Of a stretch of DNA of 64,000 nucleotides, positions 1 through 64,000 are shown one piece after another. Position 1 is the stretch's first letter, and every line of letters begins with the position of its first letter. The stretch is from Pedobacter indicus. GTDB lineage: Bacteria > Bacteroidota > Bacteroidia > Sphingobacteriales > Sphingobacteriaceae. Location of the stretch: assembly GCF_003449035.1 (NCBI RefSeq), contig NZ_QRGB01000001.1:62001-126000 (forward strand). The letters run 5' to 3'. The position numbers were made by a program, and so were the translations under genes. The notes under the pieces are model-generated. The model was not told the origin of the DNA. It searched no databases and was given only the letters and a program-made list of their open reading frames with translations.

Positions 1-2
1 GG

Positions 3-866
3 GATCGTGTACCTTTTGATTACTTGACACCGCTATTCCCTACCGAACGGTTTAAACTATATAACGGCGCCAATAATTATTCAACCCGGATTATCGACCT
101 GTTCACCCCTATCGGTAAAGGTCAACGCGGACTGATCGTCGCTCAACCAAAAACGGGTAAAACAATGCTTTTAAAGGATGTTGCGAATGCAATCGCTAAG
201 AATCATCCAGAAGCATACCTAATTATCCTCCTGATCGATGAGCGACCGGAAGAAGTAACCGATATGGCAAGAAGTGTTCGTGCCGAAGTTGTAGCTTCAA
301 CGTTTGATGAACCAGCTGAACGTCACGTTAAAATTGCAAACATCGTACTCGAAAAGGCAAAAAGAATGGTGGAATGCGGACACGATGTCGTTATCTTATT
401 AGATTCGATCACAAGATTGGCACGTGCATATAATACGGTAGCTCCGGCATCCGGAAAAATTCTTTCCGGTGGTGTTGACGCAAATGCCTTGCACAAACCA
501 AAACGCTTTTTCGGTGCGGCGCGTAACATCGAACACGGTGGCTCTCTAACCATTCTTGCCACAGCGCTGATTGATACCGGCTCAAAAATGGATGAAGTGA
601 TCTTTGAAGAATTTAAAGGTACCGGGAACATGGAATTACAATTAGACAGAAAGCTGTCGAATAAACGTGTATTCCCAGCGATCGACTTAACCGCTTCAAG
701 CACAAGAAGGGACGACCTTCTTCACGATAAAGAAACAATCCAACGAATTTGGGTATTAAGAAATCATCTGGCTGATATGAATTCGAATGAATCCATGGAA
801 TTCCTCTTGCAACAGTTGAGAGGGACACGCGATAATGACGAGTTTCTTATCAGCATGAACCGTTAA
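3..866 (+). CDS. rho: Transcription termination factor Rho, C-terminal part (5' end cut by window)
   Basis: RNA-dependent ATPase that terminates transcription as a hexameric ring. The frame is open from base 3 with no start codon, so the N-terminal RNA-binding domain lies outside the window. What is present is the whole motor domain: Walker A (AQPKTGKTM), Walker B ([16 protein letters not shown]), the Q-loop region ([20 protein letters not shown]) and the conserved tail ([20 protein letters not shown]). It ends 13 bases before pssA on the same strand, so the two may be co-transcribed. No oddities are seen in the visible part. Identification is very secure. Confidence 0.97.
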
Positions 867-879
867 AATTTAGAATAAA

Positions 880-1575
880 ATGCTGCTTTCTCTTCCGAAT
901 GTCATTACTTGTCTAAATCTTTTTAGCGGGTGCGTCGGGATAGTCTTTGCATTTAATGGAGATTTGAAGAGCGCCGGTTATGCTATTTTATTAGCCGCGT
1001 TCTTTGACTTTTTCGATGGTCTGGCAGCGCGCGCTCTGAAAATCAATTCTGCTTTAGGAAAAGAGCTCGACTCCCTGGCCGACGTAGTCAGCTTCGGGTT
1101 CTTACCTTCCGTAATTATTTTTCAGCTTATTGGAACTTCCACCGGATCAGAGCAACAAGCTTCTTGGCTTCCATACACAGCATTCATCTTAACCATATTT
1201 TCTGCGTTACGTTTAGCCAAATTCAATATCGACACACGCCAAAGTGATAGTTTTATCGGCCTCCCCGTTCCTTCGTCAGCACTTGTTGTCTTATCAATCC
1301 CCTACCTGATCGAGCAACCCGGTTTTATTGGGGATATTTTCCAGTCTACTGCTGGCCTTTTGGTTCTCATAGGGGTTTTAAGCCTCTTAATGATTTCAGA
1401 ATTGCCATTGATTGCACTGAAATTTAAAAGCCTGGATATACAAAAGAATGCTTATCAATATACGCTCATTATCCTTTCCATCATTTTCTTCGCTTTATTC
1501 AAATTTGCTGCTATCGGTCTCATTATCGTAACCTACATCCTACTATCTGTATTGAAACTGAGCACAAAACGTTAA
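880..1575 (+). CDS. pssA: CDP-diacylglycerol--serine O-phosphatidyltransferase
   Basis: Membrane enzyme that transfers phosphatidyl from CDP-diacylglycerol to serine, the route to phosphatidylserine and then phosphatidylethanolamine. The 231-residue protein has the CDP-alcohol phosphotransferase signature: FFDGLAAR, then ALG, then KELDSLAD with the two catalytic Asp. Several hydrophobic helices follow, which is normal for the family. The ATG lies 13 bases after rho. Its stop codon overlaps that of the convergent folK by four bases (TTAA). Confidence 0.93.
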   Translation: MLLSLPNVITCLNLFSGCVGIVFAFNGDLKSAGYAILLAAFFDFFDGLAARALKINSALGKELDSLADVVSFGFLPSVIIFQLIGTSTGSEQQASWLPYTAFILTIFSALRLAKFNIDTRQSDSFIGLPVPSSALVVLSIPYLIEQPGFIGDIFQSTAGLLVLIGVLSLLMISELPLIALKFKSLDIQKNAYQYTLIILSIIFFALFKFAAIGLIIVTYILLSVLKLSTKR

Positions 1576-2069
1576 TCCCCTTCGACATCATCAAGTCGCT
1601 TTACCTCCAATGGGTCCTCCAATTCCAGTAGCAATTGCCCTACTGTTTTTCTTAGAACCGGATGCATGAGCTCCTTTGTCAACTCAGTGAGCGGCAACAA
1701 CGTAAACTTGCGCCTATGCAATAAAGGATGCGGTATCGTCAGGGATTCCTCTTCGATTATCTGTTCATTGTAAAACAGGATATCGATATCAATCACACGT
1801 GATTCCCACTTTTTCGTCCGCGTCCTCCCCAATCGGTTTTCAATCCCCTGAGTTGACGCCAAGAGTTCACGTGGTTTCAACGCAGTCTCAACCATGAGAA
1901 CCTGATTGAAATAAGAAGGCTGGTCGTCTACACCCCAGGCCTCTGTCTCATATACAGAAGAGCATTTGACAACAACACCTATATGCTGTTCAATTTCACG
2001 TATCGCGTGGGACAGCTGCCTACGCCGATCACCCAAGTTAGCGCCCAATAACAGATAAACGACATTCAT
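1572..2069 (-). CDS. folK: 2-amino-4-hydroxy-6-hydroxymethyldihydropteridine pyrophosphokinase
   Basis: Folate-pathway kinase that moves pyrophosphate from ATP to hydroxymethyl-dihydropterin. The 165-residue length is typical. Visible hallmarks are the N-terminal LLLGANLGDR, the Y-E-T-E-A-W-G strand, and the pterin/ATP site WESRVIDIDILFY followed by IPHPLLHRR. It is convergent with pssA, sharing the four bases TTAA as overlapping stop codons. It diverges from sppA across a roughly 290-bp intergenic region. No fusion to FolB or FolP is present. Confidence 0.95.
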   Translation of the reverse strand: MNVVYLLLGANLGDRRRQLSHAIREIEQHIGVVVKCSSVYETEAWGVDDQPSYFNQVLMVETALKPRELLASTQGIENRLGRTRTKKWESRVIDIDILFYNEQIIEEESLTIPHPLLHRRKFTLLPLTELTKELMHPVLRKTVGQLLLELEDPLEVKRLDDVEGD

Positions 2070-2326
2070 ACGGCAAAACTATTAAATTTTACTTCTAGAA
2101 TTGTTTTAAACTTGTTTAACACGCGGATAAAATTCAGATGTACCGAATACATACCACCTCCACTTTTTTACAACAAAAATGCGGATGAAATGCGGATGGA
2201 TTCCATTGTCATTCCATTATGGATCTAAACAATTCTCATACATGGTCGTAAGATATCAGCTAACAGTTATCACAACCGTTAAATTTAAAAAAGTGTAACA
2301 TAATGTCGGGGGAAACATCTAATGCT

Positions 2327-2334
2327 TAAATTTG
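2327..2334 (+). promoter_or_regulatory. Candidate -7 element (TAAATTTG) of the sppA promoter
   Basis: The sequence TAAATTTG matches the Bacteroidota -7 consensus TAnnTTTG. Transcription would start near 2340, upstream of the ATG at 2364 but downstream of an in-frame ATG at 2322. This is one reason for choosing the later start. A clear -33 TTG is not seen. Confidence 0.5.
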
Positions 2335-2363
2335 CATTTGAACGAATTAAGAAAGAGAACCGA

Positions 2364-4127
2364 ATGAAATCATTTTTTAAATCAGTATTGGCCACGCTGG
2401 TCGGCATTATCATAGCCTTCTTTTTGATCATCATTATCACTTTTGGCATCATGGGTGCCTGGGTCAGTAGCGTGTCTGACAAGACAGTTGAGATATCCGA
2501 TAATACGGTACTTCATATCTCCTTGAATTATCCAATCGAGGAAAGAACAAATAAGAACAATTTCCAAGCTTATAGGTTCGCTGATATGTTCTCGGAAAAT
2601 ATCGGGTTGAATGATATTTTGACGCGAATAAAGTATGCTAAAACCGATGACAAAATAAAAGGCATCTACCTAGATATGAGCATGATGGGTGCCAGCTTCG
2701 CGACACTCCAAGAAATCAGGGATGCACTGATTGATTTTAAATCCTCCGGGAAGTTTATCCTCTCTTATAGTGAATATTATTCGCAGGGAACCTATTATCT
2801 GGCGTCAACGGCTGATAACGTTTATCTAAATCCTGAAGGAATTATAGACTTCAGCGGCTTGTCTAGCCAGTCCGTTTTCTTTAAGCATACTCTTGAAAAG
2901 CTCGGTATTGAAGCTCAGGTTATAAAAGTGGGAACCTATAAAAGTGCAGTGGAACCTTTTATACTCGACAAAATGAGTCCGGCGAACAGAGAACAGGTAA
3001 CTTCTTTCTTAGGTTCTATCTATACGAATTACCTGGATGAGATAGCAGCAAGTCGTGATATTTCAGCAGATTCACTTTTTCAAATTGCAAATGAGTTAAA
3101 AATTGAAACCGCTGACGATGCGGTTACTTACGGCTTGGTTGATGCTACAAAATACAAAGACGAAGTGCTTGCTGAACTGAAATCATTACTGAACCTTGAG
3201 GAAAAAGACAAAATAAAATCTGTAAGCATTGAAAAGTACGTTGTAAAAGACCCAAGCCAATCGGGTACCAGCAGAGATCGGATTGCTGTGGTTTACGCAG
3301 TAGGCGATATTGTTTCAGGTGAAGGTAGCGACAAGCAGATCGGTTCAGAAAAGATATCAAGAGCTATCCGGACGGCCCGTGAAGACGACAAAGTAAAAGC
3401 AGTCGTTTTGCGCGTTAATTCGCCAGGAGGAAGTGCGCTGGCCTCTGACGTAATATGGCGTGAAGTGGAACTTACGAAGGCGACTAAACCGATTATCGTG
3501 TCTATGGGGGATTTGGCTGCTTCAGGTGGCTATTATATCTCTACCGCTGCCGATTCGATTTTTGCACAACCCAATACCATCACCGGATCTATCGGAGTAT
3601 TCGGTATTATTCCAAACATGCAGGGCTTCTTTAATGACAAACTGGGTGTTACGTTCGATGTGGTAAAGACCGGCGAATTCTCTGATCTGGGATCGATCAA
3701 TAGACCATTAACAGCACAAGAAGAAGCAATCATCCAGCGAAGTGTAAATCAAATTTACGATACTTTCACCCAAAAGGTAGCTGACGGCCGGAACAAGAAA
3801 CAAAGCTACATCGACAGTATCGGACAAGGCAGGGTGTGGTCGGGGTCACAAGCGCTTGAATTAGGTCTGGTTGACAAGCTTGGTGGAATTGATGATGCAA
3901 TCGTAGCTGCTGCAAGCAAAGCGGAACTCGATGAATACAAGATCGTGACCTATCCGGCTATTTCTGATCCGTTCGAATCCCTATTGGGTAATAGTAAGGA
4001 TAGGATTAGTCAGTGGTTTTTAAAGCAAGAGCTAGGTTCTGCATATCCGGTATATCAACAAGCCAAGGGAACATTAGAACAAACCGGGATACAAGCCCGA
4101 TTGCCTTATACGATTACGATAAAATAA
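2364..4127 (+). CDS. sppA: Signal peptide peptidase SppA, 67K type
   Basis: Membrane-anchored serine protease that degrades cleaved signal peptides. The protein starts MKSFFKS and has one N-terminal membrane helix, then two tandem crotonase-like protease domains, the double-domain architecture of 67K SppA. The catalytic Lys should be the K in GTYKSAVEPF of the first domain. The Ser should be in DLAASGGYYIST of the second. An in-frame ATG 42 bases upstream would place residues before the usual start and overlaps the likely -7 promoter element. The ATG used here follows the purine-rich AAGAAAGAGAA. The gene runs into the PolX gene after 7 bases, so they are probably one transcript. Confidence 0.93.
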   Translation: MKSFFKSVLATLVGIIIAFFLIIIITFGIMGAWVSSVSDKTVEISDNTVLHISLNYPIEERTNKNNFQAYRFADMFSENIGLNDILTRIKYAKTDDKIKGIYLDMSMMGASFATLQEIRDALIDFKSSGKFILSYSEYYSQGTYYLASTADNVYLNPEGIIDFSGLSSQSVFFKHTLEKLGIEAQVIKVGTYKSAVEPFILDKMSPANREQVTSFLGSIYTNYLDEIAASRDISADSLFQIANELKIETADDAVTYGLVDATKYKDEVLAELKSLLNLEEKDKIKSVSIEKYVVKDPSQSGTSRDRIAVVYAVGDIVSGEGSDKQIGSEKISRAIRTAREDDKVKAVVLRVNSPGGSALASDVIWREVELTKATKPIIVSMGDLAASGGYYISTAADSIFAQPNTITGSIGVFGIIPNMQGFFNDKLGVTFDVVKTGEFSDLGSINRPLTAQEEAIIQRSVNQIYDTFTQKVADGRNKKQSYIDSIGQGRVWSGSQALELGLVDKLGGIDDAIVAAASKAELDEYKIVTYPAISDPFESLLGNSKDRISQWFLKQELGSAYPVYQQAKGTLEQTGIQARLPYTITIK

Positions 4128-4134
4128 CGAGACC

Positions 4135-5823
4135 ATGAATAATAAGGCGGTTACGCGTGAATTCAAACTATTAGCTAAGCTATTGGAGTTTCATGGCGAA
4201 AACTCTTTTAAGGTTAAAGCGATAAGCAATGCAGCTTCAACGATAGCAAAACTACCCTTTGCTGTTGCCTCAAAAAGCACACAAGAACTGAGTGAAATAC
4301 CTGGAATTGGGAAAAGCACAGCCAACAAGATCACCGAAATTCTCGAAAAAGGCCACATGAGCGAACTGAACGACCTGATTCAGCAAACGCCTCCCGGAAT
4401 AGTCCCCCTATTGAAGATCAAAGGGATCAGTCCGAAGAAAATGTCGGTTATTTGGAACGACCTCGGTATCGATAATGAAGCCGAGCTATGGTATGCTTGT
4501 AAGGAAGATAAAATATCGAAGCTCAAGGGTTTCGGTGCCAAAACGCAGGCTAAACTACAAAACGTTCTGGAATATGCGATGGAAAACCAAGGTAAATTTC
4601 GGTTTGCCGATGCGGAAAAAACTGCCGACAAAATACTAGAAAAGCTTCGTAACCAACTCGATACAGATACAAAATTTGCCTTAACTAGTGACATGCGCCG
4701 GCTGATGGAGCTTGTCAGCAGTATCGATATTTTGGTCGCGCTGCCAGCAGATCCCTTATACGCTGTCCTTCAGAATATCGATGAACTGGAAGGGATCGAA
4801 CAAAAAGACCAACATATATCCTGTCAGCACCGTTCCGGGATTGACGTTATTTTTCACTATTGCGACCCTACATCATTTTCAGCTCGTTTAATCGAAACAA
4901 CGGGTTCGCAGTCGCATGTTAACCTTCTCAAAGATCAATTGCCAGAAACAGCAATCCCTGCCTTAGAATCAGAGGAAGGTATCTATAAGCAAGCAAAGAT
5001 GAGTTTTATCGCTCCAGAAATGCGCGAAGGAAACTTAGAGATAGAGCTCGCTTTAACGGATGCGCTCCCAGATCTGGTAAAATTTTCAGACATCAAAGGC
5101 GCACTGCACAATCACAGTCTTTGGAGTGATGGTGTATTTTCGGTTGAGGAGATGGCTCTCTTTTGCCGTGACCAGTTGAATCTGGAATACTTTGGAATAT
5201 CGGATCACTCGAAAACTGCCGTTTACGCAAGTGGGTTAACGATCGACCAGGTGAAGGGACAATGGGAAGAGATCGATGCCCTGAACAAGAAGCTGGCACC
5301 CTTTCACGTTTTCAAGGGAATTGAATCAGACATCTTATCGAACGGCTCGTTGGATTACCCGGACGAGATCTTAGCTGGCTTCGATTTTGTAGTCGCGTCC
5401 ATTCATTCCCAGCTTTCTATGGACGAAAAGAAGGCTACTGCCCGATTGATCAAAGCGATCGAAAACCCCTATACCACCTTTCTTGGTCACCCTACCGGCC
5501 GGCAGCTACTGGTTAGACGGGGGTATCCGATTGACCACAAGAAAGTAATTGATGCATGTGCCGCCAATCAGGTGATTATTGAAATCAACGCAAATCCTTT
5601 GCGTCTTGATATCGATTGGCGGTGGTTGTCATATTGCCTGGAAAAAGGTGTCATGCTGTCCATCAACCCCGATGCGCATCATACAGAAGAACTGGAATAT
5701 ATGAAATACGGCATCCACATGGCTCGAAAGGGAGGTTTGCAAGCAGAACACTGTTTTAACTGCCTCGATACAAAAGCCGTCGCAGATTATTTCGCTGCTC
5801 GAAAAGCGAATATTAATCCGTAA
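4135..5823 (+). CDS. PolX-type protein: helix-hairpin-helix, polymerase-X-like and PHP phosphoesterase domains
   Basis: Bacterial family X DNA polymerases combine an N-terminal polymerase beta-like domain with a C-terminal PHP metal-dependent exonuclease and act in DNA repair. Helix-hairpin-helix segments are visible (EIPGIGKSTANK, residues 54-65; KIKGISPKK; KLKGFGAKT). The PHP domain has its metal ligands in HNHSLWSDG (from residue 325), GISDHSKT, ASIHSQ, LGHPTGR and INPDAHH. The polymerase active site looks degenerate: the GSYRRG motif reads SDMRRL, and the first Asp of the D-I-D pair is Ser196 (SSIDIL). The exonuclease should work, while polymerase activity is doubtful. It lies 7 bases after sppA. 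Confidence 0.88.
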   Translation: MNNKAVTREFKLLAKLLEFHGENSFKVKAISNAASTIAKLPFAVASKSTQELSEIPGIGKSTANKITEILEKGHMSELNDLIQQTPPGIVPLLKIKGISPKKMSVIWNDLGIDNEAELWYACKEDKISKLKGFGAKTQAKLQNVLEYAMENQGKFRFADAEKTADKILEKLRNQLDTDTKFALTSDMRRLMELVSSIDILVALPADPLYAVLQNIDELEGIEQKDQHISCQHRSGIDVIFHYCDPTSFSARLIETTGSQSHVNLLKDQLPETAIPALESEEGIYKQAKMSFIAPEMREGNLEIELALTDALPDLVKFSDIKGALHNHSLWSDGVFSVEEMALFCRDQLNLEYFGISDHSKTAVYASGLTIDQVKGQWEEIDALNKKLAPFHVFKGIESDILSNGSLDYPDEILAGFDFVVASIHSQLSMDEKKATARLIKAIENPYTTFLGHPTGRQLLVRRGYPIDHKKVIDACAANQVIIEINANPLRLDIDWRWLSYCLEKGVMLSINPDAHHTEELEYMKYGIHMARKGGLQAEHCFNCLDTKAVADYFAARKANINP

Positions 5824-5831
5824 ATTTGGGC

Positions 5832-6434
5832 ATGATCAGTGACTCAGCAAATCTTATTTTCGAAGCAGCCATCAAGGATTACCATGTTCATGATGAAATA
5901 GACTTCCCTATCCAGAACCCCTATCCGCCAGAGCGAATAGAACACCTGTTGTATCTAAAATGCTGGATCGATACCGTTCAGTGGCATATGGAGGATGAGG
6001 TTCGTGACCCGAACATCGCTCCTGAGATGGCGCTGCAATGGAAGCGCAGGATCGATAAGTCAAACCAAGAGCGCACCGATACGGTCGAATACATTGACAG
6101 TTATTTTTTGAATAAATACGATAATATCATACCTAAACCAGATGCTACCATCAATACTGAAAGTCTGGCATGGGCAATCGACCGTCTATCTATTTTGGCT
6201 TTAAAGATCTATCATATGAAATTGGAAACCCTGCGTGAAGACGCTGACCAAGCTCATCTGGATGCTTGCAAAACCAAATTAGCGGTTTTAATGGAACAAC
6301 AAAAAGATCTTTCAACGAGTATCGACGAACTGCTCAATGACATTATTGAAGGGAAAAAGATTATGAAAGTGTACAAACAGATGAAAATGTACAATGACCC
6401 GAGTCTTAACCCTGTTCTGTATTCATCAAAATAA
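5832..6434 (+). CDS. DUF4254 domain-containing protein
   Basis: A 200-residue protein of the DUF4254 family, a Bacteroidota family of unknown function. Recognised from the conserved start (SANLIFEAAIKDYHVHD), the PIQNPYPPERIEHLLYLKCW block, the TVQWHMEDEVRDP block and RIDKSNQERTD. It is helical, charged and without signal peptide or membrane helix, so cytoplasmic. The ATG at 5832 gives the family's usual MISD start; a TTG six bases earlier is possible. It sits 8 bases after the PolX gene and 6 bases before a family-9 glycosyltransferase. That neighbour suggests a role in surface-glycan assembly, but this is inference. Confidence 0.85.
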   Translation: MISDSANLIFEAAIKDYHVHDEIDFPIQNPYPPERIEHLLYLKCWIDTVQWHMEDEVRDPNIAPEMALQWKRRIDKSNQERTDTVEYIDSYFLNKYDNIIPKPDATINTESLAWAIDRLSILALKIYHMKLETLREDADQAHLDACKTKLAVLMEQQKDLSTSIDELLNDIIEGKKIMKVYKQMKMYNDPSLNPVLYSSK

Positions 6435-6440
6435 GAGCGT

Positions 6441-7502
6441 ATGAACGCTGACAAGAACCTGCTCGTTTTCCGGTTCTCAGCCATTGGGGACGTAGCCATG
6501 AGCGCATCTATTATACGGGAATTCTGCGAGCAGAACCCGGATGTTCAGATCATCATGGTGAGCAGAAGTTTCTTCAAACCCTTCTTTGCTCATATTCCTC
6601 AAGTCACCTTTCATACGCTACAATCAGACGGAAAACACCAAGGTATACCCGGCCTCTACTCTTTATATAAGGAACTCAGGCAGTACAAACCTATTGCTAT
6701 CGCAGACCTGCACAACAACCTTCGAAGTAATATCCTTTCTTTCTTTTTTAAAACTTTTAGTCAGGTAAAAAGCATCCGTATTGATAAAGGACGAACGGAA
6801 AAAAAACAGCTGACCCAAAAGGAAAACAAGCTGTTCAAAAGGCTGCGGCCGACAACAGAACGCTATGCAGATGTGTTCAGAAAACTGGGTTTCCCTTTCA
6901 TGCTGGATCATCGCCTACCAATTGCAGGCACTTCCGCTAACGAACCTCTAAAGCAGTATTTAGATCATCATGAAGCTATCATTGGCATTTCACCCTTTGC
7001 AAAACATCGTGAGAAGGTCTACCCACGCGAAAAGATGGAGGAAGTTGTGAGTGCACTCGATAAGCAAGGCTACCGTCTCCTGGTTTTCGGAGGTGGTGCC
7101 GAAGAAAAAGCAATCGCCGATTCATGGGAAGAGAAATTTAAAAACACAGTCAGTTTAATTGGCAAAGTTCAGTTAGAGGAAGAATTGCAATTGATCGCCG
7201 GACTTGATTTGATGCTTAGCATGGACTCTTCTGGAATGCATATGGCTTCCTTAATGGGTACACCATGCGTTTCTATTTGGGGCGCTACTCACCCCTACGC
7301 CGGTTTCTTAGGCTATGGACAAAGCGAAAAAGATTGCATACAAATCGACCTTTATTGTAGGCCATGCTCTGTTTTTGGGAATAAAGTATGTTATCGGGGT
7401 GATTTTGCATGTATGAATGGAATCGATTCAGGCATGATAGTTGAACATATTATTGAAAAAATCAATAATGGGAAAACATCTTTTTCTGATTCGACACGCT
7501 GA
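6441..7502 (+). CDS. Glycosyltransferase family 9 (heptosyltransferase-like)
   Basis: A 353-residue GT-B enzyme of the ADP-heptose:LPS heptosyltransferase family, probably adding a core or surface sugar at the inner membrane. Family marks are LLVFRFSAIGDVAMSASI at the N-terminus, IADLHNNLRS in the middle, and the donor-site region MDSSGMHMASLMGTPCVSIWG followed by HPYAGFLGYGQ. A Cys-rich tail (LYCRPCSVFG, KVCYRGDFACM) is usual in family members of this phylum. The preceding DUF4254 gene is 6 bases away. The downstream phosphatase starts 35 bases inside this gene, so the three are translated from one message. The exact sugar cannot be told. Confidence 0.9.
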   Translation: MNADKNLLVFRFSAIGDVAMSASIIREFCEQNPDVQIIMVSRSFFKPFFAHIPQVTFHTLQSDGKHQGIPGLYSLYKELRQYKPIAIADLHNNLRSNILSFFFKTFSQVKSIRIDKGRTEKKQLTQKENKLFKRLRPTTERYADVFRKLGFPFMLDHRLPIAGTSANEPLKQYLDHHEAIIGISPFAKHREKVYPREKMEEVVSALDKQGYRLLVFGGGAEEKAIADSWEEKFKNTVSLIGKVQLEEELQLIAGLDLMLSMDSSGMHMASLMGTPCVSIWGATHPYAGFLGYGQSEKDCIQIDLYCRPCSVFGNKVCYRGDFACMNGIDSGMIVEHIIEKINNGKTSFSDSTR

Positions 7503-7959
7503 GTCCAGTCACCCTTCCGGGGTGCGGGATTTCGATAGGCCACTAAATGAAGTGGGTTACGAAGAAGCAAACAAGATGAGCATGCAACTTCGTTATTATG
7601 ACATCCAGCCTGAACTTTTTATCAGTAGCCCGGCAAAACGTGCACTTAGTACAGCGATGATCTTCGCTGAAACCTTTCATGTACCGGCTACCCAAATTCA
7701 GCCGGAAAACATGATTTACGGAGCATCAACTGAAACCTTACTTACAATCGTCAATCATCTGCCAGACGAATACAACCACATTGCTTTATTTGGTCATAAC
7801 CCCGGGATTACGGAGTTTGCAGAATACCTTACAGACAATTACTTAGGTAATATTCCGACGGCGGGCATTGTTCACATCGCATTTAACGAAGACCACTGGG
7901 ATCACGTTAGTATTTCGAGCGGCACCCTGACTTGGAAGACGACTCCAAAATCGCATTAG
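7468..7959 (+). CDS. SixA-like histidine phosphatase
   Basis: Small (163-residue) histidine phosphatase-superfamily enzyme resembling the phosphohistidine phosphatase SixA. The catalytic RHAES lies at residues 9-13 and the second catalytic His is in ALFGHNPGITEFA. An Arg in SSPAKRALSTA completes the phosphate pocket. The ATG at 7468 gives the family start MGKHLFLIRHAE. An upstream TTG at 7441 would add nine unneeded residues. The start lies 35 bases inside the glycosyltransferase gene, a long overlap that suggests coupled translation. The substrate is unknown, and phosphohistidine or small phosphoesters are both possible. Confidence 0.85.
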   Translation: MGKHLFLIRHAESSHPSGVRDFDRPLNEVGYEEANKMSMQLRYYDIQPELFISSPAKRALSTAMIFAETFHVPATQIQPENMIYGASTETLLTIVNHLPDEYNHIALFGHNPGITEFAEYLTDNYLGNIPTAGIVHIAFNEDHWDHVSISSGTLTWKTTPKSH

Positions 7960-7978
7960 GCGAAATAAAAAACTCGGT

Positions 7979-9106
7979 TTATACACTACCTTGAATGGTC
8001 ACACGGTACATTTTACCCGGCGTTATAATGATTAAACCTTTCATTTCCAACTCCAAGAGAACGATAGGCAGTTTATTCGGTTGGACCTTGGATTGATTTA
8101 GGATACCGTCAATACTTATCATTCCCCCTTCCTTCACGATATTGTAAACAGTTTGTTCGACGTCACTCAATCGTATATGGGCTACTTTTTCTTCCTCTTT
8201 CTCCGCACGGTTCACTGGCTGCCAATCCATCAAGTAACCTAAGTCCTCTGCACTTGTTATCAAGTGAGCACGATGACTTTTTATCAAAAGATTGCACCCG
8301 GCAGAATATTCATTGCCAATGTTTCCAGGAAAAGCACATACATCGCGGTCATAACTATTGGCCAGTTCAGCTGTGATCAAAGCCCCACCACGTTTAGCAG
8401 CTTCAACTACTACTGTCACGTCGGCTAAACCCGCTACAATTCGGTTTCTTTGCGGAAAATGCTTCGGATCAGCTGGCGTATCTGAAGGAAACTCAGAAAG
8501 TAATCCTCCGTTATCCAACATTTTCACAGCAATATTACGGTGAACGGAAGGGTATATTGTATGCAGACCATGACCAAGAACACCGACAGTCGGGATCCGG
8601 TGATCAAGACTTGTTTTGTGAGCACAGACATCGATACCGTAAGCCAGACCACTGACAACCAACACGTTGTAATCGCTTAATTTTTCAATCAGCTCTTCAC
8701 AAAGCATCCGCCCATAAGGTGTGGCCTTCCTGCTTCCAACCACACTTACAATACGCGCTGAATCTAGATCTGCATTTCCGCGATAATAAAACACCATGGG
8801 TGCATCGGGGCATTCGCGTAAGCGCTTCGGATAAGACTTATCCGTATAAGAATAGATCTTAATTTGATGCTTTTCTACAAACAAGAGCTCTTTTTCCGCT
8901 CTCTTATAAGCTTCAGATTTACCAGCTATTATCTTAGCTGATAAGACTTTCCCCACACCACTTATTTGTTGAAGCTCATCGGCTGAAGCCTCAATAACCG
9001 CCTTAGGCGACCCAAAATAATCAATTAAATTCCGTTGTGTGATCGAACCAACACCGGCTATAAAATCGAGTGCCAGTGCATCAAGCTCAGAAGAATTAAC
9101 ATGCAT
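7979..9106 (-). CDS. dprA: DNA-processing protein DprA/Smf
   Basis: Single-strand DNA-binding, RecA-loading protein needed for natural transformation. The 375 residues show an N-terminal helix-hairpin-helix part (QISGVGKVLSAKI), the Rossmann-like core with VVGSRKATPYGRM and VSGLAYGIDVCAHK, then TVGVLGHGLHTIYPSVH and FPQRNRIVAGL. A C-terminal winged-helix domain follows (SVEQTVYNIVKEGGMISIDGI in meaning, around residues 315-370). It is last in a minus-strand operon behind a glycosyltransferase and rsmG, 18 bases after rsmG. The organism may therefore be able to take up DNA. Confidence 0.95.
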   Translation of the reverse strand: MHVNSSELDALALDFIAGVGSITQRNLIDYFGSPKAVIEASADELQQISGVGKVLSAKIIAGKSEAYKRAEKELLFVEKHQIKIYSYTDKSYPKRLRECPDAPMVFYYRGNADLDSARIVSVVGSRKATPYGRMLCEELIEKLSDYNVLVVSGLAYGIDVCAHKTSLDHRIPTVGVLGHGLHTIYPSVHRNIAVKMLDNGGLLSEFPSDTPADPKHFPQRNRIVAGLADVTVVVEAAKRGGALITAELANSYDRDVCAFPGNIGNEYSAGCNLLIKSHRAHLITSAEDLGYLMDWQPVNRAEKEEEKVAHIRLSDVEQTVYNIVKEGGMISIDGILNQSKVQPNKLPIVLLELEMKGLIIITPGKMYRVTIQGSV

Positions 9107-9124
9107 GATAACCGAGAAATAAAA

Positions 9125-9766
9125 TCAGTAGAAAGGGATGTATACGATATATTTAGTTTCAAAAAAGTCTTCGTTGAAATAATCAGCGATCGGAACTAAG
9201 CTCGCCTCCAAGTTTGACTCACGAATCTCTTCCCGAAGATCTCCGCCCTTAAGGTATAAGATACCATTTGGAATGGCATTTTTCGACTGTTTTGTGACTT
9301 TATCTTTTACCCAAGGATAAAAATCTTTCAATCGGGTTACCGCACGAGATACAATAAAATCAAATCTTCCTTCGACAGCCTCTGCCCTTGCATGTAGGCC
9401 TTTTAGGTTTTTTAAACCGATAGATGAAGCTACTTCATTGACAACTTTAATTTTTTTGCCTATCGAATCTACCAGTAAGAATTCAGTTTCCGGAAACAGA
9501 ATCGCTAGTGGCAATCCGGGGAAACCTCCACCCGTTCCGACATCCAATATTTTTTCACCTGGCTTAAATTCCACGTACTTCGCAATGGCTAACGAATGCA
9601 AAACGTGTCGCACATAGAGACTATCAACGTCTTTTCTGGATATGACATTAATCTTTGCATTCCAATCGCGATAGCAATCTTCCAACATATCAAATTGCTT
9701 TTTCTGCACCTCCGTCAGATTCGGAAAATACTTATAAACAACCTCAGAATTCGTATTCAAAATCAA
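9125..9766 (-). CDS. rsmG: 16S rRNA (guanine-527 N7)-methyltransferase RsmG
   Basis: Methylates G527 of 16S rRNA using S-adenosylmethionine. The 213-residue protein has the family's SAM-binding motif KILDVGTGGGFPGLPLAILF and the preceding VRHVLHSLAI. No ATG is available near the expected N-terminus. The frame offers TTG at 9766 (chosen) or TTG at 9760, and the first internal Met is residue 27, which would remove conserved sequence. A non-ATG start is therefore likely. It starts 13 bases after the glycosyltransferase and is followed by dprA after 18 bases. Confidence 0.93.
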   Translation of the reverse strand: MILNTNSEVVYKYFPNLTEVQKKQFDMLEDCYRDWNAKINVISRKDVDSLYVRHVLHSLAIAKYVEFKPGEKILDVGTGGGFPGLPLAILFPETEFLLVDSIGKKIKVVNEVASSIGLKNLKGLHARAEAVEGRFDFIVSRAVTRLKDFYPWVKDKVTKQSKNAIPNGILYLKGGDLREEIRESNLEASLVPIADYFNEDFFETKYIVYIPFY

Positions 9767-9779
9767 AAAAATTAAATGC

Positions 9780-10916
9780 TTATTTCCAACGTGTCTCTTT
9801 TTTAAAGAGCGAGAAAAACCCGTTGAAAGTGGTATAAAAATAGAAAAATATATCCATTATCGGTAAAAGAGGAAGCAAATCACCTACCTGGAGCTTTTTC
9901 ATGCAGGGCCGATAAATTACAAGCTGGATCAGCAGACGTAATACATAAGCACCCGCCAAATAATACCACCACTCAGGGTATAAAAATAAACAAAGTATCA
10001 GAAACAGGTAAAAAGTAACAGCTGAGCCCACTTGCATGCTCAGCATCCATTTATGGCCTGTTTTATATGCTTCTGATGCCCCGTGATGACGAGTTTTCTG
10101 CAATGCGTAAGAGGAGTAAGTCCGTTTCGGCTCACTCCAAACATGCGCATCCGAATCAATGCAAATCGTGGTATTGTGCCGATTTGCATTTTGGTTGACA
10201 AATAAATCATCGTCTCCAGACAAAATATGCATATGTGAAGCAAAACCTTTCCCCTTAAAAAACAGACTTTTGGTATAAGCAAGGTTACGCCCTACCCCCA
10301 TATAAGGATTACGTTTTAACGCATGTGAAAGATAGCTAATTGCGGTATGAAAAGTTTCAAAGCGGATAAAGCGGTTCAGAAAACCCGGATGCTTTATATA
10401 CGGGGAATAACCGAGCACAATCTCCTTGTCCCCCTCAAAAGAGTTACCCATATACCGAAGCCAGTGAGCAGATTGCGGGCGACAGTCCGCATCGGTAAAT
10501 ACCATTAGATTATTCTTGGCAGCCTTAATGCCCATTGTTACTGCGAATTTTTTACCATGTTTAAAGCGTACGTCTTCTTTCAGGGTCACTACATTTAAAT
10601 GGGCGTATTTTTGTGAAAACTCCTTCAGCACCCATTCGCTATCGTCATATGAACAATCATTGACCACGACAACCTCATAATCTGGATAATCCTGTGTAAG
10701 TACCAATTCAAGATTTTCTTTTAGGTTCTCCTCCTCATTTCTTGCGCAAATTACGACGGAAAGCGGAGGTGTCTGAGCTCCATCGGGAAGCCCCTGCACT
10801 TTTCTTGTCGCTAATTTTCGATAAACGAACAAAAGAAAATAAAGTTGAACCAAAAGAGCAAACGCCAACACCGCCAGAGGCCAAAAAGGAAGGTAATTAT
10901 CAATCGTTATATCCAA
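9780..10916 (-). CDS. Membrane glycosyltransferase, family 2
   Basis: Processive-type GT2 enzyme with one N-terminal and about two or three C-terminal membrane helices. The catalytic region shows SVVICARNEEENL, the DADCR motif, and GDDDLFVN with the downstream KTRHHGA segment in place of the usual QxxRW. It likely makes or extends a membrane or surface glycan; the product is unknown. The frame has no ATG: a stop lies three codons upstream of TTG 10916 and the first Met is far downstream, so TTG is the probable start. A TATATTTG -7 box at 10943-10950 faces it. First gene of the operon with rsmG and dprA. Confidence 0.87.
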   Translation of the reverse strand: MDITIDNYLPFWPLAVLAFALLVQLYFLLFVYRKLATRKVQGLPDGAQTPPLSVVICARNEEENLKENLELVLTQDYPDYEVVVVNDCSYDDSEWVLKEFSQKYAHLNVVTLKEDVRFKHGKKFAVTMGIKAAKNNLMVFTDADCRPQSAHWLRYMGNSFEGDKEIVLGYSPYIKHPGFLNRFIRFETFHTAISYLSHALKRNPYMGVGRNLAYTKSLFFKGKGFASHMHILSGDDDLFVNQNANRHNTTICIDSDAHVWSEPKRTYSSYALQKTRHHGASEAYKTGHKWMLSMQVGSAVTFYLFLILCLFLYPEWWYYLAGAYVLRLLIQLVIYRPCMKKLQVGDLLPLLPIMDIFFYFYTTFNGFFSLFKKETRWK

Positions 10917-10942
10917 AACCAGTCATTTAGCAATAAACACCT

Positions 10943-10950
10943 CAAATATA
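10943..10950 (-). promoter_or_regulatory. -7 element (TATATTTG) for the glycosyltransferase-rsmG-dprA operon
   Basis: Read on the minus strand this is TATATTTG, an exact match to TAnnTTTG. A minus-strand TTG at 10974-10976 lies 23 bases upstream as a possible -33 element. Predicted transcription start is near 10938, about 20 bases before the TTG start codon. Confidence 0.55.
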
Positions 10951-10956
10951 ACCATG

Positions 10957-10973
10957 TATTTTTGTTATTTTTG
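10957..10973 (+). promoter_or_regulatory. Two tandem -7 elements (TATTTTTG) for tgt
   Basis: TATTTTTG occurs at 10957-10964 and again at 10966-10973, both exact TAnnTTTG matches on the plus strand. Transcription would begin near 10968 or 10978, with tgt starting at 10999. The elements lie six bases from the opposing -7 box of the minus-strand operon, so the divergent promoters overlap. Confidence 0.5.
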
Positions 10974-10998
10974 CAAGCCGACAAGATAATTAAAGTCC

Positions 10999-12129
10999 AT
11001 GAAATTTACGCTGGAAGCAAAAGACAGTCAAAGCAAAGCACGAGCCGGAGAAATTGAAACAGCTCATGGCAATATCAAAACGCCTATTTTCATGCCGGTG
11101 GGAACTGCGGGTTCCGTTAAGGCAGTACACCAAAGCGAGCTAATCAACGATATCCAAGCTCAAATTATCTTAGGAAATACCTATCATTTATACCTGAGGC
11201 CGGGACTGGATGTGATTCAAGCTGCCGGAGGGCTCCACAAATTCAATGGCTGGAATAAGCCTATATTAACCGATAGTGGTGGTTACCAGGTTTATTCCTT
11301 AACGGAAGTCCGAAAAATAAAAGAAGAAGGCGTTACCTTCCGCTCCCATATCGACGGCTCCAAACACTTGTTTACCCCTGAAAACGTCATGGATATTCAA
11401 CGGGTGATCGGCGCAGATATCATCATGGCATTTGACGAATGTACGCCCTATCCTTGTGATTACACCTATGCGCGAAAGTCGGTCGATATGACTCACCGTT
11501 GGTTAAAGCGCTGTTGCGATCGCTTTGATCAAACGGAGCCTCTATACGGGTATAAGCAAACACTTTTTCCTATCGTACAAGGTTCGGTTTATAAAGATCT
11601 GAGAGAAAAATCGGCGGAAACCATTGCTTCCTACGAACGCGATGGCAATGCCATTGGCGGACTATCTGTCGGTGAACCTGCAGAAGAGATGTACGCCATG
11701 ACCGAAGTGGTTTGCAATATCCTGCCCGCCGACAAGCCTCGTTACTTAATGGGTGTCGGCACTCCGGTAAACCTGCTCGAGAATATAGCTCTGGGGATTG
11801 ATATGTTTGATTGCGTCATGCCTACACGTAATGGACGAAATGGGATGCTCTTCACGAAAGAAGGTATTATCAACATCAAAAACAAAAAATGGGAGAGCGA
11901 CTTCTCTCCGATTGATGCAACAAGTGATCTCTTTGCAGACCAGATCTATACGAAAGCCTATCTACGTCACCTGATCCGTTCAAAAGAAATTCTCGGAGCG
12001 CAAATTGCTAGCTTACATAATTTGCATTTTTACCTTTGGTTGATGGGTGAAGCTCGCAAACACATTGTTAATGACACCTTTTACGATTGGAAAAAAGAAA
12101 TGGTTGTTAAACTCGATCAAAAACTATAA
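10999..12129 (+). CDS. tgt: tRNA-guanine(34) transglycosylase (queuosine pathway)
   Basis: Exchanges guanine at the wobble position of GUN-anticodon tRNAs for the queuosine precursor base. The 376-residue protein shows the substrate-binding DSGGYQVYSL, the IMAFDECTPYP block, GGLSVGEP, and the catalytic FDCVMPTRNGRNG. The usual C-terminal zinc site CxCxxC is missing: residues 306-338 (DATSDLFADQIYTKAYLRHL onward) contain no Cys, although the HNLHFYLWLM segment holding the His is kept. Loss of these cysteines appears to be normal in Bacteroidota members I recall. It is followed after 20 bases by an LptF/LptG-type permease. Confidence 0.95.
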   Translation: MKFTLEAKDSQSKARAGEIETAHGNIKTPIFMPVGTAGSVKAVHQSELINDIQAQIILGNTYHLYLRPGLDVIQAAGGLHKFNGWNKPILTDSGGYQVYSLTEVRKIKEEGVTFRSHIDGSKHLFTPENVMDIQRVIGADIIMAFDECTPYPCDYTYARKSVDMTHRWLKRCCDRFDQTEPLYGYKQTLFPIVQGSVYKDLREKSAETIASYERDGNAIGGLSVGEPAEEMYAMTEVVCNILPADKPRYLMGVGTPVNLLENIALGIDMFDCVMPTRNGRNGMLFTKEGIINIKNKKWESDFSPIDATSDLFADQIYTKAYLRHLIRSKEILGAQIASLHNLHFYLWLMGEARKHIVNDTFYDWKKEMVVKLDQKL

Positions 12130-12149
12130 CAGAAGAACGTCAAAGCGTA

Positions 12150-13232
12150 ATGAAATTAACAATTATCGATAAATACATCATAAAAAAATACCTGGGGACC
12201 TTCGTGTTTACGATGGCAATCTTTACGGTTGTGATGGTTATTTTCGATATATCGGAGCGCTTGGATGACTTTCTTGAACACAAGGCTCCCCTCTCGAAGA
12301 TCGCTTTTGAATACTATGCTGGTTTTATCCCATTTTACCTAAACTTTCTTTCTCCGCTTATCAATTTTATAGCCGTAATTTTCTTTACGGCAAAAATGGC
12401 TGATCAGACAGAAATTGTCCCTATTTTAAGCGGGGGAATGAGCTTTAACCGCTTTTTAAAACCCTATATTATATCTGCATCCATCATCTTTCTGGTGACT
12501 TTCGTCTTTAATCTATATGTTATTCCGAAAACCAATAAGCTCAAAATTGGCTTCGAGAATGTGTATGTCAAACCTATGGACAGCAATACGAAGACATCAA
12601 CCCACATGCAGATTGACCCGAATACATTTGTCTACATCAAAAGTTTCGATAATGACCGGAAAATCGGATATGACTTTATACTCGAGGTTTTTGATGGTCA
12701 GGAGCTAAAAAGCAAACTCATCGCAGACCGTATTTCCTGGGATTCTGTCAATACAAAATGGAATATCCAAAATTATTCTATCCGGACCATCGACAGTCTC
12801 AAAGAGGAAATGATCAAAGGCACTTCGAAGGACACGACGCTTGACATGACTCCAAAGGATTTCGAAGTGTACGATAATATCTTTATCGCGATGGATCTGG
12901 ATGAGCTGAATGATCGGATAGCAAAGGAAAAACTAAGAGGTACCGGCTATATGACCCAACTCTTACTTGAAAAATACAAACGCTATATTTATCCGTTCTC
13001 TGCCTTTATCTTAACTTTGATGGGAGTTGCCCTGTCTTCAAGAAAGGTACGAGGCGGAATAGGGCTTAGTCTTGGGGTCGGTATTGCACTGAGCTTTACC
13101 TACATCTTATTTATCCAGTTTGCCACGATGTTCTCCTTAAAGGGAGGATTATCTCCATTAATTGCTGTGCTGATCCCCAATGTAATCTTCGGAACACTTT
13201 CTATTATCTTGCTGATCAAAGCGCCTAAGTAG
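12150..13232 (+). CDS. LptF/LptG family permease
   Basis: Inner-membrane subunit of the lipopolysaccharide-export ABC transporter, which moves LPS to the outer membrane. It begins with the family pattern IIDKYIIKKYLGTFVFTMAI and has three N-terminal and three C-terminal membrane helices around a periplasmic jellyroll (about residues 120-270). It ends with the VGIALSFTYILFIQF and VLIPNVIFGTLSIIL helices. The length of 360 is typical. Whether this copy plays the LptF or LptG role cannot be told from sequence. It lies between tgt and an EamA transporter with short gaps (20 and 8 bases). Confidence 0.9.
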   Translation: MKLTIIDKYIIKKYLGTFVFTMAIFTVVMVIFDISERLDDFLEHKAPLSKIAFEYYAGFIPFYLNFLSPLINFIAVIFFTAKMADQTEIVPILSGGMSFNRFLKPYIISASIIFLVTFVFNLYVIPKTNKLKIGFENVYVKPMDSNTKTSTHMQIDPNTFVYIKSFDNDRKIGYDFILEVFDGQELKSKLIADRISWDSVNTKWNIQNYSIRTIDSLKEEMIKGTSKDTTLDMTPKDFEVYDNIFIAMDLDELNDRIAKEKLRGTGYMTQLLLEKYKRYIYPFSAFILTLMGVALSSRKVRGGIGLSLGVGIALSFTYILFIQFATMFSLKGGLSPLIAVLIPNVIFGTLSIILLIKAPK

Positions 13233-13240
13233 GTCTAAAA

Positions 13241-14152
13241 ATGCTTAAAATACGAAATAAGAATATATGGGTCCTCCATTTAACGGTGTTGATATGGGGA
13301 TTTACAGGGATACTCGGGGTGCTCATTCAGGTATCGTCGATCTACCTCGTATGGTATCGTGTACTCATCGCTTCGCTTTCTCTACTGGTCTACTTTCTTA
13401 TTCGGCGTAAAAGCCTCTTTGTTACGCGCAAACAACTGCTCCAATATGTGCTTACCGGTGCAATTGTAGGGGCACATTGGATCCTGTTTTTCGAATCCAT
13501 CAAGACCTCGACCGTATCGATAACACTCGTCTGCCTGTCGTCAGTGACCCTATTTACGGCGGTACTCGAACCCATTTTCAAACGGCAGAAAATATCACCT
13601 GTAGACATTCTTGTCGGGCTTGTTATCATTATCGGAATCTACCTTATATTTACCTTTGAAGCCAACTATATTCAAGGCATTATTTACGGTATAATTGCCG
13701 CTTTTTTGGCGAGTTGTTTTTCAATTATCAACTCTAAATTAGTTAGCAAAGGCAGCGCGACAACCATCAGTTTTTACGAAATGACCGGTGCATTTTTCTG
13801 GATATCGATCTACATGGCCATCACGAACATGTACGATTCGCGTATGAACCTTGCTCCTTCCGACCTGAAATACCTCCTGCTTTTAGGAACAGTCTGCACC
13901 GCTACAGCCTATGTTTTAGCAGTCGTTGTCATGAAGGAATTAAGCGCTTTTACGGTGGCTCTTACCACCAATCTGGAACCTGTTTACGGTATCATATTAG
14001 CGTGGATTTTCTTTGGCACACAAGAGAAAATGAGCATCGGATTTTATGCTGGAGCTGTCATCGTTTTAGGTACCGTTTTCTCTTATCCTTATGTGAAAAA
14101 ATGGTATCAAACCCGAAAATATTCCCGTAAAATAGAAGAGTTAAAATCCTGA
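13241..14152 (+). CDS. EamA (DMT) family transporter
   Basis: Drug/metabolite transporter-type membrane protein of 303 residues with about ten hydrophobic helices and two EamA repeats. The first repeat has LIWGFTGILG near the N-terminus. The second ends with the typical ALTTNLEPVYGIILAWIFFG. The substrate is unknown; family members export amino acids or other small metabolites. It is the last gene of the tgt run, 8 bases after the permease, and is followed by a terminator-like hairpin at 14256-14278. Confidence 0.9.
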   Translation: MLKIRNKNIWVLHLTVLIWGFTGILGVLIQVSSIYLVWYRVLIASLSLLVYFLIRRKSLFVTRKQLLQYVLTGAIVGAHWILFFESIKTSTVSITLVCLSSVTLFTAVLEPIFKRQKISPVDILVGLVIIIGIYLIFTFEANYIQGIIYGIIAAFLASCFSIINSKLVSKGSATTISFYEMTGAFFWISIYMAITNMYDSRMNLAPSDLKYLLLLGTVCTATAYVLAVVVMKELSAFTVALTTNLEPVYGIILAWIFFGTQEKMSIGFYAGAVIVLGTVFSYPYVKKWYQTRKYSRKIEELKS

Positions 14153-15490
14153 TAAAAACCGATACTTATCCTTTTTTGCCCATTTAACTCGATATGAGCC
14201 AACGATGAGGTTTTACATAGAAACTACCGTTCTCTTCAAAATATCGCCTTTAAATGGCTTTAAAATAAGCCGTTTTTTCTAAAAAGAGACAAATTTCAGG
14301 AGTTATTCCCTCCAAAAGTACCGACTAAACATTGAGTTCCCACACAACATATACCGAACTAAAAACCTCCCTTAGTGTATAAATCAAGATGCGCAGACAT
14401 TGGTTTTCTTACCGAAAATCAAACAGATTCCGCACAACACCCAACTACCAGAAAACCATCCTTAAAGCAACAAAAATATCATGCAAACAACTTTAAGATC
14501 AACGTTCTTTTTTACACGAAGCACCCGGAAGTTTAAAGGGATCACCCGAAATATTAGCAATCCAATATCCCGCTCCTCCACTCCGATCATGACGGAAAAA
14601 TACTCATGTAGATTCGTAAAAAAATCAACTTACAAGACGCCAACTAGCGTCTTATATCGTCCAACTCCGAGTCAATTTCAAGTCCGCCGATAGACATTTA
14701 CACATCAAAAAACCAAGGCCAATCTCAGGCACTTTGAACATAAATCAGGCCCAAAAATAAAGATCACAAAACAGGCTAACTCAAAACGCCCCAATGCTAC
14801 AGAAGTGCACGGGTTCAGAATTCCTAACAGAAAGAATACCATTACTCCTCAACATGTCCGGAAGAAAGCGCTCCCAAGATATCACAATTTTCATCGGATA
14901 TTTCTAGAAACAGCAGCTACAATCAACATAAAGATTGCACAAGTGAAAAGCAGCTCACAAAGACTACCGAAATAAAAATCAGCCATTATGACAGCTAAGA
15001 TTTTACTTAGTTCCCAAGGTTTGCTCCGATCTCAACCAGATCATATCATTCCACTTCACATATCATTCCGCGACAAGCTCATAATTTTTCAAACCAGCCA
15101 GAGACTTCCAACCAAGAAAAACAGGAAAATTAAAATTTGTACTTTTTGAAGATTCCCGTCTTTCCCAGGAAAAGACTCTCAGTTTTAAAAATCAGCTTAT
15201 AAAAACTAAGCTGTCGGAAACTAAAAAACTATTTTTTTATTCATGATGATTATTCAAAAAACATAGTGTACTTTCGAAGGAAAATAATTGAATCGACAAA
15301 AACACATACTTGATGTAAATTTTGTTAATTAAACCAATAGACAGAAACTCATAAAACATCGATTGTTACAATTCGTTATAAAACTATAAACTACTATAAA
15401 TCAGACAAAAATATAAACAACATAAACTATAAATTAACATTACATCGACCTCAATATTCATTTTTACGCTAAATATTTTAGCATACAGCA
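14153..15490. other. 1.34-kb region without a recognisable gene
   Basis: No reading frame here looks like a protein. The longest, about 70 codons from 14481 on the plus strand, has no hydrophobic pattern or motif. The plus strand is rich in A and C and poor in G: several 60-base lines counted by eye have two to three times more C than G. Two perfect 7-bp hairpins are present, AAGACGC / GCGTCTT (14634-14653) and CAGCTTA / TAAGCTG (15193-15213). The last 250 bases are very AT-rich, as expected for an upstream region of the next gene. It could be a decayed gene, a non-coding RNA, or plain spacer. Confidence 0.6.
14256..14278 (+). terminator. Probable intrinsic terminator after the EamA transporter
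   Basis: Stem GGCTT / AAGCC with a six-base loop (TAAAAT), followed by one base and six T. The stem is only 5 bp, so it is moderate. It lies about 100 bases after the stop codon of the tgt - permease - EamA unit. Confidence 0.5.
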
Positions 15491-18343
15491 ATGAAGATAT
15501 ATACAAATACACATAAACAATTATTAATCAAACTATTATACACATTACTGTTAAGTATTTCTTTTTCACCTGTCTCGGCACAGCTCATCAGCTCCGACCA
15601 AGCTCCACCTAGTGTAAAGTGGGAACAAATAAATGAGCCCAGCTTCAACCTCATCTACCCTACTGAGCTCCGCGATCTCGCAGAACAAACAGCAATCGTC
15701 CTAAAAACCAACATCAGATCGATAAGTCACACCCTTGGTATTAAACCAAGAAAAATAAACATCATCCTTCAGAACCGAACTTTAGAAGCCAATGGCTATG
15801 TACAGCTCGCCCCGCGCAAGTCGGAATTCTACACCACTCCCCCACAGGGAGGCGACCCAGTAGATTGGATCACCACGCTAGCAGTACATGAGTACCGACA
15901 TGTAGTTCAGTTTGACAAACTGACAGGTAGCATTAAATTCCCCTTCGAAGAATTAGGTCTAGCTTTCTTTGGCGTTGCCCTACCCTCGTGGTTCTATGAG
16001 GGCGATGCAGTTCTTACTGAAACACGTTTCACCAAAGGTGGAAGAGGCGTCATCCCCTCGTGGGAGATGAACTTTCGCGCAAACCTTCTTGAGGACAAAA
16101 ACTACAGCTATCAGAAAGACTACTTGGGGTCCTATAAAGACATCACCCCCGGCTACTATCAACTGGGGTACTTTATGACTACCAAGCTTCATAGAGACTA
16201 TGGAGACAGCATCACCAACAGGCTGCTCAGCCGCATTGCCAAAAACCCCATCAGGCCCTATAATTTCTCCCGGTCCTTAAAGAAAATAACCGGCTACAAT
16301 ACCAAACAATGGCACCAACAAACAGTCGATGAACTGAGGGATTTATGGCAGGCTCAATCTTCATCCCTATCAATCAAAGAATACACGAAGCAAGCTGTTC
16401 CCTCATCGAAGTTCCCGACCAGCTACTACTACCCACAAGCCTCCGACAATGGGGTCATTTACGCTATCAAGGAATCCCCACTTCGTGTAAATTCTATCAT
16501 ACAATTAAAAGACGGTAAGGAGACTGTCGAAGTCGTTAAAACAGGCAGGCAGAACAGCCCTTACTTCTCGTATGCTGCTGAACAATTTGTATGGAATGAA
16601 ATCCGCGAAGACCCACGCTTCAAATTAAGGAGTTACTCGGTTATTCACTATTACGATTTATCGACTAAACGTCGGTGGAAAATCACAAAAAAGAGCAGGC
16701 TTTTCTCCCCTTCCTTAAGCAAGGACGCAACCAAGATTGCCGCGATTGAAATCGACCTAAAAAATGAAAACTACCTCGTCGTAATCGACACCGAAACCGG
16801 CAATGAAATAAACCGCATTCCCTCACCGGGCGACCGTAATCTTTCCCATCCTTCTTTCCAACCAGACGGCAGTCATATTTTAGTCGTAGGCAGGAACAGC
16901 GAAGGCTCATCCATCATCGAATTTTCACTTGCTAATAAAAGTAGCAGGATATTATTAGACCATCAGATTCAGGAGATAGCTGACCCCTCATATACTGGCG
17001 ATGGGATTCTCTTCAAAGCCCATTATAACGGGATTGATAATCTCTATTTATTAAACCCAGAGACCGGTGAAATCCGCCAGCTAACATCGGTTCGATACGG
17101 CGCTTTCAACCCTTCGTACCAAGCCGAGGACAACAAAATATTTTTTAGCAACTATACAGGTAGGAACTATGAGATTCAAAGTCTCTATTTAGACACGCTG
17201 CACAGTCGTGATATTAGAGATATCGAGAATTCCTTTATCAGCTATTTTAAGCCCCTCTCAGACACGATCAACTTACCACGCGCGCATAGTCTCGATAGCA
17301 CGCGCAAATTTCAACACAAAGCCTATAAAGAGATCGCACATCTCTTTAACTTTCACAGCATCTCCATTAACGATGGGGAATATGATAATCTCACCGAGTA
17401 CAAACCGGGTTTATTTTTCTTGTCAAACAACATCATGAATACCCTGGCGGTAAAAGTTGGAGGTACCTTTGATCCTGATATCCATGCGTTGAACTTTCAA
17501 ACCGAATTTGCCTATAACCGGTATTACCCTAAATTTTCAGCAGCTTACCACAACAGAGAACAGCTGGCCAATGTACGACACCCCCAAAGCAAAGAAATAT
17601 ACCCGGCACGGTGGCGTGAACATTACAGTCAGTTCCAAGTTCAATTCCCTTTTTCCATCAACCGCCTGAACTACAACTACAACATCAACCTCGGAATTGC
17701 AAGCTCCTACACCCATCGGTACGGTATCAACAGACCCGATTTTCAGAATGTTCTAATCAAGCATATCGAGTTTCCACTTCATTACCAGGTCTCGCTTGGC
17801 AGAAATGCCCGGCGGGCACAGCTTGATCTGGCCCCTCGTTGGGGACAGAACATCTCTTTAAACTATCGGCACCTGCCCTTTTCCCACCTTACAGGGACGC
17901 GACTAGCTTTGCAGTCGACATTCTACTTTCCAGGCCTGGCAACGAACCACTCAACTCAGCTACGTTTCAACATGCAGGAAAGGAGCGGCGTATTTGCATA
18001 CGAGAACATCATCCCCATGGTCAGCGGTTTCGATCAACTCACGCCGACGCAACCTTCCAATACCTTATTTCTCAACTATAAGCTCCCGATTGCTTATCCT
18101 GATTTTGACATCGGCCCGCTGGCTTATGTTAAAAGCTTCAAAGCCAACCTTTTTGCCGATTTTGAAGATATTGGAGTCGGCAACCAGCCAAAACCGCGAA
18201 CTTACGGCGTGCAACTGCTCGCCGACGTCAATTTCTTCCGTTTCGTTTTACCGGAGTTTGAATTAGGGCTGAAAGGCATCGCTGTAAACGAAAACAACCC
18301 GAAGAAATTTATTTTACAGTACAGTCTGAGTTATTCTTATTAG
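15491..18343 (+). CDS. Secreted HExxH metallopeptidase-like protein with TolB-type beta-propeller and C-terminal barrel-like domain
   Basis: A 950-residue exported protein: signal peptide to about residue 30 (ending VSAQ), then a peptidase_MA-like domain with HEYRH at 133-137 and the third zinc ligand probably Glu170 in WFYEGDA. A WD40-like/PD40 propeller follows (about 310-590; repeats such as LFSPSLSKDATKIAAIEID and PSFQPDGSHILVVG). The final ~300 residues are rich in alternating aromatic and polar strands ending in Tyr-Ser-Tyr, as in outer-membrane beta-barrels. Function is unknown; a cell-surface protease or assembly factor is possible. Its codons favour C endings, and the coding strand has more C than G, like the silent region upstream and unlike other genes here. 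Confidence 0.75.
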   Translation: MKIYTNTHKQLLIKLLYTLLLSISFSPVSAQLISSDQAPPSVKWEQINEPSFNLIYPTELRDLAEQTAIVLKTNIRSISHTLGIKPRKINIILQNRTLEANGYVQLAPRKSEFYTTPPQGGDPVDWITTLAVHEYRHVVQFDKLTGSIKFPFEELGLAFFGVALPSWFYEGDAVLTETRFTKGGRGVIPSWEMNFRANLLEDKNYSYQKDYLGSYKDITPGYYQLGYFMTTKLHRDYGDSITNRLLSRIAKNPIRPYNFSRSLKKITGYNTKQWHQQTVDELRDLWQAQSSSLSIKEYTKQAVPSSKFPTSYYYPQASDNGVIYAIKESPLRVNSIIQLKDGKETVEVVKTGRQNSPYFSYAAEQFVWNEIREDPRFKLRSYSVIHYYDLSTKRRWKITKKSRLFSPSLSKDATKIAAIEIDLKNENYLVVIDTETGNEINRIPSPGDRNLSHPSFQPDGSHILVVGRNSEGSSIIEFSLANKSSRILLDHQIQEIADPSYTGDGILFKAHYNGIDNLYLLNPETGEIRQLTSVRYGAFNPSYQAEDNKIFFSNYTGRNYEIQSLYLDTLHSRDIRDIENSFISYFKPLSDTINLPRAHSLDSTRKFQHKAYKEIAHLFNFHSISINDGEYDNLTEYKPGLFFLSNNIMNTLAVKVGGTFDPDIHALNFQTEFAYNRYYPKFSAAYHNREQLANVRHPQSKEIYPARWREHYSQFQVQFPFSINRLNYNYNINLGIASSYTHRYGINRPDFQNVLIKHIEFPLHYQVSLGRNARRAQLDLAPRWGQNISLNYRHLPFSHLTGTRLALQSTFYFPGLATNHSTQLRFNMQERSGVFAYENIIPMVSGFDQLTPTQPSNTLFLNYKLPIAYPDFDIGPLAYVKSFKANLFADFEDIGVGNQPKPRTYGVQLLADVNFFRFVLPEFELGLKGIAVNENNPKKFILQYSLSYSY

Positions 18344-18408
18344 ATTATTTATCTTTATCTATCGATAACGATTTATCTTTAGTATAAAGAACCAAACCGA
18401 ACCCTGCC

Positions 18409-18699
18409 ATGAGAGCAAAAACCATTTTCATCATTATCATGACCGTATTGGTAACCATCATCTTAATGAACAATACGGACACCGTCACATTTTGGATCTT
18501 TGGGGATGTACAAATTCCCAAACTAGCAATCTTAGGCGTCCTGTTTGCGCTTGGCTTCTTGTTAGGTTTTCTGGCCAGGGGAAAAAGAAAGCGAGTAGAG
18601 CAGGAATTCACCATCCAGAAGAGTACGGAACCGGCTATAGGTTACGGCGATGACACGTCTTCAGATGACGATTTCGCTGATCAAAATTACATCCGCTAG
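18409..18699 (+). CDS. LapA-domain (DUF1049-like) small membrane protein
   Basis: A 96-residue protein with two membrane helices (residues about 5-22 and 44-60) separated by VTFWIFGDVQIPKLAIL, the pattern of the lipopolysaccharide assembly protein A domain. The basic stretch RGKRKR after the second helix should be cytoplasmic, followed by an acidic tail. In enterobacteria LapA regulates LpxC and LPS synthesis through LapB; that role here is only inferred. It starts 65 bases after the large secreted protein and is convergent with the esterase gene. Confidence 0.75.
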   Translation: MRAKTIFIIIMTVLVTIILMNNTDTVTFWIFGDVQIPKLAILGVLFALGFLLGFLARGKRKRVEQEFTIQKSTEPAIGYGDDTSSDDDFADQNYIR

Positions 18700-18753
18700 C
18701 CTGCCAGTCGCCCACCGGCAAACCAGTTCATCACCCCAATAGCCTAACCGTAT

Positions 18754-19578
18754 TTAATCTGCCGACGTGGCCTTTTCGAAATAACGATGCATAAACAGCG
18801 CTTGGTAATGGATCGCTTCTGTCCAATAATCCCAATTATGCGCACCAGGTCTTACAATGTAACTATGCGGGATATTGCGAGCCAATAGCTTGTCGTGCAA
18901 ACTTTCATTAACCTGATAGAAAAAATCTTCTGTACCACAATCAATCAGCAGCTCCAACGATCCAGGCGTTAACAGGTGAACCTGATTAACAACTGTATGC
19001 TTCTCCCAACGATCGGGGTTTTCTGCATAACTTCCCAGTCGTTTTGCCATATCCCAGCGCAGAGGAAACGGACGGATATCAACCCCGCCAGACATACTGC
19101 CACCTGCTCCAAAAACATCTTGATGCCTCATCGCTAGGTAAAGAGCGCCGTGTCCTCCCATACTTAAACCTGTTATACCACGCGCTGTCCGATCCTTCCG
19201 GGTTTTCAATTCGCCGTCTACCCAGGCGATCAGCTCTTTCGCAACAAAAGTTTCATACTGAAAGGAAGAATCCTCCTCACTATCCCAATACCAGCTACCA
19301 ACGCCTCCATCCGGACAAACGACGATCATCGAATACCGATCCGCCAAAGCCTTTAGTTCCGGTGCCCGATTAACCCAGTCTGCATAATTACCACCATAAC
19401 CATGAAGAAGGTATAAAACCGGAAAATCGGCTTCCTCCTCATAGCTTTCTGGCAAAATCGTAACTGTCTTGATGTTTTTATTCATCGCCTTACTATAGAC
19501 CTCCACGGTGTCAACTTCCGCAGAGAACACGACACCGGACAACAAGACAAATGAGAGTATCAGATAAATCTTTTTCAT
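18754..19578 (-). CDS. Secreted esterase of the alpha/beta hydrolase (antigen 85 / esterase D-like) family
   Basis: Exported 274-residue hydrolase with a signal peptide (MKKIYLILSFVLLSGVVFSA). Catalytic residues are visible: nucleophile in GLSMGGHGALY, acid in DCGTEDFFY, and His in GAHNWDYW. The VLYLLHGYGGNYADW block gives the oxyanion region. The fold is shared by feruloyl/acetyl esterases and trehalose mycolyltransferase-like proteins; in this phylum such enzymes often remove acyl groups from plant polysaccharides. The substrate is unknown. It stands alone on the minus strand, followed upstream by a lipoprotein gene 47 bases away. Confidence 0.87.
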   Translation of the reverse strand: MKKIYLILSFVLLSGVVFSAEVDTVEVYSKAMNKNIKTVTILPESYEEEADFPVLYLLHGYGGNYADWVNRAPELKALADRYSMIVVCPDGGVGSWYWDSEEDSSFQYETFVAKELIAWVDGELKTRKDRTARGITGLSMGGHGALYLAMRHQDVFGAGGSMSGGVDIRPFPLRWDMAKRLGSYAENPDRWEKHTVVNQVHLLTPGSLELLIDCGTEDFFYQVNESLHDKLLARNIPHSYIVRPGAHNWDYWTEAIHYQALFMHRYFEKATSAD

Positions 19579-19625
19579 AATCAGATAAGTGGTTAAATAG
19601 TTATAATGGTATCAAATTAACAAAA

Positions 19626-20567
19626 TTAAGGAACCCCTTTCACGTGGAGCATAATTAACGTGCTATGCGGCATCCCTAAAGTCGTTCCAGGCTTTATTTC
19701 CATCAGGTTGTGCAGATACACGTCAATGATTCCCTGAAGCACCCGCTTACGGGACTCTTCAAATTCGGGACTTGTAACAAATTTACCTACACGCATTTTT
19801 CCATACTCATCAACAAGCACCGAAAAGGAATAATAAAACTCTTTATAAACATCTTTAATCTCAATATCAAACTCCGGATACAAGTACCGGTAAGCGGCCG
19901 TCTTTCCAAGTTCTTCACCCTCGTCATATTCATAACGTTCTACCGTCAGATTCCCGTCGATACTCGTCAGCTCCACACCGTGCCTGGCTGAAAAAGCACT
20001 GTCGATCGACTCCGGGTTGCGATTGGCGCGCTCTACCCGCTCACGGATAAATGCGGTATCTGCTTTGCTAGGTTTCCTTAGCTCATCGATCGTTGTCTTC
20101 AGTGAGTCTTTGATAAAGCGCTCTGAATAAAATTTCATATAAACATTCGAACGTGGTTCTTTCACACGCAAGCCTTGTACAGCCAAACGCTGAAACAACA
20201 GACTATCCGTGTCCAAACTTTTTACCCGAAACCACTCCGTTCCAAAATGGAAAATCGAATCATGGTCATAATAGATCGGGAATCGAATCATGGAGTCTAC
20301 ATCCGTACTATAAATCAGTACCGTATCATTATTTACGAATCGTATATGCCAAATAGGTTCCTGCTGAAAGCCGATGGTGTCAAAAGAAAGACCGTTATCA
20401 AACGCCCGTCTGGCCTCAAAGAAATCCGTTCCCGCAATCGGTGCGAAAGGCGGTCGTTTACCATCCCTATTCCCTTTTGACGGGACGCTACAAGCCGAAA
20501 AAAGAACAATAATAAATAGAATCGAAGAAAAAACGCAGGATAAGACTGAAGGGCTTTTTGTTTGCAT
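19626..20567 (-). CDS. Lipoprotein of unknown function
   Basis: A 313-residue protein with a lipoprotein signal (lipobox FSAC, about residues 26-29) and no family I recognise. The middle contains many short beta-type segments (FVNNDTVLIYSTDVDSM). The last ~70 residues (SFSVLVDEYGKMRVGKF onward) faintly recall the C-terminal domain of TonB-like energy transducers, but this is not secure. The ATG at 20567 is used: a minus-strand TATATTTG box lies at 20574-20581, so a TTG start at 20576 would fall inside the promoter and the mRNA is probably leaderless. Divergent from the iron-sulfur pair. Confidence 0.7.
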   Translation of the reverse strand: MQTKSPSVLSCVFSSILFIIVLFSACSVPSKGNRDGKRPPFAPIAGTDFFEARRAFDNGLSFDTIGFQQEPIWHIRFVNNDTVLIYSTDVDSMIRFPIYYDHDSIFHFGTEWFRVKSLDTDSLLFQRLAVQGLRVKEPRSNVYMKFYSERFIKDSLKTTIDELRKPSKADTAFIRERVERANRNPESIDSAFSARHGVELTSIDGNLTVERYEYDEGEELGKTAAYRYLYPEFDIEIKDVYKEFYYSFSVLVDEYGKMRVGKFVTSPEFEESRKRVLQGIIDVYLHNLMEIKPGTTLGMPHSTLIMLHVKGVP

Positions 20568-20573
20568 ACGAAG

Positions 20574-20581
20574 CAAATATA
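20574..20581 (-). promoter_or_regulatory. -7 element (TATATTTG) for the lipoprotein gene; leaderless arrangement
   Basis: Exact TAnnTTTG match on the minus strand. Only six bases separate it from the ATG at 20567, so transcription should begin at or next to the start codon. Confidence 0.55.
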
Positions 20582-20597
20582 TTCAATTCATCAGTTA

Positions 20598-20632
20598 TTT
20601 GGTAGCTAATATAGCATTAATCCATATATTTG
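20598..20632 (+). promoter_or_regulatory. Promoter (TTTG, N23, TATATTTG) of the iron-sulfur gene pair
   Basis: TTTG at 20598-20601 and TATATTTG at 20625-20632, separated by 23 bases, fit the Bacteroidota -33/-7 pattern with a slightly long spacer. The start codon of the first gene is at 20658, giving a leader of about 20 bases. Confidence 0.55.
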
Positions 20633-20657
20633 AACATCAAACTATAACCACATAAAC

Positions 20658-21956
20658 ATGCTAAGTCAAATCATTTTTACGATTTTGCTTTTGGGGGCAA
20701 TCGCTTTGTTCACCATCAATGTTCGTAAAATAATACGTAATATTAAATTAGGGAGAAGCGAAGACCGAAGCGATCGGCCTGCCGAGCGACTGAGAACGAT
20801 GCTTTTGGTGGCCTTTGGTCAGAAAAAAATGTTTAAACGCCCGATTCCGGCACTCCTCCATCTTTTTGTATACCTGGGTTTTGTAATTATCAACATCGAA
20901 ATGCTGGAGATCGTTATTGACGGTCTGGCAGGTACGCACCGTGTTTTCAGTGGGATGGGTACTTTTTATAATTTTCTGATCGCCAGTTTCGAGTGGCTGG
21001 CCTTAGCTGTGCTCCTCGGTTGTGTTATCTTTTTGCTCCGCCGCAATATTGTACGCGTAAAACGCTTCTTCGGAACGGAAATGACATCCTGGCCAAAAAC
21101 AGACGCCAACCTGATCCTGATTATGGAAATCTTGTTGATGTCTGCTTTTCTCATCATGAATGCTGCAGATTACAAGCTGCAGCAGTTGGGCGCAGAACAC
21201 TATACAGCGGCTGGCAGCTTTCCGGTAAGCAGCTTCCTTGTCAATATGCTCCCTGAAAATATCAGCAACCTTGTCCTAATCGAACGCGCCGCCTGGTGGT
21301 TCCATATTATTGGGGTTCTTATTTTTCTGAACTACCTGGTGGTTTCAAAACACCTGCATATCATATTGGCTTTCCCGAATACTTACTTTTCGAGATTAGA
21401 ACCGAAAGGGAAATTCCCGTTGATGGAAAGTGTGACGACCGAAGTAAAAGCGATGCTTGACCCGAGTTTTACGCCTCCGCCCCCTTCAGAAGAACCCATG
21501 CGATTTGGGTCAAAAGACGTTAGCGACCTAAGCTGGAAAAGTCTTCTCGACGCCTATACCTGCACCGAGTGCGGACGCTGCACATCGGTTTGCCCTGCCA
21601 ACATCACCGGCAAACTTCTTTCACCGCGAAAGATCATGATGGATACACGCGACCGGCTAACAGAGGTAGGTAAGAACATCGATAAGAACGGGTCCTTTCA
21701 GCCTGATGAAAAGAGCCTTCTGGACAACTATATCACCCAAGAGGAACTTTGGGCCTGTACCACCTGCAATGCCTGCGTAGAGGCATGCCCGGTTAACATT
21801 GATCCGCTGAAGATCATTATGGAGCTACGGCAATATGCTGTAATGGAGGAATCACAAGCGCCTGCACCTATCAATGCCATGTTCGGAAATGTTGAGAACA
21901 ACGGTGCTCCGTGGAAGTATTCACCTTCCGACCGGGCTAACTGGGCGAAAGCATAA
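20658..21956 (+). CDS. Membrane-bound 4Fe-4S dicluster protein (heterodisulfide reductase C / NarI-like fusion)
   Basis: A 432-residue electron-transfer protein. The N-terminal ~250 residues hold about five membrane helices resembling a b-type cytochrome (NarI-like) domain, with His in IPALLHLFVYLGF and WWFHIIGVLIF as possible haem ligands. The C-terminal part carries two 4Fe-4S motifs, CTECGRCTSVCPANIT and CTTCNACVEACPVNID. The next gene encodes the CCG-domain partner, so together they probably move electrons between the quinone pool and a soluble donor or acceptor. The substrate dehydrogenase is not encoded nearby. Confidence 0.85.
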   Translation: MLSQIIFTILLLGAIALFTINVRKIIRNIKLGRSEDRSDRPAERLRTMLLVAFGQKKMFKRPIPALLHLFVYLGFVIINIEMLEIVIDGLAGTHRVFSGMGTFYNFLIASFEWLALAVLLGCVIFLLRRNIVRVKRFFGTEMTSWPKTDANLILIMEILLMSAFLIMNAADYKLQQLGAEHYTAAGSFPVSSFLVNMLPENISNLVLIERAAWWFHIIGVLIFLNYLVVSKHLHIILAFPNTYFSRLEPKGKFPLMESVTTEVKAMLDPSFTPPPPSEEPMRFGSKDVSDLSWKSLLDAYTCTECGRCTSVCPANITGKLLSPRKIMMDTRDRLTEVGKNIDKNGSFQPDEKSLLDNYITQEELWACTTCNACVEACPVNIDPLKIIMELRQYAVMEESQAPAPINAMFGNVENNGAPWKYSPSDRANWAKA

Positions 21957-21988
21957 TTAATATTAATTTGAGTTTAACGAAAGAAGAC

Positions 21989-22780
21989 ATGACAGACCTA
22001 CATATACCAACCGTGGCCGAACTAAGTGCGAAAGGCGAAATCCCCGACATTCTATTCTGGGTGGGGTGCATGGGAAGCTACGATGAACGAGCACAACGCA
22101 TAACAAAAGACATATGCAAAATCCTGCAGCATGTAGGGTTAAAATACGCCATCCTAGGCGAAGAGGAAAGCTGCACAGGCGACCCCGCCAAGCGGGCCGG
22201 AAATGAATTTCTATTCCAGATGCAGGCCATGATGAACATCCAGGTACTTGATGGCTACCAGATCAAGAAAATCGTAACCGCCTGCCCACATTGTTTCAAT
22301 ACCATTAAAAACGAGTATCCGGCTTTGGGCGGACATTATGAAACAATCCATCATACCCAGCTGATCCAGGAGCTGATCGATAGCGGAAAGCTGAAAGCCG
22401 AAGGAGGAGAATCGTTTAAGGGCAAACGCATCACTTATCACGATCCTTGTTATTTAGGTCGGGCTAACGGAGTTTATGAAGCACCGAGGAAAGCACTGGA
22501 AACACTGGATGCCGATCTGATTGAAATGCGCCGCTGTAAGAGCAATGGATTATGTTGTGGGGCTGGCGGAGCTCAAATGTTTAAAGAGCCTGAGAAAGGG
22601 AAAAAAGACATCAATGTTGAGCGTACCGAAGAAATACTTGAAACAAAGGCACAGGTAGTAGCCTCTTCTTGTCCGTTCTGTATGACCATGCTTCGCGATG
22701 GAGTGAAGCATTTTGAGAAGGAAAAAGAAATCGACGTGCTCGATATAGCTGAAATTACTGCACGTGCTAATGGTTTGTAA
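21989..22780 (+). CDS. CCG-domain (heterodisulfide reductase B-like) iron-sulfur protein
   Basis: A 263-residue soluble protein with two cysteine-rich CCG domains: the first around WVGCMGSYDERAQ and TACPHCFNT, the second with YHDPCYLGR, GLCCGAGGAQMF and SSCPFCMTML. Such domains bind an unusual 4Fe-4S cluster in HdrB, GlcF and GlpC-type proteins. The ATG at 21989 follows the purine-rich AAAGAAGA; a TTG 21 bases upstream is the alternative. It lies 32 bases after the membrane subunit. The last codons and the stop are part of a long hairpin at 22758-22795. Confidence 0.87.
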   Translation: MTDLHIPTVAELSAKGEIPDILFWVGCMGSYDERAQRITKDICKILQHVGLKYAILGEEESCTGDPAKRAGNEFLFQMQAMMNIQVLDGYQIKKIVTACPHCFNTIKNEYPALGGHYETIHHTQLIQELIDSGKLKAEGGESFKGKRITYHDPCYLGRANGVYEAPRKALETLDADLIEMRRCKSNGLCCGAGGAQMFKEPEKGKKDINVERTEEILETKAQVVASSCPFCMTMLRDGVKHFEKEKEIDVLDIAEITARANGL

Positions 22781-22795
22781 ACCCAGCACGTGCAG
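22758..22795. repeat. 10-bp perfect inverted repeat spanning a stop codon
   Basis: CTGCACGTGC at 22758-22767 pairs perfectly with GCACGTGCAG at 22786-22795. The 18-base loop contains a second small stem GGTT / AACC. The stop codon of the iron-sulfur gene (22778-22780) is inside the loop. No T run follows, so it is not a standard terminator. Each arm contains the self-palindrome GCACGTGC. Confidence 0.7.
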
Positions 22796-22820
22796 ATCTC
22801 ACACGTTCAAAAATTAAAAT

Positions 22821-23324
22821 CTAATCCAAGATGGTTATCTCAACGCGGCGGTTTTGTTGACGGCCTTCCTTGGTTTTATTGGTAGCTACTGGTTTCTCCA
22901 ACCCATATCCTGCTGTCGAGATACGGCTGGCTGAAATACCAGAGTTAGCTAAAAAATCTTTTACAGAGGTAGCACGTTTGTCTGAGAGCCATTTATTATA
23001 CTCTGCGGTTCCGGTAGCGTCAGTATGCCCATCTACCTGGATGTTGGCATTCGGATAATCCGCAACGGTTTCAACAAAGCGCAGTAAGTCTTGCTTAGCT
23101 TGTTCTGTCAAATAAGAAGAGTTTGTAGGGAATAATACATCCGACTCAAAAGTCATCATCAAACCACGGTCTGTTTGGGTTAGGTTATCCGATCGAGAGC
23201 CTTCTACTGTCTTACCATTGTATGTTACCACTGCTCCGTCTTTAATTTGCATCTGCTTACTGGAACAAGAGAACAACACCAATGAAACAGCAATACAGAT
23301 CACGCTTAGGGTATTTTTTTTCAT
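22821..23324 (-). CDS. OmpA-family lipoprotein
   Basis: A 167-residue peptidoglycan-associated lipoprotein-like protein. The lipobox is LFSC in a short signal peptide (residues 1-20). The OmpA domain shows FESDVLFPTNSSYLT, VDGHTDATGTAEYN and the C-terminal GYGLEKPVATNKTKEGRQQ followed by NRRVEI. It should sit in the outer membrane facing the peptidoglycan. It is convergent with the iron-sulfur pair and lies downstream of icd, separated from it by a strong terminator. Confidence 0.9.
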   Translation of the reverse strand: MKKNTLSVICIAVSLVLFSCSSKQMQIKDGAVVTYNGKTVEGSRSDNLTQTDRGLMMTFESDVLFPTNSSYLTEQAKQDLLRFVETVADYPNANIQVDGHTDATGTAEYNKWLSDKRATSVKDFLANSGISASRISTAGYGLEKPVATNKTKEGRQQNRRVEITILD

Positions 23325-23386
23325 CTGCTATACTTGTTTATAATATCCGATTCGAAATTAAGCAATTTTTAGACGAAAAACAGAAT

Positions 23387-23429
23387 AAAAAAGAAAAGCT
23401 TCGACAAAACATCGAAGCTTTTCTTTTTT
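23387..23429 (-). terminator. Strong bidirectional terminator after icd
   Basis: Perfect 12-bp stem, GAAAAGCTTCGA / TCGAAGCTTTTC (23393-23404 and 23412-23423), 7-base loop. It is flanked by six A on the left (six U in the minus-strand RNA) and six T on the right. It ends icd transcription before the ompA-like gene. Confidence 0.9.
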
Positions 23430-23443
23430 GAAGTAAAACCTAA

Positions 23444-24676
23444 TTAATTACTCAATCTTTTCTTCAGATTTTCATCAATTGCAGCCAAGAAATCCTCAGT
23501 ATTTAAATAATGTTCTTTCTCAACTTTACTACCGTGTATACACACCGCAAGGTCTTTCGTCATCTTACCACTTTCGACAGTTTCAATACATACCGCCTCA
23601 AGCGTATTGGCAAAGTCGATCAGTTCTTGGTTGTTATCTAATTTACCGCGGAAGGCTAAGCCACGTGTCCACGCAAAAATAGAAGCAATCGGGTTTGTAG
23701 ACGTTGGATTACCTTTTTGATGTTCACGGTAGTGACGTGTAACGGTACCATGAGCCGCTTCAGCTTCCATTGTTTTACCGTCCGGAGTAATCAAGGTAGA
23801 TGTCATCAGACCCAATGATCCAAAGCCTTGGGCTACCGTATCAGACTGTACATCACCGTCATAGTTCTTACATGCCCAAACGAAGTTGCCGTTCCACTTC
23901 AACGCAGCAGCAACCATATCATCGATTAAGCGGTGCTCGTATGTAATTCCTGCTTCGTCAAACTGAGCTTTGAACTCGTTTTGATATACTTCCTCGAAAA
24001 TATCTTTGAAACGACCATCGTATTTCTTTAAGATGGTATTTTTAGTTGAAAGGTAAAGAGGCCATTTTTTGCTTAACGCTTGATTAAAGCAAGCACGTGC
24101 GAAACCGTAAATACTTTCGTCTGTGTTGTACATCGCCAAAGCAACGCCATCACCTTTAAAGTTGAACACTTCAAATTCTTGTGTATTTCCGTCTTCACCT
24201 TCAAACTTGATGGTTAATTTACCTTTCCCTTTGGTAAGAAAATCAGTAGCACGGTACTGGTCTCCGAATGCATGACGACCAATACAGATCGGCGCAGTCC
24301 AGTTAGGCACCAAGCGAGGAATGTTTTTGATAACGATCGGTTCGCGGAAAACGGTACCATCCAAAATATTACGGATTGTTCCGTTCGGAGAACGCCACAT
24401 CTGCTTTAAACCAAATTCTTCAACGCGTGCCTCATCAGGAGTGATGGTTGCACATTTGATACCTACACCGTATTCTTTAATTGCATTGGCTGCATCGATC
24501 GTTACCTGATCATCGGTAGCGTCACGATGTTCCATACCCAAATCAAAATACTTGATATCAAGATCCAAATAGGATAAAATCAGTTTATCTTTAATAAATT
24601 TCCAGATGATGCGAGTCATCTCATCACCATCCAATTCAACTACTGGGTTTGCTACTTTAATTTTCTGTATTGACAT
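23444..24676 (-). CDS. icd: Isocitrate dehydrogenase, NADP-dependent, eukaryote-like class
   Basis: TCA-cycle enzyme oxidising isocitrate to 2-oxoglutarate with NADP. The 410-residue protein is of the eukaryotic-type dimeric class: [14 protein letters not shown] at the N-terminus, [19 protein letters not shown], the isocitrate site SPNGTIRN, and [31 protein letters not shown] near the NADP site. A minus-strand TATATTTG lies at 24715-24722, about 40 bases upstream of the ATG, and a strong terminator follows, so it is a single-gene unit. Confidence 0.96.
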
Positions 24677-24714
24677 ATTATTAAAAAAAATTATTGACTT
24701 ATTTTCAAAAGTCC

Positions 24715-24722
24715 CAAATATA
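24715..24722 (-). promoter_or_regulatory. -7 element (TATATTTG) for icd
   Basis: Exact TAnnTTTG match on the minus strand, giving a predicted leader of about 33 bases before the ATG at 24676. A clear -33 TTG is not seen. Confidence 0.5.
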
Positions 24723-24838
24723 CAATTTTGATCGTACTTATTTTAACCTAATTCATTTATTAACATTCAGATGAACTTAATTTTTTAAAACCTGCGTTTA
24801 CACTTGTTTTGTCTTTACAGGTAGTGCACTTGTTATTG

Positions 24839-24909
24839 ACCCGTTACTAACCCGTATAAACAGTGATTTGTACGGGTTGGCAACGGGAGCACTACGGGTT
24901 CACAACGGG
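24839..24909. repeat. 11-bp-periodic CCCGT repeat, hairpin-forming copy (inverted relative to 58314-58352)
   Basis: Two CCCGT units (24840, 24851) and four reverse-complement ACGGG units (24872, 24883, 24894, 24905) are each spaced exactly 11 bases apart. The first two units form an 18-base arm (24839-24856) that pairs, with about three mismatches, with 24871-24888 around a 14-base loop. Bases 24871-24909 match 58314-58352 in reverse complement at 38 of 39 positions. It lies between icd and the acidic-protein gene, which point away from each other. Confidence 0.85.
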
Positions 24910-25062
24910 TTCATGTAAAACAAAGCCTAACGAATATGAACACAAAACGCTCAAAAATCATCTGCGTAATTTCAGTAGTCGATGTTAGCGGAGAGCGCAT
25001 ATTGCGCATATCAACTGAAACAATTTTTCTTTATCCAATGTTGCTTCTTAAAAGGAGGAATT

Positions 25063-25476
25063 ATGTCAAAGCAAAAAAAACAATACGATAACCTACCAGA
25101 GGAAAACAAGTTTAATGAAGGGAAAGAGGAAGCTTCGCAAGACTTGAAATACAATGCAGAAGAAGATAGCTTTGAGCTGGATGTTCAGGGCGACGATGAA
25201 GATGACTATATCCATGAATCACCCTATGATACTGCTGCGGAAGATGGGGAAGATATGGATTCGGATTGGGACGAAGCAAATTTATCTGTTGGTGATGAAT
25301 ATGAGGATTTCAACGAAGAGGAAGAAGTAAAAGAATTGGGCATGCGCATTGACAAAGGAAAAATTGTCGAATTGGATGCGATGGATGAGAAGCTGGCTGA
25401 AACACCTGAAGATAAGCGTACGGACTTGGATGAAGAGGGTTATCCAAAACGGGATGCGGACGAAGAAGGTGAATAA
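25063..25476 (+). CDS. Highly acidic small protein of unknown function
   Basis: A 137-residue protein in which about 53 residues are Asp or Glu, with no signal peptide, membrane helix or recognised domain. The start is fixed by a strong Shine-Dalgarno (AAAGGAGG, 25051-25058) four bases before the ATG. An upstream in-frame extension to 24982 is rejected because it would place this signal inside the gene. Such a ribosome-binding site is uncommon in this genome. It is followed 59 bases later by hutU. It may be intrinsically disordered, binding basic proteins or cations; this is a guess from composition only. Confidence 0.7.
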
Positions 25477-25535
25477 AAGTTTGGGTATATTGGTTAATTT
25501 CTATAAATTTCCGACAAACCAAGCAGAACAATCTT

Positions 25536-27209
25536 ATGAAGGTTTCCGATTTCCTAAATCAATATGCCAACCATCCGCATTATAAATCACCAACTGGAAC
25601 AAAACTACATGCTAAGAGCTGGCAGACAGAGGCTCCGCTAAGGATGTTGTTAAATAATCTGGATGCTGAGGTTGCAGAGAACCCGGATGAATTGGTAGTC
25701 TATGGCGGAATCGGTCAGGCAGCCCGAAACCGGGAATCCCTTCAAAAAATTATAGAAATATTATTGGAGCTGGATAATGATCATTCACTATTGGTTCAAT
25801 CGGGAAAACCGGTCGGCATTGTTCGCTCCCATCCAGCAGCTCCGCGTGTGTTGATTGCAAATAGTAACCTGGTGCCTCATTGGGCTACTTGGGATCATTT
25901 CAATGAGCTGCGGAGCAAAGGCTTGATGATGTATGGGCAAATGACTGCCGGAAGTTGGATTTACATTGGTACGCAGGGAATTTTACAGGGCACCTATGAG
26001 ACCTTTATGGCTTGTGCACAAAAAGAATTTAACGGTGATTTGACTGGAAAGCTGATCGTCACAGCCGGATTAGGCGGAATGGGCGGTGCTCAGCCTTTGG
26101 CTGCTACCATGGCGGGGGCTGTTTTTCTTGGCGCCGATGTCGACCCTGAACGTATCAAAAAGCGCTTGGCAACCAAGTATATCGACCGCATGACCGATTC
26201 TTACGATGAAGCGATCCAATGGGTTAAAGAAGCCGTATCGGAACAAAAGCCATTGTCAGTTGGCTTGGTTAGCGATGCGGGCGATCTACTTGAAAAATTA
26301 TTGGCCGATAATCTTATCCCGGATATCTTAACCGATCAAACTTCTGCTCATGATCCGCTCAATGGTTATGTGCCTCATGGGATGAGTCTGAAAGAAGCCG
26401 AGCAACTTAGGGAACAAGACCCGAAATCTTATCAAGAAAAAAGCATACAGAGCATGGCCCGGCATGTTAACTTGATGTTGGACTTACAGCAAAGAGGTGC
26501 AGTTACGTTTGATTATGGAAATAATTTGAGGGAGTTTGCTCTCCAAGGGGGCGTAAAGGATGCTTTTGACTTCCCCGGTTTTACACCCGCATATTTGCGA
26601 CCGCTATTTTGTGAGGGCAAAGGACCGTTCCGATGGGCGGCTTTGTCCGGAGACCCAGAAGACATTTATGTAACCGACCGGGCCCTTATGGAAGCATTTC
26701 CAGAGAATAAACCGCTAATTAAATGGCTGGAAATGGCGCAGGAAAAAGTAGCTTTTCAGGGTCTCCCCTGTCGTATCTGCTGGCTAGGAATGGGCGAGCG
26801 TGAGAAGGCAGGAAAGATATTTAACAATTTAGTAAGATCCGGCAAAGTAAAAGCACCCATTGTGATCGGTCGTGATCACCTAGATTGTGGTTCCGTCGCT
26901 TCACCTAACCGGGAAACAGAAGGCATGCTGGATGGTTCCGATGCGGTGTCCGACTGGCCTCTATTAAATTTAATGAGTAATGCAGTTGGCGGAGCAACCT
27001 GGATTTCCTTTCATCACGGCGGAGGTGTCGGCATTGGTTATTCTCAGCACGCTGGGATGGTCGTGCTTGCTGACGGAACGGATCGTGCGGAAAAATGTTT
27101 GGAAAGGGTTTTGTATAATGATCCCGCAATGGGCGTGTTCCGCCATACCGATGCTGGGTATGATCAAGCTAGTCGCTGGGCAGATAAGTTTGACTTGAAA
27201 GTTTGGTAG
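25536..27209 (+). CDS. hutU: Urocanate hydratase
   Basis: Second step of histidine degradation: hydrates urocanate to imidazolonepropionate using tightly bound NAD as an electrophile. The 557 residues show the family blocks [72 protein letters not shown] and [18 protein letters not shown]. Full length. It is first in the hutU-hutI-hutG run, with hutI starting two bases after its stop. hutH is not adjacent. Confidence 0.97.
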
Positions 27210-27211
27210 CT

Positions 27212-28447
27212 ATGGACGAAATGAAAATCATTGGTCCCTTTAAGCAACTAACTGCTTTGGCAGATCTGCCTCTTCGAGGAGCTATTGCTGATGAGCAATT
27301 GGAGGTTATTGCAAAGGGCGCTGTTGTGGTGAACTCAGATGGTCTGATTGAAGCGGTAGGCGAATTTGAGACGCTGAGAACCTCCTACCCAACTGCTAAA
27401 CTGGAAGAAATAGAGGAACCCATGGTTCTTATGCCGGGCTTTATCGACTGCCATACACACATTGCTTTCGGAGGCAGTCGGGCCAGGGATTATGCGATGC
27501 GTGTCGCCGGAAAAACCTATTTGGAAATAGCTAAAGCTGGTGGTGGTATTTGGGACACCGTTACTCAAACCCGATCTGCAACAGAAGAAGAGTTAATAAA
27601 GAATACGGTATCGAGGGCGGCCAAACATTTACGTGAGGGCGTGACCACCATCGAAGTTAAAAGTGGTTATGGTCTGAATGTCGACGATGAAATAAAAATA
27701 TTAAATGCTATTCACTCTGCCAACCAACTGACCAAAGCTGACCTGATAAGCACCTGTCTTGCGGCCCATATGAAACCAAAGGATTTTGATGGCGGGCAAA
27801 AGGAGTACCTCAATTATTTATTGGACGAGCTGCTCCCGCTTGTAAAAGAACAGAAACTCAGCGAACGGATTGATATTTTTGTAGAAGACTCTGCATTCGA
27901 TACGGTACATGCAGACTATTTTCTGTCTAAGGTAGCTCAGCTAGGTTTTGATATAGCGGTTCATGCTGATCAATTCAGCACGGGAGGGTCAGCGCTCGCA
28001 TTAAAACATAAAGCACGATCAGCCGATCATTTAGAAGCTTCAACCGAAAAAGAGATCGAACCGTTCGTTTCATCAGATACGGTAGCAGTTGTATTGCCGG
28101 GAGCCTCAGTGGGCTTGGGTATGAATTTCGCCCCTGCGAGAAAATTATTGGACGCCGGTGCGTGCATGGCTATCGCCAGCGACTGGAACCCAGGTTCCGC
28201 ACCGATGGGGTCATTGTTAGTCCAGGCCAGTATTTTAGGGGCATTTGAGAAGCTGTCTATGACCGAAACGCTGGCAGGCTTAACCTATCGTGCGGCACAT
28301 GCGCTGAACCTAAAAGACAGAGGAAAAATTAAGAAAGGCTATTTAGCTGATATGCAAGCCTTTCCTTGCGAGGATTATCGAGAGATTCTCTATCACCAAG
28401 GACAATTGAAACCCCAAATTATATGGAAAACAGGAACACGAATATGA
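27212..28447 (+). CDS. hutI: Imidazolonepropionase
   Basis: Third step of histidine degradation: opens the imidazolone ring to N-formimino-glutamate. It is an amidohydrolase of 411 residues with the metal ligands visible in DCHTHIAFGGSRARDY, the His in LAAHMKPKDF, VHADQFSTGG, and the Asp in IASDWNPGSAPMGSL. The ATG at 27212, two bases after hutU, is used; a TTG at 27203 overlapping the hutU stop is less likely. Its stop overlaps the hutG start as ATGA. Confidence 0.96.
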   Translation: MDEMKIIGPFKQLTALADLPLRGAIADEQLEVIAKGAVVVNSDGLIEAVGEFETLRTSYPTAKLEEIEEPMVLMPGFIDCHTHIAFGGSRARDYAMRVAGKTYLEIAKAGGGIWDTVTQTRSATEEELIKNTVSRAAKHLREGVTTIEVKSGYGLNVDDEIKILNAIHSANQLTKADLISTCLAAHMKPKDFDGGQKEYLNYLLDELLPLVKEQKLSERIDIFVEDSAFDTVHADYFLSKVAQLGFDIAVHADQFSTGGSALALKHKARSADHLEASTEKEIEPFVSSDTVAVVLPGASVGLGMNFAPARKLLDAGACMAIASDWNPGSAPMGSLLVQASILGAFEKLSMTETLAGLTYRAAHALNLKDRGKIKKGYLADMQAFPCEDYREILYHQGQLKPQIIWKTGTRI

Positions 28448-29415
28448 TAGATTCAAATTTTTATTCAACAGCAAACGAAGGATCGTGGTTTGCTCGCATT
28501 GATGGTTTTGATGAAAACCAGCTGCGCTGGCATCAGAGCGTGGAGGCGATCGACATCAGGAAGCTAAAGCGAGCTGAAGGACAAAATAATATCGCCATTT
28601 TGGGCTTTGCCAGTGATGAAGGTGTACAGAGGAATAAAGGACGTGTTGGCGCTGCAAAAGCCCCCGAGCGAATTCGTCGGCTCTGCAGCAGCCTACCCAT
28701 GATCGAGGGGGTGAAGATCTACGATGCGGGGGATGTTTCCTGTTATGAAGAGCAGCTGGAAAAAGCACAGCAACAGCTGGCCGTGGCTGTTGGGAAGCTT
28801 CTAAGTCATGGTTATACGCCGCTCTTGCTGGGTGGTGGTCATGAAATTGTGTATGGACATTATAAGGGGGTTAAGCAAAGTTTCTCTTCTGAGAAAGTCG
28901 GCATAATCAGTTTCGATGCACACTTCGATCTCAGGAAACCGGACAGTAAAGGCGTGAACTCGGGTACTGGATTTTGGCAAATTGCAGAAGCTTCGAATCA
29001 TGCTCCGTTAGACTATTTAGCGATCGGGATTCAAAAAGCCAGCAATACAAGAGAGCTTTTCGAAGAGGCAGACAAGCTGCAGGCTTCCTACATTTTTGAT
29101 AGCGAATTTAATCCGACACAAATTGACTATCTCAGGAAAAAGATTGCTAGCTTTTGTGACAAGGTTGATAAAGTATACCTCACGATTGATATGGATGCCT
29201 TTTCCTCTGCTTACGCTCCGGGAGTAAGCGCTTCAAATCCAAAAGGGCTCACACCCGACTTCGTTTTTGATGATTGCCTGAGGGGTATTTTCTCAACCGG
29301 GAAGGTGGTATCGATTGATGTAGCTGAGGTAAACCCAAATTTTGATCTAGACAACCGTACGTCCAAACTTGCTGCACGTTTAATATCTGATATGCTTAAT
29401 CTTCTTTCAGGGTAA
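28444..29415 (+). CDS. hutG: Formimidoylglutamase
   Basis: Last step of this histidine branch: splits formiminoglutamate to glutamate and formamide. It is an arginase-fold, Mn-dependent enzyme of 323 residues with the metal ligands in GGGHEIVYG, SFDAHFDLRKP and LTIDMDAFSSAYAPGVSA. The ATG at 28444 is chosen because it overlaps the hutI stop as ATGA; an upstream in-frame ATG at 28423 would lengthen the overlap. It is last in the hut run and convergent with an MBL-fold hydrolase gene. Confidence 0.95.
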   Translation: MIDSNFYSTANEGSWFARIDGFDENQLRWHQSVEAIDIRKLKRAEGQNNIAILGFASDEGVQRNKGRVGAAKAPERIRRLCSSLPMIEGVKIYDAGDVSCYEEQLEKAQQQLAVAVGKLLSHGYTPLLLGGGHEIVYGHYKGVKQSFSSEKVGIISFDAHFDLRKPDSKGVNSGTGFWQIAEASNHAPLDYLAIGIQKASNTRELFEEADKLQASYIFDSEFNPTQIDYLRKKIASFCDKVDKVYLTIDMDAFSSAYAPGVSASNPKGLTPDFVFDDCLRGIFSTGKVVSIDVAEVNPNFDLDNRTSKLAARLISDMLNLLSG

Positions 29416-29455
29416 ACATTTAAATATGTCCCTGCTTTAAGCGAATGCTCATATC

Positions 29456-30352
29456 TTATTGAGTTAATTCCTGATACGCGGCATCCAAGCTTCGTTCAAT
29501 CCCATCGCCCTGCCATTCAGACGCGCCGGGTATGCTTGCTATTTTCATTATTTCTTCGCGGCTTTCCCCCGCCTTAATTTTACTGCTTACCACCTCAAGC
29601 AAAGAGCTTAAATAGTCCTGAAATGCTTTGAGGTCGGCCTGGCCTCCAACAACCTTCTCGGGATCAAGGCTATGTCCAAAGATAAAAAGTGTATCACGGT
29701 CAAAAGTGTCCATCGCCTTTTGTAAAACTTGAATCCAACTGGCAATATCCGCCCCTGCCGACTTATCGATAAAAGGATAGCGGCGGTTGAAAACTAAATC
29801 GCCCATATGCACGATGTTCGCATTTTGAAAATGAACAATCGCATCTCCATTGGTGTGTCCTGCACCAAAATAATGAGCTTTGATAAATTCTTTTCCGGTT
29901 TTCAACTCCCAGCTTTCTGTAAAAACGGTATCGGGATAGAGTTGTTCACTTTCCTTGCCCGATTTTTTCGCTACAGCCTTCTGATTAATTAACGAGTTGT
30001 TATGAGCCACTACTTTGCCTACCAAACCTTTGAACGCGATGTTACCGGCGGTATGATCACCGTGATGATGCGTGTTAATTAAATAGCTAAAGGGCTTGGA
30101 TCCTAATTTCTTCAGTTCTGCTATGAGGTGGGCGGCTGAGTGAGGGAACTGAGCGTCTATGACAAGGTACCCCTCATCGGCGTCTAACCAACCTATGGTA
30201 CCTCCTGCTTCTGTAAAGATGCCTATGCTATCTCGCAAGGTCATGAAGTTATAATCTTGAGGTCGCATGAGAGCAGCCCACGCACTTTTTGTACTGAAAG
30301 ACAACAACGCTGCTGTCAGACTCGCATTCTGAATAAAATCACGTCTTTTCAT
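29456..30352 (-). CDS. Exported MBL-fold metallo-hydrolase
   Basis: A 298-residue metallo-beta-lactamase-fold enzyme with a Tat-like signal peptide (MKRRDFIQNASLTAALL, cut after SAWA). The zinc site is NTHHHGDHTAGN, with further ligands in GAGHTNGDAIVHF and IFGHSLDPE. The fold covers lactamases, lactonases and thioesterases; the true substrate cannot be told. The ATG at 30352 is used because a TATTTTTG -7 box at 30383-30390 overlaps the longer possible start. It is convergent with hutG. Confidence 0.87.
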   Translation of the reverse strand: MKRRDFIQNASLTAALLSFSTKSAWAALMRPQDYNFMTLRDSIGIFTEAGGTIGWLDADEGYLVIDAQFPHSAAHLIAELKKLGSKPFSYLINTHHHGDHTAGNIAFKGLVGKVVAHNNSLINQKAVAKKSGKESEQLYPDTVFTESWELKTGKEFIKAHYFGAGHTNGDAIVHFQNANIVHMGDLVFNRRYPFIDKSAGADIASWIQVLQKAMDTFDRDTLFIFGHSLDPEKVVGGQADLKAFQDYLSSLLEVVSSKIKAGESREEIMKIASIPGASEWQGDGIERSLDAAYQELTQ

Positions 30353-30382
30353 CTTGATTGCTACGATCGGTTTAGGGAAAAA

Positions 30383-30390
30383 CAAAAATA
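30383..30390 (-). promoter_or_regulatory. -7 element (TATTTTTG) for the MBL-fold hydrolase gene
   Basis: Exact TAnnTTTG match on the minus strand. Transcription would start near 30378, about 26 bases before the ATG at 30352. Confidence 0.45.
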
Positions 30391-30430
30391 ATTTTCATTT
30401 GTTTCAATCTGCCCCTCTTTTTAATCTCAT

Positions 30431-32248
30431 TTAATCAAAACCTAAATTAAATTCCTTTCTTAACTGATCGAGCATCGGATTTTTTGCCACCATTGCCTGG
30501 TATTTCTCCGCGTCGGTCACAGGCTTTCTTACAGTTGGCGACTTTTGGAGGACAGGAATAAGGTCGACCTTAAAGTTATTCAGATTTTGGCGGATATAAT
30601 TCAAAATTTCTATTTTCGACTCGACTAAAAGCTGCTGCTGGATCTGGTTCTCTACGATAACGTCTACCATATAGTTTTCCTTTAGTACCGGCTTATTAGC
30701 AGTCATCAGTGTGAAAAGGCTTATTTTGCCTTGATCCTTGATTGTTCGGGAAAACTCAGTCCAGAGTTTTAAAAATTCTTCTTGACCAAAAGGCTCTTCT
30801 GCCGTCCCTTGAACGTATTCGGGGTCTTTGTTCTTCGAGCCGCTATCTCTCTTTTCGTCAAAAACGGTATTGAGGTTTGGAATTTTGGAACCTAAGTTGA
30901 TATCGGTCAATTTAGGGATAACAAGCTTGGGTCTCGTTGGAGGCACCACCTCACTCTGTGGTGAAGGAGACACTGATGAATCTTTGTTTTCTGATGATGA
31001 CGCAACGCTTGATGGAGGTGCGACTGGGCTCTGCTTTGCCGTGGTAACCGGATTAGAAGTTTCAGTTTGATCAGGCGACTTCGTTATGGAAGTTTTTTTT
31101 TTAGCGGACTCGCCGCTTTCTTCGTTCATGATTGATTGCCTGCTAAGCTGGACAGCCGAACTGATATGACACATCTTCAATAGAGCCAGCTCTACCTGCA
31201 ATCGTTGATTTCTGCTGGTTTTATAATTTATTTCACATTGATTAGCAATGTTCAATGCCGACAACAGTAGGCCCTGACTAGTTTTTTCAGCCTGGCTAAG
31301 GTACCGATCTTTGATGGTCTTACTTACCTCTAGAAGTTTCACAGTTTCCATATCTTTCGCGACCAAGAGATTCCGGAAATGACTGGCCAACCCAGCTATA
31401 AAGTGACTACCGTCAAACCCTTTTGAAAGAACTTCATTGAACAATAACAGGCACCTTGAGCTATCCTCATCAACAATCGCCTGTGTCAATTTAAAATAGT
31501 AATCATAATCTAATACGTTCAGATTGTCAATAACAGCCTGATAGCTTAAATTCTTATTAGAAAAGCTTACCAGTTGATCAAACATGGACAATGCGTCACG
31601 TAAACCGCCATCGGCTTTTTGTGCAATTAGATGAAGGCCATCCTGATCATAACTCACAGCCTCTTTTTGCGCAATACTTTCGAGATGACCAGCAATATCC
31701 TCAACGCGGATTCGATTAAAATCGAATATCTGACAACGAGAAAGAATAGTAGGGAGAATTTTATGTTTTTCGGTGGTAGCTAAAATAAACTTCGCATACG
31801 CAGGAGGTTCTTCCAATGTCTTTAAAAATGCATTGAAAGCCTGAGCAGATAGCATATGAACCTCATCAATGATATAAATCTTATATCTTCCGGTCTGAGG
31901 AGGAATCCGCACCTGTTCAATCAAGCTCCTGATATCTTCCACAGAATTGTTCGATGCGGCATCTAACTCATGAACATTAAAAGAGGAACCATTTTGAAAA
32001 GCTTTGCAACTATCACAGGTACCACAAGCTTCGACCTCGGAGGTTAGATTTTCACAATTTATTGTTTTAGCCAGGATACGAGCACAAGTGGTCTTTCCTA
32101 CACCTCTCGGACCACAAAACAGGAAGGCTTGTGCCAACTGATTATTCTTGATCGCGTTCTTTAAGGTTCCGGTTATGTGTTGTTGCCCAACAACGGTTTC
32201 AAAGGTTGCCGGACGGTATTTCCGCGCTGAAACAATAAAACTATCCAT
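30431..32248 (-). CDS. dnaX: DNA polymerase III subunits tau/gamma
   Basis: Clamp-loader ATPase that loads the sliding clamp and couples the replicative polymerases. The 605-residue tau protein shows Walker A (GPRGVGKTTCARIL), four zinc Cys (CENLTSEVEACGTCDSC), Walker B (YIIDEVHML) and the SRC motif (LSRCQIFDF). A Ser/Pro/Thr-rich linker starts about residue 375, followed by the tau C-terminal region. At Lys383-385 the gene contains a run of ten A (31093-31102, minus strand) directly after a small hairpin. A one-base slip either way meets a stop within 8 codons, giving a gamma-like protein of about 387-392 residues. Confidence 0.96.
   Translation of the reverse strand: MDSFIVSARKYRPATFETVVGQQHITGTLKNAIKNNQLAQAFLFCGPRGVGKTTCARILAKTINCENLTSEVEACGTCDSCKAFQNGSSFNVHELDAASNNSVEDIRSLIEQVRIPPQTGRYKIYIIDEVHMLSAQAFNAFLKTLEEPPAYAKFILATTEKHKILPTILSRCQIFDFNRIRVEDIAGHLESIAQKEAVSYDQDGLHLIAQKADGGLRDALSMFDQLVSFSNKNLSYQAVIDNLNVLDYDYYFKLTQAIVDEDSSRCLLLFNEVLSKGFDGSHFIAGLASHFRNLLVAKDMETVKLLEVSKTIKDRYLSQAEKTSQGLLLSALNIANQCEINYKTSRNQRLQVELALLKMCHISSAVQLSRQSIMNEESGESAKKKTSITKSPDQTETSNPVTTAKQSPVAPPSSVASSSENKDSSVSPSPQSEVVPPTRPKLVIPKLTDINLGSKIPNLNTVFDEKRDSGSKNKDPEYVQGTAEEPFGQEEFLKLWTEFSRTIKDQGKISLFTLMTANKPVLKENYMVDVIVENQIQQQLLVESKIEILNYIRQNLNNFKVDLIPVLQKSPTVRKPVTDAEKYQAMVAKNPMLDQLRKEFNLGFD
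31093..31117 (-). promoter_or_regulatory. Candidate slippage site in dnaX: hairpin plus A10
   Basis: On the minus strand, stem AGCGG / CCGCT with loop CGAGT (31117 down to 31103) is followed at once by ten A (31102-31093). In frame this reads Ala-Lys-Lys-Lys-Thr. With one extra A the frame reads Lys-Lys-Lys-Asn-Phe-His-Asn-Glu-Val-Ala-stop. With one A fewer it reads Lys-Lys-Lys-Leu-Pro-stop. Thermus thermophilus dnaX is known to use transcriptional slippage on an A run to make gamma. Confidence 0.6.
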
Positions 32249-32359
32249 TAGCACGAAGATACAGCATAAAAATTTAAATTAAATAGCTATTATTGATTTT
32301 GTAAACAAAAACACCCTTTTCGGGTTTATAACAAAACAAACGATATTAAAAAAACGAAT

Positions 32360-32968
32360 ATGAAAACCTTAACGATTTCACTTCTTGCTTTGGCCAGTTT
32401 TTGCATGGTAGCATGTAACCAAAACAGCAGTCAAACAAATAATAGCGCAGACTCTACTGATATAGGGCCTTCAATGAATGATTCCATTGTAAATACGGAC
32501 AATCCTCCTGCATCAAGGGACTTATCGGCTCAGCCAGAAGTAGACTTGTCACAAAGTGCGCTTACCTATACGGAAACCAATACACAGATGAAGCTGGTTC
32601 TTCCCAATGCTGATGTATTTGAAGAAGGTAGTGCCGAATTTAAGGAAGGCTATGAAGCCACGCTCCAGGAGACTTTAAATGTCATCAATGACCGAGGATT
32701 CGGAAAGGTTCTGGTATCAGGGAACACAGGACGTGGTGGCGATGAGGCAGCCAACAAATCGCTATCCTCTGAACGGGCTATCAAAGTGACCAAATGGCTG
32801 AAGGACAAAGGTCTTAAAAAAGAGGTTAGTGTTACCTCACAGGGTGTTGGGTCACAATATCCGATGATTGCTTATGAATTGAAAGACGGCTCACCTAACC
32901 CACAAGCCGATGGTTTGAACAACCGGACAGAAATAACCTTCCGGAAGTCACAACTTGCATCACAATAA
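32360..32968 (+). CDS. OmpA-like lipoprotein
   Basis: A 202-residue protein with a lipoprotein signal (lipobox MVAC, about residue 19), a Ser/Asn/Asp-rich linker of about 50 residues, and a C-terminal OmpA-type domain. In that domain LPNADVFEEGSAEFKEGYEA stands for the usual FDxxSA region and NNRTEITF for the NRRVEI end. The arginine/asparagine peptidoglycan-binding loop is less well preserved than in the other OmpA-like lipoprotein of this window (22821-23324). It is divergent from dnaX, and a hairpin ACCC / GGGT lies about 45 bases before its ATG. Confidence 0.8.
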   Translation: MKTLTISLLALASFCMVACNQNSSQTNNSADSTDIGPSMNDSIVNTDNPPASRDLSAQPEVDLSQSALTYTETNTQMKLVLPNADVFEEGSAEFKEGYEATLQETLNVINDRGFGKVLVSGNTGRGGDEAANKSLSSERAIKVTKWLKDKGLKKEVSVTSQGVGSQYPMIAYELKDGSPNPQADGLNNRTEITFRKSQLASQ

Positions 32969-32979
32969 TCAGTTAGCTA

Positions 32980-33010
32980 TTGTAATTTTAAATATTTCAT
33001 TGTACTTTTG
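32980..33010 (+). promoter_or_regulatory. Promoter (TTG, N20, TACTTTTG) of the rpsF-rpsR-rplI operon
   Basis: TTG at 32980-32982 and TACTTTTG at 33003-33010 match the Bacteroidota pattern. The leader is about 40 bases and begins with a small hairpin CCGC / GCGG (33015-33026). Confidence 0.6.
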
Positions 33011-33055
33011 CATCCCGCTTTAGCGGAAACATAAATTATTAATTTTATTCTTAAA

Positions 33056-33418
33056 ATGCAACAGTACGAAACCGTAATCATTCTTACCCCGTTGTTGTCA
33101 GAAGAAGTGGCTAAAGAAACTATTACAAAGTTTAGCACTTTCTTAACTGAGAACGGAGCCGAAATTATCCAAGAAGATAATTGGGGTTTGAAAAAATTAG
33201 CGTATCCGATTGAGAAAAAATCAACCGGATTCTTCCACCTAACTGAATTTAAGGCTCCAGGTGATTTAATTAGCAAACTGGAACTTCAGTATAAGCGTGA
33301 TGAGCGCATTATGCGTTTCCTAACCATTGCTTTAGATAAACATGCGATCGCTTACAACGAGAAAAAACGTAGCGGTGCTTTTAACAAGAAACCAAAAACT
33401 GAGGAGGCTGCAAAATAA
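33056..33418 (+). CDS. rpsF: Small ribosomal subunit protein bS6
   Basis: Binds 16S rRNA together with bS18 in the platform of the small subunit. The 120-residue protein starts MQQYETVIILTPLLSEE and has the conserved WGLKKLAYPIEKKSTGFFHL. A basic/acidic tail extends past the usual end. Its stop overlaps the rpsR start (TAATG), so the two are translationally coupled. First gene of the rpsF-rpsR-rplI operon. Confidence 0.96.
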   Translation: MQQYETVIILTPLLSEEVAKETITKFSTFLTENGAEIIQEDNWGLKKLAYPIEKKSTGFFHLTEFKAPGDLISKLELQYKRDERIMRFLTIALDKHAIAYNEKKRSGAFNKKPKTEEAAK

Positions 33419-33684
33419 TGGCAAGAGAACAAAAAATTCAGTATGTTACTGCTCCCAAGGTGGATGATAACCGTAAAAAATATTGTCGTTTCAAAAAGAA
33501 TGGCATTAAATATATCGATTATAAAGACGCAAACTTTTTATTGAAGTTCGTTAACGATCAGGGTAAACTTTTACCAAGACGCTTGACTGGAACTTCGTTG
33601 AAATTTCAACGTAAAGTAGCACAGGCTGTTAAACGTGCTCGCCACATCGGTCTATTACCTTATGTTGCAGATTCATTAAAATAA
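33418..33684 (+). CDS. rpsR: Small ribosomal subunit protein bS18
   Basis: An 88-residue basic protein that pairs with bS6 on the 30S platform. Family signature: KYCRFKKNGIKYIDYKD, LLPRRLTGTSLKFQRKVAQA and KRARHIGLLPY. It overlaps rpsF by one base in TAATG and is followed by rplI after 16 bases. Confidence 0.97.
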   Translation: MAREQKIQYVTAPKVDDNRKKYCRFKKNGIKYIDYKDANFLLKFVNDQGKLLPRRLTGTSLKFQRKVAQAVKRARHIGLLPYVADSLK

Positions 33685-33700
33685 ACGGAGGTAGAGAAAC

Positions 33701-34144
33701 ATGGAAATTATTTTAAAACAAGATATTAAAAAACTTGGCGAAAAGGATGATATCGTTGTAGTTAAGCCCGGATACGGACGCAACTATCTGATTCCTCAAG
33801 GTTTTGCTGAATTAGCTACTCCGTCTGCAAAGAAAGTTTTAGCTGAGAACATCAGACAAGCACAATTCAAACAAGATAAAATTAAACAAGACGCAGAAGC
33901 TTTAGCTGGCAAACTTGAATCTGTAAAATTAACTATCGGGGCAAAAGCCGGCGAAAGCGGCAAGATATTCGGGTCGGTTAATACAATTCAAATTGCTGAT
34001 GCCCTTAAGAAAGAAGGCTATGAAGTTGACCGTCGTCGCATTACTTTCGAAGAAGAGCCTAAAGTTATCGGTGAGTACATCGCTAACTTAAACTTACACA
34101 AAGAAGTAAAGGTTCAGGTTCCTTTTGAAGTAGTTGCTGAATAA
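33701..34144 (+). CDS. rplI: Large ribosomal subunit protein bL9
   Basis: A 147-residue protein of the 50S stalk-base region near L1. The N-terminal domain shows MEIILKQDIKKLGEKDDIV and GYGRNYLIPQGFA; a long connecting helix and a C-terminal domain (GKIFGSVNTIQIADALKKEG) follow. It is preceded by a good Shine-Dalgarno (CGGAGGT, 33686-33692) eight bases before the ATG. Last gene of the operon, ended by a strong terminator. Confidence 0.97.
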   Translation: MEIILKQDIKKLGEKDDIVVVKPGYGRNYLIPQGFAELATPSAKKVLAENIRQAQFKQDKIKQDAEALAGKLESVKLTIGAKAGESGKIFGSVNTIQIADALKKEGYEVDRRRITFEEEPKVIGEYIANLNLHKEVKVQVPFEVVAE

Positions 34145-34160
34145 ATTACAATACCAAAAC

Positions 34161-34196
34161 AAAAAAAGGCTATCCATCATCGGATAGCCTTTTTTT
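34161..34196 (+). terminator. Intrinsic terminator of the rpsF-rpsR-rplI operon
   Basis: Perfect stem GGCTATCC / GGATAGCC extended by A/T pairs (34161-34175 with 34182-34196), six-base loop, and seven T. mtgA begins only 20 bases later. Confidence 0.93.
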
Positions 34197-34215
34197 GTCA
34201 TTATATTTAGTGACC

Positions 34216-34926
34216 ATGGCAAAACGAAAATCAAGAAAAAAGAAAAAGAGCACGAAGAAGCGAATTCTTAAAATCTTGCTAAAAAGCATTATTTATTTCG
34301 TTGTAATCAGCGTAGTATGGGTAATGCTCTATCGTTTTGTTAATCCGCCTATAACATGGCTGATGGTTCAAAGAAATCTTCAGTCGATAGAAAACACAAA
34401 GCCTCCGGTTGCACGAAAATGGATAAAATACGAAGATCTTTCTGAAAACTTAAAACGAGCTGTGATAGCTAGCGAAGACGCCCGCTTTATACAACATGCA
34501 GGTTTTGACAAAAAAGCCATTCGGGAAGCTTTCAAAAAAAATCAGGCAGGTGGATCGCTCCGCGGCGGCAGTACAATCAGTCAGCAAACTGCTAAAAATG
34601 TTTTCCTTTGGCCACAACGCTCCTGGGTAAGAAAAGGTCTGGAAGCTTGGTTTACTATTCTAATTGAAGCCCTGTGGGGTAAAAAACGTATTCTCGAGGT
34701 CTATTTGAATGTTATTGAAATGGGGCCGAACCTGTACGGTGCTGAGTCGGCAACTCAATATTATTTTAATAAATCAGCCAAAAGTCTAACAAAGCGACAA
34801 GCAGCGCTGATCGCAGCAGTGCTTCCTAACCCGCTAAGGTGGTCACCAGCAAAGCCCACAAAGTACATTAGCAATCGTGCATATCGCATTGTACGCTATA
34901 TGCCTCATAGTGCCATCCCTGAATAG
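34216..34926 (+). CDS. mtgA: Monofunctional peptidoglycan glycosyltransferase
   Basis: Polymerises lipid II into glycan strands (GT51). The 236-residue protein has a very basic N-terminus, one membrane helix (about 22-44), and the catalytic motifs ASEDARFIQHAGFD (with the catalytic Glu), GGSTISQQTAKNVFLWP and KKRILEVYLNVIEMGPNLYG. The ATG at 34216 is used because the TTG at 34195 is inside the preceding terminator. No transpeptidase domain follows. It is convergent with a gene of unknown function. Confidence 0.93.
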   Translation: MAKRKSRKKKKSTKKRILKILLKSIIYFVVISVVWVMLYRFVNPPITWLMVQRNLQSIENTKPPVARKWIKYEDLSENLKRAVIASEDARFIQHAGFDKKAIREAFKKNQAGGSLRGGSTISQQTAKNVFLWPQRSWVRKGLEAWFTILIEALWGKKRILEVYLNVIEMGPNLYGAESATQYYFNKSAKSLTKRQAALIAAVLPNPLRWSPAKPTKYISNRAYRIVRYMPHSAIPE

Positions 34927-34940
34927 CGCGCCTATCTTAT

Positions 34941-35402
34941 TCAGCTGATATTGAACATCCGGCCTTGCCAACTATCTTTGATAGGAACGATCCAGCGTTT
35001 GGCTAGCTCCTCACTACTCTGTACGGTATTATCAAAAACCAGTGTATCTTGGTTTATTTCACCAGCCGACAACAATGCTTCTAGTTCGGTGCGTGAGGCC
35101 GCTTTCACCTGATCTCCATCGAAATAAGCGGTCTGCATCCGATCAAATAAATTGACCCCCAACTCATTCTCGATGGCTTTTAGAAAACGAACGGACGAGT
35201 CTATAGAACAACCTGAAGCGGCTTCCACGGATTCATTCAAAAACAAAATGATAAAGCGGTTATAACGAATTTCAGCGCGCGCGGCGAGTTCCTTACCGTG
35301 GGCTTTCCACTGTGCCGCAAATTCTTGTAGTTTATTATTTGCCAGACCTACTTCTGTTTCTGAAAGTTCTCTGTCTGACTGATAGATCCAAATACGCTCC
35401 AT
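34941..35402 (-). CDS. Conserved Bacteroidota protein of unknown function
   Basis: A 153-residue soluble protein starting MERIWIYQSDRELSETE. I recall close relatives across Bacteroidota, often labelled ABC transporter ATPase, yet no Walker motifs are present, so that name is probably wrong. Conserved features seen here are WKAHGKELAARAEIRYNRF, GCSIDSSVRFLKAIE, and NLFDRMQTAYFDGD. No signal peptide or membrane helix. It stands alone on the minus strand, convergent with mtgA. Function not known. Confidence 0.75.
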   Translation of the reverse strand: MERIWIYQSDRELSETEVGLANNKLQEFAAQWKAHGKELAARAEIRYNRFIILFLNESVEAASGCSIDSSVRFLKAIENELGVNLFDRMQTAYFDGDQVKAASRTELEALLSAGEINQDTLVFDNTVQSSEELAKRWIVPIKDSWQGRMFNIS

Positions 35403-35553
35403 TTCAGCAATTTTATTAAATATTTATGAGCCTAGTAGTTCTCTCAAAGCTAAAAAAAGCGTTGAGAGAACCTGTTATCTTTGTGTCAAAATTTCGGCTC
35501 GTCTGGATATCTCCAACACAAGGCTAACAATCTAGTTGAGTATCTGTTTAAAT

Positions 35554-35778
35554 CTACTCTGCGGCAAGCGGCTCGGCTTTGAAGCCTTTGCTTTCCACAA
35601 TAGCAATTACTTCGCTTTCAGTTACACCATCTGACTTCACTGTAAGCACCTTATCACTATTATCGATATCAACATCCCATTTCCCCTCGCCTACGGTCTG
35701 ATCCAAATCAGACTGTACCTTTGAGACACATCCGCCACAATTGAGGTTTGTTTTAAATTGAAGAGTTTGATTTTCCAT
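35554..35778 (-). CDS. Heavy-metal-associated (CopZ-like) protein
   Basis: A 74-residue single HMA domain with the metal-binding motif as NLNCGGCVSKV (CxxC). It is probably a copper chaperone that hands Cu(I) to the neighbouring P-type ATPase. It lies 83 bases after copA on the same strand. The motif has Asn-Cys-Gly-Gly-Cys rather than Met-Thr-Cys-x-x-Cys. A leaving-group metal other than copper cannot be excluded. Confidence 0.85.
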   Translation of the reverse strand: MENQTLQFKTNLNCGGCVSKVQSDLDQTVGEGKWDVDIDNSDKVLTVKSDGVTESEVIAIVESKGFKAEPLAAE

Positions 35779-35861
35779 GTTATTATATTATTACGTTATT
35801 TAATTTATTTATTATTCTTTGATCTTTTACTTTCTGATCTCCTGATCACTCTAGTCAATTG

Positions 35862-38111
35862 TTACTTTTTCCACTTTAGTCGCAAGCTATTGCTTACCAC
35901 ACTAACGCTACTCAAAGCCATTGCCGCCCCGGCAATCATCGGGTTTAATAAGAAGCCGTTAATCGGATAAAGGATACCGGCAGCAATTGGAATACCAATC
36001 AAATTGTATATAAAAGCCCAGAATAAGTTCTGTTTGATGGTAGCAACGGTTTGCCTGGACAGCAAAATGGCTTGTGGTATTTTATTCAGATCGGAAGAAA
36101 TAATCGTCATCTTCGCTACGTCCATAGCGATGTCACTCCCTTTTCCCATGGCAATGCTCACATCCGCTGTTGCTAACGCGGTACTATCATTTATACCGTC
36201 ACCAACCATTGCTACGACCTTCCCTTTATTTTGCAAATCTTTAATAAAATCGGCTTTATGTTGTGGCAACACCTCTGCCTTGTAATGATCTATACCAGTC
36301 TCTTTGGCAATTGCATTGGCTGTTGCTTCATTGTCGCCCGTAAGCATGTACAAGTCAATTCCCATATTTTGCATTTGCTCAATCGCTGCTACGGAAGTCT
36401 TTTTGATTTGGTCAGATATAGCCAGCACAGCCAATGCCGTTTTATCATTTGAGAACCAAATAACTGTTTTCGAGCTTTTACTCCATTCATCTGCTTTTTT
36501 CTTCAAGCCAGCATCGATATCAATGCTATTTTCGGACATTAGCTTTCTATTACCTACGTAATAGGGGGTATCAGCAAAAATAGCTTTTGCGCCCTTACCG
36601 GTAATACTCTCAAAACCTCTCAGTGACTTGGCTGATGCATCGGTCAAATAATTAACCACAGCATCTGCTAAAGGGTGTTCCGATTGCTTTTCAAGAGTAA
36701 AAAGGATATCCTTTGTGGTACTATCCTCGTTCAACCAGTATACATCAGTTACTTCAGGTTTACCTTCCGTGATTGTCCCCGTCTTATCCAGTACAATAGC
36801 ATCTACTTTTTTTGCTGATTCGAGGCTTTCAGCGTCTTTAATAAGGATTCCGTTTTCGGCTCCTTTACCTACACCGACCATAATTGCCGTTGGAGTAGCC
36901 AGCCCAAGCGCACAAGGGCACGCAATAACCAAAACGGTAACCGCAGCTAACAATCCGTGCACTACGCCACTTTCACCTCCAAGGATTAACCAAAGTATAA
37001 AAGTCAATAAAGCAATACCAATCACTACGGGAACGAACACACCGGCGATCTTATCAACCAACTTTTGGACGGGAGCCTTGCTGCCTTGCGCATCCTGTAC
37101 CATTTTGATAATCTGAGCAAGCATTGTTTCTTTACCAACCTTGGTCGCCTCAAAACTAAAGCTTCCTTTTTGGTTAATCGTACCAGCGAATACCTTTTCA
37201 TTTTGAGTTTTCAGAACTGGTACAGGCTCACCACTCAGCATACTCTCGTCGACATAAGAACTACCAGACACAAGCATTCCGTCTACCGCGATCTTCTCTC
37301 CAGGTTTTACTAAAATAACATCGCCGGGTTTTACATCTTCAATCGCTACGCTCTGTTCTGAACCATCTTTCTGCATAACGATCACAGTTTTTGGCTGCAA
37401 ACCCATTAATTTCTTGATAGCAGTCGAGGTATTCCCCTTCGCTTTTTCTTCCAATAATCTACCGAGGAGAATAAACGCAACAATAACAGCTGCTGCTTCG
37501 AAGTAAACATGAGCTTCCAATCCTCTTTCCAGCCAAAACTCGGGAAAGAACAGGTTGAAAACACTAAAGACATAGGCAATACCGGTACTTAAAGCTACCA
37601 GTGTATCCATATTTGCCGATCTGTGCTTTGCTTGTTTCCAAGCATTTACGAAAAAGCTCCGACCCAACCAGAGTACCACCGGAGTTGACAATATCCACAT
37701 GATTTCATTGGCATATGGGATATTCATAAAGAACATTCCGATCACTGCCACCGGGAGAGAGAGTACAACAGCCCAAACCGTCCGTTTCCTTAGATCCTTA
37801 TATGTTTTCTCGTGAATATTTTCTAACGTTTCTTGCTGTTTTGATTCGTCTTTCAACAGCAAATCGTAACCAACAGACTGAACAGCCTGCCGAAGTGCTT
37901 CAGGATCTGTGATACCGGGTTGATATTCCACGGCTAGGTTTCCTGTGGCAAAGTTGACCGAAGCCTCAACAACCCCCGGAGCGTGCTTAACGATACTTTC
38001 TGCACTACTTGCACAGGAAGCACAGGTCATTCCCAATACCGGGAACGAGTCCTTAATTGTCTCGTTAATAGTTGTTTCGTTATTTTTTTGTTGATTATTT
38101 ATCATCGCCAT
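35862..38111 (-). CDS. copA: Copper-translocating P1B-type ATPase
   Basis: Exports Cu(I) (or a similar soft metal) from the cytoplasm. The 749-residue protein has one N-terminal HMA domain (GMTCASCASS), eight predicted helices, the transport-site motif ACPCALGLATP, the phosphorylated DKTGTITEGKP, the HP motif SEHPLADA and the hinge MVGDGINDSTALA. Start codons at 38111 and 38105 are both possible; neither has a clear ribosome-binding site. It lies downstream of an AraC-type regulator that carries its own metal-binding domain and upstream of a CopZ-like protein. Confidence 0.93.
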   Translation of the reverse strand: MAMINNQQKNNETTINETIKDSFPVLGMTCASCASSAESIVKHAPGVVEASVNFATGNLAVEYQPGITDPEALRQAVQSVGYDLLLKDESKQQETLENIHEKTYKDLRKRTVWAVVLSLPVAVIGMFFMNIPYANEIMWILSTPVVLWLGRSFFVNAWKQAKHRSANMDTLVALSTGIAYVFSVFNLFFPEFWLERGLEAHVYFEAAAVIVAFILLGRLLEEKAKGNTSTAIKKLMGLQPKTVIVMQKDGSEQSVAIEDVKPGDVILVKPGEKIAVDGMLVSGSSYVDESMLSGEPVPVLKTQNEKVFAGTINQKGSFSFEATKVGKETMLAQIIKMVQDAQGSKAPVQKLVDKIAGVFVPVVIGIALLTFILWLILGGESGVVHGLLAAVTVLVIACPCALGLATPTAIMVGVGKGAENGILIKDAESLESAKKVDAIVLDKTGTITEGKPEVTDVYWLNEDSTTKDILFTLEKQSEHPLADAVVNYLTDASAKSLRGFESITGKGAKAIFADTPYYVGNRKLMSENSIDIDAGLKKKADEWSKSSKTVIWFSNDKTALAVLAISDQIKKTSVAAIEQMQNMGIDLYMLTGDNEATANAIAKETGIDHYKAEVLPQHKADFIKDLQNKGKVVAMVGDGINDSTALATADVSIAMGKGSDIAMDVAKMTIISSDLNKIPQAILLSRQTVATIKQNLFWAFIYNLIGIPIAAGILYPINGFLLNPMIAGAAMALSSVSVVSNSLRLKWKK

Positions 38112-38227
38112 TTTGATACTGCTTAAATTACAATACAAAGTTGGCGAGAAAACTCCAGGGAATCGTTACAGAATTATGGAATTGATTTGTAATTATCTAT
38201 GAAATTAGCCTGTTTCACGCTATTATC

Positions 38228-38791
38228 TCAGACCTTGTCCAACGGCTTTCGCTTATCCTTTCCGATTTGTTTAAAATGGCTTGGGGTTAAGCCCGTTACT
38301 TTTTTAAACTGGTTGCTCAGATAAGCTACACTGGAGTAGTTCAGCCGAAAGGCGATCTCACTTAATGACAACTCATCATAAACTAATAGTTCTTTGACCT
38401 TTTCGATTTTCTGCGCTATAAAATATTTTTCTATCGTTGTACCTTCTACTTCCGAGAAGAGATTCGACAGGTAGTTATAATCAAGATGAAGTTCCCGACT
38501 CAGCACATCTGAGAGGTTTGTTCTAGCATCATTATTCTGATAATGCACCCAGCCAATAATAACATTTTTTATTTTTTCAATAACCCTGCTCTTCTTATCA
38601 TCAATGACCTGAAAACCGAGCGCTTCGAGAGATGAGTCCAGTTGTCTCTTTTTCTCAGGTGCAAGTTCGCTATCTAAGGTTATTTCACCTAATCCAACCT
38701 GCTTGGCTTCGATTCCCAGCTTATCCAGTTCTGCTCGAACAACCAAAATACAGCGATCGCAAACCATATTTTTTACAAACAATTTACTCAT
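38228..38791 (-). CDS. Metal-binding-domain AraC-family regulator, probably copper-responsive
   Basis: A 187-residue regulator in two parts. Residues 1-70 look like an HMA domain with the CxxC metal site in KNMVCDRCILVV. The C-terminal ~100 residues are an AraC-type double helix-turn-helix (ELSLSEIAFRLNYSSVAYL, then NQFKKVTGLTPSHFKQ). It probably senses copper and controls copA, which lies 116 bases downstream on the same strand. A TAACTTTG -7 element lies at 38834-38841, and an imperfect palindrome CCCATTGGG (within 38814-38828) sits between it and the ATG and could be an operator. Confidence 0.85.
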   Translation of the reverse strand: MSKLFVKNMVCDRCILVVRAELDKLGIEAKQVGLGEITLDSELAPEKKRQLDSSLEALGFQVIDDKKSRVIEKIKNVIIGWVHYQNNDARTNLSDVLSRELHLDYNYLSNLFSEVEGTTIEKYFIAQKIEKVKELLVYDELSLSEIAFRLNYSSVAYLSNQFKKVTGLTPSHFKQIGKDKRKPLDKV

Positions 38792-38813
38792 TTATTGATA
38801 AGTTAAATCAACA

Positions 38814-38841
38814 ATACCCATTGGGCATGATACCAAAGTTA
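38814..38841 (-). promoter_or_regulatory. Promoter element and candidate operator before the metal-sensing AraC gene
   Basis: A minus-strand TAACTTTG at 38834-38841 fits TAnnTTTG. The imperfect palindrome ATACCCATTGGGCAT at 38814-38828 lies a few bases inside the predicted transcript, a place where a bound repressor would block elongation. No second copy was found before copA. Confidence 0.35.
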
Positions 38842-38844
38842 CAA

Positions 38845-40206
38845 TTAAAGTTGGATTACTTTATCTCCGGCATGATAAGTATATAGCTCTTCGTCATGCT
38901 GCGTAATATCGAGCCCTTGTTCCTCCTCCGCTTCAGTAACACGAATTGGGTCAATAAGATTAACGAGTTTGAAAATACCGTATGATACCACAAAGCTATA
39001 GGTAGTGACAATTAAAATTCCAGTTACCTGAGCCAGAAAGAAGCTATTTTCACCAAATAAGATCCCATTTGCTGCATCGGGGTTAGTAACCGTGTTTGCA
39101 AAAACACCGGTAAAGAACATACCAACCACGCCTCCGACACCGTGACAGGGCACAACATCCAGCGTATCGTCCAATGAAGACTTGGAACGCCACTCTACGG
39201 CTATGTTAGATATAAGTGCCGCTACAACTCCGATGAACACGCTTTGAGGAATCGCCACAAAGCCTGCAGAGGGCGTGATCGCAACCAAGCCCACAACAGC
39301 GCCAATACAGAAACCAACAACCGACGGCTTCTTGCCACGAAACACATCAAAAAACATCCAAGCCAATCCGGCAGCGGCAGCGGCAATATTTGTTGTAGCA
39401 AAAGCGGAAACAGCCAATGAATTAGCCGCTAAGGCAGAACCTCCATTGAACCCAAACCACCCAAACCAAAGAAGGCCGGTACCAATCAACACATACGCTA
39501 TATTAGCTGGCTGGGTTTTAATATGATCCGCATGTGATTTACGCTGTTTAAGAACCAGTGCGCCTGCAAGCGCGGCACAACCTGCTGAAATATGAACTAC
39601 GGTACCCCCTGCGAAATCCAACACGCCAAGACGTGCGAGGAAACCATCAGGGTGCCAACTCCAATGAGCTAATGGAGCGTAAACGAACAATGAAAAAAGT
39701 ACAATAAAAAGAATGTAAGAAGTAAACTTGATTCGCTCAGCGACTGCTCCGACAACAATTCCCGGAGTAATGATCGCAAACATTAAGTGAAAGAAAGCGA
39801 ACAGAATAAAAGGGATTGTAGGTGCCCCTGCCCAAGGTTCCCCAGAAACTACGTTCTGGAAAAACAAAAAGGAAGCCGGGTTTCCAATCAGCCCACCGAG
39901 CGATTCACCAAAACAGAGACTAAACCCGACGATAAGCCAGAGCACACTAACTATTCCAGCTGAAACGAAGCTCTTGATCATCGTAGAGATAACATTTTTA
40001 TTATTCACCATTCCTCCATAAAAGAAAGCTAGTCCGGGAGTCATCAGAAAAACCAATGCAGCTGAAATTAATACCCATGTTATGTCAGCGCTATTATATC
40101 TACGCTGATCCGAAAAACTATTTTCAGGACTCATAAAAATAGAGGCACTAGCAATCGCCAATAAAAGAAAAAATGGAACCGACCGTCTAATTGATACATT
40201 TTTCAT
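38845..40206 (-). CDS. amt: Ammonium transporter
   Basis: Amt/MEP/Rh channel of 453 residues with an N-terminal hydrophobic signal-like segment and about eleven membrane helices. Signature blocks are FFYGGMVNNKNVISTM, PLAHWSWHPDGFLARLGVLDFAGGTVVHISAG and LLWFGWFGFNGGSA, with the pore His pair in HISAG and PCHGVGGVVGMFFTG. No GlnK gene is next to it. The metal-sensing AraC gene lies downstream, with its promoter close to the amt stop. Confidence 0.95.
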   Translation of the reverse strand: MKNVSIRRSVPFFLLLAIASASIFMSPENSFSDQRRYNSADITWVLISAALVFLMTPGLAFFYGGMVNNKNVISTMIKSFVSAGIVSVLWLIVGFSLCFGESLGGLIGNPASFLFFQNVVSGEPWAGAPTIPFILFAFFHLMFAIITPGIVVGAVAERIKFTSYILFIVLFSLFVYAPLAHWSWHPDGFLARLGVLDFAGGTVVHISAGCAALAGALVLKQRKSHADHIKTQPANIAYVLIGTGLLWFGWFGFNGGSALAANSLAVSAFATTNIAAAAAGLAWMFFDVFRGKKPSVVGFCIGAVVGLVAITPSAGFVAIPQSVFIGVVAALISNIAVEWRSKSSLDDTLDVVPCHGVGGVVGMFFTGVFANTVTNPDAANGILFGENSFFLAQVTGILIVTTYSFVVSYGIFKLVNLIDPIRVTEAEEEQGLDITQHDEELYTYHAGDKVIQL

Positions 40207-40600
40207 TGAAATACTTTATTTTTTTATATAAAAAGGAAAAAACACGCTAAAAAAAACAACAATAAGGACAAATATTCAATACAAAAAGAAAAATACCTTA
40301 TTATACAACAGCAAAAGTAGTTGTTTTTTATTTATTTCAAAATATTAATACCATTTTTTTAAATAATTTGATATATTATCAATCATTATATTAAAATCAC
40401 ATAAAAAATAGAGCATTTTAATTATTTTTTATAGTAAAAATCAGAAAAACACAAAAAGAACAAAATAATGTTAAGAAAATAAAACCGATGCATTTTTTAA
40501 CACAACGATAACATAAGGCTTTCACAGACGTAATACGCAGTCTCTAACTTTATGGCTGAAAAGTAAACCCTTATCTCCTCTCTGTTTGATTGTGGTACAC
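40207..40600. other. AT-rich intergenic region between amt and the sugar cluster
   Basis: Nearly 400 bases of very AT-rich sequence with many A and T runs and no reading frame of note. It must hold the promoters of amt (minus) and the glycosyltransferase gene (plus). A TAACTTTA at about 40544-40551, one base from consensus, is the only candidate -7 element seen; no exact TAnnTTTG is present. Confidence 0.5.
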
Positions 40601-41605
40601 ATGGACAAGAAGAAACTAAATATCTTATATGCTATTCAAGGCACGGGAAATGGCCATTTAAGTCGAGCACGGGACATTATCCCCATATTACAGTCGAAAG
40701 GAAACTTAGACCTTCTCGTCAGCGGAACGCAGGCAGACGTTGATTTACCCTATGATGTCAAATATAATTTTAACGGGTTGAGTTTTATTTTTGGAAAAAA
40801 GGGCGGTGTGGATATTGTTGAAACCTATAAACGAGGTAATATACGGCGGCTGTTGACTGAAATCAGGCAATTGAAACTAGACGAATATGACATTGTAATT
40901 AACGACTTTGAACCCGTTTCTGCCTGGGCATGTTATTTAAAAAATAAACCTTGTATATCGCTAAGTCATCAGGCGGCGGTCCTTAGCAAAAAAGCACCTC
41001 AACCAAAAAAACAAGACTTAATTGGCAAAATTACACTAAGGAATTATGCACCAACAAGCGTTCAGTATGGCTTTCATTTTGACCGATACGACGAACACAC
41101 CTTTACGCCGGTTATCAGAAAAGAAATACGAGCGCAAAAATTAACGAACAATGGTCATTATACGGTATATCTACCCTCATATGAAGACAAGAAAATCATC
41201 AGCATTCTTTCTGAACTACCAGACACCAAATGGCATGTTTTCTCAAAACATAGCACCAAAACCTATGAGCATGAGAATATTTCTATTTACAAGATCAATA
41301 ACGAGCAATTTATAAAAAGCATGGCGAGCGCAACTGGTGTTCTTTGTGGCGCGGGCTTCGAAACCCCGGCAGAAGCATTGTATATGGGGAAAAAATTAAT
41401 TGTCATACCCATGAAAAATCAATTCGAACAGCATTGCAATGCTGCCGCTCTCAAAACCATGGGTGTGCCGATTTTAAAAACCCTAAAAAAGAAACATATC
41501 CCTAAATTAAAAGACTGGATTGACCATGCTATATCAATCCCCGTCGATTACCCCGATGACACGTCCAAGATCATCGATTTACTTCTTTCCAAACATATTA
41601 ATTAG
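40601..41605 (+). CDS. Glycosyltransferase, GT-B fold (UDP-glycosyltransferase/MurG-like)
   Basis: A 334-residue protein with the glycine-rich N-terminal loop AIQGTGNGHLSRARD (residues 11-25) and a nucleotide-sugar-binding C-terminal half ending GAGFETPAEALYMGKKLIVIPM. This is the layout of the MurG / family 28-like GT-B enzymes and the MJ1255-type proteins. The ATG at 40601 is used rather than an upstream TTG. It heads a plus-strand cluster with a glucosidase, a sugar permease, a LacI regulator and a ROK kinase, though a synthetic enzyme among catabolic ones is unexpected. Acceptor unknown. Confidence 0.75.
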   Translation: MDKKKLNILYAIQGTGNGHLSRARDIIPILQSKGNLDLLVSGTQADVDLPYDVKYNFNGLSFIFGKKGGVDIVETYKRGNIRRLLTEIRQLKLDEYDIVINDFEPVSAWACYLKNKPCISLSHQAAVLSKKAPQPKKQDLIGKITLRNYAPTSVQYGFHFDRYDEHTFTPVIRKEIRAQKLTNNGHYTVYLPSYEDKKIISILSELPDTKWHVFSKHSTKTYEHENISIYKINNEQFIKSMASATGVLCGAGFETPAEALYMGKKLIVIPMKNQFEQHCNAAALKTMGVPILKTLKKKHIPKLKDWIDHAISIPVDYPDDTSKIIDLLLSKHIN

Positions 41606-41623
41606 AACATCGTTGTAAGACCT

Positions 41624-42964
41624 ATGACAAAACGTGATTTCGGTGAGAATTTCAATTGGGGCGTTTCTACAGCCGCTTATCAAATAGAAGGAGCCTACAT
41701 GGATGACGGCAAAGGTTTGTCGATTTGGGATCAATTTGTTCGTAAAAAGGGCAAAATCCTTAACAACGAGAACGCCAATATCAGCGCTGACTTTTACAAT
41801 CGCTTTGAAGGAGATTTGGCTTTAATGAAAGCCATGGGAATCCCTAACTTCCGGTTTTCTATATCTTGGAGCCGAATATTCCCTGAAGGGACGGGAAAAA
41901 TAAACTCGAGAGGCGTAGATTTTTATAATCGCCTTATTGATACCTGCCTTGAATATAATATCCAACCTTGGATAACACTTTATCATTGGGACCTACCCTT
42001 GGCTTTGGAAAAACAAGGAGGTTGGACGAATCGCGCTATTATTTTATGGTTTGAGGAATATGTAAGCTTTTGTATTCGGAATTTTGGTGACCGTGTTCGG
42101 AATTGGATGGTGTTAAACGAACCTATGGTGTTTACTGGAGCTGGGTATTTTTTAGGAGTACATGCACCGGGTAGAAAAAGGTTGTCTAACTTCTTTCCGG
42201 CCGCACACCATGCCGCACTTTGTCAAGCGGAAGGCGGCCGAGTTATTCGCTCTGAGCGGAATGGCATGAATGTAGGAACGACGTTTTCTTACACGCATAT
42301 CGAACCCTATAGCAAGCGCCTGAAAGACATTAGTTCAGCAGCCAGAATAGACACCTTGGTCAACCGGACATTTATTGAACCTTTACTTGGACTTGGGTAT
42401 CCTACTAAAGACTTTAAAAGTCTAAGCCCGATCGAAAAATACATGAAAGAAGGAGATGATAAAAAACTCCAATTTGACATGGACTTTATTGGGCTACAGA
42501 GCTATACAAGGGAAATTATCAAACACTCCTACATTACACCCATATTAAAAGCCAAGCTCGTTACTGCCAGTCAACGCAATGTTGAACACACAAATATGAA
42601 TTGGGAGGTATATCCGGAGTCTATTTACCATTGTCTAAAACGAATGTCGCAGTATCCAAATATAGCGCGCTTGATTATTACTGAAAATGGCGCATCCTAT
42701 TCGGATTTGGAAGTTAATGGTGAAATCCGTGACGAGACCAGGAAAGCCTACTTGGAGAAACACATGAATCAGGTCCTCAGGGCAAAAAAAGAAGGCGTAA
42801 ATGTTGGGGGATATTTTGTATGGAGCTTTATCGATAATTTTGAATGGGCCGAAGGATATCGGCCAAGATTCGGTTTGGTGCACATCGACTATCTTACACA
42901 AAAGCGCACAATCAAGTACTCCGGAAAATGGTTTAAAAATTTCTTAAAAAACTCCCCCTACTAG
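41624..42964 (+). CDS. Family 1 glycoside hydrolase (beta-glucosidase)
   Basis: A 446-residue cytoplasmic GH1 enzyme. The N-terminus FNWGVSTAAYQIEGAYMDDG is typical. The acid/base Glu166 is in LNEP and the nucleophile Glu354 is in ITENG. The absence of a signal peptide means it acts on imported beta-glucosides or similar disaccharides. The preceding glycosyltransferase is 18 bases away, and a permease of the FucP type follows after 69 bases. Activity against beta-galactosides or phospho-sugars is not excluded. Confidence 0.93.
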   Translation: MTKRDFGENFNWGVSTAAYQIEGAYMDDGKGLSIWDQFVRKKGKILNNENANISADFYNRFEGDLALMKAMGIPNFRFSISWSRIFPEGTGKINSRGVDFYNRLIDTCLEYNIQPWITLYHWDLPLALEKQGGWTNRAIILWFEEYVSFCIRNFGDRVRNWMVLNEPMVFTGAGYFLGVHAPGRKRLSNFFPAAHHAALCQAEGGRVIRSERNGMNVGTTFSYTHIEPYSKRLKDISSAARIDTLVNRTFIEPLLGLGYPTKDFKSLSPIEKYMKEGDDKKLQFDMDFIGLQSYTREIIKHSYITPILKAKLVTASQRNVEHTNMNWEVYPESIYHCLKRMSQYPNIARLIITENGASYSDLEVNGEIRDETRKAYLEKHMNQVLRAKKEGVNVGGYFVWSFIDNFEWAEGYRPRFGLVHIDYLTQKRTIKYSGKWFKNFLKNSPY

Positions 42965-42973
42965 AAAATAATA

Positions 42974-42999
42974 AGCAATAGAGTTATTTATTTATTGCT
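42974..42999. repeat. Inverted repeat AGCAATA / TATTGCT before the permease gene
   Basis: A 7-bp inverted repeat with a 12-base spacer lies between the glucosidase stop and the permease start. It could be a small hairpin or an operator for the LacI-type regulator; no T run follows. Confidence 0.3.
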
Positions 43000-43033
43000 A
43001 AATCGTTTTGTTTTTACTTTATTTGAAGACAAA

Positions 43034-44272
43034 ATGAAAGTCGACATGACTACTAAACCTAAATTCACGGAAAAAAAATACCTCGTCACGCTTCTTTGTG
43101 TTACAACACTATTTATGCTATGGGGAGTTGCAATTACAATGGGTGATGTCCTGAATAAACATTTCCAGAATGTTCTTGGCGTAAGCAAATCAGAATCTGG
43201 TCTTGTCCAGTTTTCCATTTTTGGAGCGTATGCGATCATGGGAATACCTGCTGGCCTCTTCATGAAAAGATTTGGTTATAAAAACGGTGTTCTGCTTGGT
43301 TTATCGCTCTATGCGATAGGAGCATTTCTTTTTGTACCCGCCGCCAATGCTGAGTCTTTCAACTATTTTAGGATCGCGCTTTTTATCTTGGCGTGTGGAT
43401 TAGCAACGCTGGAAACGGTAGCCCACCCCTTTGTTGCTGCATTAGGCAAGCAGCAAACTAGCGATCAGCGAATTAATTTCGCGCAATCATTCAATGGATT
43501 GGGTACGATTATAGGCCCGGTTATCGGAAGCTATTTTATCCTGCGAGGAAGTGGTGTGGATGGTTCTCTTGATTCTGTTAAAACACTTTACATTGTAATA
43601 GGCTGTGTAATTGCTGTTTTTGCAATCGTATTTTCAACACTGAAAATCCCAGCACTAGAGACAGATTCTACTCAGTTAACCCATTCAGACGACACGGTTA
43701 AACCAACTAACGTCAAAAAGAAACTATTTCAGCATCGCCATTTTAAATGGGCTATTGCTGCTCAATTTTTCAATGCTGCTGCACAAGGGGGAACTTGGGC
43801 ATTCTTTATCAACTACGGTCATGAAATCATGGGGTTCTCAGATGAGCTGGCTGGTTACTACTTTGCACTTAGCATGGTCTTTATGACTATCGGACGCTTT
43901 GCCGGAACATTCTTAATGAAGTATATTGCCGCCAACAAGCTTTTAGCAATATTTGCTTTTGCCAACATTGTTATGTGCATCATTATCGGAGGGGCATGGG
44001 GCTGGCCATCTTTTGTTGCATTATTAATGCTCAATTTCTTTTTCAGCATTATGTTTCCGACTATTTTCAGCCTCGGCTTAAAAGATCTTGGTACACACAC
44101 GCAACAGGCATCCTCTTTCATCGTGATGGGTGTTGTTGGTGCGGCCTTTTTTCCGTATTTTATGGGCACGTTGGCCGACCAATATGGAATTTCAAAAGCC
44201 TATTACTTACCAATTATCTGCTATTTTATTATCTTTCTTTTTGGTAGTAGATTTTACAAAGTAAAAGGATAA
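43034..44272 (+). CDS. Sugar:proton symporter, FucP-like MFS family
   Basis: A 412-residue major facilitator with twelve predicted helices. The segment RIALFILACGLATLETVAHP and the Asn/Glu-rich helix 4 region resemble the L-fucose / glucose-galactose permease group (FHS family). The start is the ATG at 43034; another ATG four codons later is possible. Genes on either side suggest it imports the sugar or glucoside cut by the GH1 enzyme. Confidence 0.85.
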   Translation: MKVDMTTKPKFTEKKYLVTLLCVTTLFMLWGVAITMGDVLNKHFQNVLGVSKSESGLVQFSIFGAYAIMGIPAGLFMKRFGYKNGVLLGLSLYAIGAFLFVPAANAESFNYFRIALFILACGLATLETVAHPFVAALGKQQTSDQRINFAQSFNGLGTIIGPVIGSYFILRGSGVDGSLDSVKTLYIVIGCVIAVFAIVFSTLKIPALETDSTQLTHSDDTVKPTNVKKKLFQHRHFKWAIAAQFFNAAAQGGTWAFFINYGHEIMGFSDELAGYYFALSMVFMTIGRFAGTFLMKYIAANKLLAIFAFANIVMCIIIGGAWGWPSFVALLMLNFFFSIMFPTIFSLGLKDLGTHTQQASSFIVMGVVGAAFFPYFMGTLADQYGISKAYYLPIICYFIIFLFGSRFYKVKG

Positions 44273-44308
44273 ACAATATCCGAACGAAATGTTCGTAATG
44301 AATATATA

Positions 44309-45319
44309 ATGAAAAAAAAATCAATTATAGACATAGCGAAGGAGCTAAATATCTCTCCGACAACAGTTTCTTTTATTCTAAATGACAAAGCTGAAGAAAA
44401 AAGAATTAGTAAAAAACTCACCAAGACGGTAAAAGACTACGTAGAAAAAGTCGGATATAAGCCTAGCTCAATAGCCAGAAGCCTTCGTACAGGTAAAACG
44501 AACACGATTGGTCTTATGGTAGAAAATATCGCTAATCCGTTCTTCGGAACCGTTGCTAGGAAAATAGAGGAAGCGGCCTATACGCATGGGTATCGAATTC
44601 TATATTGCAGTACAGATAACAACTTAGAAAAAACAAAAGACCTTCTCCATGTTTTCAAAGAACGAAAAGTAGACGGATATATCATTAGCCCTCCGGCAGG
44701 CGTTGAAAAAGAAATAGAAAGCCTCATCAACTCAAATATACCGGTTGTAATCTTCGACAGGGAGGTCGGTGTAAAAACAGACCAGGTTATTATAAACAAT
44801 GAAGAAAGTACTTATTTAGGCACGAAACACCTATTGGAAAACTTTCAAAATATTGGATTTGTAACCTTAGACTCCAATCAAACACAAATGACAAGTCGGC
44901 TCGCAGGCTATCAAAGGGCAGTCCAAGAGGCAGGCCGTCCGGAGTATATAAAGAAAGTGGCCTATTCTCAGAATGAAGAAGAAATAACAACGGAGATTGC
45001 AAAATTTGTCGAGACGACCAAAACGCTTGATGCAATTTTATTTTCGACGAATTACCTGGTAGTAAACGGACTAAAAGCTTTACAAATACTAGATCTAAAG
45101 ATCCCTCAAGATATCGGAGTTGTTGCTTTCGATCATCATGATTTATTCGAACTACATTCACCAACTATCACCTCGATTGATCAACCGATTGATGAGATCG
45201 CCAATAAAGCAATTCAACTTTTATTAAAGCGACTGGGCGGTGCGACAAAAAACCCACCACAAGAGACCGTATTGTCGACGAATATGAAAATTCGGACATC
45301 ATCAAAAAAATACCAATAA
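44309..45319 (+). CDS. LacI-family transcriptional regulator
   Basis: A 336-residue repressor-type protein: N-terminal helix-turn-helix (SIIDIAKELNISPTTVSFIL), hinge helix (SSIARSLRTGKTNTIGLMV) and a periplasmic-binding-like effector domain (IIISPP-type DGYIISPPAGVE, VVAFDHHDLFELHSPTITSI). It follows the permease after 36 bases and is followed by a ROK-type kinase, so it should control the glucoside genes. A small palindrome CGAACGAAATGTTCG just upstream (about 44281-44295) might be its own operator. Confidence 0.92.
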   Translation: MKKKSIIDIAKELNISPTTVSFILNDKAEEKRISKKLTKTVKDYVEKVGYKPSSIARSLRTGKTNTIGLMVENIANPFFGTVARKIEEAAYTHGYRILYCSTDNNLEKTKDLLHVFKERKVDGYIISPPAGVEKEIESLINSNIPVVIFDREVGVKTDQVIINNEESTYLGTKHLLENFQNIGFVTLDSNQTQMTSRLAGYQRAVQEAGRPEYIKKVAYSQNEEEITTEIAKFVETTKTLDAILFSTNYLVVNGLKALQILDLKIPQDIGVVAFDHHDLFELHSPTITSIDQPIDEIANKAIQLLLKRLGGATKNPPQETVLSTNMKIRTSSKKYQ

Positions 45320-45343
45320 GACGACCAAGCTAAAACGATTTAT

Positions 45344-45351
45344 TATATTTG
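45344..45351 (+). promoter_or_regulatory. -7 element (TATATTTG) for the ROK kinase gene
   Basis: Exact TAnnTTTG match; transcription would start near 45356, about 25 bases before the ATG. It suggests the kinase can be expressed apart from the upstream sugar genes. Confidence 0.45.
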
Positions 45352-45381
45352 GCAATTATTAATCTAAAGTGTAGATAATAT

Positions 45382-46248
45382 ATGGATATTGTTACGGGTG
45401 TGGACATTGGTGGTTCGCATATAAGTAGTGCGTTGGTCAACTTAACAAAGAACAAAATCGTACCAGATACCTTATGTCGGAAGCTCGTTGATTCGAAAGC
45501 TCCTGCCGAGGAAGTCATTGAACAGTGGAGTCAATGTATACAAACAAGCCAGAAAAAAGGTAATATTTCGCACTCCCGACTAGGCATCGCGATACCTGCT
45601 CCATTTGATTACGAGAAAGGGATCTGTCTTATCAAAGATCAGGATAAGTTTGATTTGCTTTACAATAAAAATATTAAAGACCTATTGGCTGAACAGTTAA
45701 AAATTGACCGTAACGAGATTGCCATGCAGAACGATGCAAGCTGTTTTATGCTCGGAGAAATGATCGTGGGCGCAGGGAAAGGCTTTCATCAGGCATTAGG
45801 TGTTACCCTGGGTACCGGTCTGGGTTCTGCATTTGCTACTGGCTCGCTTATAGAAGATGCTAATTTATGGAATACCCCTTTCAAGGATAGTATTGCGGAA
45901 GAATACATTTCGAATCGGTGGTTTCTAAATAGTTATTTCGAACAATCCGGTCAAAAACTTCCAGGAGTCAAGGAACTGGCGCAGCGGTCTCAAACAGATC
46001 ATCTGGCAAAAGGGCTTTTTATTGAATTTGGAGACAGCTTGGGACAATTTATTGAGGTTGCCATCAAAAAGATTGACCGCGAGCCGCAAGTGATCATATT
46101 AGGTGGAAACATCGCCAAGAGCAATCACCTATTTTTAGATGCTACACACGCCCACTTAAACAAGTGCAACATCAATATCCCGATAAAAATTGCAGAACTA
46201 GGCGAGCTTTCAGCTATTTACGGAGCAGCCGGCTTATGGAAATGCTAA
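45382..46248 (+). CDS. ROK-family sugar kinase-like protein
   Basis: A 288-residue ROK/ASKHA protein with the phosphate-binding DIGGSHISSALV (residues 8-19), the catalytic-Asp segment MQNDASCFMLGE and the adenosine motif LGVTLGTGLGSAF. The zinc motif CxCGxxGCxE usual in ROK kinases is absent. It probably phosphorylates glucose or another product of the GH1 enzyme. Its stop overlaps that of the convergent patatin gene by four bases (CTAA). Confidence 0.85.
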   Translation: MDIVTGVDIGGSHISSALVNLTKNKIVPDTLCRKLVDSKAPAEEVIEQWSQCIQTSQKKGNISHSRLGIAIPAPFDYEKGICLIKDQDKFDLLYNKNIKDLLAEQLKIDRNEIAMQNDASCFMLGEMIVGAGKGFHQALGVTLGTGLGSAFATGSLIEDANLWNTPFKDSIAEEYISNRWFLNSYFEQSGQKLPGVKELAQRSQTDHLAKGLFIEFGDSLGQFIEVAIKKIDREPQVIILGGNIAKSNHLFLDATHAHLNKCNINIPIKIAELGELSAIYGAAGLWKC

Positions 46249-47060
46249 CCTTTTAGAAAGCTTTTGAACCCTTCTTTTACCCGGTCGATAAACTTATTAT
46301 TGTCTTTGATCAGATTGGTTCTTTCGGCTAGGTATTGCGTGGTGTAATCATACCCTACCTCTATAATCTCATGTGATTTATGAAGGTCGAACAGAAGATA
46401 GTTCACTAACTCTTTTGGCTCGATGTACATAAAACAATTCTGCGCTGAAGAATATACAGTGTTAGCGAAACTCAAATGGAAAGACCTGTCAATCGTTTCC
46501 CAAAGTCCTCTTTTTGGACTCGGGTCCCGGATCGGGTTCACATGTATTGCAATGACATTATCCTTTTGATCAATAAAGGGTTCTACCGGAAGGTTATTTG
46601 ATAGACCACCATCGACGTACATCATTGAGTCAATTTCTACTGACGGAAAAATAGTTGGTATAGCACAAGAAGCCTCAACAGCATCCATAATATTACCTGT
46701 GTTGAAAATTTTTTGACGCCCGTCGGTATAAGAAGTGGCTGTAATATAGAGCGGCATAGGTAACTCTTCGAAAGTTTTATAGCGCATATTCTCTTCGAGA
46801 TAAGTCCTAACTTTTTTAAAAGAGACAAGTCCATGCCTGATGGAATGCCAAGTGAGCATTTTTCGGGTCAATTTACCATCGAGCATTTCGATAATCTCTT
46901 CCGGAGTAAATCCACTCGCCAGAAATGTTCCAGCAATGGCCCCGGCACTTGTCCCCGATATTGCAGAAGGATAAACACCCCGCTCATACAATGCCTTTGC
47001 AGCACCTAAGTGCGCAAAACCACGAGCTCCACCTCCTGATAAAACAAATGCTTTTTTCAT
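46245..47060 (-). CDS. Patatin-like phospholipase
   Basis: A 271-residue cytoplasmic serine lipase with the Ser-Asp dyad: LSGGGARGFAHLGA at the N-terminus (oxyanion loop), the nucleophile in ISGTSAGAIAGTFLASG, and the Asp in YVDGGLSNNLPVEPF. No signal peptide or barrel domain, so it is of the RssA/YchK type rather than the secreted type. The substrate is unknown. Its stop overlaps the ROK gene's stop. Confidence 0.92.
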   Translation of the reverse strand: MKKAFVLSGGGARGFAHLGAAKALYERGVYPSAISGTSAGAIAGTFLASGFTPEEIIEMLDGKLTRKMLTWHSIRHGLVSFKKVRTYLEENMRYKTFEELPMPLYITATSYTDGRQKIFNTGNIMDAVEASCAIPTIFPSVEIDSMMYVDGGLSNNLPVEPFIDQKDNVIAIHVNPIRDPSPKRGLWETIDRSFHLSFANTVYSSAQNCFMYIEPKELVNYLLFDLHKSHEIIEVGYDYTTQYLAERTNLIKDNNKFIDRVKEGFKSFLKG

Positions 47061-47158
47061 CTAGTATCGTGTATTTATAGTCAACAGATTTTATTTTTCA
47101 AGTCTTGCTAACAGATTTTAAATTTATCTATTAAATTCAAGAAATAAAACCGGATTAT

Positions 47159-47944
47159 ATGGCACACGCACTTATTACAGGCGCAAGCAAAGGAATCGGA
47201 AAAGCGATCGCAATTGAGCTAGCGTCAAGAGGCTATGACATATTATTAGTCGCCAGGAGCGAGAAAGACTTGTTAAAAGCCAGCAAGGATATTAAAAGCA
47301 AAGCTGACGTTGAAGTAGTGTACCTGTCAATTGATTTGTCATTGCCCGATGCTCCAAACGAAGTCTATTCCTGGCTACATTCCCTGCAAGTCAAAGTTTC
47401 CGTCTTGGTGAACAATGCCGGTTATGGATTGAGTGGCCGCTTTGAGACGCAGGAGGTCGCTGCTATACAGAATATGATGCAGCTTAACATGATTAACTTG
47501 GTTACTTTAACGTATCTTATTCTACCTGAATTAAAACAAAACCCAGCAAGCTACATTCTCAATGTGGCCAGCACTTCAGCGTATCAGCCTACACCGAACT
47601 TAGCGGCTTATGCTGCTAGCAAGGCCTTTGTATTATCCTTCAGTAGAGCATTGAATCATGAATACCGGGGTACCGGCATTTCGGTTACCTGTGTCTCACC
47701 AGGCCCAACAAATACTGCTTTTGTTGAACGAGCACAGTTAACTGAAAAAGGGTTAGAGCGGATGAAAAAAGTACATATGCAACCTGCGGCGGTGGCTAAG
47801 AGCGCTGTGCGGGCTATGCTTGCGAGAAAAGCTGAAGTAATTCCCGGCTTAACCAACAAAGTAGCATCTTTTATGACTTGGCTATTCCCGAAAACTATCG
47901 TAGAACACATAGCAGGTCGCATCATAGGAAATGTCATCGAATAA
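47159..47944 (+). CDS. Short-chain dehydrogenase/reductase
   Basis: A 261-residue classical SDR: NADP-binding TGASKGIGKAIAIEL, NNAGYGLSG, the catalytic Ser in NVASTSAYQPT and YAASK. It ends with a hydrophobic tail. Related to the YqjQ/DltE-type oxidoreductases of unknown substrate. It is divergent from the patatin gene and followed by yajQ after about 70 bases. Confidence 0.9.
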   Translation: MAHALITGASKGIGKAIAIELASRGYDILLVARSEKDLLKASKDIKSKADVEVVYLSIDLSLPDAPNEVYSWLHSLQVKVSVLVNNAGYGLSGRFETQEVAAIQNMMQLNMINLVTLTYLILPELKQNPASYILNVASTSAYQPTPNLAAYAASKAFVLSFSRALNHEYRGTGISVTCVSPGPTNTAFVERAQLTEKGLERMKKVHMQPAAVAKSAVRAMLARKAEVIPGLTNKVASFMTWLFPKTIVEHIAGRIIGNVIE

Positions 47945-48016
47945 TGACTCGACTTGATTCAGAATTCATCGAAAATCACTATCTTGATATCAATTCTAAT
48001 ATTTAACAAAAGAAAT

Positions 48017-48508
48017 ATGCCATCTTTCGATATTGTCAGTAAAATTGACGGACAAACACTTGACAACGCTGTTAATAATGCCAAAAAAGAGATTTTAAAC
48101 AGATATGACTTTCAAACTTCAAAAAGTACCATCGATCTTGATAAGAAAAGCAATATAATCACAATTGTGACTGAAGATGATATGCGTTTGAAGGCCATCA
48201 CAGACTCGATCATATCAAGAATGCTTAAACAAAAGCTTGATCCTAAAAGTTTAGACTTCGGAAAAGAGACCATCGCTTCGGGCAATATGATCAGAAAAGA
48301 AGTTAAAGTTCAAGAAGGGATAGATAAGGAAACCGCTAAAAAAATCGTCGCGAAGATTAAAGAGAGTAAGATCAAAGCTCAAGCTTCAATTATGGAAGAT
48401 CAAGTAAGGGTGCAGAGCAAGAACATTGATGACTTGCAAAAAGTAATTGCCTTATGTCGGGCAGAAGACTTCGGACAGCCTCTGCAATATATCAATATGA
48501 GGAATTAG
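48017..48508 (+). CDS. YajQ-family nucleotide-binding protein
   Basis: A 163-residue protein of the YajQ family, which binds cyclic di-GMP in some bacteria. Family start MPSFDIVSKIDGQTLDNAVN, the NRYDFQTSKSTI segment and the C-terminal VIALCRAEDFGQPLQYINMR are clear. The ATG at 48017 is used. It overlaps the convergent flavoprotein gene by 17 bases. Confidence 0.93.
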   Translation: MPSFDIVSKIDGQTLDNAVNNAKKEILNRYDFQTSKSTIDLDKKSNIITIVTEDDMRLKAITDSIISRMLKQKLDPKSLDFGKETIASGNMIRKEVKVQEGIDKETAKKIVAKIKESKIKAQASIMEDQVRVQSKNIDDLQKVIALCRAEDFGQPLQYINMRN

Positions 48509-49658
48509 ACGTCCCCTTCCTTGCGGCAAAATGACCAGTGGCGAAACATGCCTGCAGCAAATATCCGCCTGTAGGCGCGTCCCAGTCGAGCATTTCCCCA
48601 CAACATTGTATACTAGGGAATTTTTTCAGCGAGAGATCGTCGTTTAGTTCATTCCAAGAAACACCACCGTAGGTTGAAATCACTTCTTCGATTGGCCGAA
48701 AACCTTTTAGCTCAAGAGGAAAATTTTTGATGGCTAGGGCAAGCTTCCCAGGGTTGGTGTAGACACTTTTGTCAAGTGTCCTTAACAACTCCCTTTTTGT
48801 TGGCTCCAACCGAAGCTTTCGCTTTAAAACATCTGCTATCTTATCGCCTTCAAACTTTGATCTTATGTGCGCTTCGGTAAAAGAAGGTTTCAAATCGACA
48901 TATAGTGTTTGTGGGAACGCCTCTGTACGAACGAAACGATTCATATAATATATCGCAGCCCCCTCAATACCATAATCAGTAAAAACGAGTTCACCAGACT
49001 TTTCTGCCTGTACATTAAAAACTCGTATATTTTTGAGAGGTTGTCCAGCCAGCTGCGGGTATTTTACAGACAATTCAAATCCTGAATTCGAGGGGCCAAT
49101 CGCGGTCACAGATATATCTTTTCTCTGGAATAGACTAAGCCACTCGCCATCTGAGCCAGTTTTCGGCCAACTTTTACCTCCAAGCGCTAGTACCGCATGA
49201 TTGTAAGTAATTTCTTCTGTTCTCACATCGGTTGTGAAAATTAATTTTTGAGAATCAAAGTCAATTAAGCGATAACCGAACCTGAATTCAACTCCTAAAC
49301 CACTCAACATATGCAACCATCGTTGTAAAACTTCAATTGGCTTGATTCCTTTCCTGGGAAATATCTTCCCTGAAGAGCCTATGTAAGTCGGCACACCAAT
49401 TGACTGCAGCCAATCCACCGTGTCTTGATTGGTAAAAATTTTTACAATTTCTTTAATTCTTTTTGCATCGTACCGACTTATAAAATCAGTAGTTGGCTCT
49501 GAATGACTCAGATTAAAACCGCCGTGACCGGCTACGAGAAACTTTCGTGCAGCGGCTGGCTTATGATCATAAACAACAACACTCTTACCTTGCAAAGCAT
49601 ATTGCTGTGCAGCCATTAGACCAGCCGGACCGGCACCAATAATATGGATAACTCCCAT
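48492..49658 (-). CDS. HI0933-family FAD-dependent oxidoreductase
   Basis: A 388-residue flavoprotein of the HI0933/YhiN/BaiN group, which reduces unknown substrates. The FAD site is HIIGAGPAGLMAAQQYALQG with a second block VAGHGGFNLSHS and the C-terminal CGEMLDWDAPTGGYLLQACFATG. Length is typical of the short (TIGR03862-like) branch. It overlaps yajQ by 17 bases at their 3' ends. A near-consensus TATTTTCG (minus, about 49666-49673) lies just upstream. Confidence 0.9.
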   Translation of the reverse strand: MGVIHIIGAGPAGLMAAQQYALQGKSVVVYDHKPAAARKFLVAGHGGFNLSHSEPTTDFISRYDAKRIKEIVKIFTNQDTVDWLQSIGVPTYIGSSGKIFPRKGIKPIEVLQRWLHMLSGLGVEFRFGYRLIDFDSQKLIFTTDVRTEEITYNHAVLALGGKSWPKTGSDGEWLSLFQRKDISVTAIGPSNSGFELSVKYPQLAGQPLKNIRVFNVQAEKSGELVFTDYGIEGAAIYYMNRFVRTEAFPQTLYVDLKPSFTEAHIRSKFEGDKIADVLKRKLRLEPTKRELLRTLDKSVYTNPGKLALAIKNFPLELKGFRPIEEVISTYGGVSWNELNDDLSLKKFPSIQCCGEMLDWDAPTGGYLLQACFATGHFAARKGTSNSSY

Positions 49659-49723
49659 GAAACGAAAATACGATCATTTTATATCTTTCCCGTTATAATT
49701 GAACCCAATGCTTTTAATTTTCG

Positions 49724-49731
49724 TATTTTTG
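49724..49731 (+). promoter_or_regulatory. -7 element (TATTTTTG) for the MFS exporter; near-leaderless
   Basis: Exact TAnnTTTG match, with TTG at 49699-49701 about 22 bases upstream. Nine bases separate the element from the ATG at 49741, so the leader is only a few bases at most. Confidence 0.55.
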
Positions 49732-49740
49732 CACCTATAG

Positions 49741-50964
49741 ATGCAAATCTTCCGATCCCTTAAATATCACAATTACAGACTTTTCTTTACCGGACAATCG
49801 ATCTCATTGATCGGGACCTGGATGCAACGAGTTGCTATCAGTTGGTTGGTTTACCGTTTGACCGGATCACCTTTTATTTTAGGTCTAATTACTTTTGCCA
49901 GCTTAATACCCTCACTAGTCCTTGCTCCTTTCGCCGGTAGCTTAGTAGATCGCTATAATAAGTTTCATATTTTTATTTCTACCCAAATTGTCTTGATGCT
50001 GCAAGCCGGAACCTTGGCTCTCATGGTTTGGTTAGACTATTACAATATTGTATGGATCGGTGTGTTAAGTCTCGTTCAGGGTCTCGTCAACTCATTGGAT
50101 GTTACCGCTCGGCAGTCGCTCGTTGTCAACTTTGTTGAAAAGAAAGAAGACCTGCCCAATGCCATCGCATTAAACTCATCCATGTTCAACGGTGCCCGAT
50201 TGATCGGCCCGGCTTTAGCGGGCATGATCCTAAGTGCATTTGGAGAGAATATTTGCTTTTTTCTTAATTTCTTGACATATATAGCCGTATTGGTTTGCTT
50301 ATCACTTATGAAGATCAAGCTAAATCCAACTAAGAAATCGAAAGAAAATATTTGGTTTGACTTAAAAGAGGGTTTTAACTACCTCAAACGATCTCCCAAT
50401 ATATTTTCACTCATCCTACTAATGGCTGCATCAAGTTTAATCATCATACCATTCACAACTTTTCTACCGGTTTTCGCTAAAGATATTTTTCATGGCGACG
50501 CGACCACCTTTAGTTGGTTTGAGAGTGCCGGTGGATTAGGTGCGCTGATTGGAGCTATTTATATGGCAACCCTTAAGTCAGCAAGAAACTTTATCAAAAT
50601 TATTATCCGCTCAAGTTTTATGCTGTCACTATCAGTTCTCGGTTTGGCGCTCGCCCCTACGCTGATTATGGCACTTATCTTTACAGGAACAGCTGCATTG
50701 GGCCTGATGTCTCAAAACTCTTCAATTAACACATACCTACAAACCCACACACCTGATAATATGCGAGGAAGAACCATGAGCTATTATATCATGGCGTTTC
50801 AAGGTGTTCTGCCTATTGGAACACTTATAATGGGTTACCTGGCCCATCAGATCGGGACGATTACAGTCGTTGCTATGGAGGGGCTTGCAGGTATCCTCAT
50901 CATGACGAGCTTTATTTTGTACCGCAGAAATAGATTTAAAAATATAAAAGAGCAGTTGGGCTAA
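49741..50964 (+). CDS. MFS exporter (EntS/MFS_3-like)
   Basis: A 407-residue major facilitator with about twelve helices starting SLKYHNYRLFFTGQSISLIG and WMQRVAISWLVYRLTGSPF, and PFAGSLVDRYNK at the loop 2-3 motif. The group contains siderophore and drug exporters; the substrate here is unknown. It is convergent with the ceramide operon, with 17 bases between stops. The promoter is so close that the mRNA may be leaderless. Confidence 0.9.
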   Translation: MQIFRSLKYHNYRLFFTGQSISLIGTWMQRVAISWLVYRLTGSPFILGLITFASLIPSLVLAPFAGSLVDRYNKFHIFISTQIVLMLQAGTLALMVWLDYYNIVWIGVLSLVQGLVNSLDVTARQSLVVNFVEKKEDLPNAIALNSSMFNGARLIGPALAGMILSAFGENICFFLNFLTYIAVLVCLSLMKIKLNPTKKSKENIWFDLKEGFNYLKRSPNIFSLILLMAASSLIIIPFTTFLPVFAKDIFHGDATTFSWFESAGGLGALIGAIYMATLKSARNFIKIIIRSSFMLSLSVLGLALAPTLIMALIFTGTAALGLMSQNSSINTYLQTHTPDNMRGRTMSYYIMAFQGVLPIGTLIMGYLAHQIGTITVVAMEGLAGILIMTSFILYRRNRFKNIKEQLG

Positions 50965-50981
50965 AGAGAATGCATAGAATA

Positions 50982-51967
50982 TTATAACCAATGATTGCGT
51001 TGATACCAGTCGATTGTTTCCTCTAAACCCAAACCGAGATTGTACCGGGGTGTGAAGCCAAAATCTCTTTGCAAAGCGCTGATATCACATGCCCAATTGA
51101 CCGCAGTCAATTCATTGATCTTTTCCTTATTTAGCACGGGTGTCGCATCTCGGTTAATATATATCCGCTCCAATAAAGAGGCAAATAGACTGACACCTTT
51201 AAATGGTAGATGGAGGCGGATGGCTTTTTTCTTCAGTAATTGCTTAACGGTATCAGCCAACGCATAACGATCGTAAACCTCCCCGTCAGAGATATTATAA
51301 AAAGGCTGAAGTCCCCGTTTCTTTAATGAACTGAAAATTACGCTTACCAGGTCTTTAACATAGATAAAACTCAATTGCTGATCAAGCTTCCCAATATAGG
51401 GGTCTAAACCACGATTGATACTTTTAATCAGAACAAACAAGTCTCGTTCGCGAGGACCATAGACGGCAGTTGGTCGAAAACCAATCAGAGGCAGATCAGG
51501 AATATCTGAAAGATACTGTTCCGCTAACAACTTGCTGGCGCCATAAGCAGTAACAGGCCTGGGCTCTGAATCGTTATAAATTAAACCGTCAAGATTCTTC
51601 AAAGGACCTAGAGCAGCGAGGCTGCTCACCAATACAAACTTTTTTAATGTCCTCTGGATCTTCAATGTAGCTAAGGCTAAATTCCTACTGGCTTCCGCAT
51701 TAATGAGATTATAAACGGTCTGACTCTTTGCTTTTGTAACGCCTGCCGCGTGGATGATGTAGTCGGGGGCGATTCTTTCTAGCTCTTTCGTCAAGGAATA
51801 CTCCGAAGTATAATCTAAATACACGTAACGAAGAGCCAAGTCTTTTAAATGATCAACTGCACTGCTTTTCCTGACCCCCGCATAAACCTCATAACCTTGT
51901 GATATTGCTTCAGTGACAAGGTGATAACCGACAAACCCACTCGCACCAGTTATGAGTATCTTTTCTT

Positions 51968-51971
<4 letters not shown>
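50982..51971 (-). CDS. NAD-dependent epimerase/dehydratase family protein, probable ceramide/ketosphinganine reductase (CerR-like)
   Basis: A 329-residue extended SDR with ILITGASGFVGYHLVTEA and the active-site AYGASKLLAEQYL. In Caulobacter an enzyme of this superfamily (CerR) works with serine palmitoyltransferase and a bacterial ceramide synthase, reducing the 3-keto group. Here the gene starts inside the stop codon of the GNAT gene (ATGA overlap), which in turn overlaps the serine palmitoyltransferase gene in the same way. That context is the reason for the call; sequence alone would only say sugar-epimerase-like. Confidence 0.8.
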
Positions 51972-54324
<2,353 letters not shown>

Positions 54325-54529
54325 TTACCTTTATGATGAGAATACCTTATTATTACTAGACTAAGTGTAAATTTTTATTAACAGTAATTTAATATTTAGG
54401 TGTTTTACAGGGGTATATCTCTCTTGAAATCCCCAACCCATAAAAACACAAAACACTCATTACCATTACATTAAAAAGAATTAATACAATAATCCCACCT
54501 TGTAACAGTTCAGTATAACAAAAACTGTA

Positions 54530-54967
54530 CTAAAAACTTCTGCGACGTTTTATTAATCCGTCTGTCGAGTACGATCCAGAGCCCATAACCAAGAAAAGAA
54601 TCAGCAGGAACAATACCAGAACAGATATCCACAATTCTGAATTAAGGTATGAAAGACCTTGGGTAATGTTAACGAAGAAAACGGCACCAATTAGTATCGG
54701 GAGTTGAAAAATGATAAAGATTCGCGTCAACAGACCAAATGCAATGAAAATACCACCGACCAAATGAGCAAAAGCTACATAGTGAACAATAGCCCAAGCG
54801 TTCGGCTGAAAACTGGTATTCTCTAAAACCCGTAAAACTGAATTGGTATCAGCAATAAACTGGACACCTTTTACAAAAATAAATATTCCGAGAGCGATTC
54901 GTAGAACGTCCAACCATTGTGGATGATGGGTATCACCCCAGTATTCCACCTTTTGAATTAAGTTCAT
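54530..54967 (-). CDS. DoxX-family membrane protein
   Basis: A 145-residue protein with four membrane helices typical of DoxX/TQO-small-subunit-like proteins (WLDVLRIALGIFIFVKG, VAFAHLVGGIFIAFGLLTR, LPILIGAVFFVN). Function is unclear; family members are tied to sulfur metabolism or redox stress in some bacteria. A perfect Shine-Dalgarno AAAGGAGGT lies just before the ATG (minus strand, 54973-54981), unusual here. A near-consensus TAACTTTA lies about 30 bases upstream of it. Confidence 0.85.
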   Translation of the reverse strand: MNLIQKVEYWGDTHHPQWLDVLRIALGIFIFVKGVQFIADTNSVLRVLENTSFQPNAWAIVHYVAFAHLVGGIFIAFGLLTRIFIIFQLPILIGAVFFVNITQGLSYLNSELWISVLVLFLLILFLVMGSGSYSTDGLIKRRRSF

Positions 54968-55043
54968 AATATACCTCCTTTCAGGATGTTATATTAAAGT
55001 TACCGATATAAAATCCAAAAAAGAAAAATATTTTTCTTAATAA

Positions 55044-55916
55044 CTAAGTAAAGAGATCACTACTCAAATAACGGTCTCCCCGATCGCATGCTATAAAAAC
55101 AACAACACCTTCTTTTAATTCAGAGGCTATTTTTAATGCAACTGCACAAGCCCCTCCACTGCTCATTCCAACGAAAATACCCTCATGTTTTGCTAATTTC
55201 CTTGCTGTCTCAGCTGCTTCTACCTCAGAAACATCCATTGTTCTATCAACACGGGACGGATCAAATATTTTTGGCAAATACTCTTCCGGCCATCGTCTTA
55301 TACCGGGTATGGACGACTCTTCAGTTGGTTGACAACCGATAATTTGAATTTCATTTTTTTGTTCTTTAAAAAACCTCGAACAACCCATAATAGTTCCCGT
55401 CGTACCCATTGAGCTTACAAAGTGGGTGATCTCCCCATCCGTATCCCGCCAAATTTCGGGTCCGGTTGTTTGGTAATGAGCTAAATAGTTATCATTATTA
55501 GCAAATTGATTCAGCAAAAAATAATCCTCTGTTTGACCTTTCTCTTCAGCATAATCACGACAATCCTCAATCGAGTCCAGCAAGGTTACCTTTGCCCCAA
55601 AAGCTTGCATGGTCAAGGTTCGTTCTCTAGTAGAACTTTCTGGCATAACCAATTCGATTTCCAACCCGTAGATGCCAGCCATCATCGCTAATGCGATTCC
55701 CGTATTCCCGCTGGTCGCTTCAATCAAGCGAGTTCCTTTTTTAATATCACCCCGCTCTATGGCACTTCGAATCATATTTAGGGCAGCACGGTCTTTGACA
55801 CTGCCACCCGGATTTGATCCTTCTAATTTTACCAAAACACGCACATTAGAGTTACTATTCAGTCGTTTTAATTCTACGAGCGGCGTATTCCCTATGGTAT
55901 CAATTATAGTTTTCAT
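55044..55916 (-). CDS. cysM: Cysteine synthase (CysM type)
   Basis: Makes cysteine from O-acetylserine and sulfide or thiosulfate. The 290-residue PLP enzyme has IGNTPLVELKRL, the PLP Lys41 in GSNPGGSVKDRAAL, EATSGNTGIALAMMAG and GTTGTIMGCSRF. The segment SSIPGIRRWPEEYLPKIFD matches the CysM rather than CysK pattern. The ATG at 55916 is chosen; a longer in-frame extension to 56003 would overlap the serine acetyltransferase. It follows that gene after two bases. Confidence 0.93.
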   Translation of the reverse strand: MKTIIDTIGNTPLVELKRLNSNSNVRVLVKLEGSNPGGSVKDRAALNMIRSAIERGDIKKGTRLIEATSGNTGIALAMMAGIYGLEIELVMPESSTRERTLTMQAFGAKVTLLDSIEDCRDYAEEKGQTEDYFLLNQFANNDNYLAHYQTTGPEIWRDTDGEITHFVSSMGTTGTIMGCSRFFKEQKNEIQIIGCQPTEESSIPGIRRWPEEYLPKIFDPSRVDRTMDVSEVEAAETARKLAKHEGIFVGMSSGGACAVALKIASELKEGVVVFIACDRGDRYLSSDLFT

Positions 55917-55918
55917 CA

Positions 55919-56740
55919 CTATGTCTTGCTTTTTGCTTCTATTACTTTGATTGTTGGCTGATGATATACCGTAGCATACGGAGGGACACTTCGCGTAAGC
56001 CATACGTTACCTCCAATTGTACAATGCTTACCAATGATTGTTTCTCCGCCTAAGATAGTCGCACCGGCGTATAACACCACGTGGTCCTCAATCGTTGGAT
56101 GGCGCTTTACATCAACCATTAACTTATCAACGCTAAGAGCACCCAAGGTCACACCTTGGTAAATCTTAACATGGTTCCCGATAATAGTTGTCTCACCGAT
56201 AACGACTCCAGTTCCATGATCTATACAAAGATAATCACCGATTGTAGCGCCAGGATGAATGTCTATTCCGGTTTTGGAGTGAGCCAGCTCCGTTAAAAGT
56301 CGCGGAATTAAAGGTACATCAAGTTTAAACAGTGCATTTGCAATTCTATAAAACGCTATCGCAATAAAACCCGGATAAGCGCGAATGATCTCAAAGGTAT
56401 TCTTTGCTGCCGGATCCCCCTGCTGTATAGCGGTAATATCCGTATTCATTTTCCGATAGATCTCCGGAAAATCATCAAAAAACACCTTGGCCACCACTTC
56501 ATTGTTACAGTCGTCACACGCCTTCGTAACATCCAGTATCCTGACAAGTTCCTTTTCTAGTCTCGTAAAGTGATCCTTCACTTCTTCCAGAGTGGAGAAC
56601 GCCCCTTCTGAGCGCTCCGGAAAAGCAAAGTTAAGCACATCATTGATCCATTTCTCGATCACAGCATTAGACGAAACTGTTTCGTGCAGCTTTTGCTTTT
56701 TAAAAATATGAAGATAAAACTCTTCTGTACTCATGTTCAT
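55919..56740 (-). CDS. cysE: Serine O-acetyltransferase
   Basis: Makes O-acetylserine for cysteine synthesis. The 273-residue protein has a helical N-terminal part and a C-terminal left-handed hexapeptide-repeat domain with DIHPGATIGDYLCIDHGTG, VVIGETTIIGNHVKIYQGV and RHPTIEDHVVLYAGATILGG. This is the long (EpsC-like) form usual in Bacteroidota. Two in-frame ATGs (56740, 56734) are equally plausible. It lies between a CNNM-type protein (5-base gap) and cysM (2-base gap), in one operon. Confidence 0.94.
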   Translation of the reverse strand: MNMSTEEFYLHIFKKQKLHETVSSNAVIEKWINDVLNFAFPERSEGAFSTLEEVKDHFTRLEKELVRILDVTKACDDCNNEVVAKVFFDDFPEIYRKMNTDITAIQQGDPAAKNTFEIIRAYPGFIAIAFYRIANALFKLDVPLIPRLLTELAHSKTGIDIHPGATIGDYLCIDHGTGVVIGETTIIGNHVKIYQGVTLGALSVDKLMVDVKRHPTIEDHVVLYAGATILGGETIIGKHCTIGGNVWLTRSVPPYATVYHQPTIKVIEAKSKT

Positions 56741-56745
56741 TGTAT

Positions 56746-58038
56746 TTATTCATCTGACTCCGGTTCGATCATGGCCCCCAGAATGAGGAGTTTGTCTATT
56801 CGCAAGCCATCCATATCAACAATCTCAATCTTCAACCCTTCTATATCAACTTTCTCGCCAGTAGTAGGAATAGCGCGAAGCTTATGGAGGATGAAACCCG
56901 ATATTGTAGTGTATTTAGAATGATCCTCTTCGATCAGCTCTCTTCCGAAGAACTGATTTATGGCCAACACCGATGTCTTCCCATCAACTAAGAACGTCCC
57001 GTCACTTCTTTCCAAGATACTGGTTTCCTCATCTTCATCCGGAAGATCTCCAACAATAGCCTCAAATAAATCATGTATCGTTACAATTCCAACCACACCA
57101 CCATATTCGTCGACCACAATAGCTATATACTGCTTCTCCGCTTTAAATGTATTTAAGATATTAAACGACGCTGTATTCTGAGAAATAATGATTGGCTTAC
57201 GGAGAATAGATTGTATATCGAAGTTTTCTGTTCTAAAATTTTCAAGAAAATCTTTGATATAGACAACCCCCTTTATGTTGTCTATCGAGCCCTCTGAAAC
57301 GATAAATTTTGAATGCACACTTTCTTTAACCTGATCAAAAATATCATCAGCGCTATCCTCTGAATTGATCCATTCTAATTCAGACCGGTGCGTCAGCATA
57401 GACTTGGCAGTCTGATCAGTAAACATAAAGAGGTTTTGGTGCACCTGGGTCTCTTCGTTTTCTAACACCCCCTGACTATGGGCAGTTTTGAGCATAAATC
57501 TAAGTTCATCCTCACTGATTTTCTCTCCATTTTTTTCTTTTATACCAAACAACTTGATAATTAAAGCAGTAGAAAAAGAAAGAAGCTTGACAAAAGGATA
57601 CGCAATAAAGGTGAAGTACCGTATGATCGGTACAGCAAATAAAGCGATTGGCTCCGCGTTGTTCATTGCGATTGTTTTCGGGACCAGCTCACCGATTACA
57701 ATAGAGACATAGGTGATTCCACCAATGACAATCACCATAGCAACCGTGTTCACCGAATCTCCTAAAAAGGAGAAACGAGAAAGATATGCGGCCATATCGC
57801 CTGTTAGAGCTGCCCCTCCATATGCACCCGATATAATCCCGATAAGCGTAATACCCACCTGAACCGACGACAGGAAGTTTTCTGGATTTTTTAGAAGTTT
57901 CAATACCATTGCGGCTCGTCGGTTACCTTGCGCGGCAAGGTGTTCAAATTTTCCTTTTTTTACTGAAACTAAAGCAATTTCTGACAACGCAAAAAAACCA
58001 TTCAATAATATTAAGATTAAAATAATCAGTATTTCCAT
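56746..58038 (-). CDS. CNNM/CorC-type membrane protein (hemolysin C-like)
   Basis: A 430-residue membrane protein with an N-terminal CNNM (DUF21) domain of about four helices (LILLNGFFALSEIALVSVKKG), two CBS motifs (MLTHRSELEWIN and YIAIVVDEYGGVVGIVTIHDL regions) and a C-terminal CorC_HlyC domain. Such proteins are linked to magnesium or cobalt efflux; the old haemolysin name is unlikely to be right. It heads the operon with the serine acetyltransferase and cysM, for which no functional link is obvious. Confidence 0.9.
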   Translation of the reverse strand: MEILIILILILLNGFFALSEIALVSVKKGKFEHLAAQGNRRAAMVLKLLKNPENFLSSVQVGITLIGIISGAYGGAALTGDMAAYLSRFSFLGDSVNTVAMVIVIGGITYVSIVIGELVPKTIAMNNAEPIALFAVPIIRYFTFIAYPFVKLLSFSTALIIKLFGIKEKNGEKISEDELRFMLKTAHSQGVLENEETQVHQNLFMFTDQTAKSMLTHRSELEWINSEDSADDIFDQVKESVHSKFIVSEGSIDNIKGVVYIKDFLENFRTENFDIQSILRKPIIISQNTASFNILNTFKAEKQYIAIVVDEYGGVVGIVTIHDLFEAIVGDLPDEDEETSILERSDGTFLVDGKTSVLAINQFFGRELIEEDHSKYTTISGFILHKLRAIPTTGEKVDIEGLKIEIVDMDGLRIDKLLILGAMIEPESDE

Positions 58039-58313
58039 CTACGGTAAGCCAAATTTTGCGTTTCGAGGTATTATCTCCATGCTGTTCAAGAGAAGTAAAG
58101 TTAATGATTGTTTTGCATATTTAAGAGTTTCTTTTCCCACCGGCTTTTGTTCTTCGTTGATTTTTCCAAACCTCCAGTTTAGCGATACTCTATTTTTTTC
58201 GCGTAAAAGGTCGGCTTACTCATTAATGGTTTTTATAATACCAATTTCACCTAAAATACAGACCCTTCAAAGATAAATAATTTCATACTCGGTTAGAATT
58301 TGTATTAGATGCT

Positions 58314-58352
58314 CCCGTTCTGAACCCGTAGTGCTCCCGTTGCCAACCCGTA
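58314..58352. repeat. 11-bp-periodic CCCGT repeat, second copy
   Basis: Four CCCGT units at 58314, 58325, 58336 and 58347, exactly 11 bases apart. It matches the reverse complement of 24871-24909 at 38 of 39 bases. Beyond it the two loci share CTGTTT at the same offset, and the next stretch (TCGAGTTCACTACGATA) looks like a decayed version of the ACGGG arm of the first copy. It is thus a partly degraded hairpin element. Confidence 0.85.
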
Positions 58353-58450
58353 TAACAGCCTGTTTGATCGAGTTCACTACGATATAAGATCGCGATCAAT
58401 ACGTGTTATAGTAAAACAAGGTATTTCGAATCCAGGGTCAGTTATCTTTA

Positions 58451-58490
58451 AAAAAAAAGAGGGTGTCCAAAAAGGGCACCCTCTTTTTTT
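58451..58490 (-). terminator. Terminator after the phosphoesterase gene
   Basis: Ten-base GC-rich stem GAGGGTGTCC / GGGCACCCTC (one T-G pair), five-A loop, flanked by eight A on the left (U run for the minus-strand transcript) and seven T on the right. It works in either direction; the minus-strand phosphoesterase gene is the natural user. Confidence 0.92.
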
Positions 58491-58533
58491 CCTAAAAGAC
58501 CTTTTTTAGATATTTTGTTGTTTATTTTATCAG

Positions 58534-60123
58534 CTATTGAACTGGTTCCTCCACTTTGAATGTTTTTTCTTCTGTGAAGACGTTTCCGAACATATCCGTT
58601 GCCCTTATCTCTATTTTATGCGAGCCTACAGGCAATGTTCTGGCAGGAATGTTTCCACGCCATAGATGTGTACTTACAACAGCATTTGATGGACGGCGAC
58701 CTTTCATCAACTTGTCAGTCAAATCCCACTTATATAGATGAGACACATAATTTGGATCCGTATCTTCTACGTATGACATGGCTGCCCAAGCACCATCTCC
58801 AATACGATATTCAACTTTATCTCCTTTTCTTCCCATAAAGAAGTTAACGTAGATACCAGCAGAAGTGTTTCTTCCCTGCGCTACCACCTTCGGACTAAAG
58901 ATCTCCATTTGATAGTCTTTCGCTTTACCTGCAACTTTATAGTCAATCTTATATTGGTTGCCATCGATCGTTAAGAAAGCGTATCCTTTTGGAGTGCCAT
59001 CTCGCATGGTAGAAGAAGGAACGCCTTGCTCGTTAAATTCACCTGAATACCAATCGCCAGAAGTCGTCCCTGCATTGTATTCATGATGGGGTACTTCTTG
59101 CTGCCACCCATCTTCCTTGCCGTAAAAGTTATGACGTTGGAGGTGTGTATGTGCTGACATGGACAATGTATTCGGGTAATCTTTTAGGATATCGAATAAA
59201 CGCTGGCGATCTGCTAATCTGAATGGGCCGTCTGGCAAGTTCCCTTCGCTTAATAAAGGGATATGGAAGGCTAATACAATCAACTTGTTCTTATCAACAA
59301 ACTTTAAATTATTTTCAACAAAATCAAGCTGATCCTTCCTGAATCCCCCCCAATAACCCTGATTATCACGTGGATCAGGATAAAGGATATCATCTAAAAC
59401 AATGAAGTGTGCATTCCCGTAGTTAAACGAATAGTTCGCCGGGCCGAAATTAGCTTCATAGGTTTCATCTGATAATGAATCTGTGGTAGCATCGTAATTC
59501 ATATCATGGTTTCCCATTAGATTATACCAAGGGATTCCTACTCTACTTACCGCTTGGATATAAGGGTTATGAAGAACCAAATCATCTCCTACAAGATCAC
59601 CAAGGCTTAAGCCAAAGCTTATATTCTCGACACCCTCCAATTCAGCGACTATTCCTTTAGCAAAGTATTCTACTTCATCTAGATTATATGCTTGAGGGTC
59701 ACCAAAAATCAACGAGGTAAAGGATGTTGGCTCATCGTAAGCTACCAAAGCAAAGTCAACAGATTTAGGCAATTTCCCTGTCGGCTCAGTTCCTTTATAT
59801 TTAAAATCGGCAGGTGAGCCAAGGGGCTTATGGATATAATAATACAGTGGTTGATTGGCTTCATTTAACGGCACTTTATAACCGCTTGGTTTAATAACGA
59901 ATAGGATATTGTCGTTACCCACGGGCAGTTCGTAATAACCTTTACTGTCTGTCTGGACGACTTCTACTCCGTTGCTAACGGACACGCCCGCGATGCCTTT
60001 TTCCCTGCGCTCCTTTTTATTATTTCCATTGCTATCTTCATAGACATAACCCTTAGCGACTGTCTGTCCGACGGCATGGGAATAGATTAAAAGTGTGACT
60101 AAAATTGATAAAATTGCTTTCAT
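58534..60123 (-). CDS. Secreted calcineurin-like phosphoesterase
   Basis: A 529-residue exported protein: signal peptide (about 1-19, ending AVGQ), a short SdrD-B/CarboxypepD-like beta domain (KGYVYEDSNGNNKKERREKG to about residue 85), the metallophosphoesterase domain with FGDPQ, SLGDLVGDD, MGNHDMNYDA and SAHTHLQRH metal-binding blocks, and a C-terminal beta domain. The substrate is unknown (phosphate esters outside the cell). A TAGTTTTG -7 element lies at 60146-60153, and a strong terminator follows, so it is a single-gene unit. Confidence 0.9.
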   Translation of the reverse strand: MKAILSILVTLLIYSHAVGQTVAKGYVYEDSNGNNKKERREKGIAGVSVSNGVEVVQTDSKGYYELPVGNDNILFVIKPSGYKVPLNEANQPLYYYIHKPLGSPADFKYKGTEPTGKLPKSVDFALVAYDEPTSFTSLIFGDPQAYNLDEVEYFAKGIVAELEGVENISFGLSLGDLVGDDLVLHNPYIQAVSRVGIPWYNLMGNHDMNYDATTDSLSDETYEANFGPANYSFNYGNAHFIVLDDILYPDPRDNQGYWGGFRKDQLDFVENNLKFVDKNKLIVLAFHIPLLSEGNLPDGPFRLADRQRLFDILKDYPNTLSMSAHTHLQRHNFYGKEDGWQQEVPHHEYNAGTTSGDWYSGEFNEQGVPSSTMRDGTPKGYAFLTIDGNQYKIDYKVAGKAKDYQMEIFSPKVVAQGRNTSAGIYVNFFMGRKGDKVEYRIGDGAWAAMSYVEDTDPNYVSHLYKWDLTDKLMKGRRPSNAVVSTHLWRGNIPARTLPVGSHKIEIRATDMFGNVFTEEKTFKVEEPVQ

Positions 60124-60145
60124 AATTTTTATATTTTTAAATGCA

Positions 60146-60153
60146 CAAAACTA
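60146..60153 (-). promoter_or_regulatory. -7 element (TAGTTTTG) for the phosphoesterase gene
   Basis: Exact TAnnTTTG match on the minus strand; transcription would start near 60141, about 18 bases before the ATG at 60123. Confidence 0.45.
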
Positions 60154-60211
60154 CTTTTATCCTATTAGCAGAACGTTAAGAAATAATTACCAAACAATCA
60201 GGACAACTCAT

Positions 60212-60242
60212 AAAAAAAGCCTACACGTAGTGTGTAAGCTTT
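60212..60242 (-). terminator. Terminator after the DUF4920 gene
   Basis: Stem AAAGC-TACAC / GTGTA-GCTTT with one C/A mismatch and loop GTAGT (60216-60242), followed on the minus strand by a run of seven T (plus-strand A run 60212-60218). Confidence 0.75.
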
Positions 60243-60267
60243 ATATCTTTTGATAACTACAGCTTTA

Positions 60268-60747
60268 CTACTTTAATACTTTGACACCGGTAGCGATGAT
60301 CTCAATAGTTCTCTTCGGTTCCTGAATAGCAGCAATTTCTTCACTGCTCTTGCCTGCATCTTCGGCCCAATGTTGTAATTGCTTAACGGAGTGCTCGGTC
60401 ACCTTTGCATCTCCCTCAACGGCAACAGTTTTGCCTACGATGTCTTGAGGCATAAAGAAACCATAGTCTTTAAAGCGGACAGTAATGAGCTCACCCGTTT
60501 TATCGTCAGTCAATTTCATAAAGCACCCCTTCTTTGTACATACTTCAACTATGTCGCCAGTCACTGAGCCGGTGTAAACAGAGTCTTTGTTAAGTTTTTT
60601 CTCCAATTTAGTGACAGTTAGATGCTTACTAGCATTAACCCCTTCTCCATATTCTACACCTGGCTGCGCAGAGGGGATATCTTTTTGTGCGAAGATGCAT
60701 GTTGTAATCAGCAAAGCAGCTCCTAGTAATGTTATTTTTTTCATCAT
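60268..60747 (-). CDS. DUF4920-containing exported protein
   Basis: A 159-residue protein with a signal peptide (to about residue 21, FAQ) and a single DUF4920-type OB-fold-like domain, seen in GDIVEVCTKKGCFMKLTDD and VRFKDYGFFMPQDIVGKTVAVEG. Function unknown; the CTKKGC cysteines are conserved in the family and could bind metal or a disulfide. Two ATGs (60747, 60744) are adjacent. A TATATTTG box ends two bases before the first, so the mRNA is probably leaderless and the second ATG may be the true start. Confidence 0.85.
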   Translation of the reverse strand: MMKKITLLGAALLITTCIFAQKDIPSAQPGVEYGEGVNASKHLTVTKLEKKLNKDSVYTGSVTGDIVEVCTKKGCFMKLTDDKTGELITVRFKDYGFFMPQDIVGKTVAVEGDAKVTEHSVKQLQHWAEDAGKSSEEIAAIQEPKRTIEIIATGVKVLK

Positions 60748-60749
60748 AA

Positions 60750-60757
60750 CAAATATA
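60750..60757 (-). promoter_or_regulatory. -7 element (TATATTTG) for the DUF4920 gene; leaderless arrangement
   Basis: Exact TAnnTTTG match on the minus strand, two bases from ATG 60747 and five from ATG 60744. Confidence 0.55.
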
Positions 60758-60780
60758 GTATTTTCAATTAGGAATTGATT

Positions 60781-61491
60781 TTATTCCAAATGAGGCCTTA
60801 GTTTTTCAACCCATACATCATAGCCGGCGGGTGTCATATGAAGGCTATCTGCTAAATAATATGCTGGGTTTGGCCGTCCATTCTCCATTAACATTGGTTC
60901 GAGAATATCAACGTAGCTGGCATTCTCCATTGTATTAAGGTAATCTTCGACTAAAGTATTTGTTTTCTTAATACTGTCAATTAGGCTCCAACGACTTGGG
61001 CTTGGCTTTATAGCCAAAAAAGTAATCTTCGTCTTTGGTAATTGATGGCGTATGTCTTCAAAAAAATCTGTTAAATCATTAAATACTTTACCAGTTGATT
61101 TCCCTGCCGAAAGGTCATTATCCCCAACATATATTACAACTTGCTTCGGTTTATAAGGATATAAAATGCGATAGGCATAATAGTGAACTTCATCTGTTTG
61201 TGACCCTCCGAAGCCACGATTAACTGTCTCTTTGTCTGGGAAATCTTCGCTCAGACTTTTCCATCCGACAATAGATGAACTCCCCACGAAGACGATTGAT
61301 CCGTTCGCGGGTCTCTGGATCTTATCGGCTTCTTCAAATACAACGATATCCTTTTCCCATTTTTCGATATTCTCAGGGATATTCTGTACAATGTTAAACT
61401 TGGATTGCGCACGTTGGACTTTGGGACTACAAGCTGCTGCAAAAACAACCAACGCAAGTACCAGAAACTTAAAAGTAGATATTAATCTCAT
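60781..61491 (-). CDS. SGNH/GDSL-type hydrolase lipoprotein
   Basis: A 236-residue lipoprotein (lipobox AAAC, about residue 21) of the SGNH hydrolase group. Block I is IVFVGSSSIVGW (nucleophile Ser), block III YVGDNDLSAGK, and block V DSLHMTPAGYDVW with the catalytic Asp and His. Likely an esterase acting on acetylated sugars or lipids at the outer membrane or in the periplasm; substrate unknown. The ATG at 61491 is chosen to give a normal lipoprotein signal. It lies upstream of the DUF4920 gene. Confidence 0.87.
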   Translation of the reverse strand: MRLISTFKFLVLALVVFAAACSPKVQRAQSKFNIVQNIPENIEKWEKDIVVFEEADKIQRPANGSIVFVGSSSIVGWKSLSEDFPDKETVNRGFGGSQTDEVHYYAYRILYPYKPKQVVIYVGDNDLSAGKSTGKVFNDLTDFFEDIRHQLPKTKITFLAIKPSPSRWSLIDSIKKTNTLVEDYLNTMENASYVDILEPMLMENGRPNPAYYLADSLHMTPAGYDVWVEKLRPHLE

Positions 61492-61570
61492 AATATATAA
61501 GTTAGTATACATAATAGAACAAAACCCTAATTTAAAAACTTTAATCTATTTGAGCCCAAAATAATATTTT

Positions 61571-63037
61571 TTAAAGGAGAGGCGCCAATAACCTGCATAT
61601 TGAATCCAAGCCCCGCTCCCATACCGAACGCTTAGTCCAGTATTTAATATCGACCAACAGGCTTTCTTTTTTATCATCTTCAAACTGATGGCTCAACTCC
61701 TTGCAGATATTTAGGTCATAAATAATAGAAGCAATCTCGAAATTTATATAAAAGCTCCGAATATCGATATTAACCGTCCCAATAAACGCAAGTTTACCAT
61801 CGACGCAGATCGTCTTCGCATGCATAAAACCTTTTTCGTATAGGTAAACCTTGACCCCTCTTTTCAGCAGAGGTTTTAAGAAAGAAAACGACGCATGATG
61901 GACGATAAATGAATCCGACCGCCGCGGCATCAGAAGCTCCACTTTTATGCCACTAGCAGCAGCTACCTGCAACGCAGTACTGATCTGGTCGGTCGGCACG
62001 AAATAAGGCGTACATATTTGAATTGATTCTTTTGCATGGGAAATTGCAATCAAAATTGTTTCCATTGTGTATGGCGCCGGCGAACCAGGGTCACTTAAAG
62101 CGAAACTCACTGTGGAATTCCCCGTATTTTGAGGATTTTCTACGAGATAATCCTCGCTAAGTTCATAGACATGGCCGTTGGAGAAATGCCAGGTAAGCCA
62201 AAATTGAAATTGCAATAGAAATACGGATTGCCCTTCAATCTTCACTGCTGTATCTCGCCAATGAATCTTGTTTTTCCTGTTATTAATGTATCGATCAGAT
62301 ACATTGATGCCGCCAACAAAAGCCATATCACCATCAATAATAGCGATTTTGCGGTGGTTGCGATAGTTACTATCTGAAATTGAGGCAAAACGTACCGGAA
62401 GAAACCTAATAAACTCGACCCCTGCGTCCTGCATGAGCACCCGTTCCCTTTTTAATTTAGAGGAACCAAAATCATCGACAATCAAACGAACCTTTACGCC
62501 TTCTGCTACTTTTTTGAGGAGTAATTGAATTAGTTTGCTCCCAACTTCGCCTTCTTCGTAGATGTAATATTCAAGATGAATATGGTGCTTGGCGTTCTCG
62601 ATTTCGCTAAAAAGCTCTGGAAATTTCGTTTCGCCGTTAATCAGTAATTTTACGTAATTGTTCATGAGTGGAGCTGAGATGTTCTCATTATACAAAAAAC
62701 GATATACAGCACTAAGGTCACCCAATTCCTTGTCTAATATCTCGAGGTTTTTCTCCAGCATAGGTCTATGCTTTTGCCAGCGATCGTAGAAAAAGCGATG
62801 TTCATCTTTATTCTTCTCTCTAAAGATTCGTTTCTTTTTGAAGCGACGCCCAAAGAAAAAATAAAAGAGCAAACCGACACCTGGCAAAAACACAATAACT
62901 AATATCCAAGCCAAGGTTTTAGTCGGGTTACGATTTTCAGCTAATATGGTAATGATAATACCCGAATAAATCAAAGCTAATGGCAACCAATACCATTCTC
63001 TTAAAAATTCCAAAACAGGCAGTAATGACCCATTCAT
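61571..63037 (-). CDS. cls: Cardiolipin synthase
   Basis: Joins two phosphatidylglycerol molecules into cardiolipin. The 488-residue phospholipase D-superfamily protein has two N-terminal membrane helices (YWLPLALIYSGIIITIL, WILVIVFLPGVGLLFYFFFG), HKD motif 1 in NYRNHRKIAIIDGDMAFVGG and HKD motif 2 in GFMHAKTICVDGKLAFIGT. Full length. The preceding gene is divergent. Confidence 0.94.
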   Translation of the reverse strand: MNGSLLPVLEFLREWYWLPLALIYSGIIITILAENRNPTKTLAWILVIVFLPGVGLLFYFFFGRRFKKKRIFREKNKDEHRFFYDRWQKHRPMLEKNLEILDKELGDLSAVYRFLYNENISAPLMNNYVKLLINGETKFPELFSEIENAKHHIHLEYYIYEEGEVGSKLIQLLLKKVAEGVKVRLIVDDFGSSKLKRERVLMQDAGVEFIRFLPVRFASISDSNYRNHRKIAIIDGDMAFVGGINVSDRYINNRKNKIHWRDTAVKIEGQSVFLLQFQFWLTWHFSNGHVYELSEDYLVENPQNTGNSTVSFALSDPGSPAPYTMETILIAISHAKESIQICTPYFVPTDQISTALQVAAASGIKVELLMPRRSDSFIVHHASFSFLKPLLKRGVKVYLYEKGFMHAKTICVDGKLAFIGTVNIDIRSFYINFEIASIIYDLNICKELSHQFEDDKKESLLVDIKYWTKRSVWERGLDSICRLLAPLL

Positions 63038-63112
63038 AAGATAAAATTTATTTCTATTAATGACAGGTTCTATAAAGATAGAATTAAAATACTTCCCGAG
63101 CCATAATTAATA

Positions 63113-63120
63113 TACCTTTG
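63113..63120 (+). promoter_or_regulatory. -7 element (TACCTTTG) for the NYN-LOTUS gene
   Basis: Exact TAnnTTTG match, 23 bases before the ATG at 63144. No clear -33 TTG is seen. Confidence 0.45.
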
Positions 63121-63143
63121 TATTAAAGTGAAAATGTTTATAT

Positions 63144-63920
63144 ATGGAATCCATTCAAGATCTTAGGCTAGCAGTATTAATTGACGCAGACAATGTTCCC
63201 TACCGAAAGGTAACATTAATGTTTGAAGAAATTGCCAAGTACGGCACCCCTACTTTTAAACGTATCTATGCAGACTGGACTAAACCAACGGTATCCGGCT
63301 GGAAGAGCGTGTTGCTTGAAAACGCGATAACACCGATTCAGCAGTATAGCTATTCCGTTGGGAAAAACTCAAGCGACAGTGCCATGATTATTGATGCGAT
63401 GGATATTCTTTATTCCGGTAAGGTGGATGGCTTTTGCATCGTTTCTAGTGACAGCGACTTCACGCGACTTGCTACACGCCTTCGCGAGGCTGGCAAGAAA
63501 GTAATTGGTATTGGTGAAAAAAAGACATTGACTCCATTTATCACAGCATGCGACAAATTTATTTACATCGAAATATTGGGTCAAGATGAAAATGATAGTC
63601 AGCCGGAAGATGAAACAAACAACGTAAACAAAACGAAAACAACGAAAAGTAACCAGAAAAAAACGCTCAGAAAGATTGACAAATCGTTAATTCGTCTGCT
63701 GAGCACTAGTATTTCTGACCTGGGTGACGAGGATGGTTGGACTTTTCTGGGTGATCTAGGAAATTTTGTTTTGAAGAAACACCCTGATTTCGATCCGCGA
63801 AACTATGGCTACCCTAAGATGTTGGCTCTGATTAAAGATATTAATCGGTTTGAGGTGGATGAACGAGAAACGGGAAAAAGGAACATAAAACATGTTTTTG
63901 TTCGGGTAAAAGGGAACTAA
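63144..63920 (+). CDS. NYN-domain putative RNase with OST-HTH/LOTUS domain
   Basis: A 258-residue protein in two parts. The N-terminal NYN (PIN-like) domain shows LAVLIDADNVPYRK, DSAMIIDAMDILY and CIVSSDSDFTRLATRLREAG, with the acidic residues expected for metal-dependent RNA cleavage. After a Lys/Asn-rich linker (about 155-180) comes an OST-HTH/LOTUS winged-helix domain (SLIRLLSTSISDLG, LGNFVLKKHPDFDPRNYGY). The LabA-like family is probably involved in RNA turnover or defence; no target is known. It is preceded by its own promoter element and divergent from cls. Confidence 0.9.
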   Translation: MESIQDLRLAVLIDADNVPYRKVTLMFEEIAKYGTPTFKRIYADWTKPTVSGWKSVLLENAITPIQQYSYSVGKNSSDSAMIIDAMDILYSGKVDGFCIVSSDSDFTRLATRLREAGKKVIGIGEKKTLTPFITACDKFIYIEILGQDENDSQPEDETNNVNKTKTTKSNQKKTLRKIDKSLIRLLSTSISDLGDEDGWTFLGDLGNFVLKKHPDFDPRNYGYPKMLALIKDINRFEVDERETGKRNIKHVFVRVKGN

Positions 63921-64000
63921 TAGCATCTATCTTCCCATTCAGGTTTCCGCGTCATTTCTTTTTTGACTTTAATGGAACAAAGTCTTTCAGGTAAAAAGGT
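63917..64000 (-). other. Possible C-terminal end of a minus-strand gene running off the window
   Basis: Two minus-strand frames are open to the window edge. One ends at 63952 and would encode PFYLKDFVPLKSKKK, which has an ordinary composition for a protein tail. The other ends at 63917, giving a stop-codon overlap with the NYN gene. The first looks more protein-like. Too short to name. Confidence 0.3.

Follow-up and report, generated by a model that had tools for sequence, protein, structure and literature searches.

How could a single dnaX gene supply both the long tau protein and a shorter, gamma-like clamp-loader protein in Pedobacter indicus? The question is raised by a run of ten A's that directly follows a hairpin in the dnaX gene carried by the window, i.e. 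the whole stretch of 64,000 nucleotides that was analysed. Profile matches identify the gene product as a gamma/tau protein (NCBIfam NF011531, E 2e-250; TIGR02397, E 1e-132), and the features on which the argument turns are the following.

30434..32248, minus strand: dnaX, tau product, 605 aa, ATG at 32248
31151..31525, minus strand: Pfam DNA_pol3_gamma3 (domain III), end of the clamp-loader part, residues 242-366
31103..31117, minus strand: hairpin AGCGG(cgagt)CCGCT in the sequence, 5 bp, abutting the A10 run
31093..31102, minus strand: A10 run, candidate slippage site, coding Lys383-385 and the first base of Thr386
31084..31086, minus strand: TAA in the sequence, the stop reached when the transcript has one A fewer (...KKK-LP)
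31071..31073, minus strand: TGA in the sequence, the stop reached when the transcript has one extra A or the ribosome slips by -1 (...KKK-NFHNEVA, 392 aa)

A candidate slippage site behind the clamp-loader part

Along the minus strand AGCGG-CGAGT-CCGCT (31117-31103) is followed by ten A (31102-31093) and then by CTTCCATAACGAAGTCGCCTGA, and the gene reads GCT AAA AAA AAA ACT at the run, which consists of exactly ten A's. This reading bears out a preliminary description of the locus, in which the hairpin AGCGG/CCGCT was said to run at once into ten A's coding for Lys383-385. The predicted consequences of a change in run length hold as well, as one extra A leads through N-F-H-N-E-V-A to the TGA at 31071-31073 and one A fewer through L-P to the TAA at 31084-31086. 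The site was also correctly placed just after the clamp-loader part, with Pfam domain III ending at residue 366, 17 residues from the start of the A10 run. Two further pairings are present around the site, a small ACTTC/GAAGT stem immediately on the 3' side of the run (31078-31093, minus strand) and an outer pairing CAGGC/GCCUG that encloses the whole element in the window (90 nt, z -2.1).

We put the probability at roughly 0.8 that the A10 run is a programmed transcriptional slippage site through which one gene yields tau and a gamma-like product. RNA polymerase copying the T10 template would gain or lose A's, creating an mRNA pool in all three frames. Correctly framed mRNA would be translated into full-length tau, and shifted mRNA would run into a stop a few codons on, yielding a gamma-like clamp-loader protein of ~387-392 aa that ends just after domain III. 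The run would fill the RNA-DNA hybrid while the nascent hairpin directly 5' of it would fold inside the RNA exit channel, where it probably raises slippage, a geometry that would correspond to an intrinsic terminator with A replacing U. Slippage in vivo and its level, the existence of two proteins and the action of the hairpin are what we infer for this locus.

Conservation of the run and of the frames around it

How unusual is such a run? In the whole genome (3.47 Mb, both strands, overlapping matches merged) there are 57 A9, ten A10 including the one in dnaX, and one A11. The ten other runs of at least ten A's include four within sense frames of more than 150 codons, two of these before the first Met, and in total three genes, dnaX among them, contain an internal A10.

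For the comparison with relatives, dnaX loci were taken from 80 contigs with record titles, from a sample of the phylum (296 genomes searched, part of the matches fetched), from the window's family (101 genomes, one dnaX from each) and from the order of genome G239, which is Bacteroidales by inference (294 genomes searched, 70 loci fetched, 69 counted). Loci were considered distinct if they were not identical over ~1000 bases from the match start, and 333 were scored after removal of duplicates. Left out were L178 and L240, which come from the same genomes as L093 and L100, L321, which carries A10 as well and is identical, over the 1000 bases compared, to L008 (Pedobacter puniceum), L002-L005, which are other genes, and L203-L211, which are background stretches of the P. 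indicus genome itself.

A run of at least nine A's is found at the dnaX linker in 246 of the 333 distinct loci (A9 30, A10 195, A11 17, A12 3, A13 1), which makes A10 the preferred length at dnaX, given that A9 is far more frequent genome-wide (57 vs 10 A10 and one A11). Within the window's own family, one genome of which matches the Pedobacter puniceum locus L008 across the 1000 bases examined, A9-A11 is kept in all 100 distinct loci; the run is thus conserved at the nucleotide level in related Sphingobacteriaceae, as had been anticipated, and no run broken by AAG was seen among these 100. Elsewhere the run is present in 65 of the 80 titled contigs, in 56 of the 60 loci of the phylum sample from the same class or family (seven of which also belong to the window-family set), in 11 of 31 from other classes and in 21 of 69 from the Bacteroidales-like order, where the phylum and order figures are not unbiased rates, as the fetched rows are biased to best matches and short frames. 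It is absent in 87 of the 333 loci (48/69 in the Bacteroidales-like order, 20/31 in other classes, 15/80 titled, 4/60 in the class sample), indicating that gamma made by slippage would be dispensable in some lineages. Moreover, the run starts in all three codon phases (phases 0, 1 and 2 in 45, 88 and 113 of the 246 run-bearing loci), and therefore it is the A-run itself that is kept and not one fixed peptide.

The frames around the run point in the same direction. In 89.6% of 135 loci with tau in frame both shifted frames close within 8 codons, as compared to 19.0% at control positions in the same genes, and the median number of codons to the stop in these loci is 1 in the frame of one extra A, 5 in the frame of one A fewer and 10 at control positions (counts of stop codons, as those of Lys codons given below, cover 190 of 277 rows, without the family loci that were added last). 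Tau is in frame in 188 of the 246 run-bearing loci, needs one extra A in 53 and one A fewer in three; the remaining two are near a contig end and without a long frame after the run. There are thus 56 loci in which gamma is in frame and tau would be reached via a slip of either sign. In all 50 of the extra-A genes examined the zero frame closes within 6 codons, and the third frame does so within 15 codons in 49 of them and after 61 in the remaining one.

Such frame switches appear to have occurred repeatedly. A FastTree tree of 225 thinned rows gives 26 switches of arrangement among run-bearing rows and 21 gains or losses of the run, a rough count since frame-switched rows were thinned less than others. 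Close pairs differ in run length, as L175 with A11 vs L008, L325, L326 and L331 with A10 and the same stem, or L093 and L174 with A9 vs neighbours such as L313 and L116 with A10. Single frame-switch cases could be assembly errors. In one genus (g9 of family f4), the open frames are no longer than 362-378 aa in 17 of 17 sampled genomes, and A10 with tau at one extra A is present in six of the six loci fetched, a uniformity that argues against sequencing error. Free switching of the frame is to be expected if transcripts are already present in all frames.

The hairpin and the weighing of other explanations

Does the hairpin contribute to the proposed slippage? Hairpins whose 3' end lies 0-4 nt ahead of the run were given a score, the sum of their pair weights, and tested against a null of synonymous shuffles in which the peptide is unchanged and the codons are those of the gene itself, in two thinned sets, 62 of 106 loci from the family together with the titled loci L007-L012 and 102 of the 140 others. 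Scores of at least 13 were reached by 22 of 62 loci in the family set and by 24 of 102 in the other set (6.5 expected in each), with p<=.05 in 14 of 62 and 20 of 102 loci, respectively; an earlier thinned set, superseded by these two, had 18 of 84 loci at p<=.05, in the same direction. In 17 control comparisons at positions 5' or 3' of the run no excess of loci at p<=.05 was found (lowest binomial p 0.2), albeit Wilcoxon p values of 0.011-0.048 occurred in 4 of the 17, and at control position -240 strong hairpins in the family set numbered 8 of 62 vs 3.6 expected. The 3' end of the hairpin peaks 0 to -5 nt from the run, and structure 3' of the run is without group-wide excess (both in 169 loci, counted before the last family loci were added).

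The stem sequences are highly varied (ACATCATCG/CGATGATGT, CCGCTTCGGT/GCTGAAGCGG, GCTGCTTC/GAAGCAGC, TCTCTGC/GCAGAGA). Between the window and its sole sampled congener, AGCGG/CCGCT vs AATCT/AGATT, four of five pairs differ and all are complementary. An eight-pair stem recurs in 13 of the 32 loci whose run lies at residues 350-358, and in one of these (L153) T-A takes the place of a C-G pair while Asp becomes Asn. For its composition the window's own hairpin is ordinary (-5.8 kcal/mol, z -0.9 vs dinucleotide shuffles), and a strong hairpin is missing in 40 of 62 family-set loci and 78 of 102 other thinned loci; for these reasons the hairpin is to be regarded as a frequent putative aid and not as a constant part of the site. 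The preliminary suggestion that the hairpin helps the slip is upheld for the group. A stem-loop directly 5' of the putative slippage motif is present in the window, and in the group hairpins of unrelated sequence are in position-specific excess over synonymous shuffles; the window's hairpin is ordinary when taken alone, and its support comes from the relatives.

Could the run simply belong to a Lys-rich linker in an AT-rich genome and have no function? Linkers often contain Lys-Lys, and in 162 of 190 run-bearing genes AAA is not the minority codon for Lys outside the run. Even in the 28 of 190 genes in which AAA is the minority Lys codon elsewhere the run consists of A's throughout, however, and a functionless run would leave its occurrence in three codon phases, its preferred length, the closed shifted frames and the frame-switched relatives without explanation, which makes this reading highly improbable. 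A more serious alternative is -1 ribosomal frameshifting of the E. coli type, in which ribosomes slip on an A_AAA_AAA heptamer within the run to yield gamma. Such a heptamer exists in every codon phase of A10, the slip would lead to the same protein as a transcript with one extra A, and it is in the extra-A frame that the stop is nearer (median 1 vs 5 codons). Shine-Dalgarno (SD)-like 4-mers are found in the last 8 nt before the run in 25% of 123 thinned loci vs 1-6% in windows ending at least 8 nt away. These letters lie mostly in the last 8-12 nt, however, touching or nearly touching the run, when an SD sequence that acts in -1 shifts is 9-14 nt from the shift site (PMC5009743). This objection would be weaker if the ribosome shifted at the far end of the run, and the enrichment may partly speak for a ribosomal role or be a by-product of G-rich 3' arms of the hairpins. 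Further points against the ribosome are that an excess of 3' structure is lacking across the group, though the window itself has its small ACTTC/GAAGT stem, that the other shifted frame is closed as well, that tau lies at one A fewer in three loci, and that ten A's are kept though seven would suffice. An Rfam search of the window's stretch gave three weak matches, none to a dnaX-related family. Ribosomal frameshifting is therefore held to be unlikely as the source of gamma, and RNA-polymerase slippage with a nascent hairpin most likely fits the pattern better.

If slippage is real, it might still owe nothing to the 5' hairpin, with A10 alone being enough. Many relatives have no good hairpin, and nine A's slip in Thermus (PMC1088944). 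The position-specific excess over synonymous shuffles in two separate sets argues against an irrelevant hairpin, leaving this explanation a possible one to which we give about one chance in three.

Relatives without the run

What do lineages use that have no run? In the Bacteroidales-like order 59 genomes of one family (f51, centre G500) were searched, and many of its dnaX genes have no A-run and a zero frame that ends at the gamma position. In all 42 loci examined (41 distinct, L360 being equal to L060 over the stretch compared; L060, L257, L266, L351-L378, L408-L413, L421-L425) the motif AGGCAA[TC]C[AG][CT][AG][AG]G occurs in zero-frame phase just before, or overlapping, the zero-frame stop, which follows 3-10 codons after AGG, and in all 42 the tau half stays open in the +1 frame over 180-299 codons (seven cut at the stretch end). 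Among 20 thinned members of the first 31 loci the letters of AGGCAATCACGGGAG are 70-100% fixed, flanking positions mostly 30-70%, save a G at -3 and two others. The exact 15-letter motif occurs 28 times in 27 of the 59 genomes, always beside dnaX as judged from coordinates, and one genome has dnaX on two contigs; the reversed motif, used as control, had no match in the 59 genomes. An ATG in the +1 frame near the stop is not kept (within 10 codons in one of 42 loci), and a separate tau gene is therefore unlikely. In two further members, L418 and L419, A10 is present and tau is in frame, while five (L414-L417, L420) have neither run nor early stop. In the simplest reading the motif is probably a +1 ribosomal signal and took the place of the slippage site. 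The +1 site of yeast Ty1, described in part in PMC5009743, contains AGG_C. The AGG followed by C in the f51 motif recalls this site. Rfam searches of seven loci of the f51 type gave nothing related to dnaX. A stretch common to the f51 motif and the window, where it lies 5' of the hairpin (AGGCAATCA), was considered and is taken as chance, since AGGCAATC is in no other run-bearing locus in that stretch.

Other arrangements were observed in passing. L059 and L063 have an in-frame TAG at the gamma position within the conserved CCATAGATTGCNAGGTCGCCNCAGGCG (L059:2785-2820, L063:3596-3630); they have in common CCA-TAG-ATT-GCN-AGG-TCG-CCN-CAG-GCG, and the tau half is in frame after the TAG. Readthrough or bypass at this codon is possible, as judged from these two sequences; the stretch was not found in 393 genomes of the order. 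Seven loci without an A-run (L033, L041, L051, L071, L075, L100, L107) have, by eye, a short GGGC-loop-GCCC-like hairpin in the corresponding position, near residues 365-372. The frame of L075 ends at the contig end in what we take to be a Nextera adapter, and because of this its early end is probably an artefact.

Taken further, RNA polymerase might set the gamma/tau switch of the replicase in much of Bacteroidota, by means of a hairpin in the exit channel together with A10. The frame of the tau half would then be nearly neutral, genes would change back and forth between slipping for gamma and slipping for tau, and one Bacteroidales-like family, in which A10 survives in some members, would have swapped the site for an unrelated translational +1 signal; we consider the odds of this wider picture to be even. 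Should it hold, a subunit of the replicase is produced by programmed slippage of RNA polymerase in large groups of Bacteroidota, and many dnaX genes that one would otherwise class as frameshifted are intact. Furthermore, hairpin and run vary naturally among the relatives, a series with which one could test how slippage is driven by a hairpin in the nascent RNA, and the question why bacteria keep gamma becomes testable, given that the run has been lost in some lineages and seems to have been replaced in one.

Comparison with known systems

The closest parallel is dnaX of Thermus thermophilus, in which transcriptional slippage on nine A's leads to a gamma:tau ratio of ~1:1 (PMC5009743, PMC1088944). 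As there, the P. indicus gene has tau in one frame, an A-run on the sense strand and near stops in both other frames, and gamma, which ends after the run in Thermus, is predicted to do likewise. Unlike the A9 of Thermus, the candidate run is A10, lies right after domain III and is abutted by a hairpin in many relatives. E. coli dnaX likewise makes tau and gamma from one gene with an A-rich shift site; in contrast, the P. indicus gene has no A_AAA_AAG (A10 is followed by C), and the group has no general signal of a 3' stem-loop and has SD-like letters that mostly lie closer to the run than 9-14 nt.

A GeneTack survey (Antonov 2013) reported 17 two-ORF dnaX genes, nine of them with A10, and proposed slippage (PMC3711429). 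These genes, which may include Bacteroidota, match the 56 relatives with gamma in frame; all 17 need a shift for tau, whereas tau is in frame in the window, and the passages of that paper on dnaX mention neither a 5' hairpin nor conservation across codon phases. In Blochmannia, slippage was proposed to correct indels in a poly-A tract of dnaX (PMC3017870), the same idea of a frame-breaking homopolymer indel as in the frame-switched relatives, albeit the tract is located downstream of the gamma site, in the tau-only part, and in an insect symbiont. For the hairpin the precedent is a Roseiflexus IS element, in which a 5' nascent RNA stem-loop stimulates slippage on T5C5, the stem being needed and one C lost (PMC5009743). 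The inverted repeat directly 5' of the slippage motif and the terminator-like geometry are alike, and the differences are the A10 run and the housekeeping gene. In the open-access papers searched, in the parts consulted, no account of this dnaX site in Bacteroidota was found. The kind of site is thus already known, from Thermus dnaX and from the A10 dnaX genes predicted in 2013, and it is the hairpin, the wide spread, the repeated frame switching and the phase-independent conservation that look new.
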